Of a stretch of DNA of 33,302 bases, positions 1 to 33,302 are shown one piece after another. The notes under the pieces were generated by a model that saw only the letters and a list, made by a program, of their open reading frames with translations, did no database searches and was not told the origin of the DNA. This DNA comes from a virus. The DNA lies in IMG/VR virus record IMGVR_UViG_3300044834_000100, positions 1-33,302 of that record. One strand, given 5' to 3'. Position 1 is the stretch's first letter, and the number at the start of each line of letters is the position of its first letter. The translations under genes were made by a program, and so were the position numbers.

Positions 1-1098
1 ATGCCAAAAATCGCTTTCACCGATCTCTCCGTTCGCGCCCTTAAACCCGGTACGTACTTCGATACGAAGACGCCGGCATTCGGAATGCGCGTGGGCAAGC
101 ATCGTCGCACGTGGATCGTGGTCAAAGGCGCTAAAAGCGACAAGCAAACCGTCGGGCATTATCCCCAAGTACCGCTCTCCGAAGCGCGCAAAAAAGCGCT
201 GACCGCTCTCGGTAGTCCCTACGCTCCGAAAGTTGCGAGCGTTTCATACGCGGACGCGGTCGAGCAGTTCCTTGAGGACAACTATCGCGGCAAGGGTCCG
301 CGGACAAAGTCGGAAGCAAAGCGCCTACTGGACCGTCTAACGCTCAGTGGTTCTGTCATTGATATCGGGGACCAGACCATCAGCAAGCAACTGGGCAAGC
401 TTGCACACGTCCCGAGCGAGCAGCTTCACGCCTTCCGGGTCCTTCGGACCTTCTTTCGATGGTGTACGCGACCGCCGCATCGCCACATCCCACACTCGCC
501 GCTCGAAGGTTATTGCGCGCCCGGCCAGGATAAGAAGCGTAAGCGGATATTGACCGACGATGAGTTGGTAAAAATATGGAACGCGTGTGAAGGCAAGTTC
601 GGCGGCCTCATTCAGCTCATCATGTTGTGGGGCACGCGAAGCGGAGAAACGGCGCGCATCCGCCGTACGTGGATTGAACGCAATGTCCTGACGATTGACG
701 GCTCTTGCACCAAGAACAAGCGGTCCCACGCGATACCCTTGCTTCCGATGGCTCAGTCCGTCCTTAAAGAACAGAAGTCAAACCGCGATTATTTCTTCCC
801 CGGCCGCTGGGACGAAGACACGCACTTCAATGATGGCTCATGGGGCAAGGAGAAAAAGAAGCTCGACAAGCGGGCAGGGGTCTTCAAGTGGCAAGTGCGC
901 GATTTGCGCCGCACCTTTCGTTCCAACATGGCACGCTTAGGAGTGTCGCGAACGCTGTGCGAAATCCTGATCAATCATGTAACCGGCACGCGCAACGATC
1001 TGGACGAGATTTACGATCGCTACGACTATTTGTCTGAAAAGCGGGACGCTCTGGCCAAATACGAAGCCCACATGCAGGCACTTCTAAAGCGCTCCTAA
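1..1098 (+). CDS. int: Tyrosine site-specific recombinase (phage/ICE integrase)
   Basis: 365 residues, usual length for P4-type integrases. Residues about 1-80 resemble the DUF4102 arm-type DNA-binding domain, 80-175 the SAM-like core-binding domain, and 180-350 the catalytic domain. Visible catalytic residues are R213 (TRSGE), K238/K240, R303 in RDLRRT, H326 (INHVTG) and Y338 (or Y341) in IYDRYDY. The first His of the usual HxLR box is Arg here (R300), a variant seen in other integrases. It would integrate and, with a directionality factor, excise the element. The start lies on the first base of the window, so its promoter, SD and the left attachment site are not visible. A terminator hairpin begins inside the last codons. 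The following AlpA-like gene is the natural candidate for its regulator or excisionase. Confidence 0.95.
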   Translation: MPKIAFTDLSVRALKPGTYFDTKTPAFGMRVGKHRRTWIVVKGAKSDKQTVGHYPQVPLSEARKKALTALGSPYAPKVASVSYADAVEQFLEDNYRGKGPRTKSEAKRLLDRLTLSGSVIDIGDQTISKQLGKLAHVPSEQLHAFRVLRTFFRWCTRPPHRHIPHSPLEGYCAPGQDKKRKRILTDDELVKIWNACEGKFGGLIQLIMLWGTRSGETARIRRTWIERNVLTIDGSCTKNKRSHAIPLLPMAQSVLKEQKSNRDYFFPGRWDEDTHFNDGSWGKEKKKLDKRAGVFKWQVRDLRRTFRSNMARLGVSRTLCEILINHVTGTRNDLDEIYDRYDYLSEKRDALAKYEAHMQALLKRS

Positions 1099-1110
1099 AG
1101 GGCGCTTTTT
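1086..1110 (+). terminator. Intrinsic terminator overlapping the end of int
   Basis: AAAGCGC (1086-1092) pairs with GCGCTTT (1102-1108) and runs into five T residues (1106-1110). The stop codon of int lies in the loop, so the terminator is compacted into the coding end. Confidence 0.8.
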
Positions 1111-1177
1111 GTCGCGCCTGATACCCGCGATGCGGGACTAGCCTTTTGTCTTCAACTCCGTAAACTCCTGACGCCCA

Positions 1178-1187
1178 AGCACGTGCT
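1178..1187. promoter_or_regulatory. Palindrome, candidate operator upstream of the AlpA-like gene
   Basis: AGCACGTGCT is a perfect 10-bp palindrome and is flanked by CCC and GGG (1174-1176, 1189-1191), in the 134-nt gap between int and the AlpA-like gene. A repressor site or part of attP are both possible; nothing else in the sequence decides between them. Confidence 0.3.
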
Positions 1188-1201
1188 CGGGTGGATGTCG
1201 C

Positions 1202-1229
1202 GATGTCCCTTCTCGATTAAGGGAACATC
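1202..1229 (+). promoter_or_regulatory. Leader hairpin covering the SD of the AlpA-like gene
   Basis: GATGTCCCTT (1202-1211) pairs with AAGGGAACATC (1219-1229) with one bulged A. The right arm contains the AAGGGA SD for the ATG at 1233, so a folded leader would lower translation of the regulator. Confidence 0.4.
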
Positions 1230-1232
1230 ACG

Positions 1233-1451
1233 ATGCCAACCAAGCTAGTGTTTATCACTTGGAGACAACTCAAAGACCTAGGACACCCTTACTGCCGCGC
1301 ACACACTTACCGGCTGATGGCGAGAGACGTTGATCCGTTTCCGCAGCCCATAAAGCTAGGAACGAGTCACGGACATCGCGTCATTTGGGAGTTGGTGCAG
1401 GTGAAGGCCTGGTACGAGAGCAAGGGAGCCACGCTCCAGTTTCCTGATTGA
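1233..1451 (+). CDS. AlpA-family helix-turn-helix regulator / excisionase-like
   Basis: 72 residues with the layout of the AlpA (prophage CP4-57 regulator) family: an N-terminal helix-turn-helix at about 8-35 (ITWRQLKDLG...TYRLMARD), the typical FPQPIKLG turn, and a RVIW...VKAWYESK C-terminal strand-helix. Family members activate integrase transcription or act as recombination directionality factors. Start chosen at ATG 1233 because of AAGGGA 8 nt upstream. It sits alone between two terminators (1086-1110 and 1461-1496), so it is probably a separate transcription unit controlling integration/excision next to int. Confidence 0.8.
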   Translation: MPTKLVFITWRQLKDLGHPYCRAHTYRLMARDVDPFPQPIKLGTSHGHRVIWELVQVKAWYESKGATLQFPD

Positions 1452-1460
1452 TAGGGGTAC

Positions 1461-1496
1461 GGGGACGGTCGGTGGCCACTGGCCGTCCCCACTTTT
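1461..1496 (+). terminator. Intrinsic terminator after the AlpA-like gene
   Basis: GGGGACGG (1461-1468) pairs with CCGTCCCC (1483-1490). The inner GTGGCCAC (1472-1479) is itself a palindrome, so nearly the whole 30-nt element pairs, with G-U wobbles. TTTT follows at 1493-1496. Confidence 0.75.
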
Positions 1497-1515
1497 GCAG
1501 CCTTGGGGGACACCG

Positions 1516-3843
1516 ATGTATCTCGACGAAGGCCGATGCGCGCATTGCCACAAGCAGCTCGACGATACCTACCGCACCGCTCCCTACAACACCAACTTCG
1601 ACCACTTGCTCACTCGCCATCAGTACCGGCCATATTTCTGTTCGGAAGCGCATGTCGCTAAGACCCTAGAGGTCTACTTGCCCGCTGATTACGGGGAGCG
1701 GGGACAGGAAGAAGACCTGTATTGGTTAAGATTACGGGGCATGGAATATGACCCTGATACGTCCGAAGGTATGAGGCTCTTCGAAAGCTGCAAACAAGAG
1801 CTCGAATCAATCCGCGCCACGAAACGTTTCGCAGACGAAGACGCCTACCAAGACGCGTGGTCGCATGTGCTCGATGAGTTCAATGAGGCGGCGATCAAAA
1901 AACACGAAGCCGAAAACCCGCAACCTCTTTCAAGCCATGACGAGTACTTTGCAACACGTGTACCGCAAAGCGAGGACATGTCTATCGACTACGGGACTAT
2001 TCTCGCCCGAGCCAGAATAGAAAGCTTGCCCACGGTCATGCACATGTGGGTTGAGACGTTGCTCTGCTACATAAAACTCGCTGACAAGCGGTCTGATTAT
2101 TATTCTAAAGACCCCCACGGCGATCTTGCCGCCTTCCTCAAGGATACGCTTCAGCAGATCGGTCCCGCCGTAAATTGGGAGGCTTCATGGGAAGCCCCAC
2201 GAGTAGGATCGCTTACAATTTCGGAATTAGCCGCGCAGCCGATCGCATACTTTGAACGCGCCTACAACATTTTCAGGCAAACTCACGGTCTGACGGCCTC
2301 CATCGAAACCAACTTGCGAAAATTTGTGGGCGCCCGTGACGACAAGATGAGCGACGCCGAACTCTGGCAGCGGGTTGACCGTGACAAGCCAGCCCGCGAG
2401 ATCGCTCAGGCGGTCTTTGGCGAAAGCCCGCTAGGCCGATTTCTTGAACTCGAATTTCCCGTCTGCGCCTCCGATCAAACAAGGTACGAACACACGCATA
2501 TTCTTGGCCCATCCGGGTCAGGAAAAACTACGCTCATTCAAGACATTGTCCTTAAGAACCTTGCCAGGCCAAATCCTCCCGCGATGGTGATCATCGACCC
2601 CAAAGGATTGATGACCGACCGCATCCAGAAACTCAACATGTTCAACCCGCATAACGGCAAGCTCAAGGACCGGCTTGTTATAGTTGATCCCACTGAAGAC
2701 CCGCCCCCTGCGCTCAACATGTTCGATCCTAAGTCAGACCCCTCGTGGACGGAGGCGCAGCGTCGGAGCATCATCAATCAGGCGATTAACAGCTTTGCAT
2801 TTGTATTTTCGAGCACCGGATCGGCCATAACTGCCAAACAGCTCCCGGTGTTTGCCGCTGCTGTCCGCCTGATATTTTCAATGAAAGGGAACATCAGTCG
2901 GCTGCTGGATTTCCTCGAAGATCCCGCCAAATCTGCGGACACAAGTGTCTTCGCTCCAGAGATCGCCCGGTTGGACCCTCTTTCACAACGCCTCATCCGA
3001 TCCGACTACTATTCATCGCAATATGGCGAAACACGCCAACAGCTTAAGGCCCGCATCTACGGGCTCCTGCAATACCCCGAGATCGAGGAAATGCTGCGGC
3101 CCCCGATCCGCACACTGGACATTCACGCCTGCCTACAAAACCGGAAGATTGTGCTTGTTAACACGGCGATGAATCGGCTCGGCGCCCAAGCATCGGCCCT
3201 GATTGGCCGATATCTTATCGCCCTTACTCTCAACGCGGCATACGCGCGGATATCTTTACCGAAAGACCAGTGGAATCCTGCTTATCTCATTATCGACGAG
3301 TTCCAGGAATTCGCGGACGAGGAAAAGACGCCGGAATTGTTGAGGCTGGCTCGTGAATACAATCTCGGTTGTGTGCTTGCTCACCAGACCATGCACGGGA
3401 TGGAATTCAGCGAGTCGCTGCGCAATGCAATCTCGACAAACACGACTATCAAATACACGTCTTCACCAGAAGGCATCGACATCGGGTATATGGCCCGCGA
3501 CCTAGGCTGCAAGCCGGAATATCTAAAACGGCATGTGAAGAACGCTACTCACGCCAACTTCGCTTGCAAGGTTCGTGGCGTTGCCGGACCGTTCAGCGTG
3601 TCTATTCCCTTTGGAGCGATCGAAAAAGAGCCGCAGATGAGTGGCGCGGCATTGAATGAATTGCTTGCGCGGAATCGCAAAGCCCTGGGCGGCATGCCCG
3701 AACCAGAACAAACGCTGCCGCCTACATCGGTCGTTGAAAAGACGGTGGACACGATTATGGCTCCTCTCGCAGAGCAGGTGGTGCCTTCAGAAAAGCCACC
3801 GGCGGCGCAGACTTCCGCGGCGAGCGAGGACGGCTGGGCTTAA
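1516..3843 (+). CDS. TraD/VirD4-like (type IV coupling) ATPase with N-terminal zinc finger
   Basis: 775 residues from ATG 1516, chosen over TTG 1495 because GGGGGA (1505-1510) ends 5 nt upstream. Residues C8, C11 and C42 with nearby His residues suggest a small zinc ribbon. Walker A GPSGSGKT is at 331-338 and Walker B LIIDE ends at D594-E595, followed by LAHQT, as in TraM-recognition/VirD4 ATPases, which bring relaxed DNA to a conjugation channel. I see no transmembrane helix in the N-terminus, unlike classical coupling proteins, so a cytosolic DNA pump or a replication role is possible. The C-terminal 50 residues are Pro/Ala/Glu-rich linker. The next gene, replication-relaxation-like, is a usual companion of such ATPases. 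No other secretion gene is in the window. Confidence 0.8.
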   Translation: MYLDEGRCAHCHKQLDDTYRTAPYNTNFDHLLTRHQYRPYFCSEAHVAKTLEVYLPADYGERGQEEDLYWLRLRGMEYDPDTSEGMRLFESCKQELESIRATKRFADEDAYQDAWSHVLDEFNEAAIKKHEAENPQPLSSHDEYFATRVPQSEDMSIDYGTILARARIESLPTVMHMWVETLLCYIKLADKRSDYYSKDPHGDLAAFLKDTLQQIGPAVNWEASWEAPRVGSLTISELAAQPIAYFERAYNIFRQTHGLTASIETNLRKFVGARDDKMSDAELWQRVDRDKPAREIAQAVFGESPLGRFLELEFPVCASDQTRYEHTHILGPSGSGKTTLIQDIVLKNLARPNPPAMVIIDPKGLMTDRIQKLNMFNPHNGKLKDRLVIVDPTEDPPPALNMFDPKSDPSWTEAQRRSIINQAINSFAFVFSSTGSAITAKQLPVFAAAVRLIFSMKGNISRLLDFLEDPAKSADTSVFAPEIARLDPLSQRLIRSDYYSSQYGETRQQLKARIYGLLQYPEIEEMLRPPIRTLDIHACLQNRKIVLVNTAMNRLGAQASALIGRYLIALTLNAAYARISLPKDQWNPAYLIIDEFQEFADEEKTPELLRLAREYNLGCVLAHQTMHGMEFSESLRNAISTNTTIKYTSSPEGIDIGYMARDLGCKPEYLKRHVKNATHANFACKVRGVAGPFSVSIPFGAIEKEPQMSGAALNELLARNRKALGGMPEPEQTLPPTSVVEKTVDTIMAPLAEQVVPSEKPPAAQTSAASEDGWA

Positions 3844-3851
3844 ACATCTGT

Positions 3852-3857
3852 TATAAT
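3852..3857 (+). promoter_or_regulatory. Extended -10 promoter for the replication-relaxation-like gene
   Basis: TGT directly followed by TATAAT (consensus extended -10), 8 nt after the stop of the coupling ATPase. Transcription would begin near 3864, giving a leader of about 93 nt before ATG 3957. No good -35 was seen. Confidence 0.55.
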
Positions 3858-3956
3858 TATTTTGCATCCGCGCTGCGGCACCTAGCGCCGTATCCATGCG
3901 CATGCTGTCTCATAGCGAATCTTTCCAAATGAATTTTAGCGCTCTATCAATTTATT

Positions 3957-4928
3957 ATGGACACAACGAAGGCACGAATACAGCGTTCTCAGAGTCGCGC
4001 TTCTACAGCACCGTTTGTTGCTCCGGACGGGCATGTCGTTAAGCGCAGAGTTCTCGACCGTGACATAGAGCTTCTTAGTCTCTTTGCGCGTCGTCGCTAT
4101 CTCTCCGCACTTTACGCTGCAGCGCTCCTACGCCGTTCGGAGCAGGGGATCAGCCGGCGGTTACGCGCCCTCAAAGAGGATGGCGTTGACCTGCTGAAGC
4201 TGTGTGACTTGCAAGAGAATGACAGAGGCGCACGTATCGTGGGCTACCTGTACTACGAGCTCACAAAGAATGGAATGGTTGAGCTCGCGGAAGAGGGGAT
4301 TACCGCCCCGGCCCGCTCGCCGGATAAACAGTTTCCGCACACGCTAATGATCGACCAGATCATGACTTCTTTTGATATCGGTCTCATGGACCGCAGCGAC
4401 ATTGTTATGCGGGCCTTTGCGGACCTCCTGCCTTCAATGCCGGAAGCCACCCGTAACGCGCCACACAGCCATCAAATTTTTATTGGTAAGCGTGATGGGA
4501 AACCTCATTCCTTGATCCCCGATGATCGACCGTTCGCGTTGGAGCGCACTGTGGACGGAAAACGCCGAAACTTTCCGGGCATTGAAGCCGACACCGCATC
4601 CATGCCGCAAAATCCGGCGGACTTCGCACGATCCGCGATCTGCAACAAGTTCGCTGACTATCTTTATTGCTTGGAAAACGACCTCTTTCGAAATCGGTAC
4701 GGCTTCAAAACGACGTTCGTCCCCTTCATTACGCGAACGAAAGTCCGCATGGAAAATATGAAAAGCCACTTGGCCGCAATGACCGAGGGCAAGCCGTCGC
4801 TGCGCCAGTGGTTTCTTTTCAAAACACATCCGACGATAAAATCGCGTGAAAAGCCCCGTGCTACCGGTCACATGCTCACCGAGCCATGGTCGCGCGTCGG
4901 ATACCCAGACCTGCAACTCGATCAATAG
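3957..4928 (+). CDS. Replication-relaxation-like winged-helix protein
   Basis: 323 residues. The N-terminal part (about 36-115) has the pattern of the Replic_Relax family (PF13814): DRDIELLSLFARRRYLSA, then a Leu-rich recognition helix with RLRALKEDG, then a YYELTKNG wing. The second half keeps an acidic FPGIEAD strand and a K..DYLYCLEN helix, also usual in the family. Known members are needed for plasmid replication and DNA relaxation and often lie beside TraD-like ATPases, as here. No HUH (three-His) relaxase motif is present. The start has no SD; the ATG is preceded by TTATT. Likely acts on element DNA with the upstream ATPase; the exact biochemical role is not known. Confidence 0.6.
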   Translation: MDTTKARIQRSQSRASTAPFVAPDGHVVKRRVLDRDIELLSLFARRRYLSALYAAALLRRSEQGISRRLRALKEDGVDLLKLCDLQENDRGARIVGYLYYELTKNGMVELAEEGITAPARSPDKQFPHTLMIDQIMTSFDIGLMDRSDIVMRAFADLLPSMPEATRNAPHSHQIFIGKRDGKPHSLIPDDRPFALERTVDGKRRNFPGIEADTASMPQNPADFARSAICNKFADYLYCLENDLFRNRYGFKTTFVPFITRTKVRMENMKSHLAAMTEGKPSLRQWFLFKTHPTIKSREKPRATGHMLTEPWSRVGYPDLQLDQ

Positions 4929-4937
4929 GAGGCGCCA

Positions 4938-5120
4938 GTGCTCGAAGATCGCATCAACCGCGTTGCGGTACTGTTGGCCAAGCGTGAGGAGATCAACAAT
5001 GAGCTGGCTCAGCTCCTCGGGGTGGAACCAAAAGCAAAACGTGGCCGGCCGCGCGCAGACGCAAAAGAAAAAGACGGCACGCCTCCTGTGCCGTCCAATG
5101 GGTCCGCCGCATCCGCCTGA
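4938..5120 (+). CDS. AT-hook-containing small basic protein
   Basis: 60 residues starting at GTG 4938, fixed by a strong AGGAGG (4927-4932). An N-terminal helix with heptad-like Leu/Val (RINRVAVLLAKREEINNELA) is followed by KRGRPRA, a canonical AT-hook core (RGRP) that binds the minor groove, and a disordered Pro/Ser/Ala tail. It begins 9 nt after the replication-relaxation-like gene and its SD overlaps that stop, so the two are co-transcribed. It may be a DNA-architectural or regulatory partner of its upstream neighbours. No closer family recognised. Confidence 0.6.
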   Translation: MLEDRINRVAVLLAKREEINNELAQLLGVEPKAKRGRPRADAKEKDGTPPVPSNGSAASA

Positions 5121-5121
5121 G

Positions 5122-5370
5122 TTATTCGTCGATCGGCTGGTCGTCATCCGCAAACGGCGGGACCAGGACCATCGAGCCGTTCCAACCGGCGATCGGGAGA
5201 GTGTTGAGCTTCACTGTGAAGCCCGGCTCATTGTTCTTGCGAGCGAAGGCAACCCCGACCGGAGACCAGTCGCGTGCTCCGGGACCCGTCTTCGCTCGGA
5301 CGTAAAAGGCGATCTCGCGCTTCTCGGTTTGCATACCGCGTCGCACGGGACGCGTATCGGTCATGCTCAT
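5122..5370 (-). CDS. Conserved hypothetical small protein
   Basis: 82 residues on the minus strand, tail to tail with the AT-hook gene (1 nt apart). The central pattern KREIAFYVRAKTG...WSPVGVAF...GFTVKLNTLPI..W.GSMVLVPP is a beta-rich layout I associate with small conserved proteobacterial proteins of unknown function. Two adjacent ATG codons (5370 and 5364) could each start it; GGGAGA lies 13-14 nt before the first. It is divergent from the primase-like gene and shares its 198-nt promoter region, which carries an inverted repeat. Function unknown. Confidence 0.6.
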   Translation of the reverse strand: MSMTDTRPVRRGMQTEKREIAFYVRAKTGPGARDWSPVGVAFARKNNEPGFTVKLNTLPIAGWNGSMVLVPPFADDDQPIDE

Positions 5371-5495
5371 TGCATGCTCGCTTTCTCCCGCGATGTTCGA
5401 GTGCGGGTGGGGGGGGCGAGGACTAGCACCTGCATCGTGTCAGCTTCACACGACTTTAGCGGCTGTACGCGTTCCCCCCATCCACACTCCAATCA

Positions 5496-5548
5496 CTATC
5501 CCCATCATACCAAAGAAGGCCGCACGCCGGATGAGACAATGGGGATAG
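5496..5548. promoter_or_regulatory. Inverted repeat in a divergent promoter region
   Basis: CTATCCCCAT (5496-5505) and ATGGGGATAG (5539-5548) are perfect 10-bp inverted arms 33 nt apart, between the divergent genes at 5370(-) and 5569(+). The right arm overlaps a weak extended -10 (TGA-GACAAT, 5535-5540) and its predicted start of transcription. Candidate repressor operator; alternatively an mRNA hairpin just before the SD at 5557. Confidence 0.45.
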
Positions 5549-5568
5549 GCAATAACGGAGGTGTGACC

Positions 5569-6348
5569 ATGAGCATCGTCGATTTCGCGACCATCAAGGC
5601 ACGCGTGAAGATGGCAGATGCCGTACCGTGGCTTGGCTTGCAGATGAAGCAGGAGAGCCCCGGCCAATTCCGCTCCCCCTGTCCCGCTTGCAAGTCGACG
5701 GACCGGCGGGCACTCAGCGTCAACACGACCAAGGACATGTTCAAGTGCTTCGCATGGGGCAAGGGCGGCACGGATGCAATCGCCCTGGTCGCTCACATCA
5801 AAGGCGTTTCGCAACGGGACGCCGCAGCCATGCTGGATCAAGCGTTCCAAGCGTCGGCCACCACGCCGCGACCAGTTCAAGGTACCCCCCAGCCGGCCGC
5901 GGAGAGGAAGCCAGGATTCGACGCTGAGGCATACGCCAAGAGGCTCGACCCTGAGCATCCCTCTCTGAGCGGCTTGGAGGTTTCGGCGGAAACGCTCAAG
6001 GCGTTCAATGCGGGCTATGCGCTTAACGGGGTAAACGCACAGCGGCTGGCGCTTCCGCTGGAAGACGCGCAGGGCAAGGTGGTCGGTTACTTTGGACGGG
6101 CGCTCAGCGACGACAAGCAGCCGCTATTGAAGTTTGGCAGCGACATGGACCCACGCGATTACGTTTTCAACGTTTGCCGCGTGGAGGAAGGGACGGAAGT
6201 CCGTCTGGTACGCGACGTGCTCGACGTTCTGACGGCTCACGAAGTAGGGGAGGTGGCCATTTGCTTCCTCACCGATCTCATCGAGCCCGCACAATATGAG
6301 CGGCTCATCGCTGCTCAGCACGAGCTAAAGTTCACGGTGTACCTGTGA
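5569..6348 (+). CDS. CHC2-type zinc-finger primase-like protein
   Basis: 259 residues. ATG 5569 is fixed by GGAGGTG (5557-5563); the frame is open farther upstream but without a start signal. Residues 33-75 match the primase CHC2 zinc finger: CPAC (C38, C41), then FKCFAWGKGGTDAI. C60 is present but the fourth ligand position is Trp63. Around residue 200-259 a short alpha/beta segment (VRLVRDVLDVLTAHEVGEVAICFL) resembles a reduced Toprim fold without clear catalytic acids. No helicase domain. It could prime element replication or be a DNA-binding relic. It overlaps the next start by GTGA and heads a small-gene operon. Confidence 0.65.
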   Translation: MSIVDFATIKARVKMADAVPWLGLQMKQESPGQFRSPCPACKSTDRRALSVNTTKDMFKCFAWGKGGTDAIALVAHIKGVSQRDAAAMLDQAFQASATTPRPVQGTPQPAAERKPGFDAEAYAKRLDPEHPSLSGLEVSAETLKAFNAGYALNGVNAQRLALPLEDAQGKVVGYFGRALSDDKQPLLKFGSDMDPRDYVFNVCRVEEGTEVRLVRDVLDVLTAHEVGEVAICFLTDLIEPAQYERLIAAQHELKFTVYL

Positions 6349-6536
6349 GCGAAACAATGTCGGTCGATATTCCACGAACGATGGAGTGCAGCGAAGCGGT
6401 GAAGCGCCTTCCCGAAGAAGCGCAGCTCCTCGCGATGGAGATCGGGACAAGCATGATCCATCGCTTCACCCTGTATGGTTACAACTTTTCCCTGAGCTTC
6501 AAGGATGGAGAACTCCACCTCGACGTAGCCGAGTAA
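6345..6536 (+). CDS. Hypothetical small protein
   Basis: 63 residues from GTG 6345, which overlaps the TGA of the primase-like gene (GTGA), indicating translational coupling; ATG 6357 is an alternative start. Sequence: an acidic amphipathic N-terminal half (PEEAQLLAMEIG) and a short beta segment (YGYNFSLSFKDGELHLDV). No family recognised. It is the last gene before the terminator at 6542-6570, so it shares the primase-like transcript. Confidence 0.55.
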   Translation: MSETMSVDIPRTMECSEAVKRLPEEAQLLAMEIGTSMIHRFTLYGYNFSLSFKDGELHLDVAE

Positions 6537-6541
6537 ACGGC

Positions 6542-6570
6542 AGCCCCGCACAAACGCGGGGCTTTTCTTT
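6542..6570 (+). terminator. Strong intrinsic terminator
   Basis: AGCCCCGC (6542-6549) pairs perfectly with GCGGGGCT (6556-6563), loop ACAAAC, followed by TTTCTTT. It ends the primase-like operon and is followed within 3 nt by a -10 element. Confidence 0.9.
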
Positions 6571-6572
6571 GG

Positions 6573-6578
6573 TACAAT
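6573..6578 (+). promoter_or_regulatory. Extended -10 promoter (TGG-TACAAT) of the DUF3768 operon
   Basis: TGG then TACAAT, placed directly after the U-tract of the preceding terminator. Predicted start of transcription near 6585. The same GGTACAATnnnCGCAG string recurs at 7489-7502 after another terminator. Confidence 0.6.
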
Positions 6579-6586
6579 TTACGCAG

Positions 6587-6634
6587 GTCGCCTCCGTCAT
6601 TCAGCCCGCTTCGTTGGCTGATCATGGAGGTGAC
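6587..6634 (+). promoter_or_regulatory. SD-sequestering leader hairpin
   Basis: GTCGCCTCC (6587-6595) pairs over 9 bp, with one G-U, with GGAGGTGAC (6626-6634), the SD of the DUF3768 gene. Inside, TCAGCC (6601-6606) pairs with GGCTGA (6616-6621). The whole leader thus folds into one long hairpin that hides the ribosome-binding site: a candidate RNA thermometer or protein-controlled switch. Confidence 0.55.
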
Positions 6635-6635
6635 A

Positions 6636-6974
6636 ATGCTCAACGTTCCTTCAAAATCCGAGCGGATACGCGATCTCAATGACCGCTTCCGAAACACGTT
6701 TGTCGGCGGCGTGGTGACGATCACACAAGGAGTTGTTGCCCTGTGCGGCGAAGTGAAAGCGGAGGTGTTGCGACGCGTTCGCACGTTCTCGCATTTCGAC
6801 GAGGACAACGATCCGCACAAGGAGCACGACTTCGGGGCGTTCGCCATAGGGAATCAGCGCTTCTTCTTCAAGCTGGATTATTACAATCGCGAGATGGACG
6901 GCGGCGCCGAAGATCCCGCCGACACGTCGAAGACGACCCGCGTGCTTACGATCATGCTCGCAGAGGAGTATTGA
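6636..6974 (+). CDS. DUF3768 family protein
   Basis: 112 residues from ATG 6636, chosen because GGAGGTG ends 3 nt upstream; ATG 6624 contains the SD itself. The whole protein fits DUF3768 (PF12599): RIRDLNDRFR, GGVVTITQGV, the hallmark NDPHKEHDFGAF, FFKLDYY and the C-terminal TTRVLTIMLAEEY. The family is common in alphaproteobacterial plasmids and mobile elements; its function is unknown. First gene of a three-gene operon (spacing 2 nt and a 4-nt overlap) driven by the promoter at 6573 and controlled by the leader hairpin. Confidence 0.85.
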   Translation: MLNVPSKSERIRDLNDRFRNTFVGGVVTITQGVVALCGEVKAEVLRRVRTFSHFDEDNDPHKEHDFGAFAIGNQRFFFKLDYYNREMDGGAEDPADTSKTTRVLTIMLAEEY

Positions 6975-6976
6975 CC

Positions 6977-7183
6977 GTGCTCAGCAACGCCAAGCGCACG
7001 TATATGCTCGCCACCTTCACGGTAGAGCTCCGGACGAAGGGTTGGTTCTTTTGGCCCACATACGGCGACAAGACCGAGGCCCGCGGGCCATACAGCTCCA
7101 TCACGTCTGTTTCCCTCATGGTCGCGCGCCAGCTCAAGCGGGAGATCACTAAGCGCGACGCAGTACATGAGGTGCCGTCGTGA
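6977..7183 (+). CDS. Hypothetical small protein
   Basis: 68 residues from GTG 6977, 2 nt after the DUF3768 stop, with AGAGGAG (6962-6968) as SD. Aromatic core (ELRTKGWFFWPTYGDK) followed by a basic helix (MVARQLKREITKRDA). No family recognised. Its end overlaps the next GTG, so the three genes are translationally coupled and probably work together, perhaps in the mobile-element DNA metabolism set, which is a guess from context only. Confidence 0.55.
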   Translation: MLSNAKRTYMLATFTVELRTKGWFFWPTYGDKTEARGPYSSITSVSLMVARQLKREITKRDAVHEVPS

Positions 7184-7365
7184 GAACCATCATCATCGAC
7201 GGGAAACGCTACGAGTGGAAAGAAATCCGGCGCTTGCGGCGGGAGCAAATCCAAGCCAACCGCAAGCATCAAGCGTCTCTCTTTGAACTCAGGCAGGACG
7301 CCCGGCCTCGCTCGCAGAGGAGTGCCGAGGGTCGCTATTCGGAACCCCTGCTGTTTAAAGATTAG
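7180..7365 (+). CDS. Hypothetical small basic protein
   Basis: 61 residues, GTG start overlapping the previous stop (GTGA) with GAGGTG as SD. A short beta hairpin (TIIIDGKRYEWKEI) leads into a strongly basic helix (RRLRREQIQANRKHQ) and a basic tail, suggesting nucleic-acid binding. Last gene of the DUF3768 operon; 90 nt later comes a terminator. No family recognised. Confidence 0.5.
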   Translation: MRTIIIDGKRYEWKEIRRLRREQIQANRKHQASLFELRQDARPRSQRSAEGRYSEPLLFKD

Positions 7366-7454
7366 CTCCCTGTGCGAGCGGCGAGGGGAAATTGCACGGC
7401 TCAATGAGCGTGGCCTGCCCTGATGAACCGCGCTAGTGCAGAGCGCTATCCACA

Positions 7455-7483
7455 CCCCGCCATTCTCGGCGGGGCCTTCTTTT
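7455..7483 (+). terminator. Intrinsic terminator of the DUF3768 operon
   Basis: CCCCGCC (7455-7461) pairs with GGCGGGG (7468-7474), followed by CCTTCTTTT. An alternative outer pairing CCACACC/GGTGTGG (7450-7456, 7484-7490) surrounds it and reaches the next promoter. Confidence 0.85.
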
Positions 7484-7490
7484 GGTGTGG

Positions 7491-7496
7491 TACAAT
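7491..7496 (+). promoter_or_regulatory. Extended -10 promoter (TGG-TACAAT) of the HNH gene
   Basis: TGG-TACAAT placed directly after the terminator at 7455-7483, the same terminator-promoter arrangement as at 6542-6578. Predicted transcription start near 7503, giving a structured leader of about 72 nt. Confidence 0.6.
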
Positions 7497-7513
7497 AAGC
7501 GCAGTTCTCCCTA

Positions 7514-7575
7514 TTAAGCCCGAACCGCAACTTCGGGGTATCATATTTGGGCCTGACACTTTGTGTCGGGCTTAA
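7514..7575 (+). promoter_or_regulatory. Structured leader with mutually exclusive hairpins
   Basis: Hairpin A: CCCGAA (7519-7524) with TTCGGG (7532-7537). Hairpin B: GCCTGACAC (7551-7559) with GTGTCGGGC (7563-7571), loop TTT. Alternative C: TTAAGCCCG (7514-7522) with CGGGCTTAA (7567-7575), which takes in the A of the ATG and excludes both A and B. Looks like a two-state translational switch. Confidence 0.5.
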
Positions 7576-8033
7576 TGGAAAGAACTGGATTTCTTAAGCG
7601 CCGCACCCCCCTCCGAAAGAAAAGCACGTCGGAGGCTTCGGAGTGCAAGGATCGTATTCAAGATTTATTGCGAGCGATCGTCATCAAGCGGGATAATGGC
7701 TGTGTATTACGGAACATGTACGGCGTGCCCGTGTGCAACGGCTACACCAAGGCGGGGGAGCTGATCCTGCAAGCGGACCACCTCATCACCCGCGCTAATA
7801 GCGCCACCTATGCCGATTACCGCCTCGTGGTCTGTGTCTGCAAAGGCCACCACGGTTGGAAGAAATGGCACGAACGGGAATACAACGAATTCCTCAAGAC
7901 ACGCGTGCTTTCACCGGATCGCGTTGCCCTGTGGGATGCATGCGAGAAAGATAGCTGGCGACCACACCGCACATACGCAAGCGATTGGAAAAAGGAGGAG
8001 GCATTTTTACGGACTAAGCTCGCCGCGCTATGA
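7575..8033 (+). CDS. NinG-like / HNH endonuclease-like recombination protein
   Basis: 152 residues from ATG 7575 (GTG 7563 lies inside a leader hairpin). Basic LKRRTPLRKKS N-terminus as in NinG/Rap recombination proteins, then C-x-n-C (GCVLR...VPVCNG), the QADHLITRAN segment (DH in the QAGHFI position), VVCVCKGHHGWKKW for the second metal-binding half, and a helical tail ending in LRTKLAAL. Lambda NinG acts on recombination intermediates. A general HNH nuclease is the alternative. No SD is visible; translation probably depends on the leader structure. Convergent with the minus-strand exported-protein pair, 2 nt between stops. Confidence 0.65.
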   Translation: MERTGFLKRRTPLRKKSTSEASECKDRIQDLLRAIVIKRDNGCVLRNMYGVPVCNGYTKAGELILQADHLITRANSATYADYRLVVCVCKGHHGWKKWHEREYNEFLKTRVLSPDRVALWDACEKDSWRPHRTYASDWKKEEAFLRTKLAAL

Positions 8034-8035
8034 GG

Positions 8036-8272
8036 CTATTTTTTCAAATTCGGCACACATTTGATTTCGCAGATTGTGCTCCATATTTTAGGATCAGCAG
8101 CCTTAAGCGAGCCGAGCGGCGGATCACACACCCGTTTGCACTCGACAAAAGGTACGCGCACGGGTTCGTTTAGGTTCTTTTCTTCCGGCTTTGGCGATCG
8201 TTCTTCGGCGCGAGCGGAGGGGGAGACCAGCAAGATTACGGCGAGCAGTGGCAGAAGACGAAATGTCAGCAT
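8036..8272 (-). CDS. Small exported Cys-rich protein
   Basis: 78 residues starting at the ATG ending at 8272. Residues 1-20 are a Sec signal peptide (basic-poor n-region, LLPLLAVILLV core, cleavage after SARA). The mature 58 residues hold four Cys as CKRVC ... CEIKC, two C-x3-C pairs that probably form disulfides in the periplasm. No lipobox. It follows the second exported gene (8290-8553) by 17 nt on the same strand. Related spacing of Cys pairs suggests the two act together. Possible roles are superinfection exclusion or envelope modification; nothing in the sequence proves this. Confidence 0.6.
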   Translation of the reverse strand: MLTFRLLPLLAVILLVSPSARAEERSPKPEEKNLNEPVRVPFVECKRVCDPPLGSLKAADPKIWSTICEIKCVPNLKK

Positions 8273-8289
8273 AGTGACGGTTCCGAATT

Positions 8290-8553
8290 TTATCGAGGTG
8301 CCTGACGACCGTTTGTGTTGCGATAGTAGGCCCGCACATATCGGTCCGACGCACATGGTCCTCTAAAGCTGGAACACGCGTTGCTAATCGCGCACTGAGC
8401 CACTGTCACGTGCGGGGGCTTGGTCAACTCGCAAAGCAAAAGACAATTGCGCGGGCACCACGGACGTCCGCCTGGCGTCTGCGCGTGAGCTGCAATGTGC
8501 GAAGCCGCGTAAAGTCCGGCTGACATTGCGATCATGAGAATCAGATGCTTCAT
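8290..8553 (-). CDS. Small exported Cys-rich protein
   Basis: 87 residues, GGAG 8 nt before the ATG. Signal peptide MKHLILMIAMSAGLYAAS...AHAQ with cleavage likely after AHA. The mature part has six Cys in C-x3-C-x3-C and C-x4-C-x5-C spacing plus a basic tail (YYRNTNGRQAPR). First gene of a minus-strand pair with 8036-8272. Both oppose the phage transcription, as lysogenic-conversion (moron) genes often do. No family recognised. Confidence 0.6.
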   Translation of the reverse strand: MKHLILMIAMSAGLYAASHIAAHAQTPGGRPWCPRNCLLLCELTKPPHVTVAQCAISNACSSFRGPCASDRYVRAYYRNTNGRQAPR

Positions 8554-8595
8554 GTCTGTAGCTCCGTTGCGGCGTTCTGGCCTGAGAAGCCATGC

Positions 8596-8601
8596 TACAA
8601 T
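8596..8601 (+). promoter_or_regulatory. Extended -10 (TGC-TACAAT) six nt before an ATG
   Basis: TGC-TACAAT followed by TTACCC and then ATG 8608: transcription would start on the A of the ATG (leaderless). It drives the broken KH gene. Confidence 0.55.
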
Positions 8602-8607
8602 TTACCC

Positions 8608-8888
8608 ATGTCCGTATCCGCGGAACAGTCATTTCTCGACGGGATATTACGTGGCGTCACCACACATCCTGATCAGATATAGATCGAGCGCACCGAAGAT
8701 GAGCGCGGCGTTCTTTTTCGTTTGCAAGTCAGCAAACCCGACATGCCCCGCTTGATCGCAAGAAGGGCCAGAACATCGCGGCTTTACGGTTGGTGATGAA
8801 GCTCTACGCCAAGGACGTAGCCAATATTTCGTTAAAACTGCAGGAGCCCCGCAAGGTTAGTAAAATGCTAACTCGCCAAGCGGGGTGA
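8608..8888 (+). pseudogene. Broken KhpA-like KH-domain RNA-binding protein gene
   Basis: Reading from ATG 8608 gives MSVSAEQSFLDGILRGVT..HPDQI, then TAG at 8680-8682, then IERTEDERGVLFRLQVS, KPDMPRLI in the same frame to 8757. The reading must then shift past GC (8758-8759) to continue KKGQNIAALRLVMKLYAKD, ISLKLQEP to TGA 8886. Joined, this is the KhpA/YlqC-type KH domain with its GxxG loop (LI-G-KKG-QNI), the loop Gly codon having lost one base. Two lesions (amber stop and 1-nt deletion) indicate a dead gene, unless recoding or sequence errors apply. KhpA proteins bind RNA with KhpB in several phyla. A nested hairpin (CCCCGC/GCGGGG, 8847-8885) covers its 3' end. Confidence 0.6.
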
Positions 8889-8970
8889 TCGGTAAGGTAA
8901 ACGTATCACTTCTACGAGCGGCAGTTAACGCAAGTCAAATTGAAACGAGCTACGATAGCGTCTGCCCTGA

Positions 8971-8985
8971 CCTCGCTTCGAGGAG
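8971..8985 (+). promoter_or_regulatory. Hairpin overlapping the SD of the BamE-like gene
   Basis: CCTCG (8971-8975), loop CTT, CGAGG (8979-8983). The right arm is part of the GAGGAG SD (8980-8985) for ATG 8992. A possible -10 (TACGAT, 8951-8956) lies upstream. Confidence 0.35.
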
Positions 8986-8991
8986 TGATCT

Positions 8992-9369
8992 ATGGACTTT
9001 ACAGTAGGCGTCGTCGTCTTCGGCGCGGTTATCGGTGTTGCCTATCTGATAAAGGTCGGCAAAGAGGCAGCTCGGGCCCAGGAGGAGGCGCGTAAAACGC
9101 GAGAGCAGGCGCGTAAAGCCTATGAGCAAGAACTCATCAATAGACACGGGCCGGAAATCGCCGCCCTAATTCTGGCCAAGAAAATTCGCCAAGGCATGAC
9201 ATCAGAACAGGTGAAGCTATCATGGGGTCAGCCCCTCGATGTCGATCAGAACGTTCTCAAAACCAAAATCAAAGAGACTTGGAAATACACCGCAGCAGGC
9301 AAGAATCGCTTTGCCAACCGCGTGTTCTTGGAGAATGACATGGTGGTCGGCTGGAAAGATTCTTACTGA
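8992..9369 (+). CDS. Membrane-anchored BamE/SmpA-like domain protein
   Basis: 125 residues, ATG fixed by GAGGAG. Residues 4-22 form one transmembrane segment (VGVVVFGAVIGVAYLI), 24-50 a charged Ala/Glu/Arg helix likely to be coiled coil, and 62-125 the layout of the SmpA/OmlA (BamE-like) fold: IRQGMTSEQVKLSWGQP, ETWKYT, RVFLENDMVVGWKD. There is no lipobox, so it is a signal-anchor protein rather than a lipoprotein. Such domains occur in phage accessory genes; an envelope role (stability or exclusion) is inferred. The last plus-strand gene with a good SD before the late region. Confidence 0.6.
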   Translation: MDFTVGVVVFGAVIGVAYLIKVGKEAARAQEEARKTREQARKAYEQELINRHGPEIAALILAKKIRQGMTSEQVKLSWGQPLDVDQNVLKTKIKETWKYTAAGKNRFANRVFLENDMVVGWKDSY

Positions 9370-9404
9370 CCAAAGCATTGTGTTCGATGGCGACGAGGCC
9401 GTGA

Positions 9405-9410
9405 TACGAT
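9405..9410 (+). promoter_or_regulatory. Extended -10 (TGA-TACGAT) for a leaderless small gene
   Basis: TGA-TACGAT, 7 nt (TCGCCCT), then ATG 9418. No SD. Confidence 0.5.
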
Positions 9411-9417
9411 TCGCCCT

Positions 9418-9582
9418 ATGACCGAGGCGGAAGTCGTGGACAAAGGCAAAACAGAAAGACGCATCCTTGAGGCTCTCAAAAACGAACCAGGATGGCGCCT
9501 CGTTCGCATCAACTGGAAAAAGGGCTGCAAATTGCACCTTCGAAACGGGTTCGGTCGATTGAAGATTGTCCAACTGCACTGA
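9418..9582 (+). CDS. Small basic protein, unknown
   Basis: 54 residues: MTEAEVVDKGKTERRILEAL, then NEPGWRLVRINWKKGCKLHLRNGFG and RLKIVQLH. An acidic N-terminus, one helix (RRILEAL) and a basic beta-rich end. The GWRLVRI / LHLRNG alternation suggests a small winged or hairpin nucleic-acid-binding fold, but no family was recognised. Supported by the -10 element placed exactly 7 nt before the ATG and by lack of any competing frame with a better start. Predicted leaderless. Confidence 0.5.
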   Translation: MTEAEVVDKGKTERRILEALKNEPGWRLVRINWKKGCKLHLRNGFGRLKIVQLH

Positions 9583-9605
9583 CTGGCGCGTTTCCAATCC
9601 AGTGG

Positions 9606-9611
9606 TACACT
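9606..9611 (+). promoter_or_regulatory. Extended -10 (TGG-TACACT)
   Basis: TGG-TACACT, 8 nt, then ATG 9620; transcript would have a leader of 0-2 nt. Confidence 0.45.
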
Positions 9612-9619
9612 TTTCCTAT

Positions 9620-10042
9620 ATGAATACCTCAACACGTGCCTTTGTGGGCGTTGCTGTAGCAGCACTCTGTTTAGCCCCATTATCAGCATCGGCCGCTTTC
9701 TCAGACGCCAGCGCCCGTGCTCGGTCTGACGTAGCGAGCATGTCGCAGCAACAGCTCGACGCTCTCAATTACCGGGACTTCACCGACGCATTCATTGCGG
9801 CGAAGATCGTAGGGTTTGACCGGGCAGAGATCGACCAGCTCAAGGCGGACATGCGGGCACTCAAGGAAGAGAACGCGCAGCTTCGCATTCAGTTTTCCAG
9901 TCGCCCTGCTGCCTCTGTTGCAGCGCCGGCAATCTCCGGATTGGAGGGACGTGTTGCGGCACTTGAAGCCAGCTTCGCGTCTTTGCAGAGCACGCTCGGG
10001 ACAGTGGTGAGCATGCTTACACTTGTGCTCGGCAAGCTTTAG
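9620..10042 (+). CDS. Exported coiled-coil protein
   Basis: 140 residues from ATG 9620. Signal peptide MNTSTRAFVGVAVAALCLAP with cleavage near ASA-AF. Then an Ala/Ser/Asp region, a coiled coil (IDQLKADMRALKEENAQLRIQF, about 73-95), a Pro/Ala linker, and a second heptad segment (LEGRVAALEASFASLQSTL) ending in a hydrophobic VVSMLTLVLGKL. An exported, self-assembling protein; a spanin-like or surface role can be considered but it lies far from the lysis genes. Tail to tail with the next minus-strand gene, overlapping it by 4 nt. Confidence 0.6.
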   Translation: MNTSTRAFVGVAVAALCLAPLSASAAFSDASARARSDVASMSQQQLDALNYRDFTDAFIAAKIVGFDRAEIDQLKADMRALKEENAQLRIQFSSRPAASVAAPAISGLEGRVAALEASFASLQSTLGTVVSMLTLVLGKL

Positions 10043-10668
10043 ACCCAAGTAAATGATGCTGATTTGTTGCTAACTACAATGACAGAATACAAACAAATGG
10101 CAGCAGCCATCCCTAGCCAAATCCAAATTGAGATGTATGTGAACTGCGTAACGCGGTCCATCAGATCGTTGCGTAAATTGTTCTGAGGGGTCTCGCCTTC
10201 AGCTCCGCAAATGATTTCTACCATCCGAGCATCGGTTACGCGTGTGTTGGACTCGTTCCAATCGGCCGATTGGTATGCGTCTACTCTTTCGATCGAGGCC
10301 CCGAGCCCTGTGCTCGGGTCGAGGAACAGCTCGTTTTCAATCTGGCCTAACTTCAGTGTAAAGAATCTCTGCCAAAATCGGGTATTCTCGTTTATCTTTG
10401 CTTGCTGGAAGTTATAGAGGGCCAGAATTAGTGACAGAATCACAAGGAGAGCAAGTGCTCCAACCGAAACCAGATCAAACACCGCTCGAGCGAAATAGAA
10501 GGCGAGCAATGCCGCAAAAGCTATGACGAGCGCTGCGTAGACTTGTACGAACAGCTTCCATCTTTCGTAGGCCCAATCGCCTTCCTTCATGAGCCTACTG
10601 AACCAAAGTTTGTAAATCTCTAAAGCATGAGTGGGCTCTTTGAGGTGTGCACCTCTTCCATTCGCCAT
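10039..10668 (-). CDS. Multi-pass membrane protein (moron)
   Basis: 209 residues from the ATG ending at 10668 (TTG 10674 is the alternative); GGAG lies about 10 nt upstream. Hydrophobic spans at about 40-58 and 64-86 and a third near 180-203, with a soluble domain of about 90 residues between that contains FWQRFFTLKLGQIENELF. No family recognised with confidence. It is alone on the minus strand between the accessory segment and the terminase genes, a classic moron position, so expression in the lysogen and a membrane exclusion or defence role are plausible but unproven. Confidence 0.6.
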   Translation of the reverse strand: MANGRGAHLKEPTHALEIYKLWFSRLMKEGDWAYERWKLFVQVYAALVIAFAALLAFYFARAVFDLVSVGALALLVILSLILALYNFQQAKINENTRFWQRFFTLKLGQIENELFLDPSTGLGASIERVDAYQSADWNESNTRVTDARMVEIICGAEGETPQNNLRNDLMDRVTQFTYISIWIWLGMAAAICLYSVIVVSNKSASFTWV

Positions 10669-10730
10669 TGCCAACCGCTCCTGTCCGTAGGGCCGTCCTC
10701 ACAGATCGCAGCAGTAGATGCGCTCCATGA

Positions 10731-10736
10731 TACAAT
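10731..10736 (+). promoter_or_regulatory. Extended -10 (TGA-TACAAT) at the head of the late operon
   Basis: TGA-TACAAT, 7 nt (TTGCGTA), ATG 10744. Placed to start a leaderless transcript of the terminase genes; no -35 seen. Confidence 0.6.
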
Positions 10737-10743
10737 TTGCGTA

Positions 10744-11361
10744 ATGGTACGCAAGAAGGCCCGTCCACCAGCGGAAGAAGAACAGCTCAAAGCCAAGCGT
10801 GAGCTTTTCTGCCGGTACTACACCCAGAACCAAGAGCTATTTGGCAACGCGACCCTCTCGTATGCGGAGGCCTTTGATTACGATCTAGATGCTCTGTCCC
10901 GTAAGGCCGTCTATGCGGAAGTGATCGACGAGGAGACAGGCGAGACCAGCGAGGGTGCTCTGATAGACGACAGCCCCTACGACAAGGCGTACCACGTCTG
11001 TTCCGTTCTGTCCTCACGACTGTTAAGAAACGTTGAGATTCAGGCCCGCATTACCGTTCTCCTGAATGAATTGCTCAAAGACGAAGTGGTGGACAGCCAG
11101 CTCGCCAAGCTCGTCATGCAGAATGGCGACAACACCAACAAGATCGCAGCAATACGCGAGTTCAACAAATTGCGCGGACGCATCATCGACAGGACGCAGC
11201 AAGTGAACCGCCTTCCGTTCGGAGAGACGGACCTATCGCTTGTCCTCGCAACGCTCCCACAGGAGCGCCAAGACTATTTCTATGGAATTATCAGAGACAT
11301 CATCGAGGAAGCCGAGCTTCTCCGAAGCGCTGGAGCGGCTGAAGGCAGCGGCACTCGGTAA
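10744..11361 (+). CDS. terS: Terminase small subunit
   Basis: 205 residues from ATG 10744, chosen over upstream in-frame starts because the -10 hexamer ends 8 nt before it and the typical basic N-terminus (MVRKKARPPAEEEQ) begins there. FCRYYTQNQELFGNATLSYAEAF is the terminase-small signature; LRNVEIQARITVLLNELLKDEVVD and KIAAIREFNKLRGRI follow as in the family, and the acidic middle (EETGETSEG) is a linker. It binds the packaging site and recruits the large subunit encoded next. Frames overlap with the large subunit. Confidence 0.85.
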   Translation: MVRKKARPPAEEEQLKAKRELFCRYYTQNQELFGNATLSYAEAFDYDLDALSRKAVYAEVIDEETGETSEGALIDDSPYDKAYHVCSVLSSRLLRNVEIQARITVLLNELLKDEVVDSQLAKLVMQNGDNTNKIAAIREFNKLRGRIIDRTQQVNRLPFGETDLSLVLATLPQERQDYFYGIIRDIIEEAELLRSAGAAEGSGTR

Positions 11362-12952
11362 TCCGGAAGACATCCGGCGTCGTTATGGAACGAAGCCGAT
11401 ACAGCTCCTCCGGTTTATCGATCCGACAATGCGCTTCCCCAAGAAGCTGCGTTTGATATTTGCCCTCATATGGTTGCGCCAGGATCAGAAGGGACGGCTC
11501 GCTACCCGCTTCATCATCAAAGGACCACGCGGCGGCGGTAAGTCAAAGATTCTCGGAGCGCTCGGGTTCGTCAAATGGTTCCTGCAGCTCCTATCGATCG
11601 TCGACATGGGCGGCTCACTCACTCAGGCGCAGGGCGTCTACAACTACTTTGTCGGTCATATCTATGCACAAAAGACCATCGTCGACGCGCTGCCCGACGA
11701 GCCGACGATGAACAAGACGGAGAGCGACAAGGGAAACTATTTCAAGGCGGTTGCAGCGTCACCGAAGGCAGTCCGAGGACCGCACCCGGACAATCTCTTC
11801 ATCGACGAGGCGTGCGAGACCAAGGACCAGCTCATCCTCGACGCCATGCCAATGGTCAACACGTCCCAGTACTCCCTCGTGGTGATGACATCCACATTCC
11901 ACAAAATCTTTGGGTACTTCCAAGAGACCTGGGACCGGGCGGACGAGCTGGGCTGGGTACGCCTGTCATGGGACAGCTTCGACGTGTGCCGCGAGTTCAG
12001 CCCCGACATTTGGAAGGACGAGCGGCTACTGCGTGAGATCCCGGACCTGACCATCGCACAGGCAGGCACCAGCTCGCTTGAGCACAGGGCAGGGCGCCGC
12101 ACTGGCGATCCCGAGGGCTGGATACCGGTAGAGAACATCATCCAGGCATGGCGCGAGAAGACAACCGTCGACTATTTCGACGTGGAGTACATGGGCTCGC
12201 GCCCAAGCGCGGAAGGCATGGTCAACGACCCCGAGGACGTGGACGCATGCGTGATCGACGAATTCGGGGAGTACGCCTATGTGCCCGGTGCCGATACAGC
12301 GGGAGGGCTCGACTGGGGCTTCTCAGGCCAGACGTCGTGGGTAGCCATGATGGCGCACAAAGACTTCGTCAAGGTACAGCTTGAAAACCGACTCTGGACC
12401 CAGGTTCGTAGTGGCGTCATCATTTCCGACATCGTGGACGACGTGCTCGCCTACCGCATACGGGTTATCCACGCCGACGCGTCGCATCCCTTCGAGAATG
12501 CCGATCTACGGGCAGCCGTCAAATCGGCAATCCAAGCCCTGCCTGAGAAGGAACAGTTCGTGTGTACCGTGGTGGAGGTGCCGTTCGGACGCCCCATGCA
12601 GGTAGCGGAACAGGACAAGAAGGGGGATGGAACCAATAAGAAGCGCGAGCTGCAGAAGAAGCTCGGCACCGAGAAGGAGTCGATGCTCGGCAATTACCGG
12701 GCGTACTTCTCCCGCCGGCTGCTGCGCATCCTCCGCGAGTGCAAGACAGCCATCTGGCAGCACAAGCGATATCGCTACCAGAAGAACAGCGATAAGCCCG
12801 TAAAAGAGGACGATCACATCCCGGACTCGACGATGCTCTGTCTGCGTCGTTGGATGCTCGGCAAGAGTGCCAGCTCCATGCCACGCGACACAGACAAGAA
12901 GGCCGTCGGGACTTCTACAGTCACAGGTGGGTTACTCGATGAGGTGTTTTAA
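11282..12952 (+). CDS. terL: Terminase large subunit
   Basis: 556 residues from ATG 11282. This start overlaps terS by 80 nt and lacks an SD, but its TTTCT-ATGG context matches other late genes; TTG 11240 is the alternative. ATPase: Walker A GPRGGGKS (81-88), Walker B LFIDE (D175-E176), coupling motif TSTF (203-206). Nuclease: D344 in GGLDWGF, D399 in HADASHP, and DDHIPDS (D511, D515), the three acidic clusters of the RNase H-like domain. It pumps and cuts DNA at the portal. Directly precedes the portal gene. Confidence 0.92.
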   Translation: MELSETSSRKPSFSEALERLKAAALGNPEDIRRRYGTKPIQLLRFIDPTMRFPKKLRLIFALIWLRQDQKGRLATRFIIKGPRGGGKSKILGALGFVKWFLQLLSIVDMGGSLTQAQGVYNYFVGHIYAQKTIVDALPDEPTMNKTESDKGNYFKAVAASPKAVRGPHPDNLFIDEACETKDQLILDAMPMVNTSQYSLVVMTSTFHKIFGYFQETWDRADELGWVRLSWDSFDVCREFSPDIWKDERLLREIPDLTIAQAGTSSLEHRAGRRTGDPEGWIPVENIIQAWREKTTVDYFDVEYMGSRPSAEGMVNDPEDVDACVIDEFGEYAYVPGADTAGGLDWGFSGQTSWVAMMAHKDFVKVQLENRLWTQVRSGVIISDIVDDVLAYRIRVIHADASHPFENADLRAAVKSAIQALPEKEQFVCTVVEVPFGRPMQVAEQDKKGDGTNKKRELQKKLGTEKESMLGNYRAYFSRRLLRILRECKTAIWQHKRYRYQKNSDKPVKEDDHIPDSTMLCLRRWMLGKSASSMPRDTDKKAVGTSTVTGGLLDEVF

Positions 12953-12960
12953 TGTGGTGA

Positions 12961-12966
12961 TATGAT
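12961..12966 (+). promoter_or_regulatory. Extended -10 (TGA-TATGAT)
   Basis: TGA-TATGAT, 6 nt (TCAAGC), ATG 12973: start of transcription would fall on the ATG of the portal gene. Confidence 0.55.
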
Positions 12967-12972
12967 TCAAGC

Positions 12973-15195
12973 ATGACTACCGGCTTCAAGACGCGCAAGC
13001 GCACTGCCGCTGAAAAGAAAAAGAACAAAGTCGGTTTGGAAGTCGGCGATACCGGAACGAAGATATTCGACGGCATCATCAGCGAAGAATACAATTCGAA
13101 ACTCGCTGACATTCGCGGCATCGCAATCTACGACGAGATGCGAAAGAGCGACGGCACCGTAAAGGCGGCCGTGCAGGCTGTCACGCTGCCGATACGCGCC
13201 GCCGAATGGTTTGTGAACCCGGCGACTGAGGAGCAAGCAGATCAAGACATCGCTGACTTCGTTACGCAATGTCTCTGGGAATATCAGGACTGCACGTTCG
13301 ATGATTTCTTACGCCAGGCGCTTCTCTCTTTGCCATTCGGGGTGATGGTCTTTGAGAAAGTGTTCAGCACTCGCGAGGTTGAGGGCGGCACGCGCATCGT
13401 ATGGGAGAAGCTCGCGCCGCGACTTCCGAAATCTATCCAGAAGTGGGCTATTGCCGACAAGTCGTTCGGCATCAGGCAGCAGAAGTCCGATGGCAGCGTA
13501 GCTGAGATACCCGGCGAGAAGCTGATCGTCTTCGTTCACGAGAAGGAGGGCGAGAACTGGTGGGGCGTTTCAATACTGCGTGCGGCATATAAGCACTGGT
13601 TCATCAAGAACACTATTTACAAAATCGACGCGATTGCATTCGAGCGTCAGGGGTTGGGCGTCCCGTACGCGAAGCTGCCCGAGGGCGCGACCGAAAGCGA
13701 CCGCCGCAAGGCGGAGGAAATTCTCAAGAACCTCCGGGCGAACTCGCAGGCATACATCATTGAGCCGCATGATTACGAGATCGGCTTCAAGGATATGCAA
13801 GCCGACAAGACGCGCGATCCGCAGAACTCCATCGCACATCACAACCGCGAGATCACGAAATCCGTACTCGCGCAATTCCTGGAGCTTGGGCAGAGCAGCA
13901 GCAGCGGATCAGGCGGGAGCCGCGCGCTGTCAGAAGACCATTCAGAACTATTCTTGCAATCGATCGAGACCATCGCGCGGTCGTTCGCAAGCGTGATGAA
14001 CAAGCACATCAAGGAACTTGTGGACCTCAACTTCGACGGCGTGAAGGAATACCCGAAGCTCGATTTTGAAGGCATCACCGCCGTGGACGTGAAGGCACTA
14101 GCCGACGCGTATCAGGTCCTCATTACCGCGGGAGCACTGACCGCACAGGATGCAGACGAGGGCTTGTTCCGCGAGCAGCTCGGGTTGCCCGAACTGGATG
14201 AGAGCGGCATCCGGGAGAAGGAGCCCGCCGCAACCCAGGTTGACCCGAACAATCCGGACCCGGCCCAAGCAAGCGAGCACCGCCACGTAAAAAAAAAGCC
14301 TCGCGCGTTCTCTGAGGCATTCAGGCCATACCGCAAGCTGACCTTTGCAGAAGGGAAGGTCAATTTCGACGCCCTCCAAAAGAAGCTGGACGAGCTGGAG
14401 AGCGTCTTCGACCAGCAGACCAAGGACCTTCTGACGGAGGCCCGGCATGGCTACATGGACGCACTGACCAAGGCCGCCCTTGCCGGCGACACCCAGGCCA
14501 TCAAAGACGCCACGCTGAAGGTCCAAAACGATTACGCCCGCATCCTCAAGAACGGCATGCAGAGCGCCTATATGTACGGCAAGAACAATGCCGCGAAAGA
14601 AATCGGGAAGGACGCCCCACCGAACCCGACCGAGATGCTACGGCAGATCGATATCCAGGCCGCAGCCATTGCCGATCAGCAGATTGCTTCCATCGTGACG
14701 GAGAGCAAGAACGCCTACGTTACGTCCCGGAACAAGGGCGAGTCCAAGAGCGTGGCTTTGGCCGCAGCCGATGCCGCCGCAGCAGCAGCGATTACGGACC
14801 TCACGGACGACGCTACCGGCATCCTCATGTCCGGGTACATCAACCACGGCCGCAATACGGTGTTCGACCGGAATGCCGACGACATTCACGGGCTGCAGCG
14901 GTCAGAGCTGATGGACGTGAGCACGTGCAATTACTGCCTGTCCGTGGACGGCCGGATCATCGAGAGTGACGACCCGTTCGGTCAGAACACGATTTTTCAT
15001 TCGAATTGCCGTGGGATTTGGGTTGCGATCCTCAAGGACGAAGAGGAGCTACCGAAGGTAGATGGTATTCCGAAATCGATACGAGATCGGTTCGGTGATG
15101 TGGTCAACGATCTGATTCAGCCAAAGAACCCGGTCACTCGGAAGGATTCCGCCGCGCGCGCGGAGGCGGATAAGCGGGCACGACGACAGCAATAA
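12973..15195 (+). CDS. Portal protein fused to MuF-like head morphogenesis domain
   Basis: 740 residues. Residues about 1-430 match the Mu gp29-like portal family (DUF935): the KSDGTVKAAVQAVTLPIRAAEW segment, GVMVFEKVF, RDPQNSIAHHNREITKSVL and a Gly/Ser-rich loop GQSSSSGSGGS. After a charged linker the C-terminal part (about 550-705) is the SPP1 gp7/Mu F type, with STCNYCLSVDGR and FHSNCRGIW. Mu and most relatives encode these as two proteins; here they are one, so each of 12 portal subunits would carry a MuF domain into the capsid. No SD; leaderless promoter upstream. Confidence 0.88.
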   Translation: MTTGFKTRKRTAAEKKKNKVGLEVGDTGTKIFDGIISEEYNSKLADIRGIAIYDEMRKSDGTVKAAVQAVTLPIRAAEWFVNPATEEQADQDIADFVTQCLWEYQDCTFDDFLRQALLSLPFGVMVFEKVFSTREVEGGTRIVWEKLAPRLPKSIQKWAIADKSFGIRQQKSDGSVAEIPGEKLIVFVHEKEGENWWGVSILRAAYKHWFIKNTIYKIDAIAFERQGLGVPYAKLPEGATESDRRKAEEILKNLRANSQAYIIEPHDYEIGFKDMQADKTRDPQNSIAHHNREITKSVLAQFLELGQSSSSGSGGSRALSEDHSELFLQSIETIARSFASVMNKHIKELVDLNFDGVKEYPKLDFEGITAVDVKALADAYQVLITAGALTAQDADEGLFREQLGLPELDESGIREKEPAATQVDPNNPDPAQASEHRHVKKKPRAFSEAFRPYRKLTFAEGKVNFDALQKKLDELESVFDQQTKDLLTEARHGYMDALTKAALAGDTQAIKDATLKVQNDYARILKNGMQSAYMYGKNNAAKEIGKDAPPNPTEMLRQIDIQAAAIADQQIASIVTESKNAYVTSRNKGESKSVALAAADAAAAAAITDLTDDATGILMSGYINHGRNTVFDRNADDIHGLQRSELMDVSTCNYCLSVDGRIIESDDPFGQNTIFHSNCRGIWVAILKDEEELPKVDGIPKSIRDRFGDVVNDLIQPKNPVTRKDSAARAEADKRARRQQ

Positions 15196-15254
15196 GCCTA
15201 CATCGACCTTTCGGTCATTTGTTTGAGAAGAAGTGCCTAACAATGATGTAGCGC

Positions 15255-15929
15255 CTATGGTTCGTCGTCACCAAGAAGTTTACGGAGGTCGGATTCAAGA
15301 TCAGTGAGTGCGTTTTGCGATAAAGCGGCGATGTTTCTGGATATTTCCGCCCACTTGGTAACATCTGGGTCTTTGGGAGCGTCAACAAGATACATGAATC
15401 CCAAGTGGGCGGACCTCAATTCGGTATTGATCTCATCAATCTTTAGCGTCGTCGACTTTGGAATAAATATCTTTTTTTCCGAGTACAGTTCTGCGAACAT
15501 GTTTCCCGCTTCGGCCACCCTAGCTGCGCGTTCTGCGCGTGAGGGCAGGCCAGCAGGTTCGAAGATACTCACATATTCTGCTATCGCCTGAACTAAACGC
15601 TTCAGCGACGCATACACCTCCGCAATTACCTCAGCACGCTTTTCGTGCAGACGAGAAAACCTCAGTTGCCGTTCAGCAGCCGCAATATTCAATTGTGATT
15701 TTAGCTTTTCAATCTCTACGTCCGAGCTTGCTTTAAGCCGAGCCTTCAATTGTTCGAGCTCCGTGTCATACTCTCCCTTAATCCTTGCTTTGAGACGTTC
15801 TGACCATTGTGTTTGGAAAACCCATACCACGAGGGCCGCAACCCCGCCCGCTGTCAGGCTGGATGCCGCGAGAAGCCCCAACGCCCACTGCAGCAGCTCG
15901 GTCACGGTGTTGTTATCCCCATCTGTCAT
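15255..15929 (-). CDS. Membrane-anchored coiled-coil protein (moron) inside the head operon
   Basis: 224 residues from the ATG ending at 15929. One transmembrane helix at about 13-38 (LLQWALGLLAASSLT..GVAALVVWVF), then a long charged coiled coil (43-100; WSERLKARIKGEYDTELEQL, RLKAS, EIEKLKSQL) and a helical C-terminal domain (HEKRAEVIAEVYASLKRLV). This arrangement is widespread in genomic islands and prophages without a known function. It is the only minus-strand gene inside the structural operon, between portal and protease, so it is a moron expressed independently, perhaps a host-protection gene. No clear SD. Confidence 0.65.
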   Translation of the reverse strand: MTDGDNNTVTELLQWALGLLAASSLTAGGVAALVVWVFQTQWSERLKARIKGEYDTELEQLKARLKASSDVEIEKLKSQLNIAAAERQLRFSRLHEKRAEVIAEVYASLKRLVQAIAEYVSIFEPAGLPSRAERAARVAEAGNMFAELYSEKKIFIPKSTTLKIDEINTELRSAHLGFMYLVDAPKDPDVTKWAEISRNIAALSQNALTDLESDLRKLLGDDEP

Positions 15930-15962
15930 AAAGGAAAAGCACTGGCATTGCTGACCTTGCCG

Positions 15963-15968
15963 TATGAT
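15963..15968 (+). promoter_or_regulatory. -10 element (TATGAT) of the protease gene
   Basis: TATGAT, 6 nt (TGACGT), ATG 15975; leaderless placement. It restarts plus-strand transcription right after the opposing moron. Confidence 0.5.
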
Positions 15969-15974
15969 TGACGT

Positions 15975-17219
15975 ATGAAGCAAGGGGAACGTGATAGCAA
16001 AAAGCGAATCGCGTTTCCGATCCAGCTCTTCGGAGAGGGACCGTCCTTTGCTGAATTACCGGATGAGATACACGTTGTCCCGACGGGCAAGTGGCAGCAT
16101 CCGAACTACGGCGAGATGGAAATAACATCCGCCACGGTCTCGGAGTTCGTTCAGAACTTCAAAGACATGGTTCGCAGGGACCTCCCCATTACGGCCGGGC
16201 ACGATAACGGCATGAATGGCGGAGAGCTGGAGGCGATCGGCTGGTTCAAGGAGCTGATCGATCGGGGGGTAAATGGCCTCTACGCAGTCGTAGAGTGGAC
16301 CGAGGAAGGCAAGCGACTCCTCAGCAATCGCGCCTTCAAGTACTTCTCACCCGAGTTTTACGAGAAGTACGAAGACCCGGAAACGGGTGACACGCGCGAA
16401 CACGTTCTTGTCGGCGGGGCGCTTACCAACAGGCCCTACTTCAAAGAACTCGATCCGGTGGTCGCATTTAGCGAGCCACGGATTATCACGAAATTTAATG
16501 AACACAATAACGATATGAATCTCAAAGACATCCTCGCAAAGAAGCCGGAAGAGCTGAGCGACGCCGAGAAGGCATTTGTGCGCGAGCACAAGAGCGAACT
16601 AGACGCCGATCAGACGACTGTCTTCGAAAGCGTGCTGGTAGAAACCCCATCCGAAACGGACGAGGAAAAGACAGCGCGCGAGCAGAAGGAAAAGGAAGAC
16701 GCGAACGAGGCCGCAGGCCTTAATCGCGACGGCTCGGCCAAGGTGGTCGCGTCAGAACGGGGGACCAAGGTTATTACCATGTCTGAGGCCGAAGTGACCG
16801 CACTCCGCACAGCGGCAGACGCAGGCGCAAAGGCGCTGCAGAAGATCGAAGCGTCGGAGCGCGCCCAGAAGGCGGCCAGGATGGTATTCTCGTCCAGCAA
16901 CAAGGACGGGCGCTTCACCCCGAAGCAACAGCCGGCTCTTGAGAGCTTCATGGCCACATTGTCAGAGAAGCAGCAGGACCAACTCATCAACCTCGTAAAC
17001 AACATGCCGAAGATGCAATTCGGCGAGATCGGCGACGGCGGCAAGGAAAACGACGGCTCGGCAGCCACGATCTACAGCGAGATTAAGGGCCTCGCGGACG
17101 CGAAAATTCTCGCCTCCGAAGGCAAGCTCAAGTTCTCGCAAGCCCTCTTGCAGGTGTACGCGGAGAAGCCGGAATTGAAGGCTTCCTACGAAGCGGCACT
17201 TGCCGCCGGAGACAAATAA
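15975..17219 (+). CDS. Head maturation protease (Mu gpI-like) with C-terminal scaffold
   Basis: 414 residues. Residues about 10-165 match the Mu I protein family: FPIQLFG...VVPTGKWQHPNYGEM, LPITAGHDNG, EAIGWFKELI, NRAFKYFSPEF and GGALTNRPYFKEL. These hold the likely catalytic His/Ser region of the capsid protease. The remaining 230 residues are highly charged, Glu/Lys/Ala-rich and helical (scaffold). An internal Met181 opens the scaffold segment. The protease would cleave the scaffold and itself during head maturation. Between the minus-strand moron and the decoration protein gene. Confidence 0.85.
   Translation: MKQGERDSKKRIAFPIQLFGEGPSFAELPDEIHVVPTGKWQHPNYGEMEITSATVSEFVQNFKDMVRRDLPITAGHDNGMNGGELEAIGWFKELIDRGVNGLYAVVEWTEEGKRLLSNRAFKYFSPEFYEKYEDPETGDTREHVLVGGALTNRPYFKELDPVVAFSEPRIITKFNEHNNDMNLKDILAKKPEELSDAEKAFVREHKSELDADQTTVFESVLVETPSETDEEKTAREQKEKEDANEAAGLNRDGSAKVVASERGTKVITMSEAEVTALRTAADAGAKALQKIEASERAQKAARMVFSSSNKDGRFTPKQQPALESFMATLSEKQQDQLINLVNNMPKMQFGEIGDGGKENDGSAATIYSEIKGLADAKILASEGKLKFSQALLQVYAEKPELKASYEAALAAGDK
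16515..17219 (+). CDS. Nested scaffold protein (internal start within the protease gene)
   Basis: 234 residues from ATG 16515, in frame with the protease. Sequence starts MNLKDILAKKPEELSDAEKA, a natural scaffold N-terminus, and stays helical and charged. In Mu and lambda the scaffold is made from an internal in-frame start of the protease gene. The ATG has T at -1 and CACAAT (16503-16508) 6 nt upstream, the same spacing as the other -10/ATG pairs. Inferred; no direct proof that this start is used. Confidence 0.45.
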   Translation: MNLKDILAKKPEELSDAEKAFVREHKSELDADQTTVFESVLVETPSETDEEKTAREQKEKEDANEAAGLNRDGSAKVVASERGTKVITMSEAEVTALRTAADAGAKALQKIEASERAQKAARMVFSSSNKDGRFTPKQQPALESFMATLSEKQQDQLINLVNNMPKMQFGEIGDGGKENDGSAATIYSEIKGLADAKILASEGKLKFSQALLQVYAEKPELKASYEAALAAGDK

Positions 17220-17242
17220 TTATCCCGTAATTCTAAACATCT

Positions 17243-17623
17243 ATGTCTACAGAAAACATCGGTTTCTCTCGTTCGCGTGAAGCTGGCGAGGCGATGACCG
17301 ACAAGCAGTTCTACATCGTACAGCTCGACGCTACAGGCAAAATCGAGGTAGCCGAGGGCGCCACGGATCTTATCGTCGGCGTTCTTCAGAACGCACCGGG
17401 AGCGGGCGAGCAGGCTACCTACGCATTCGGCGGAGTGGCAAAGGTCATTTCCGGCGGCACAATCGGCGTCGGCGCGTGGGTTACCACGGACGGCAACGGT
17501 AAGGCGGTGGCCACTACGACCGACGGCGACATCGTCATCGGCCGCTTCATTGGTACTGCAGCAGCAGCGAGCGGCGACCTCGTCGAGGTTCAGCTCGGCA
17601 TTCAGCACCTGTACATCGCGTAA
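17243..17623 (+). CDS. Capsid decoration/cement protein (DUF2190-like)
   Basis: 126 residues between protease/scaffold and major capsid, the usual place for a decoration protein. Gly/Ala/Thr-rich all-beta sequence: VQLDATGKIEVAEGATDLIVGVL, GGVAKVISGGTIGVGAWV, DGNGKAVATTTDGDIVIGRF, resembling DUF2190-type proteins that stabilise the expanded capsid. Start ATG 17243 has no SD (TAAACATCT before it). Short length and strong composition similarity support the role; sequence motifs alone are not decisive. Confidence 0.7.
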   Translation: MSTENIGFSRSREAGEAMTDKQFYIVQLDATGKIEVAEGATDLIVGVLQNAPGAGEQATYAFGGVAKVISGGTIGVGAWVTTDGNGKAVATTTDGDIVIGRFIGTAAAASGDLVEVQLGIQHLYIA

Positions 17624-17646
17624 TCTTACTCATCACATTCACTATT

Positions 17647-18576
17647 ATGTCTACCCCACGTTACCAAGGAGTCGACCCGATACTCACTGACGTATCGCTC
17701 GGCTACAAGAATGAGGCGTACATCTCGGAGCTTCTGCTCCCAACCCTGCCGGTCAAGTTCCAGAGCGGCAAGCACTTCGTTTACGACAAAGGAAAGTTCC
17801 GGTCCGAAGACAACATGCGCGGCATGGGGTCTCGATCGAAGGAAGTAACGCACAACATCAGCACCGGTCTGACGTACTTCTGCGAGGACCACGCCCTCAA
17901 GGAATTCGTTGCCGATGAGGAAGTGGACAATGCGCCAGCAGGCGTCGACCCGTACGTAGACGCAACGGAAAACGTCACCGAAAAGCATCTTGTGTCGCAG
18001 GAAATCGAAACGGCGGCGCTGCTTACGAGCACGTCCGTAATCACCTCGAACAGTACGCTTTCAGGTACGAGCCAGTGGTCAAACAGCAACTCCGATCCGG
18101 TCACGGCCATCCGCGAGGCGAAGCAGACGGTTCACGCCAACATCATGGTTGATCCGAACGTTCTCGTGCTCGGCAAGCAGGTAATCGACAAGCTGATCGA
18201 TCACCCGGCCATCATCGAGCGCGTGAAGTACTCGCAGCTCGGTGTTCTCAACACGGACCTTCTTGCACGCTTCTTCGATGTCGAGAGAGTCGTCATCGGC
18301 GGAGCGATGAAGAATGCCACCGTGGAAGGTCAAACGGACTCCATGTCATACATCTGGGGCAAAGACGCCCTCCTTGCGTACATTAATCCGCGCTTCGGTC
18401 AGAAGTCGGTAACGCTTGGTGTGAAGTACCAGTGGAAGACTCGCACGACCGAACGGCTTAACGGAACCGACGAACGCGACCGCCGCGGTCAGTTCATCCG
18501 CGTGGGAGATCACTACTACGATCCGCAGCTTATCGCCGCATCAGCCGGATACTTGTTCAAAAACGCAGTCGCTTAA
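17647..18576 (+). CDS. Major capsid protein
   Basis: 309 residues, predicted HK97-like major head protein by order and composition. N-terminal DPILTDVSLGYKNEAYISE and LLPTLPVKFQSGKHFVYDKG (N-arm and E-loop type region), then helical P-domain segments (VDPNVLVLGKQVIDKLIDHP, IIERVKY) and a C-terminal beta part ending QLIAASAGYLFKNAVA. Such proteins are annotated as capsid in many Mu-like and metagenomic phages. No SD; TT before ATG. A 10-bp hairpin follows the stop, probably protecting this abundant mRNA. Confidence 0.8.
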   Translation: MSTPRYQGVDPILTDVSLGYKNEAYISELLLPTLPVKFQSGKHFVYDKGKFRSEDNMRGMGSRSKEVTHNISTGLTYFCEDHALKEFVADEEVDNAPAGVDPYVDATENVTEKHLVSQEIETAALLTSTSVITSNSTLSGTSQWSNSNSDPVTAIREAKQTVHANIMVDPNVLVLGKQVIDKLIDHPAIIERVKYSQLGVLNTDLLARFFDVERVVIGGAMKNATVEGQTDSMSYIWGKDALLAYINPRFGQKSVTLGVKYQWKTRTTERLNGTDERDRRGQFIRVGDHYYDPQLIAASAGYLFKNAVA

Positions 18577-18586
18577 TAGCCGCAAC

Positions 18587-18612
18587 CTGGCCCGGCTTCA
18601 CCGCCGGGCCAG
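18587..18612 (+). promoter_or_regulatory. Strong hairpin after the major capsid gene, no U-tract
   Basis: CTGGCCCGGC (18587-18596) pairs perfectly with GCCGGGCCAG (18603-18612). CAAGCTC follows instead of T residues, so this is more likely an mRNA-stabilising or processing element than a full terminator. Confidence 0.55.
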
Positions 18613-18631
18613 CAAGCTCAAACCAATTTCT

Positions 18632-19168
18632 ATGGGAGAAATAATCCACAAAGACGTTCCAATACACGCACCTGACTTCCAAGTCATAAACCGCGCGGGC
18701 ATCTCGCGCGTGAAGCGTACCGGCGGCATCGTCAGAGAGATGGCGGTAGCCGTCTTTGATCCGTCCGGCGATACTTCGCATCGTACGGTCGCGGCGCACG
18801 GGCTCGGGGTTTACATCCCCAGCAAAGCCGTCATCACACGCGTTTTCTATGACGTGGTGACCACCTTCACATCAGCAACAGATGCCGGCACGGTCGCCAT
18901 CCATGCGCAATCCGCAAACGACATCCTCGCAGCGGTAGCGATCTCGGCAGCCGGTGATGTACTCGATGCGGGGCTCCACGGGACCAAGATCGGGTTTCCG
19001 AACTTCGGGGCCGATGCAGCACACGACAGCGCAGTTGAAGTCGCGGCACTCTTCGCAGCGACGATGCTCAAGACCACGGCAGAGCGCGAAATCACAGCCA
19101 CAGTCGCGGTCGAAGCGCTCACCGCAGGAAAAGCCAACATCTATGTCGAGTACATTATCAGCGACTAA
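18632..19168 (+). CDS. Putative virion protein, function unknown
   Basis: 178 residues. N-terminal SRVKRTGGIVREMAVAVFDP, then the segment HGLGVYIPSKAVITRVFYDVVTTFTSATD, followed by Ala/Thr-rich beta segments (DAGTVAIHAQSANDILAAV) and a TAGKANIYVEYIISD end. IPSKAVITRVFYDVVTTF-like stretches recur in structural proteins of environmental phages, with no assigned role. It is the first gene after the capsid in a block of beta-rich genes. Could be a head fibre or a minor head protein. Confidence 0.55.
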   Translation: MGEIIHKDVPIHAPDFQVINRAGISRVKRTGGIVREMAVAVFDPSGDTSHRTVAAHGLGVYIPSKAVITRVFYDVVTTFTSATDAGTVAIHAQSANDILAAVAISAAGDVLDAGLHGTKIGFPNFGADAAHDSAVEVAALFAATMLKTTAEREITATVAVEALTAGKANIYVEYIISD

Positions 19169-19178
19169 TCCATTTCCT

Positions 19179-19574
19179 ATGGAATATTTCGTATCCAGCA
19201 CAGTGCAGCACGACGGAAAAACCTATCTTCGCGGTGACACTATTGGCCTCAGCACCGAGACGGCAGGCCCGCTCTTGCAAGCGGGCGCCATCCAGACCGA
19301 ACCGGTTACGGACGCGCAAACACCAGTGCAAGTTGTCCCGGCCGAAGAGGTTGCCCCATCAGTAGGGGGCCAGGAGGTGAAGACCGGCGAGCCCTCAATC
19401 GACGGCCGCGAGGACGGTAAGAGGGGCGAGGCCACAGACGTGTCGCCCGTAGTCGAATCCGCACCGGAAAGCGCACCGGTTATCACAAACAAACGAAAAA
19501 ACACCACTAAGCCAGAGGAAGTCGAACCTGTGGCCCCTGAGAAGGAGCCGAAGGACCCATCAGCAGACCTCTAG
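19179..19574 (+). CDS. Hypothetical virion-associated protein with disordered tail
   Basis: 131 residues from ATG 19179, 10 nt after the previous stop. Only the first 35-40 residues look folded (MEYFVSSTVQHDGKTYLRGD, then LSTETAGPLLQAGAI), a small beta module found at the start of many phage head-proximal proteins. The rest is acidic, Pro/Glu/Val-rich and repetitive, ending in a Lys-rich stretch (NKRKNTTKPEEVEPV). An upstream in-frame extension reads through the previous gene and is rejected. Function unknown. Confidence 0.5.
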   Translation: MEYFVSSTVQHDGKTYLRGDTIGLSTETAGPLLQAGAIQTEPVTDAQTPVQVVPAEEVAPSVGGQEVKTGEPSIDGREDGKRGEATDVSPVVESAPESAPVITNKRKNTTKPEEVEPVAPEKEPKDPSADL

Positions 19575-19577
19575 CGT

Positions 19578-20009
19578 ATGATGGGTACCATTCGCACACT
19601 CAGAGCATCAGCGGCACAAGCGGCTGCCGGTACAGTAACCGGCAGTGCCGTCCTTCTCGGCAGGCACTACCGGGAGCTGATCGTCCAGCTCAACGTCTCA
19701 GCCGCTGGCACGGACGTGGGTGATACGCTCGACGTTTATGTCGACACGACATTCGACGGAGGCGACACCTTCGTAAACATCGGGCACTTCACGCAGGTAG
19801 TCGGAAACGGCGGAGCGAAGAAATTCATCATGTCCTTCTGCAACGCCGCTCCCGGAGCATCAGCCGTGACGGCGGTTGGCACTGACGCCGCAGCAGGCGC
19901 AACCCGACAGATTGGCTTCGGCGATCAAATCCGATACCGCAGCGTGATGGTAGATGCAGACGCAAACGGGTCCTTTACGCACGCGATTACGGCTATGGCC
20001 AAAGACTAG
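19578..20009 (+). CDS. Putative virion protein, function unknown
   Basis: 143 residues, starts 3 nt after the previous stop (ATGATGGG). Alternating hydrophobic/Thr/Gly segments (GTVTGSAVLLGRHYRELIVQL, GDTLDVYVDTTFDGGDTF, NIGHFTQVVGNGGAKKFIM) suggest a beta-sandwich, as in neck or decoration proteins. AAAGATRQIGFGDQIRYRSV near the end. No family recognised. Member of the beta-rich cluster between the capsid and connector genes. Confidence 0.5.
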   Translation: MMGTIRTLRASAAQAAAGTVTGSAVLLGRHYRELIVQLNVSAAGTDVGDTLDVYVDTTFDGGDTFVNIGHFTQVVGNGGAKKFIMSFCNAAPGASAVTAVGTDAAAGATRQIGFGDQIRYRSVMVDADANGSFTHAITAMAKD

Positions 20010-20011
20010 GT

Positions 20012-20326
20012 ATGGATTACTCAATCAAGGTGCGCGCAATCGACAAGGTCACGGTCCAGGACACCGGGGAGAACCTCCTGTCCGTGCAGTTCGACATCCT
20101 GAAGTTTCCGAAAGAGCCAGACCAGGACCCAGAAGTCGTTCGGACAGGGCGTCATGGATTTCCCCTAGGCGTCACCGTCACGGAGCTTGAGCTTGAGCTC
20201 AAGGGTGTCCTCGCGGCCTTCGTGACCGACACGGAAACGGCGGAAGCCTCGGCCGAGTTCACTGCCGAAGACGCTCAGGCAGACGCTACGATCGCAGCGA
20301 TGCTCGATAAGGAGATTACAAACTAG
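20012..20326 (+). CDS. Hypothetical protein
   Basis: 104 residues, 2 nt after the previous stop. YSIKVRAIDKVTVQDTGENL and FDILKFPKE form a likely beta start, then a LGVTVTELELELKGVLAAFV segment and an acidic Ala-rich helix (TAEASAEFTAEDAQAD). Tightly packed between structural genes, so probably virion-associated. No family recognised; no SD (AGACTAGGT before ATG). Confidence 0.45.
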   Translation: MDYSIKVRAIDKVTVQDTGENLLSVQFDILKFPKEPDQDPEVVRTGRHGFPLGVTVTELELELKGVLAAFVTDTETAEASAEFTAEDAQADATIAAMLDKEITN

Positions 20327-20336
20327 AACCAACATT

Positions 20337-20963
20337 ATGCCCAAAGTTCAAATGGCGTTCGCGGGATCAATCCCACTCGATGCGAATGTCGAGATGGTCC
20401 ATCGCGACCGATTCGGAAATGTGAAGCCGATCTTTCAAGAGAACCGGCTCTGCACCCGGTTGCTTAAGGCCGGCTACCTATCCCCTCTATGGATCAACGC
20501 GTGGTACGCGCCGGTCGTACAGCCCCTTATGGGCTACTGGGCGGCTGCAAAAGACACACGCAACCTCATTACGACGACCGGGAAGGCCGGGGCCGCTTCT
20601 CGTATCAATGGCTCGGGAGGGGAGGCGGCGTTTACCTCGATCGGCATTGGCGTCGGCACCACGTCAGCAAACGTCGCGGATACCGCACTTGAGACGGAAA
20701 AAAAGGCCGACGGGACAGCAGCTTCCGGCGTTCACGCACTCGCCACGGCCTCAGTCACGGCTTCGCGCGTCACGACCACGGTTACGAATGATACGGCGCA
20801 ACTTGTCGGAACGATATCCTTCACGGCGACCCTTGCTGTGACCGAGTCCGGCGTTTTCAACGCAGACACCAACGGCACCATGATCGCCCGTCAGGTATTC
20901 TCTGGGATCAACGTCGTTTCGGGCGACTCGCTACAGCTCACGTGGAAGCTCAAAGCCGCTTAG
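20337..20963 (+). CDS. Putative tail/head-fibre-type structural protein
   Basis: 208 residues. N-terminal half basic and aromatic (DRFGNVKPIFQENRLCTRLL, INAWYAPVVQPLMGYWAAAKD), then a Ser/Thr/Gly beta-rich half: AAFTSIGIGVGTTSANVADT, TVTNDTAQLVGTISFTATLAV, TESGVFNADTNG. The second pattern is common in phage fibre and receptor-binding proteins, where it forms repetitive beta structure. 10 nt after the previous stop; TAGAAC lies 7 nt before the ATG, a weak version of the -10/ATG motif. Adhesive role is inferred. Confidence 0.5.
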   Translation: MPKVQMAFAGSIPLDANVEMVHRDRFGNVKPIFQENRLCTRLLKAGYLSPLWINAWYAPVVQPLMGYWAAAKDTRNLITTTGKAGAASRINGSGGEAAFTSIGIGVGTTSANVADTALETEKKADGTAASGVHALATASVTASRVTTTVTNDTAQLVGTISFTATLAVTESGVFNADTNGTMIARQVFSGINVVSGDSLQLTWKLKAA

Positions 20964-20981
20964 TCGCTAACGCTTCCGATT

Positions 20982-21491
20982 ATGGCGAAATATCTCATTT
21001 TCAACGGCGCTGCGGCCGGCGCTGCAGCACCCGTAGCGGTTACCACCGGCACGGCGATCAAGACGCTACTGCAGGTGAAGCCGAGCGCGACGATTTCGGC
21101 AAAGATAGTCGAGTGGGGCATCAGCTTCGACGGCTCCGCAGCAGCGACGCCCATCAAGGTGGAGCTTGTAGAGACCTCCGGCGCAGCGACGGTCACAGCC
21201 TCGGCTGCGGCTGACATTACAAAGCTGGATGCGCCGGCACTCACAGGCGGCGATCCTACGACCAACCTGATACCAGTCGGCACCACCTCTACCGGCTACA
21301 CTGCGTCTGGCGAGGGGACGCCGGGTACATGCCGCATCTTCGATGTTCAGTTCATCGCCCCCACGAACCAGTACGTGAAGCAATTCCCGCTCGGATGCGA
21401 GCCGGTCATTCAAGTGAGCACATTCGCGCGCATCCGCGTAACAGCGGCCGCTGCTGTGAACGCGTACTGCTACATGATCGTGGAGGTTTAA
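20982..21491 (+). CDS. Putative structural protein, function unknown
   Basis: 169 residues, Ala/Thr/Val-rich. IEWGISFDG-type opening (SAKIVEWGISFDGSAAATPI), a VELVETSGAATVTASAAADI strand pair, then QFIAPTNQYVKQFPLGCEPV and RIRVTAAAAVNAYCYMIVEV. This is a beta-sandwich composition often seen in phage surface proteins of unknown assignment. The end of the gene overlaps a tRNA-like fold (21479-21533). No SD. Confidence 0.5.
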   Translation: MAKYLIFNGAAAGAAAPVAVTTGTAIKTLLQVKPSATISAKIVEWGISFDGSAAATPIKVELVETSGAATVTASAAADITKLDAPALTGGDPTTNLIPVGTTSTGYTASGEGTPGTCRIFDVQFIAPTNQYVKQFPLGCEPVIQVSTFARIRVTAAAAVNAYCYMIVEV

Positions 21492-21533
21492 GCGGAAGCG
21501 GCACACAGGCGAGTTCGAGTCTCGCCTCCGCGC
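21479..21533 (+). other. tRNA-like fold (T-arm plus 7-bp acceptor-like stem)
   Basis: A T-arm: GCGAG (21509-21513), loop TTCGAGT, CTCGC (21521-21525). An acceptor-like stem: CGTGGAG (21479-21485) pairs with CTCCGCG (21526-21532), one G-U. The middle has only 23 nt, too short for D and anticodon arms. Tail is CATGG, no CCA. May be a degenerate tRNA 3' end, an att-like remnant, a tRNA mimic or chance. Confidence 0.35.
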
Positions 21534-22391
21534 ATGGCAACAGCAAATGTAACTTATCTTGTAGTCGCAGGGGGCGGCGCAGGTGGCGCTTGGTCTGGTG
21601 GCGGCGGCGGTGCCGGGGGTCTTCGAACTGCGTCGGGGTACACCGTCAACAGCGGCACAGGTTACACGGTCACTGTCGGAGCAGGTGGTACAGGAAACAA
21701 CACAGGGGATGGGGGAGACGGTAACAACAGCGTATTCGACACGATAATTTCAGTAGGTGGAGGAGGTGGAGCTTCAAACGCAGGGACGGGTACCGGTCAT
21801 ACCGGAGGTTCGGGCGGCGGCGGCGCCTCATCCTCGGGGACGCCTTCCGCAGACAAAGGTTTGGGAACAGCAGGGCAGGGAAGCGACGGAGGAAACTCGT
21901 GGGGAGGAGGCAATGGCGCAGGCGGTGGCGGTGGCGGTGCTTCTGCAACAGGAACAACAGCTGCTGCAAATGCTGGCGGTAACGGAGGGAACGGCACCGC
22001 ATTTAATCCAGGTTCTGGTTCAGTTACATATGCTGGCGGTGGCGGCGGCGGCGGCGTTGTAGGTTCCGTTGGTTCAGGCGGAACAGGCGGTGGAGGCGCG
22101 GGAGCATCAGGCGGTGGCGTTGCGGGAGCGGCAAACACCGGCGGCGGTGGCGGCGGACACCAAGGAAATAATGCTACCGGCGGCGGCGGAAATGGCGGCT
22201 CGGGTATCGTCATCATTTACGCCCCCACAGGGACTATAACGAGTGCGACCGGAGGCACTAAGACTACCGCTGGCGGAAATGACATTTGGACATTCACAGC
22301 AAGCGGAACATGGACACCTACCATTGCTGGAAGTCCAATCGGCGTCGGCGTCGCTGTTAGGCAGGCCGTAAAGCGCGCAGCGTACTACTAA
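21534..22391 (+). CDS. Glycine-rich fibre/adhesin-like protein
   Basis: 285 residues. Start has no SD; the ATG follows the tRNA-like element. MATANVTYLVVAGGGAGGAW opens a glycine-rich region to about residue 230, built of GGGG runs alternating with Ala/Ser/Asn/Thr, as in phage adhesins that form polyglycine type II bundles, followed by SGIVIIYAP and a small beta end (WTFTASGTWTP) of the glycine-rich fibre family, and a C-terminal basic KRAAYY. A likely exposed receptor-contact protein. Its DNA is rich in GGCGGT repeats and may vary by slippage or recombination. Confidence 0.7.
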   Translation: MATANVTYLVVAGGGAGGAWSGGGGGAGGLRTASGYTVNSGTGYTVTVGAGGTGNNTGDGGDGNNSVFDTIISVGGGGGASNAGTGTGHTGGSGGGGASSSGTPSADKGLGTAGQGSDGGNSWGGGNGAGGGGGGASATGTTAAANAGGNGGNGTAFNPGSGSVTYAGGGGGGGVVGSVGSGGTGGGGAGASGGGVAGAANTGGGGGGHQGNNATGGGGNGGSGIVIIYAPTGTITSATGGTKTTAGGNDIWTFTASGTWTPTIAGSPIGVGVAVRQAVKRAAYY

Positions 22392-22393
22392 AT

Positions 22394-23398
22394 ATGGCCC
22401 GCCTCGGCAGAGCACAGCATTTCAAACCTCTTATACGGCGTGTTCTTCGTGCCAACCAGACATTCACATCTGCTCCGACAGAAACGATCACCCTGACCGA
22501 CACGCTAATCAGGTCCACCAGCGTTCCGCTGGCCGAGACCATCACATTCACCGACACCCTTTTGAAACGGGCAGGGAAAGTCCTATCGGACGCCATCACT
22601 CATACCGACTCGCTAATCAGGTCGCTGAGCCGCGTCCTCAATGAGGTTGGGACCTTTACGGATCAACTCCTTCGCCAGCTCGCACGCCCCCTTTCTGAGA
22701 CGGCAACATTTTCGGACACCGTATTGAGGCAGGGCGGCAAGACGCTCACCGAGACCGTCACCTTTACCGACACGCTGCTACGGCTCTCCGGCAAGGTCGT
22801 GACAGAAACCATCACATTCACCGACACCTGCGTACGCCAAATAGCTCATTTCTTCACAGAGACAGCGACCTTCACAGACACCCTATTGCATCAGCTCGGG
22901 CGGAACCTTTCGGAGACGATTACCTTCACGGACGTGATTGCGGTGGGATACGCACAGGTGATGACTGAGACGATTACACTCAGCGATACGCTGATGCGTC
23001 AGATTAGTCGCGCGTTCGCTGAGACGGTCACTTTGACGGATAGCGTACTTCGGCAGGTTGCGCGCGAGTTCTCCGAGACCCTGACCTACGCTGATACGCT
23101 GGCCCGTCTGGCAGGCCGAACGATATCCGAAACGTTGTCCCTGTCCGATACTTTCATACGATCCCTTGCACGGGCCTTGAGCGAGGCCATGACCCTCACG
23201 GATGTCTTCTCAGTTTCTCGGATGACGTTCTGGACATTCACCGAGACTATTACTTACCTTGACACCTTTTCATCCCGGCTCCTGACCAAATTTAAGAAAG
23301 GCATAGCCCTTCTAACCACGCGATCCGATACGTCGGTCCTGCGCACTCAGAGCGACCCGCTCGTGTTAGAATCAGAAGACGATAAAACCGTTTTATGA
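22394..23398 (+). CDS. 18-residue tandem-repeat structural protein
   Basis: 334 residues. Basic N-terminus (ARLGRAQHFKPLIRRVLRAN), then 15 degenerate repeats with consensus ETITFTDTLLRQLGRxLS. The first 14 begin at residues 30, 48, 66 and so on to 264 in exact steps of 18; the last begins at 284 after a 2-residue slip. C-terminal 35 residues are charged and not repeated (DTSVLRTQSDPLVLESEDDK). Each unit combines a Thr-rich strand and a basic amphipathic stretch, suggesting a long beta-solenoid or filament. The stop overlaps the next start (ATGA). Probably a fibre; no known family assigned. Confidence 0.7.
   Translation: MARLGRAQHFKPLIRRVLRANQTFTSAPTETITLTDTLIRSTSVPLAETITFTDTLLKRAGKVLSDAITHTDSLIRSLSRVLNEVGTFTDQLLRQLARPLSETATFSDTVLRQGGKTLTETVTFTDTLLRLSGKVVTETITFTDTCVRQIAHFFTETATFTDTLLHQLGRNLSETITFTDVIAVGYAQVMTETITLSDTLMRQISRAFAETVTLTDSVLRQVAREFSETLTYADTLARLAGRTISETLSLSDTFIRSLARALSEAMTLTDVFSVSRMTFWTFTETITYLDTFSSRLLTKFKKGIALLTTRSDTSVLRTQSDPLVLESEDDKTVL
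22481..23296 (+). repeat. Fifteen degenerate 54-nt coding repeats
   Basis: The DNA below the 18-residue repeats has a 54-nt period with recurring GAGACxxTxACxTTxACxGAxAC cores. Copies have diverged at the third codon positions, so this is an old protein repeat and not a recent slippage tract. Confidence 0.75.
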
Positions 23399-24291
23399 AG
23401 ACCCTCCTTGCCGTCACTGAGCCATTCATAAAGCGGGAAACCGGCCGATTACGAGGCCCCGCAAGCGCCGGCTCAACCGTGGTCATTCCCGTAGACAGCA
23501 GCCAAGGCGTTGCCGTGGCCGATTTCGTTGTGGTGGGATTCGAAGGAAACGAGCTTGCGGAGATGTGTGCCGTGACTGCGGTAGCCAACACCACAGTCAC
23601 CGTCGCCACACTGAAGTTCAACCACACGGAGGGAGAGCCGTTCGTCGTCTATCGCTTTAATCAGCGCAAGTTCTATGGGGCTACGTCCGCTGCGGGCACG
23701 TTCACCGAACTGACGGCCGATGGCTCCCCAAAAGACATCTCCGTTGATGACCCGCAGGGCACATACCTGGAGTACAGCGGAAGCTCGTACACCTATTTCA
23801 AGGCGACATACTACAACAGCGTCACTTCCGATGAGACTGACGTAGACGAGGCGGATTCGGTAGCGGGCGATGAATCTCTTCGCTACACGTCGATCTACGC
23901 AATTCGCAAGCATTCCGGGCTTGCAGGCAACCCGCGCTACTCCGACATGCGCATCGAAATGAAGCGCAAGCAGGCGGAGAATGAGATCAACAGTACCCTG
24001 GCCGCAAAATATGTCCTACCGCTTGCCGAGGTGCCTGCCATCCTCAATCAAATTTGCGAACTCTTGGCCGCCGGATACATCGACTACGAGGAATTCGGCA
24101 AGGACGGGGAGGGTGCTGGCTGGCTCGCATCCGGACGCGCGCAGCTCAAGGCCATTCAGAAAGGCACTCAGATCCTCATTGGCGCTGATGGCACGGAGTT
24201 AACGCGTAATGCCAAGGTAGGCGTCCTAGACGGTTACCCGAATGACGAGGACACCGACATCGAGAAATTCTCAATGGCCGACCGATATTGA
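23395..24291 (+). CDS. Head-tail connector (Mu gp36 / DUF1320-like) with N-terminal beta domain
   Basis: 298 residues. ATG 23395 overlaps the previous TGA. Residues 1-150 are a beta-rich domain (VVIPVDSSQGVAVADFVVVG, PKDISVDDPQGTYLEY). Residues about 165-298 resemble the DUF1320/gp36 adaptor: MRIEMKRKQAENEINSTLAA, YVLPLAEVPAILNQICELLA, GYIDYEEFG, with the usual helical bundle. Mu gp36 is shorter (about half), so the N-terminal domain is an addition, possibly for holding a fibre encoded next door. It would join the portal ring to the tail. Confidence 0.65.
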   Translation: MKTLLAVTEPFIKRETGRLRGPASAGSTVVIPVDSSQGVAVADFVVVGFEGNELAEMCAVTAVANTTVTVATLKFNHTEGEPFVVYRFNQRKFYGATSAAGTFTELTADGSPKDISVDDPQGTYLEYSGSSYTYFKATYYNSVTSDETDVDEADSVAGDESLRYTSIYAIRKHSGLAGNPRYSDMRIEMKRKQAENEINSTLAAKYVLPLAEVPAILNQICELLAAGYIDYEEFGKDGEGAGWLASGRAQLKAIQKGTQILIGADGTELTRNAKVGVLDGYPNDEDTDIEKFSMADRY

Positions 24292-24296
24292 TATGT

Positions 24297-24755
24297 ATGA
24301 CGTTCCAAATTCAATGGACTGTGGAAGGCGAGACCCAGTTGTCGCGAAAGCTGGTCGGCTTGCGCAGCGATTTGAAGGACTACCAGAGGCCGTTCAGCGA
24401 TGCGGCGTTCTACCTGAAATCCGTCTTTTCCCGCGACGTGTTCGAAACACAGGGCGCGGCGATTGGCGAGAAATGGAAGCGTCTTTCCCCTGTCACGGTC
24501 GCACAGAAGGCGAGGAGGGGTTACCCATCCACACCCCTTGTCGGCAGCGGCGCGATGCAAAACAGCTTTGCAACTATCGTCTCATCAGACCAAGCGGTCA
24601 TCTACAACACGGCCGCGTATTTCAAGTATCACCAATCGCGCGCGCCGCGCACGCGCATACCGCGCCGTGTGATGATGAAGCTGGCCAACCGGCAAAAGGA
24701 AGAAATCGTCCGGTTCTTTCAGCAGTACATCCGGGACTCTATGCGTAACAATTAA
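24297..24755 (+). CDS. Phage virion morphogenesis protein (Mu gpG / P2 gpS-like tail completion)
   Basis: 152 residues from ATG 24297, 5 nt after the preceding stop (a TTG at 24288 overlaps the stop). Family pattern: DAAFYLKSVFSRDVFETQG, GEKWKRLSPVTVAQKARRG, LVGSGAMQNSFATIV, then YNTAAYFKYHQ and a basic RIPRRVMMKLANRQKEEI end. Members are tail completion or neck proteins that help join head and tail. Order (connector, gpG, tail terminator, tube) fits Mu-type phages. Confidence 0.8.
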   Translation: MTFQIQWTVEGETQLSRKLVGLRSDLKDYQRPFSDAAFYLKSVFSRDVFETQGAAIGEKWKRLSPVTVAQKARRGYPSTPLVGSGAMQNSFATIVSSDQAVIYNTAAYFKYHQSRAPRTRIPRRVMMKLANRQKEEIVRFFQQYIRDSMRNN

Positions 24756-24758
24756 TCT

Positions 24759-25256
24759 ATGTACTCCGACCCGATAATCCGAAAATACATCGACCTCATC
24801 AAGGCGAACACAAGTGCGATCGTCGCATTTTACGAAGGCGAGCCGATCCGGGTGTCGGTCTCCAACCTGCCATGCGTCATCATTTCGAAGCAGGAGACGC
24901 GCGTCGGGCCTTTGAACAATGCGGATGACGAGCACGCCATCGGCATGGCAATTACCGTCATTGCGGATATCCGGAAGGACTTATCAACAGAGGAGAATAT
25001 CGCGGCAATCGCGCCCGGTGTGGCCACTCTCTACGACATCATGGAGGGACGCGAGGAGAACCTGACCCTCAAAACCACATCGATACTCGACATTTTACGG
25101 GGCAATCTCTTGGTGGATTCGACGACCGGGCTACGCACGGACCTTGGCTCCATCACCCGCGTCGACTACGGACAGACCTTGCGGGACCGCGCACCGGAAG
25201 CATGGTCGATCGAGGCACGTGTGGATTTCGTCGCTGCATTTCATCAAGTGCGGTAG
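24759..25256 (+). CDS. Putative tail terminator / neck protein
   Basis: 165 residues, located between tail completion and tail tube as the tail terminator (gp37-like) normally is. Features: MYSDPIIRKYIDLIKANTSA, VSVSNLPCVIISKQETRVG, HAIGMAITVIADIRKDL and an aromatic C-terminus (AWSIEARVDFVAAFHQVR), consistent with the alpha/beta fold of terminator proteins, which include a central strand and a C-terminal strand. Family not certain. AACAAT (24747-24752) lies 6 nt before ATG. Confidence 0.6.
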   Translation: MYSDPIIRKYIDLIKANTSAIVAFYEGEPIRVSVSNLPCVIISKQETRVGPLNNADDEHAIGMAITVIADIRKDLSTEENIAAIAPGVATLYDIMEGREENLTLKTTSILDILRGNLLVDSTTGLRTDLGSITRVDYGQTLRDRAPEAWSIEARVDFVAAFHQVR

Positions 25257-25259
25257 AAT
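25254..25259 (+). promoter_or_regulatory. -10 element (TAGAAT) at a leaderless distance
   Basis: TAGAAT, 6 nt (ACACGT), ATG 25266. The TAG is also the stop codon of the preceding gene. Confidence 0.45.
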
Positions 25260-25265
25260 ACACGT

Positions 25266-25418
25266 ATGAAGGTAACCAGCTCAAAGAGCATAGATTTCCC
25301 GTCACTCGGCTGGGGCATTACAGCAGGCGACACACGGGAATTGCCAGAAGATAAAGATGCTCAGAAGGCAATCCTCGCACATCCATCCATTTCAGAATCG
25401 AAGGACAAGCCCATTAGT
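25266..25418 (+). CDS. Small tail-region protein
   Basis: 50 residues: MKVTSSKSIDFPSLGWGITA, GDTRELPEDKDAQKAILAPS, IHFRIEGQAH. The pattern (F.sL.WGI.aGd.reLPed..aq..IL) is typical of small proteins found before tail tube genes. The C-terminus is unusual: reading the other frame after the ILA codons gives HPSISESKDKPISK, a more natural ending, so a 1-nt insertion near 25380 is possible. Its -10 lies 6 nt before the ATG. Function unknown. Confidence 0.5.
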
Positions 25419-25435
25419 AAATAACACAACCATTT

Positions 25436-26416
25436 ATGGCCAAGACGAGCGGCACGCAGACCAACATCGGAATCGGAATCGAGAGCACACCGGGCACAGC
25501 AGTTGCAGCCACCCACTTTCCGAAGTGGAACGAGTTTTCATTTCAAGCCATAGCCGAGAAGACGCCGCTCACCTCGCAGCGGGGCGTGCGAAATATGTCT
25601 TCCGACAGCATGATCCGCCGCAAGTTCTCGAGCGGATCGGTCGGAATAGTCCCGAATGGCGACATCGCCCCGATCTTTTTCTATCTCGCACTCGGGTCTA
25701 AATCGACCGGCAGCATCACGGACGGCACGTACACGCACACCTTCACTGTGCAGCAGGCAAATGCGTCAATGAAGACCGCGACGCTGTTGGCAGAGGACGG
25801 AGCGATCGTTACCGAACGCTTCGCCAACGTCGTGGTCAACACGCTCGGCCTCGAAGTCTCCGACAACTACGCCAAGATGACCGCCGGATTGCTCGGCGGC
25901 TACCCGGACACAGGGACAGTCACGGAATCCTTCGCTCAGGAGAACGAATACGCGTACCACCAGATGACAGCGAAGTTCGGAACGTCACTCTCCAATGCCG
26001 CCGGCAACTCTGCCACACCGCTCAAATCCTTTACACTCAATATCAATAACAACGTCCTTTTGGACGAAGCCTTTCTTTCGGGAAGCAACCAGCCCGTAGC
26101 GGGCGGGTTCATTGCCGGCCGCTTCCAGGCCACCGGTTCGTATTCCTTGCATTTCGAAAGCACCGCAGAGCTGGACAAGTACAAGGCCAATACGAAGAAC
26201 GCTTGCATCGTCACCTTCACAGGCGCGGTGACGGGAGGAGGGACGACCCCGGAAAGCATCACCATCAAGTTGGGCCGCCTGGTCCTCACCGGAGAGCCGA
26301 AGGTCTACAACCTCGATGGGCTCACAATTCTCAATCAGACATTCGAAGTCGAGTACGAAGCGACTGACAAGGAGGTTCAGGTGCTCGTCGTGAACGACAC
26401 CGCAAGCTACGCATAG
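25436..26416 (+). CDS. Major tail tube protein
   Basis: 326 residues, single large beta protein between terminator and chaperones, where the tube is expected. MAKTSGTQTNIGIGIESTPG and KWNEFSFQAIAEKTPLTSQR resemble the tail tube family opening, then YTHTFTVQQANASMKTATLL, SFTLNINNNVLLDEAFLSGS and SITIKLGRLVLTGEPKVYNL, ending EVEYEATDKEVQVLVVND. No sheath gene is seen, so the tail is non-contractile. Start preceded by CATTT, no SD. Confidence 0.75.
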   Translation: MAKTSGTQTNIGIGIESTPGTAVAATHFPKWNEFSFQAIAEKTPLTSQRGVRNMSSDSMIRRKFSSGSVGIVPNGDIAPIFFYLALGSKSTGSITDGTYTHTFTVQQANASMKTATLLAEDGAIVTERFANVVVNTLGLEVSDNYAKMTAGLLGGYPDTGTVTESFAQENEYAYHQMTAKFGTSLSNAAGNSATPLKSFTLNINNNVLLDEAFLSGSNQPVAGGFIAGRFQATGSYSLHFESTAELDKYKANTKNACIVTFTGAVTGGGTTPESITIKLGRLVLTGEPKVYNLDGLTILNQTFEVEYEATDKEVQVLVVNDTASYA

Positions 26417-26417
26417 T

Positions 26418-26756
26418 ATGGAAAGGCCACGTTTTGAAGTGAAGACGACCGGCGGTCATATCATCGTTCTCAACGAGTACATCACCGGTGCTGAAAATTG
26501 GGAGATCAGAAAGTATTACATCACGGGAGACGCGACGGCCGATAAGGGCGATCTGGCGCTCCAAGCAGAGAAGCTTGCCTACAAGCTTATTATTGTTTCA
26601 GTTGATGGTGTTGCGAACGACGTCGCAAATGCTCTGCTTGCGCTCCCCCTTCCGGACTACAAAGAAGTCGTGGACCACGTGACTGCAATCTCAGAAGGTA
26701 AAAAAAATAGTTCCGCTTCTCGCCAGATATATAACCGAAGGCGCACTCGTCGATGA
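26418..26756 (+). CDS. Tail assembly chaperone (G-like), zero-frame product
   Basis: 112 residues. ATG 26418 is 1 nt after the previous stop, no SD. RPRFEVKTTGGHIIVLNEYI, NWEIRKYYITGDATADKGDL and VANALLALPLPDYKEVVDHV match the position and composition of tail assembly chaperones, which bind the tape measure protein. A run of eight A (26700-26707) near codon 95 is the shift site; after it this frame gives only a basic, low-complexity RRRTRR end. Confidence 0.7.
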   Translation: MERPRFEVKTTGGHIIVLNEYITGAENWEIRKYYITGDATADKGDLALQAEKLAYKLIIVSVDGVANDVANALLALPLPDYKEVVDHVTAISEGKKNSSASRQIYNRRRTRR

Positions 26757-26901
26757 GCTGCTCGTACTGGAGGTCTGCCGCATTTATGGATGGACGTACG
26801 ACGAGTACATGGCGCAGCCCAATTTCTTCACATACGCTGCGGTTGAAAAGCTGATTATTGACAACAAGGCCGAGAAGAAGCGCCGGGACGCGCTACAATA
26901 A
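26683..26901 (+). CDS. Frameshift extension (T-like) of the tail chaperone
   Basis: This frame, +1 relative to 26418 (equal to -2), is open from 26683 to the TAA at 26899 and has no start codon of its own before residue MAQPN. After the A8 run it reads IVPLLARYITEGALVDELLV, LEVCRIYGWTYDEYMAQPNF and FTYAAVEKLIIDNKAEKKRR, a typical second-domain chaperone sequence. It is therefore made as an extension of the zero-frame product: a +1 or -2 shift at AAAAAAAAT. Mu is known to use -2 for the same gene pair, and lambda -1. A -1 shift here would meet TAG at once. The fusion would be about 160 residues. Confidence 0.75.
   Translation: MQSQKVKKIVPLLARYITEGALVDELLVLEVCRIYGWTYDEYMAQPNFFTYAAVEKLIIDNKAEKKRRDALQ
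26894..26899 (+). promoter_or_regulatory. -10 element (TACAAT) of the tape measure gene
   Basis: TACAAT, 7 nt (AAGGCAT), ATG 26907. It lies in the last codons of the chaperone extension. AAGG at 26901 is a poor SD at best. Confidence 0.5.
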
Positions 26902-26906
26902 GGCAT

Positions 26907-28550
26907 ATGTCCCTTTTCGGAGGAAACGACCAAGAGCTTCGAGTAACCATCAAAGCCAAGGATGAGGCATCTCAGGAGATCGCCAAGGTCAACAATTCCG
27001 TCGGCACGCTTGCCAAGGGCTTCGCAGTCGGAGCGATTGCGGTAGGCGCGCTCCGCACAAGCTTCCGCTTTCTCTCGGGCGTTATCTCCGATTCCCTTCA
27101 CGAATTTGAGGAGCAGAATACTGTCATCGCCCAGACCAACGCCGTATTGAAATCGACGGCCTTCGCTGCCGGTCTTACGTCGCGGGAGCTGATCGACATG
27201 GCCGACGCGCTGGCCAAGACGACGCTCTACCAGGACGACATGGTTCTCTCGGCGGAGAACATGCTGCTGACTTTCACGAACATTACCAAGGACATCTTCC
27301 CGGAGACGACCAAAACGGTGCTCGATATGAGCACTGCCCTTGGCCAGGATCTCAAGTCCAGCGCCATTCAACTCGGGAAGGCCCTAAACAACCCCATTGA
27401 GGGCGTTTCTGCCTTGCAGCGCGTGGGCGTGAGCTTCACCAATGCACAGCAGGAAATGATCGCTACCATGGTCAAATCCGGGCGGACGATGGACGCCCAG
27501 AAGTTTATTCTCGCCGAATTACAGAAGGAGTTCGGCGGCAGCGCCGCAAGCGCCTATGAAGCAGCCAGCTCTATCACCAAGCTTCAGAAGAACATGAAGG
27601 AGCTTGAGGAGGATATCGGCCGCGGCCTTACGCCGGCGTTGAATAACATGGCTGATGCTATCCTCGGCGGCACGGACAGCGCCACCGGTTTCAATAATAC
27701 GGCCCTGACGACTTTCATCGCCACGTCGAAGCTAGGCGAAGTCGCCGTTGCTACCGCTGTCGGCTTTCAGGCGATCGGCACGGCGATAATCGATGCGGAA
27801 TCGTATGCACTGCAGTTCGCGTCACGAATTCCGGTTGCGGGCGCCGTATTCAAGCTGTTCGGCGTCAATGTAGACAAGCAGGCAACTGAAACGAGGCACG
27901 CCGTAAATTCATCTCTCAAATCCACAATCGCGTTCTATGATGAGCTGAAAGCGAAAAACAACTCCGTCATCACATCCTGGGGCGAAACAAGCGATGCTGC
28001 AACAAAGCTAAAATCGGCTGGCCCTGCAGCCTATCAGGCAACCGCAAAAGAAGCGGAAGCTGCGAAAAAGAAGATGGACGACACGAAGCAGACGATTGCC
28101 GATACGGTCAAAGACCTCAAAACGCTACAACGCGCCCTCATGGATGACGACGAGGCCGCAGCGCGTGCCTTTGCGGAACAGGAGCAGAAGGTCTTCGGGC
28201 TGCGTAAGGATGCGGCAAACGAAACCGATCCGGCGCGGAGAGCCGAATTGATAGCTCAAATTGCCAAGGAGCAAGGCGCCTTAGATAGCGCGCGGCCGCA
28301 GTTCTCGGGCTCAATGTCTACCCTTGTCGACAAGGAGCGCACCCGGGCCGGCCTTACTGACTTCGGGCGGTCGCTGTCCGATATCCGCGAACGGAAGGCA
28401 GATCGCCTTTCGACCGACCTGCCGCAGATCGTAAACAACATCAGCTTCAATCAGGTGGTGGCCGGAGACGACGGCGTGCGGCGGCTTATTATGCAAACAA
28501 TAGCCGAGATCAACCGCCAATCCACGCTGCGAGTAGTCGCCGGGACATAG
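26907..28550 (+). CDS. Tail tape measure protein
   Basis: 547 residues, short for the family. The N-terminal half carries the tape measure signature: MVLSAENMLLTFTNITKDIF, LGQDLKSSAIQLGKALNNPI, EGVSALQRVGVSFTNAQQEM, FILAELQKEFGGSA. The second half is Ala/Lys/Glu-rich coiled coil (EAEAAKKKMDDTKQTIADTV; EEAARAFAEQEQKV-like) with a C-terminal segment DLPQIVNNISFNQVV. A rule of thumb of 0.15 nm per residue gives a tail near 80 nm. No lysozyme domain present. Confidence 0.85.
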   Translation: MSLFGGNDQELRVTIKAKDEASQEIAKVNNSVGTLAKGFAVGAIAVGALRTSFRFLSGVISDSLHEFEEQNTVIAQTNAVLKSTAFAAGLTSRELIDMADALAKTTLYQDDMVLSAENMLLTFTNITKDIFPETTKTVLDMSTALGQDLKSSAIQLGKALNNPIEGVSALQRVGVSFTNAQQEMIATMVKSGRTMDAQKFILAELQKEFGGSAASAYEAASSITKLQKNMKELEEDIGRGLTPALNNMADAILGGTDSATGFNNTALTTFIATSKLGEVAVATAVGFQAIGTAIIDAESYALQFASRIPVAGAVFKLFGVNVDKQATETRHAVNSSLKSTIAFYDELKAKNNSVITSWGETSDAATKLKSAGPAAYQATAKEAEAAKKKMDDTKQTIADTVKDLKTLQRALMDDDEAAARAFAEQEQKVFGLRKDAANETDPARRAELIAQIAKEQGALDSARPQFSGSMSTLVDKERTRAGLTDFGRSLSDIRERKADRLSTDLPQIVNNISFNQVVAGDDGVRRLIMQTIAEINRQSTLRVVAGT

Positions 28551-28556
28551 TACAAT
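28551..28556 (+). promoter_or_regulatory. -10 element (TACAAT) of the distal tail gene
   Basis: TACAAT starts right after the TAG stop of the tape measure gene, then 6 nt (TGTCGT) and ATG 28563. Confidence 0.55.
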
Positions 28557-28562
28557 TGTCGT

Positions 28563-29888
28563 ATGTCATCCATTCAGTTTGATGGAACGGAGATACTAAA
28601 CTCCACGTACATGCCGCAATTTGTAAAACACGAAACGGCGCCTGGACGCGAACTTATAAGCGTTCCGCTCGCGCGTGAGGACGGCGAAGTTTTGATCGCT
28701 ACGCGCTACGGCAAGAAGGTTATCCAATTGCGCGGGACCTTGCGGGCGAATACCGAAGCCCTCCTGGACACCGCCATCGACAATTTCAAAGAGTTGTTCT
28801 CCCGGCCAGAAAAGAACCTGGACATATCATGGGCTGGCGGCACGTTACGCTTCGTAGCTACGTGCAGCTCACATGAATTCGATCGCGACCACTACCACTT
28901 GAGCATCGTTCCGTGGTCTGCAGAGTTCGTTGTTTCTTCTGGAGTAGGGAAGGATACCTCAACGACACTCGCTGAGAATGAGGAAGCTCTCACGACCTCA
29001 GACGGCGTTAATCCCGGGATCTTCATCGCTGAATCGACATTTACCCTCAGCGGAAGCAAGGCACCTGCGCCCGTCATCACATTAGAAATCGTCAATGCCG
29101 ACGCCAATGTGCTGGGATTTGAGTACAAGAACGATGATACCGGAGAACGGATCATCGTGACCCGCGATGTCGATTGGGACGCCGCGGCCGGAAAGTCAGT
29201 CGTCATCGATTGCGAGCAGAAGCGCGTCACCGACAACCTGTCCTCGACAGACCAAGTTGAAGGCACGTTTCTCGGAACATTCCCGCGCTTCGGTGTGGGA
29301 ACCAACAACGTTATCATCCGCACCGGCGGCATCGTAAATCAGGAATCGGACGAGCTCTCGATTCCCTATCCTGCGGCCACGGATGCGGTTTTCTTTTCCA
29401 GCACAGCGATCAGATACGGCATCAGTTTTGTCGTTCCGTATAGTGATGCAGGTTTCAGCACGATAGCGCTTGGTCTCTCCAAAAATGGCACTCCGACTTC
29501 TATTGCCAACGCGACCATATACACAGACGACGGCGGAGAACCCTCGGCGACAAGCATTGCCATCTTCGATATCAATCAGTCCGATGTACCGTCGTATCCT
29601 ACGTACGAATACGTGCAAACGACCGCCAATGGAGGGGCTTTCTCGCTAGAGGGAGGCCGGCGCTATTGGCTGGTACTCTCCGTGCAAGCCGGTACGGGTG
29701 CAAACCGCTTCATATGGAACACCGATAGCACGATCGGCTATCCGCGCGGCTCCTCGGTCGTCTCTACCGACAGCGGGTCGACGTGGACCGCTGACACCGG
29801 CATTCCTGCATTCAAAATCTACTCAGGCGGCGGACCGGGGAGCATGGAGCTGCTTCACACGGTCGCCTATACCAAAACCTACCTCTAG
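28563..29888 (+). CDS. Distal tail (Dit-like) protein with C-terminal beta domain
   Basis: 441 residues. N-terminal 1-125 match distal tail proteins by pattern and order: MSSIQFDGTEILNSTYMPQF, REDGEVLIATRYGKKVIQLR, EALLDTAIDNFKELFSRPEK (RGTL-type strand, helix, then a beta sheet). 130-235: IFIAESTFTLSGSKAPAPVI. 250-441: a beta-sandwich with SALG-like and SSVVSTDSGSTWTADTG motifs, a pattern of carbohydrate-binding modules, so it may contact the host surface. It follows the tape measure gene, as Dit does. Confidence 0.65.
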   Translation: MSSIQFDGTEILNSTYMPQFVKHETAPGRELISVPLAREDGEVLIATRYGKKVIQLRGTLRANTEALLDTAIDNFKELFSRPEKNLDISWAGGTLRFVATCSSHEFDRDHYHLSIVPWSAEFVVSSGVGKDTSTTLAENEEALTTSDGVNPGIFIAESTFTLSGSKAPAPVITLEIVNADANVLGFEYKNDDTGERIIVTRDVDWDAAAGKSVVIDCEQKRVTDNLSSTDQVEGTFLGTFPRFGVGTNNVIIRTGGIVNQESDELSIPYPAATDAVFFSSTAIRYGISFVVPYSDAGFSTIALGLSKNGTPTSIANATIYTDDGGEPSATSIAIFDINQSDVPSYPTYEYVQTTANGGAFSLEGGRRYWLVLSVQAGTGANRFIWNTDSTIGYPRGSSVVSTDSGSTWTADTGIPAFKIYSGGGPGSMELLHTVAYTKTYL

Positions 29889-29890
29889 CT

Positions 29891-31099
29891 ATGGCTGCAT
29901 CGACGGAAAAGACGCTCTTGGCCCAGGTGTATTCCCCAGCCGGAACTTTCATCAAGACATGGAGCGAAATCACATTCAGAGGCTTTACGGCCCAGCTCAA
30001 TAGCGGTCCCGGCGAATGTATCGTCACCCGAGCAGTCCCGTTCGATTATGACGGAGGCGATTTGCGCGAGGGGAACGAGGTACGGCTCACTGTCACCGAC
30101 CGGGATACAAGGGATTTCACCGACGAGGGCGAATTCAACGTCGGCACCATATACCGCGGCTACATCTCTCTTATCGAAAGGGAAATCGACGCTCAGTCAG
30201 AGGTCGTCACCGTTCACCTCCTTGGCTACTACACACTTCTGTCCCTCGACGTTTTGAAGAACGGATCGCAGACAACACTCTACTCCAAATCGACGACCGG
30301 CCTTTCGACGACATCAGGCGATCTTAATCCGACGGACGTTGGCCTGATGGCTCGCGCGGTGATTGATCGATTTAATGCCGAGACAACGTCGTCACGCATC
30401 TCATACGAAGCCGCGGACGTGCCCAACACGGGCACCAATGCCACGTATATATTCGAGCAAAAGACATATCGGGAGGCGATCGATAAGCTCAAAGAACTCG
30501 CGCCTGAGAATGTCTATTGGTACGTTGACGAAATTGGGCGCTTCTCATTCAAGGAAATTCCCGCAACCCCAACCCACACCTTTATATTCGGCCGGCACTT
30601 CACTCGCGTGCGCGTAGAACGGTCCCTGGAGACAGTTCGTAATGTTCTGCTCCTCTGGGATGGCGCCAGTACATATAAGTCCTACACCGACACAGGTTCG
30701 ATAGCCCTCTACGGGCGTCGAGTGGCCAGGATAAACGACTTCGGTTCAAGCAATGTAAATGCCATGGCAGCGCTGGCGGCCAAGTTTCTCGCAGAGAATA
30801 AAGAGCCCGGCTCCAAGCTCATTTGCACGATCCTCGACAATAACAACGTCCGGGATATGGGCTACGACATCGAGAGCATACGACCGGGGGACACATGCCG
30901 GCTCTTGGGCTTCAGCTCCGAGCTGTCCGACATATTCCGCGACAACATGCTCATCACCCGTGTGAACTACACGCTTGAGGCGGTCGAAATTGAGGTTGAG
31001 CTGGTGAAGAGCGGTCTCTTGGACGTACAGGCTCGTCAGAGCCGTGAGATCAGCGATATCAGCAGCGGTGGATTGGGCATTCCCACCACGTATTCGTAA
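29891..31099 (+). CDS. Tail hub / Tal-like baseplate protein
   Basis: 402 residues, 2 nt after the Dit-like gene. All-beta then alpha/beta sequence: FRGFTAQLNSGPGECIVTRA, VTVHLLGYYTLLSLDVLKNG, YREAIDKLKELAPENVYWYV, DEIGRFSFKEIPATPTHTFI, then LIRV-type hub strands and ISDISSGGLGIPTTYS at the end. The layout with DEIGRFSF resembles siphovirus tail-associated hub proteins that close the tail tube. No peptidase or fibre domain at the C-terminus, in line with adhesins being encoded elsewhere. Confidence 0.65.
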   Translation: MAASTEKTLLAQVYSPAGTFIKTWSEITFRGFTAQLNSGPGECIVTRAVPFDYDGGDLREGNEVRLTVTDRDTRDFTDEGEFNVGTIYRGYISLIEREIDAQSEVVTVHLLGYYTLLSLDVLKNGSQTTLYSKSTTGLSTTSGDLNPTDVGLMARAVIDRFNAETTSSRISYEAADVPNTGTNATYIFEQKTYREAIDKLKELAPENVYWYVDEIGRFSFKEIPATPTHTFIFGRHFTRVRVERSLETVRNVLLLWDGASTYKSYTDTGSIALYGRRVARINDFGSSNVNAMAALAAKFLAENKEPGSKLICTILDNNNVRDMGYDIESIRPGDTCRLLGFSSELSDIFRDNMLITRVNYTLEAVEIEVELVKSGLLDVQARQSREISDISSGGLGIPTTYS

Positions 31100-31101
31100 G
31101 G

Positions 31102-31107
31102 TACAAT
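31102..31107 (+). promoter_or_regulatory. -10 element (TACAAT) of the lysis genes
   Basis: TACAAT, 7 nt (TTCATAT), ATG 31115. It would give the lysis genes their own leaderless transcript. Confidence 0.6.
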
Positions 31108-31114
31108 TTCATAT

Positions 31115-31393
31115 ATGGCAGAACCCACAGACTTCGTTCAGTACCAAAGCGATCACGATGTTCTTATTGAGTTGCGCACTGAAATGCGCGGGGTACGCGA
31201 CGACGTCAAAGACATCAAGACCAACACTGTCGCGCGCATCAGCTCACTTGAATCGGACCGTGTGAGCAAGGACGACATGAAAACGCTCGAAGACGACATC
31301 CAGAGCTTAAAGCTGTGGCGCTCCACGCTCGTCGGGGCGTGGGCCGTTTGTACCCTTGCCCTGATACCGCTCGCCTTCGCCTATTTCACATGA
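31115..31393 (+). CDS. XhlA-like membrane-anchored protein (lysis region)
   Basis: 92 residues: a coiled coil (about 12-65; ELRTEMRGVRDDVKDIKTNT, SLESDRVSKDDMKTLEDDIQ) followed by one C-terminal transmembrane helix (68-90, VGAWAVCTLALIPLAFAYF). This is the layout of XhlA-type and hemolysin-like proteins encoded beside endolysins. Stop overlaps the endolysin ATG (ATGA), so the two are translationally coupled. Confidence 0.75.
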   Translation: MAEPTDFVQYQSDHDVLIELRTEMRGVRDDVKDIKTNTVARISSLESDRVSKDDMKTLEDDIQSLKLWRSTLVGAWAVCTLALIPLAFAYFT

Positions 31394-32055
31394 AACGCAC
31401 TGACTTCCTCATCGCCCTCAAAAGTCCCCTCCCGAACGCCATTCTTAAAGAGTACCCGGCCGGCAACGTCATGCAGCTTTGGGGCGAGAACCCCGAACTC
31501 TACTCAGCCGGGATGGACAGCTTCCATGTCCACCTGGGCGGCCACATGGGCGTAGACATCGCCACCTTCCACCGAGATCCCGTATACGCCGCTCATGAGG
31601 GCATGGTGGTCATCGTCAATGGCTCAGACCGCACCCGGCAGGGCGGCTTGGAGGTTTGGATCACCTCACCCGAGCTGGACGGCGAGGAGCCCGGGAATTC
31701 GCGCATACAGACCGTGTACTGCCACCTGGACGAGATAGCCGTGAAGCTCGGCCAAACAGTCAGCCAAGGGGATTTGATCGGTTACGAGGGCAATACGGGC
31801 ATGGTCATATCCGGCGGCAAGCGCTTCTGGGGGAACGCTCCGCAGGGCGTTGGCACCCACCTTCATTTCGGGCTGTACGAGGATATTAAGCGGAATGGCA
31901 CCTGGGAGCGCCGCTACCACAACCCGCTGCGGGATTCGGTCGATCCGCTGCCCTACATCAGCGAGACAGCGGAAAATCCCCTGGGCAACCTCGCCGGGCT
32001 GTCTGTCGTGCTGAAAAACATCGCCAAATATCTCAGCACACTGCGTTGGTCCTAG
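31390..32055 (+). CDS. M23 (LytM-type) peptidoglycan endopeptidase, endolysin
   Basis: 221 residues from ATG 31390, overlapping the XhlA-like stop; a longer reading from 31315 runs through that gene and is rejected. Zinc-site residues H52 and D56 in HMGVD, and H157/H159 in HLHF; H112 lies in YCHLDE. These are the M23 family motifs. No signal peptide, so release needs the holin encoded next. Cleaves peptide crosslinks of peptidoglycan at lysis. Confidence 0.88.
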   Translation: MKRTDFLIALKSPLPNAILKEYPAGNVMQLWGENPELYSAGMDSFHVHLGGHMGVDIATFHRDPVYAAHEGMVVIVNGSDRTRQGGLEVWITSPELDGEEPGNSRIQTVYCHLDEIAVKLGQTVSQGDLIGYEGNTGMVISGGKRFWGNAPQGVGTHLHFGLYEDIKRNGTWERRYHNPLRDSVDPLPYISETAENPLGNLAGLSVVLKNIAKYLSTLRWS

Positions 32056-32056
32056 C

Positions 32057-32106
32057 GTCTCGGCTTCTCTGTTGAGGGAGAGGCCGGGACGGTGGCACCA
32101 ACCACC
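32057..32106 (+). promoter_or_regulatory. Two hairpins between endolysin and holin genes
   Basis: GTCTCGGCTTCTC (32057-32069) pairs with GAGAGGCCGGGAC (32078-32090), with two G-U pairs. GGTGG (32091-32095) then pairs with CCACC (32102-32106). No T-run follows, so an mRNA processing or translational control element for the holin is more likely than a terminator. Confidence 0.4.
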
Positions 32107-32128
32107 TTATCAATTAGCCCTTCAATCT

Positions 32129-32413
32129 ATGGAATTGCTATTTCTCGCCCTGCCGTTCGTCACGTCGTCACTGATGTTCTTTTATAAAAAGGTCGCCACG
32201 CTCAGCATGTTCGATAATGGCGCCGCAGCCCGCCCGTGGCTCCGAGCCCTGCTGATCCTCACGTCGGTAGCTGGCGTCGTCGCTACGGCCCTTTTGAATG
32301 GCCAGCCGCTCAATCCGGACAGTATCTCCACGCTTGTACAGTTGCTCTTCGGAACGGCCGCTAATGCCTACCTGTCTCACGCGTTCTACCGGAGCGTCAC
32401 GCCAACGGAATAG
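32129..32413 (+). CDS. Holin-like small membrane protein
   Basis: 94 residues from ATG 32129; an upstream in-frame start would lie in the hairpin. Hydrophobic spans at about 1-19 (MELLFLALPFVTSSLMFF), 37-56 (LRALLILTSVAGVVATALL) and possibly 65-85. Size, spans and position after an endolysin indicate a holin. T at -1 of the ATG, no SD. Last gene of the late region; terminator follows. Confidence 0.65.
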   Translation: MELLFLALPFVTSSLMFFYKKVATLSMFDNGAAARPWLRALLILTSVAGVVATALLNGQPLNPDSISTLVQLLFGTAANAYLSHAFYRSVTPTE

Positions 32414-32428
32414 TCTCGCAGCCAGAGC

Positions 32429-32456
32429 AAGCGGCATCGTGGAAGGTGCCGCTTTT
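32429..32456. terminator. Intrinsic terminator of the late region
   Basis: AAGCGGCA (32429-32436) pairs with TGCCGCTT (32447-32454), followed by TTTT; AGCAA/TTGCT extends the stem outside. Lies between the convergent holin and DUF805 genes. Confidence 0.85.
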
Positions 32457-32489
32457 GCTTGTCCAGCCCGGCTCACGTCTTAACGCAGC

Positions 32490-32858
32490 TCACACCTTCT
32501 GACGGTCTTCTTTATCCCGGTCAGGAAGGGCACCAGCGATCACATATGTGGCGAGTCCAAAACCTGGGAACAACACCCACAATGATAACCATCGGGAACG
32601 GCCGGCATCATGAAAGCGCTTTACCAAGGAAGCCAGCAGTACCCACTGCGCGACCAGGAAGACGACTACAGACCCCAGCGGCAAGAACCGATACGTTAAC
32701 GGCATACCAAACAACAGAAAAAGGAATGCACCAACTACTCGCACCCAATATTCTTTGATGTTGTATCTGCCTGTAAAATCTAAAGACTCGCCTCCGAATA
32801 TGAGCAATCCAATAAGAGCTACAACGCTCGGACCGAAGAATTCAAACCATTGTTGCAT
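32490..32858 (-). CDS. DUF805 family membrane protein
   Basis: 122 residues, minus strand, GAGAGG a few nt before the ATG. Four hydrophobic spans and the DUF805 signature KRFHDAGRSRWLSLWVLFPG (R.hD.grS.w). Family of small inner-membrane proteins of unknown function, common in proteobacterial chromosomes and prophages. It follows the cut gene 32875-33178 by 16 nt on the same strand. Host gene or moron at the right end of the element. Confidence 0.8.
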   Translation of the reverse strand: MQQWFEFFGPSVVALIGLLIFGGESLDFTGRYNIKEYWVRVVGAFLFLLFGMPLTYRFLPLGSVVVFLVAQWVLLASLVKRFHDAGRSRWLSLWVLFPGFGLATYVIAGALPDRDKEDRQKV

Positions 32859-32874
32859 GGCGCCCTCTCAATCC

Positions 32875-33178
32875 TTACGCTTTCTGGCTAGAGCCTTTGT
32901 ATTCACGATCAATCACCGGTTTGGACACCGCTTCCAGTTCACTAGAAAAATCTTGGAGCAGTTTTCCTACGCGATCACGCTGGGCTTCAAACGTGCCGTG
33001 GTCCCACAAATCCCATCTCATTTCTTTATATAGCTTATTAGTTTCTTCATCCATATTTCGCGATGGTTCGTTTGCTTCCTCGGCTAGCATTTGTGCTGCC
33101 ACTTCGATATGACGACGGGCCTGATGCAGTTTCATGAAGGTCGTCTCTATCTGTGGACCGAATAATGCCATACACCGT
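32875..33178 (-). pseudogene. Gene cut at its 5' end by an IS3-family element
   Basis: The minus-strand reading frame retains about 100 residues (RCMALFGPQIETTFMKLHQA then RRHIEVAAQMLAEE and a basic/acidic helical end, PVIDREYKGSSQKA). Upstream the frame runs into sequence that looks like the left end of the IS (from about 33179), so the first codons are lost or replaced (MRSDSNSAW-type residues are IS-derived). Helical hypothetical protein; no function assigned. Confidence 0.55.
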
Positions 33179-33302
33179 TGACCTGCCACTGAGCTTTTCC
33201 TCCACGCGGAGTTAGAGTCCGACCTCAAAAAGGGGACGGACGATGAAGCGGATCAGGTTCACCGAAGAGCAGATCATTGCGGTTCTGCGCGAGCACGAGG
33301 CC
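33179..33302 (+). mobile_element. IS3-family insertion sequence, left end only
   Basis: TGACCTGCC at 33179 has the TG start typical of IS3 elements, followed by an IS-like terminal region rich in TTTTCC and AAAAAGGGG. The OrfA gene starts at 33243. The right end lies beyond the window. The exact left boundary is inferred. Confidence 0.6.
33243..33302 (+). CDS. IS3-family transposase OrfA, 5' part
   Basis: First 20 residues (MKRIRFTEEQIIAVLREHEA), the standard opening of IS407/IS1400-type OrfA, with the first helix of the helix-turn-helix. GGGGAC lies about 7 nt upstream as SD. The gene continues outside the window; OrfB, made by frameshift, would follow. Confidence 0.9.
   Translation, partial: MKRIRFTEEQIIAVLREHEA

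Follow-up and report, generated by a model that had tools for sequence, protein, structure and literature searches.

The 33,302-nucleotide stretch of viral DNA analysed here (IMG/VR virus record IMGVR_UViG_3300044834_000100, hereafter the window) carries a gene for a conjugation-type coupling ATPase followed by a gene for a Replic_Relax-like protein. This raised the question of what such a pair does in a phage. A sequence-only reading had described the order ATPase, Replic_Relax-like protein, AT-hook protein and had taken these genes as a DNA-processing set reused within a phage. The open reading frames were found in this order on the plus strand, and the set proved to be conjugation-derived and resident within the phage. 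The pair, a coupling ATPase with a candidate MOBC-type relaxase, forms the core of a mobilization system and is a constant component of a lineage of temperate phages, in which it probably serves a new use, the processing of the phage's own circular DNA.

Genome context of the pair

The left end of the phage is formed by a tyrosine integrase gene (1-1098, plus strand; Arm-DNA-bind_3 and Phage_integrase in Pfam), which lies at the same place in the relatives L087, L091-L094, L121, L126 and L032. It is followed by an AlpA-like excisionase or regulator (1233-1451, plus; Phage_AlpA, E 0.0045, below cut-off), and a similar small gene occupies the same place in relatives. Behind the ATPase and Replic_Relax genes (1516-3843 and 3957-4928) lies the gene for the small AT-hook protein of 60 aa (4938-5120, plus), recognised in the sequence by its KRGRPR motif. 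A counterpart stands behind Replic_Relax in L006, L032, L092, L094 and L126. A small conserved protein without a Pfam family is encoded on the minus strand (5122-5370), with counterparts in L053 and several phages. Upstream of it lies a structured leader whose terminal helix is long and in two parts (5371-5510, minus), in which Rfam gave no known RNA above cut-off. A CHC2 zinc-finger primase-type protein (5563-6348, plus; Zn_ribbon_DnaG above cut-off, phrog_47 at 6.5e-18) and a DUF3768 protein (6624-6974, plus) follow; the latter also occurs in non-phage islands with the pair. The virion genes begin with the large terminase (11240-12952, plus; phrog_2, 3.8e-20) and include the portal protein (12973-15195, plus; phrog_113, 4.4e-87) and the major head protein (17647-18576, plus; phrog_1005, 8.7e-81). 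Pfam and PHROG matches showed that the phage carrying the pair has genes for head, tail and lysis, as had been read from the sequence.

The same pair had been proposed as something to look for in other prophages, and it was found in every sufficiently long relative. All 13 phage contigs with either gene had both, in unchanged order. When relatives were selected independently with the major head protein as query, the pair was present in 5/5 of those of at least 25 kb. The phage contigs with the pair measured 16-51 kb and belonged to Bradyrhizobium-type temperate phages, which have an integrase and sit within or next to tRNA genes. In one completely sequenced Bradyrhizobium chromosome (G196), the pair lay within a single 47.3-kb prophage with 42-bp tRNA-Gly repeats at both ends. 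Between this one pair of att repeats lay both genes, a single integrase gene and the virion genes. The terminase, portal, capsid and tail genes therefore belong to the element carrying the pair. An independent island, integrated next to the phage by an integrase of its own, would have spoken against residence; it was ruled out by the single att-bounded unit, the one integrase and the presence of the pair in every sufficiently long relative. These results indicated that the pair is a fixed part of the early genes, beside the integrase, in a temperate phage family of soil Bradyrhizobium-type bacteria. The complete prophage in a sequenced chromosome makes the pair testable. "Microcystis phage Mwe-JY31" was dropped as phage evidence, having no recognisable virion gene.

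The CHC2 primase adjoins the pair in the window and in the left arms of relatives. The right arms of relatives carried RecT, YqaJ and ligase genes, and their Pfam matches included no replicative helicase or initiator. No ParM/ParG-type partition genes were seen in these right arms, and no ParA/ParM/ParG-type genes among the matches listed for the window. The window itself may be without its right arm. The claim that a T4SS and an HUH relaxase are missing held among the Pfam and PHROG matches listed for the window ORFs (25 of 30 families in one listing). It overlooked, however, that the Replic_Relax protein is itself a candidate for a non-HUH relaxase. Because the Replic_Relax family holds non-HUH MOBC relaxases, a plain "no relaxase" would be misleading. 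Neither oriT-like repeats, nor a direct-repeat array, nor a nick site was found near the two genes.

The ATPase and the Replic_Relax protein

The ATPase (775 aa from the ATG at 1516) matched TrwB_AAD_bind PF10412 with 34.4 bits (cut-off 20.5, E 1.5e-8) and, at low significance, TraG-D_C (E 0.0014). In a PDB fold search with its AlphaFold model, TrwB came first (E 4.9e-10), and HerA, HerA-NurA and DUF4297-HerA were among the next best matches. It was described as a VirD4/TrwB/HerA-type ATPase. Tested as a coupling protein for a RecA-like nucleotide-binding domain, it contained both Walker A (GPSGSGKT, residues 331-338, 2506-2529, plus) and Walker B (YLIIDEF, residues 590-596, 3283-3303, plus). 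No N-terminal membrane helix was present; the best 19-residue hydropathy before Walker A was 1.07. Where the membrane domain would be, there is a zinc-type motif of the form CxxC...FCSxxH/C (C8-C11...C47/H51, residues 8-51, 1537-1668, plus), which also occurs in L005, L087-L089, L032 and L006. The family match, the fold match, the motif and the hydropathy bore out the earlier description of a TraD/VirD4-like ATPase with a zinc-finger N-terminus and no visible anchor. The ATPases of the closest phage relatives are likewise without a membrane helix, whereas Roseobacter-island versions have strong ones; the phage members L093, L125 and L126 showed borderline hydrophobic N-terminal stretches. Since the window ATPase has no membrane anchor, ordinary coupling-protein function is disfavoured. 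Collection scans with the single ATPase sequence gave no matches and alignments were needed; a PDB sequence search gave none either. The iterated profile also caught a second kind of ATPase from islands, shorter at 390-460 aa, which was recognised and kept apart. A start of the window ATPase at TTG 1495 is possible as well.

In the case of the Replic_Relax protein (323 aa), the match to Pfam Replic_Relax PF13814 was below the cut-off of 25.3 (17.5 bits, E 0.0046), and a family search with its own record gave no match at E<=0.001. A Bradyrhizobium homologue was 55% identical. PF13814 was matched at E<=0.1 by 12/17 close homologues (best 5.5e-7), and homologues reached 4.7e-14 against the family. 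NCBIfam held no model naming the protein, and tblastn against plasmids and phages gave no matches. TraX of pTEF1 matched PF13814 at 2e-6, and its D152 and E170 occur in the same order as D189 and E210 of the window protein. Directly compared, the two were not detectably similar: hhalign of the window protein profile against TraX gave a probability of 0.3%, and a profile search aligned the winged helix alone, at 0.2 bits. By way of its relatives, the window protein probably falls into the same Pfam family as the MOBC relaxase TraX.

The AlphaFold model (pLDDT 88.9) predicted a winged helix followed by a restriction-endonuclease-like domain. MarR/ArsR-type fold matches over ~80 residues corresponded to the winged-helix N-terminus, which weakly resembled the centromere-binding AspA. 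D189, E210 and D212 (4521-4592, plus), the putative catalytic residues, were invariant across 43 homologues, and nearly all phage copies keep them; H128 was the other invariant polar residue. Structure prediction had been suggested as a way to find a nuclease site. The conserved D/E/D residues and the modelled domain agreed with such a site, but the restriction-endonuclease-fold match in the PDB, MunI, was weak (E 0.025).

Related pairs in phages, plasmids and islands

The pair has precedents in phages, in Bacillus phage G and the Tyroviruses. In the Tyroviruses (Bacillus phages Thrax1-5, Izhevsk and Kirov), a T4SS protein gp17 and a replication-relaxation protein gp18 resemble the window pair by annotation and were interpreted as acquired from a plasmid (PMC9703825, PMC7685451). 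The pair is reported to be absent from more distant Tyroviruses (PMC9703825). These Bacillus phages are large, at 160-170 kb, and encode ParM and three Xer recombinases, whereas the window phages have the pair beside one tRNA-targeting integrase and the primase, with no Par genes seen. In phage G, gp146 belongs to Replic_Relax (PF13814, 4.1e-25), shares PD..E.D with the window protein and has a fold match to it (E 1.1e-7), and the T4CP-like gp156 matched the ATPase profile (3.8e-51). However, gp146 and gp156 are encoded on different strands and separated by 5 kb, an interval that includes the gene for a VirB4-like ATPase, gp155, and phage G is a jumbo Bacillus phage with no integrase listed within the stretch examined.

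The pair matches the coupling protein and MOBC relaxase set of the plasmids CloDF13 and pAD1. In pAD1/pTEF1, a coupling ATPase is followed by the Replic_Relax/MOBC protein TraX, but the plasmid has its own conjugation genes, and direct profile similarity between TraX and the window protein was not measurable. CloDF13 has its own T4CP, MobB, and a MOBC relaxase, MobC, without a T4SS. MobB also acts in relaxation, and deletion of its transmembrane domain abolishes mobilization (PMC7431656); the window ATPase, in contrast, has no membrane domain. The window-family profiles detected no proteins on the CloDF13 record, where the mobB-like reading frame looks broken. Alphaproteobacterial islands and plasmids without a T4SS carry a homologous ATPase and Replic_Relax pair in the same order, often with a related integrase and sometimes with CHC2 primase and DUF3768. 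They differ in that no virion genes were recognised in the examined loci, in that many encode an additional, shorter T4CP-like ATPase, and in the membrane-anchored main ATPase of the Roseobacter ones.

The trees of the ATPase and the Replic_Relax protein disagree in detail, so partners have been swapped. Judging by its phage-type clades, the module has been in these phages for a long time. The term "phage-ICE hybrid" was thus an overstatement: no T4SS gene was seen, the residence is old and the anchor is missing. As in an IME, an integrase is combined with mobilization genes without a T4SS, but an IME has no virion genes of its own, and here they are present.

Possible roles of the pair

What the analysis showed is how the two proteins relate to known families, the order of their genes, the conservation of putative active-site residues, the location in a prophage and the retention across the lineage. 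The reading we tentatively prefer, at close to an even chance, is that a mobilization module captured long ago by temperate phages, made up of a hexameric ATPase of the coupling-protein type and a MOBC-relaxase-like endonuclease, nicks and translocates the phage's own circle. Int and AlpA would first release the prophage as a circle. A left-arm site would then be bound and nicked by the winged-helix endonuclease; the ATPase, soluble and anchorless, might translocate along or unwind the nicked molecule, with priming by the CHC2 primase encoded next to the pair. Together, they could start replication of the phage genome or its processing ahead of packaging. The pair would not push DNA through a T4SS. 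In favour are the facts just listed, the missing membrane helix, the neighbouring primase, the lack of Pfam matches to a replicative helicase or initiator in the right arms of relatives, the part of MobB in relaxation and the phage G genes. Counting against it are the unsuccessful search for a nick site or oriT, the weak MunI match, the failed direct comparison with TraX, the borderline hydrophobic stretches of L093, L125 and L126, and the discordant trees.

The main rival to processing of the own circle is transfer through a helper channel, in which the excised prophage would be nicked at an oriT and the ATPase would hand the DNA to the T4SS of a co-resident element. The T4CP and Replic_Relax genes of pTEF1 form a pair of the same kind and order, MOBC1 mobilizable plasmids with their own T4CP such as CloDF13 (PMC7431656, PMC7434980) are alike in pair and order, homologous pairs occur on plasmids and T4SS-less islands, and the plan of integrase and mobilization genes without T4SS is that of an IME. 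However, the membrane anchor that MobB and TrwB need for transfer is absent from the window ATPase and close phage ATPases, and the oriT-like repeats looked for near the pair were not found. Phages already own a transfer route, and phage G has the Replic_Relax fold too. We regard a working mobilization module as unlikely, though a serious contender; it would add conjugation as a second way for the phage to spread.

That the pair serves plasmid-style maintenance, stabilising an excised or plasmid-like prophage by resolution, segregation or copy control, was considered rather improbable. It is consistent with the location of Tyrovirus gp17/gp18 near ParM and Xer genes, read as plasmid-prophage genes (PMC9703825; also PMC7685451, PMC9658697), with the weak resemblance of the winged helix to AspA, and with related pairs on plasmids that adjoin replication initiators. 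Against this, segregation does not require conserved nuclease residues, no Par-type gene was seen among the window matches, and these phages carry an integrase and are found within or next to tRNA genes. An anti-competitor or defence pair, in which a translocating ATPase and a nuclease act against other phages or plasmids in the HerA-nuclease style, seemed very improbable. The HerA-type fold matches, defence-like cargo in some islands with the pair, and ~30 related ATPases with a fused conserved C-terminal domain in place of the Replic_Relax partner point in this direction. However, the fused domain had no profile similarity to Replic_Relax, and the partner in the window is of the Replic_Relax type and not a NurA-type nuclease; the overlap with HerA is in the ATPase fold only. 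In addition, the pair is backbone in islands and plasmids, and its location in the integrase-primase block and its lineage-wide conservation are unlike variable defence cargo.

If the genes drive mobilization, these prophages would have two cell-to-cell routes; if they drive replication, relaxosome-type initiation would be a phage replication mode. In both cases, software that takes Replic_Relax or T4CP genes as a sign that an element is conjugative or mobilizable will misclassify such phages, and vice versa. Within the preferred reading of own-circle processing, a doubtful but specific form is that a relaxosome-type start of genome replication replaces the Rep/O-protein and helicase, with a MOBC-family nick in the excised circle, the soluble ATPase as helicase or translocase, and the neighbouring primase to complete the process. 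If true, this would be relaxase-initiated replication of a tailed phage, in outline common to Bacillus phage G and the Tyroviruses.

Position of the pair in the phage genome

The window is a virus record from IMG/VR (33,302 bases). Its base 1 is also the start of a tyrosine integrase gene, and an AlpA-like gene (1233-1451) was located 3' of it. These were followed by the pair under study, a VirD4/TrwB-type ATPase gene (1516-3843) and a Replic_Relax-like gene (3957-4928). An AT-hook ORF (4938-5120), a small minus-strand gene (5122-5370) and a CHC2 primase-type gene (5563-6348) came next. The large terminase, portal, head protease, major head protein, tail and lysis genes were 3' of a DUF3768 gene and small genes. 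The DUF3768 protein (6624-6974) recurred in pair-carrying phages and non-phage islands (19 island/phage loci).

With alignment-based scans, 80 loci were recovered from bacterial genomes, mostly of Alphaproteobacteria, along with several viral contigs. The Replic_Relax gene was closely 3' of the ATPase gene in about 50 of the 80, and most of the others encoded longer ATPases with a conserved C-terminal extension. Both genes were present in 13 viral records, always adjacent and in identical order. The major head protein, used as the only query, led to five records of 25 kb or more, and all five are among these 13; the 11 head-protein records without the pair were all fragments below 25 kb. In the left arms that were read, the integrase came first, then a small regulator and in some cases a further gene, then the ATPase and Replic_Relax genes, in many cases an AT-hook ORF, and finally the primase and the terminase.

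In a genus-wide search, one complete Bradyrhizobium chromosome (G196) proved to encode a close ATPase, and 7 kb from this gene, in the same orientation, was a large terminase gene. This region contained an integrase, the pair, primase, terminase, portal, tail genes, a YqaJ-like gene and a methylase, with one integrase in total. A 42-bp sequence from tRNA-Gly(CCC) was present on either side, the two copies being 47,324 bp apart. The uninterrupted site was present in the relatives G102 (94%) and G134 (90%), where the match was continuous across the left flank and the tRNA. The sequence-only reading had named one arrangement that would speak against it, a separate island with its own integrase and the phage integrated beside it. 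Since there was a single integrase, the pair and the virion genes lay between the repeats, and relatives had empty sites, this arrangement is rejected. The pair and the phage are one unit, not two.

The pair was also carried by T4SS-less Roseobacter/Sphingomonad islands (loci L036-L074, e.g. L048 3038-19805 and L041 8782-20481). Further genes of these islands encode a serine recombinase, small conserved proteins and a second T4CP-like ATPase of short length; defence-like cargo was present too, and an integrase of the type seen in the window was often found as well. Microcystis phage Mwe-JY31 (L004, PP438423.1) was not counted as phage evidence, with no virion gene recognisable by eye. It held ParA, a replication initiator-like gene, the ATPase and Replic_Relax, and looks like a plasmid, though it was deposited as a phage.

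The ATPase and the Replic_Relax protein

The window ATPase matched TrwB_AAD_bind above the Pfam cut-off and TraG-D_C weakly. Walker A and B were present, and the N-terminus bore a zinc-type CxxC...FCSxxH motif. Its structure model had a mean pLDDT of 76.5, with residues 230-720 good, and a PDB fold search gave TrwB as the top match (E 4.9e-10), then Cag beta, HerA and VirB4. No hydrophobic helix was found upstream of Walker A (best hydropathy 1.07), whereas Roseobacter-island homologues scored 2.5-3.3 by this measure and have a strong helix.

In about 30 related ATPases (L010-L030, L033, L076, L077, L080, L084), the Replic_Relax partner was missing and a C-terminal domain was fused instead, its invariant residues being H, Q, E, D, E and K. 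This domain had no Pfam assignment in the members scanned and no profile similarity to Replic_Relax. In addition, a second, shorter TraG-D_C ATPase resembling the second ATPase of the islands was found in the right arm of two phages (L116 7226-8416, G019; L124 7620-8858, G025).

The Replic_Relax model (pLDDT 88.9) showed a winged helix followed by a domain of restriction-endonuclease-like topology. Its top PDB match was MunI (E 0.025), which is only suggestive as a pointer to a nuclease fold. H128, D189, E210, D212 and Y235 were invariant across 43 homologues. H128 and D189 were retained in every phage copy; among complete phage copies, E210 and D212 were each missing from a single one. The window protein by itself was under the Pfam cut-off; PF13814 (Replic_Relax) was matched by 12 of 17 close homologues, and strongly by island homologues (4.7e-14).

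TraX of pTEF1, a pAD1-type plasmid of PLSDB type MOBC, was annotated as a 'replication-relaxation family protein' and matched PF13814 at 2e-6. Its gene was 3' of a TraM-recognition (T4CP) gene, which is the order of the window pair. D152 and E170 of TraX, reportedly mutated by Francia et al. in 2013, occurred in the order of D189 and E210 in the sequence comparison. A review relates MOBC relaxases, TraX being the example tested, to PD-(D/E)XK endonucleases and notes a winged helix in TraX (PMC12857230). PF13814 was listed as MobC in a survey of streptococcal IMEs (PMC5357655). Because a direct profile comparison did not join the window protein to TraX, the link is drawn from shared family, architecture and motif order. 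Taken as a whole, the identification of the pair is very likely correct.

Possible role and precedents

We propose that the Replic_Relax protein would nick the phage's own circle and that the ATPase would translocate, both inside the cell. Such a role fits the anchorless ATPase, the conserved nuclease-like protein, the primase and the right arms of phage relatives, where RecT, YqaJ and ligase were found and a replicative helicase or initiator was not. This mechanism is tentative and falls just short of probable. Its main rival is mobilization by way of a helper T4SS, since mobilizable systems have this same gene pair. The MOBC1 mobilizable plasmid CloDF13 has the same two-protein plan, in which MobB is the coupling protein and also acts in relaxation; MobB without its membrane domain gave no mobilization (PMC7431656). 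Unlike MobB, the window ATPase has no membrane anchor.

In Tyroviruses of Bacillus, genes for a T4SS protein and a replication-relaxation protein are found near ParM; the authors of that study took them for plasmid genes serving a plasmid-prophage state (PMC9703825). Izhevsk and Novomoskovsk/Bolokhovo phages are similar in this respect. A fold search with the window Replic_Relax gave protein matches in two Bacillus phages, JL and G. The phage G proteins include gp146, a Replic_Relax protein, gp156, which matched the ATPase profile (3.8e-51), and the VirB4-like gp155. The general idea is therefore already known. To this the present data add a Bradyrhizobium-type lineage, a fixed location next to the integrase and primase, and an ATPase that has a zinc motif but no anchor; no description of this was found in the open-licence literature searched. 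In the jumbo phage G, gp146, gp155 (VirB4/TraG P-loop) and gp156 (T4CP-like) lay within about 8 kb (L150 60-8337; at 85-93 kb of the genome).

History of the module and a structured leader

Trees of both proteins were made by quick tree searches. Of 14 phage copies of the ATPase, 12 formed one group together with the Bradyrhizobium loci L006 and L032, and L093 and L126 stood apart. All 13 phage copies of Replic_Relax grouped with L032, L006 and L035 (support 98). L032 is probably a prophage that has been truncated; its genes, primase included, are in the phage-type order. The window Replic_Relax was closest to L032 (57%), the window ATPase to L005 and L087-L090, and the two trees disagreed inside the phage group. 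These placements and disagreements argue for a long residence of the module in these phages and for occasional exchange of its two genes.

The region that separates the Replic_Relax/AT-hook genes from the primase held a conserved structured leader on the minus strand (5371-5510), which was also observed at the equivalent place in L087, L088, L089, L091-L094, L121, L123 and L032. A promoter-like TGGTATGAT was followed by a terminal helix in two parts, which contained a bulged A, and then by a Shine-Dalgarno sequence and the small minus-strand gene. The second part of the helix varied in sequence with pairing preserved. The leader had no Rfam match above cut-off. Its loop was a complete tRNA-Met(CAT) in L123 and tRNA-Gln(TTG) in L089. 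An operator-like inverted repeat, CTATCCCCAT/ATGGGGATAG (5496-5505 / 5539-5548), was located in the gap where the small minus-strand gene and the primase gene start in opposite directions, and a similar one was present in L093.
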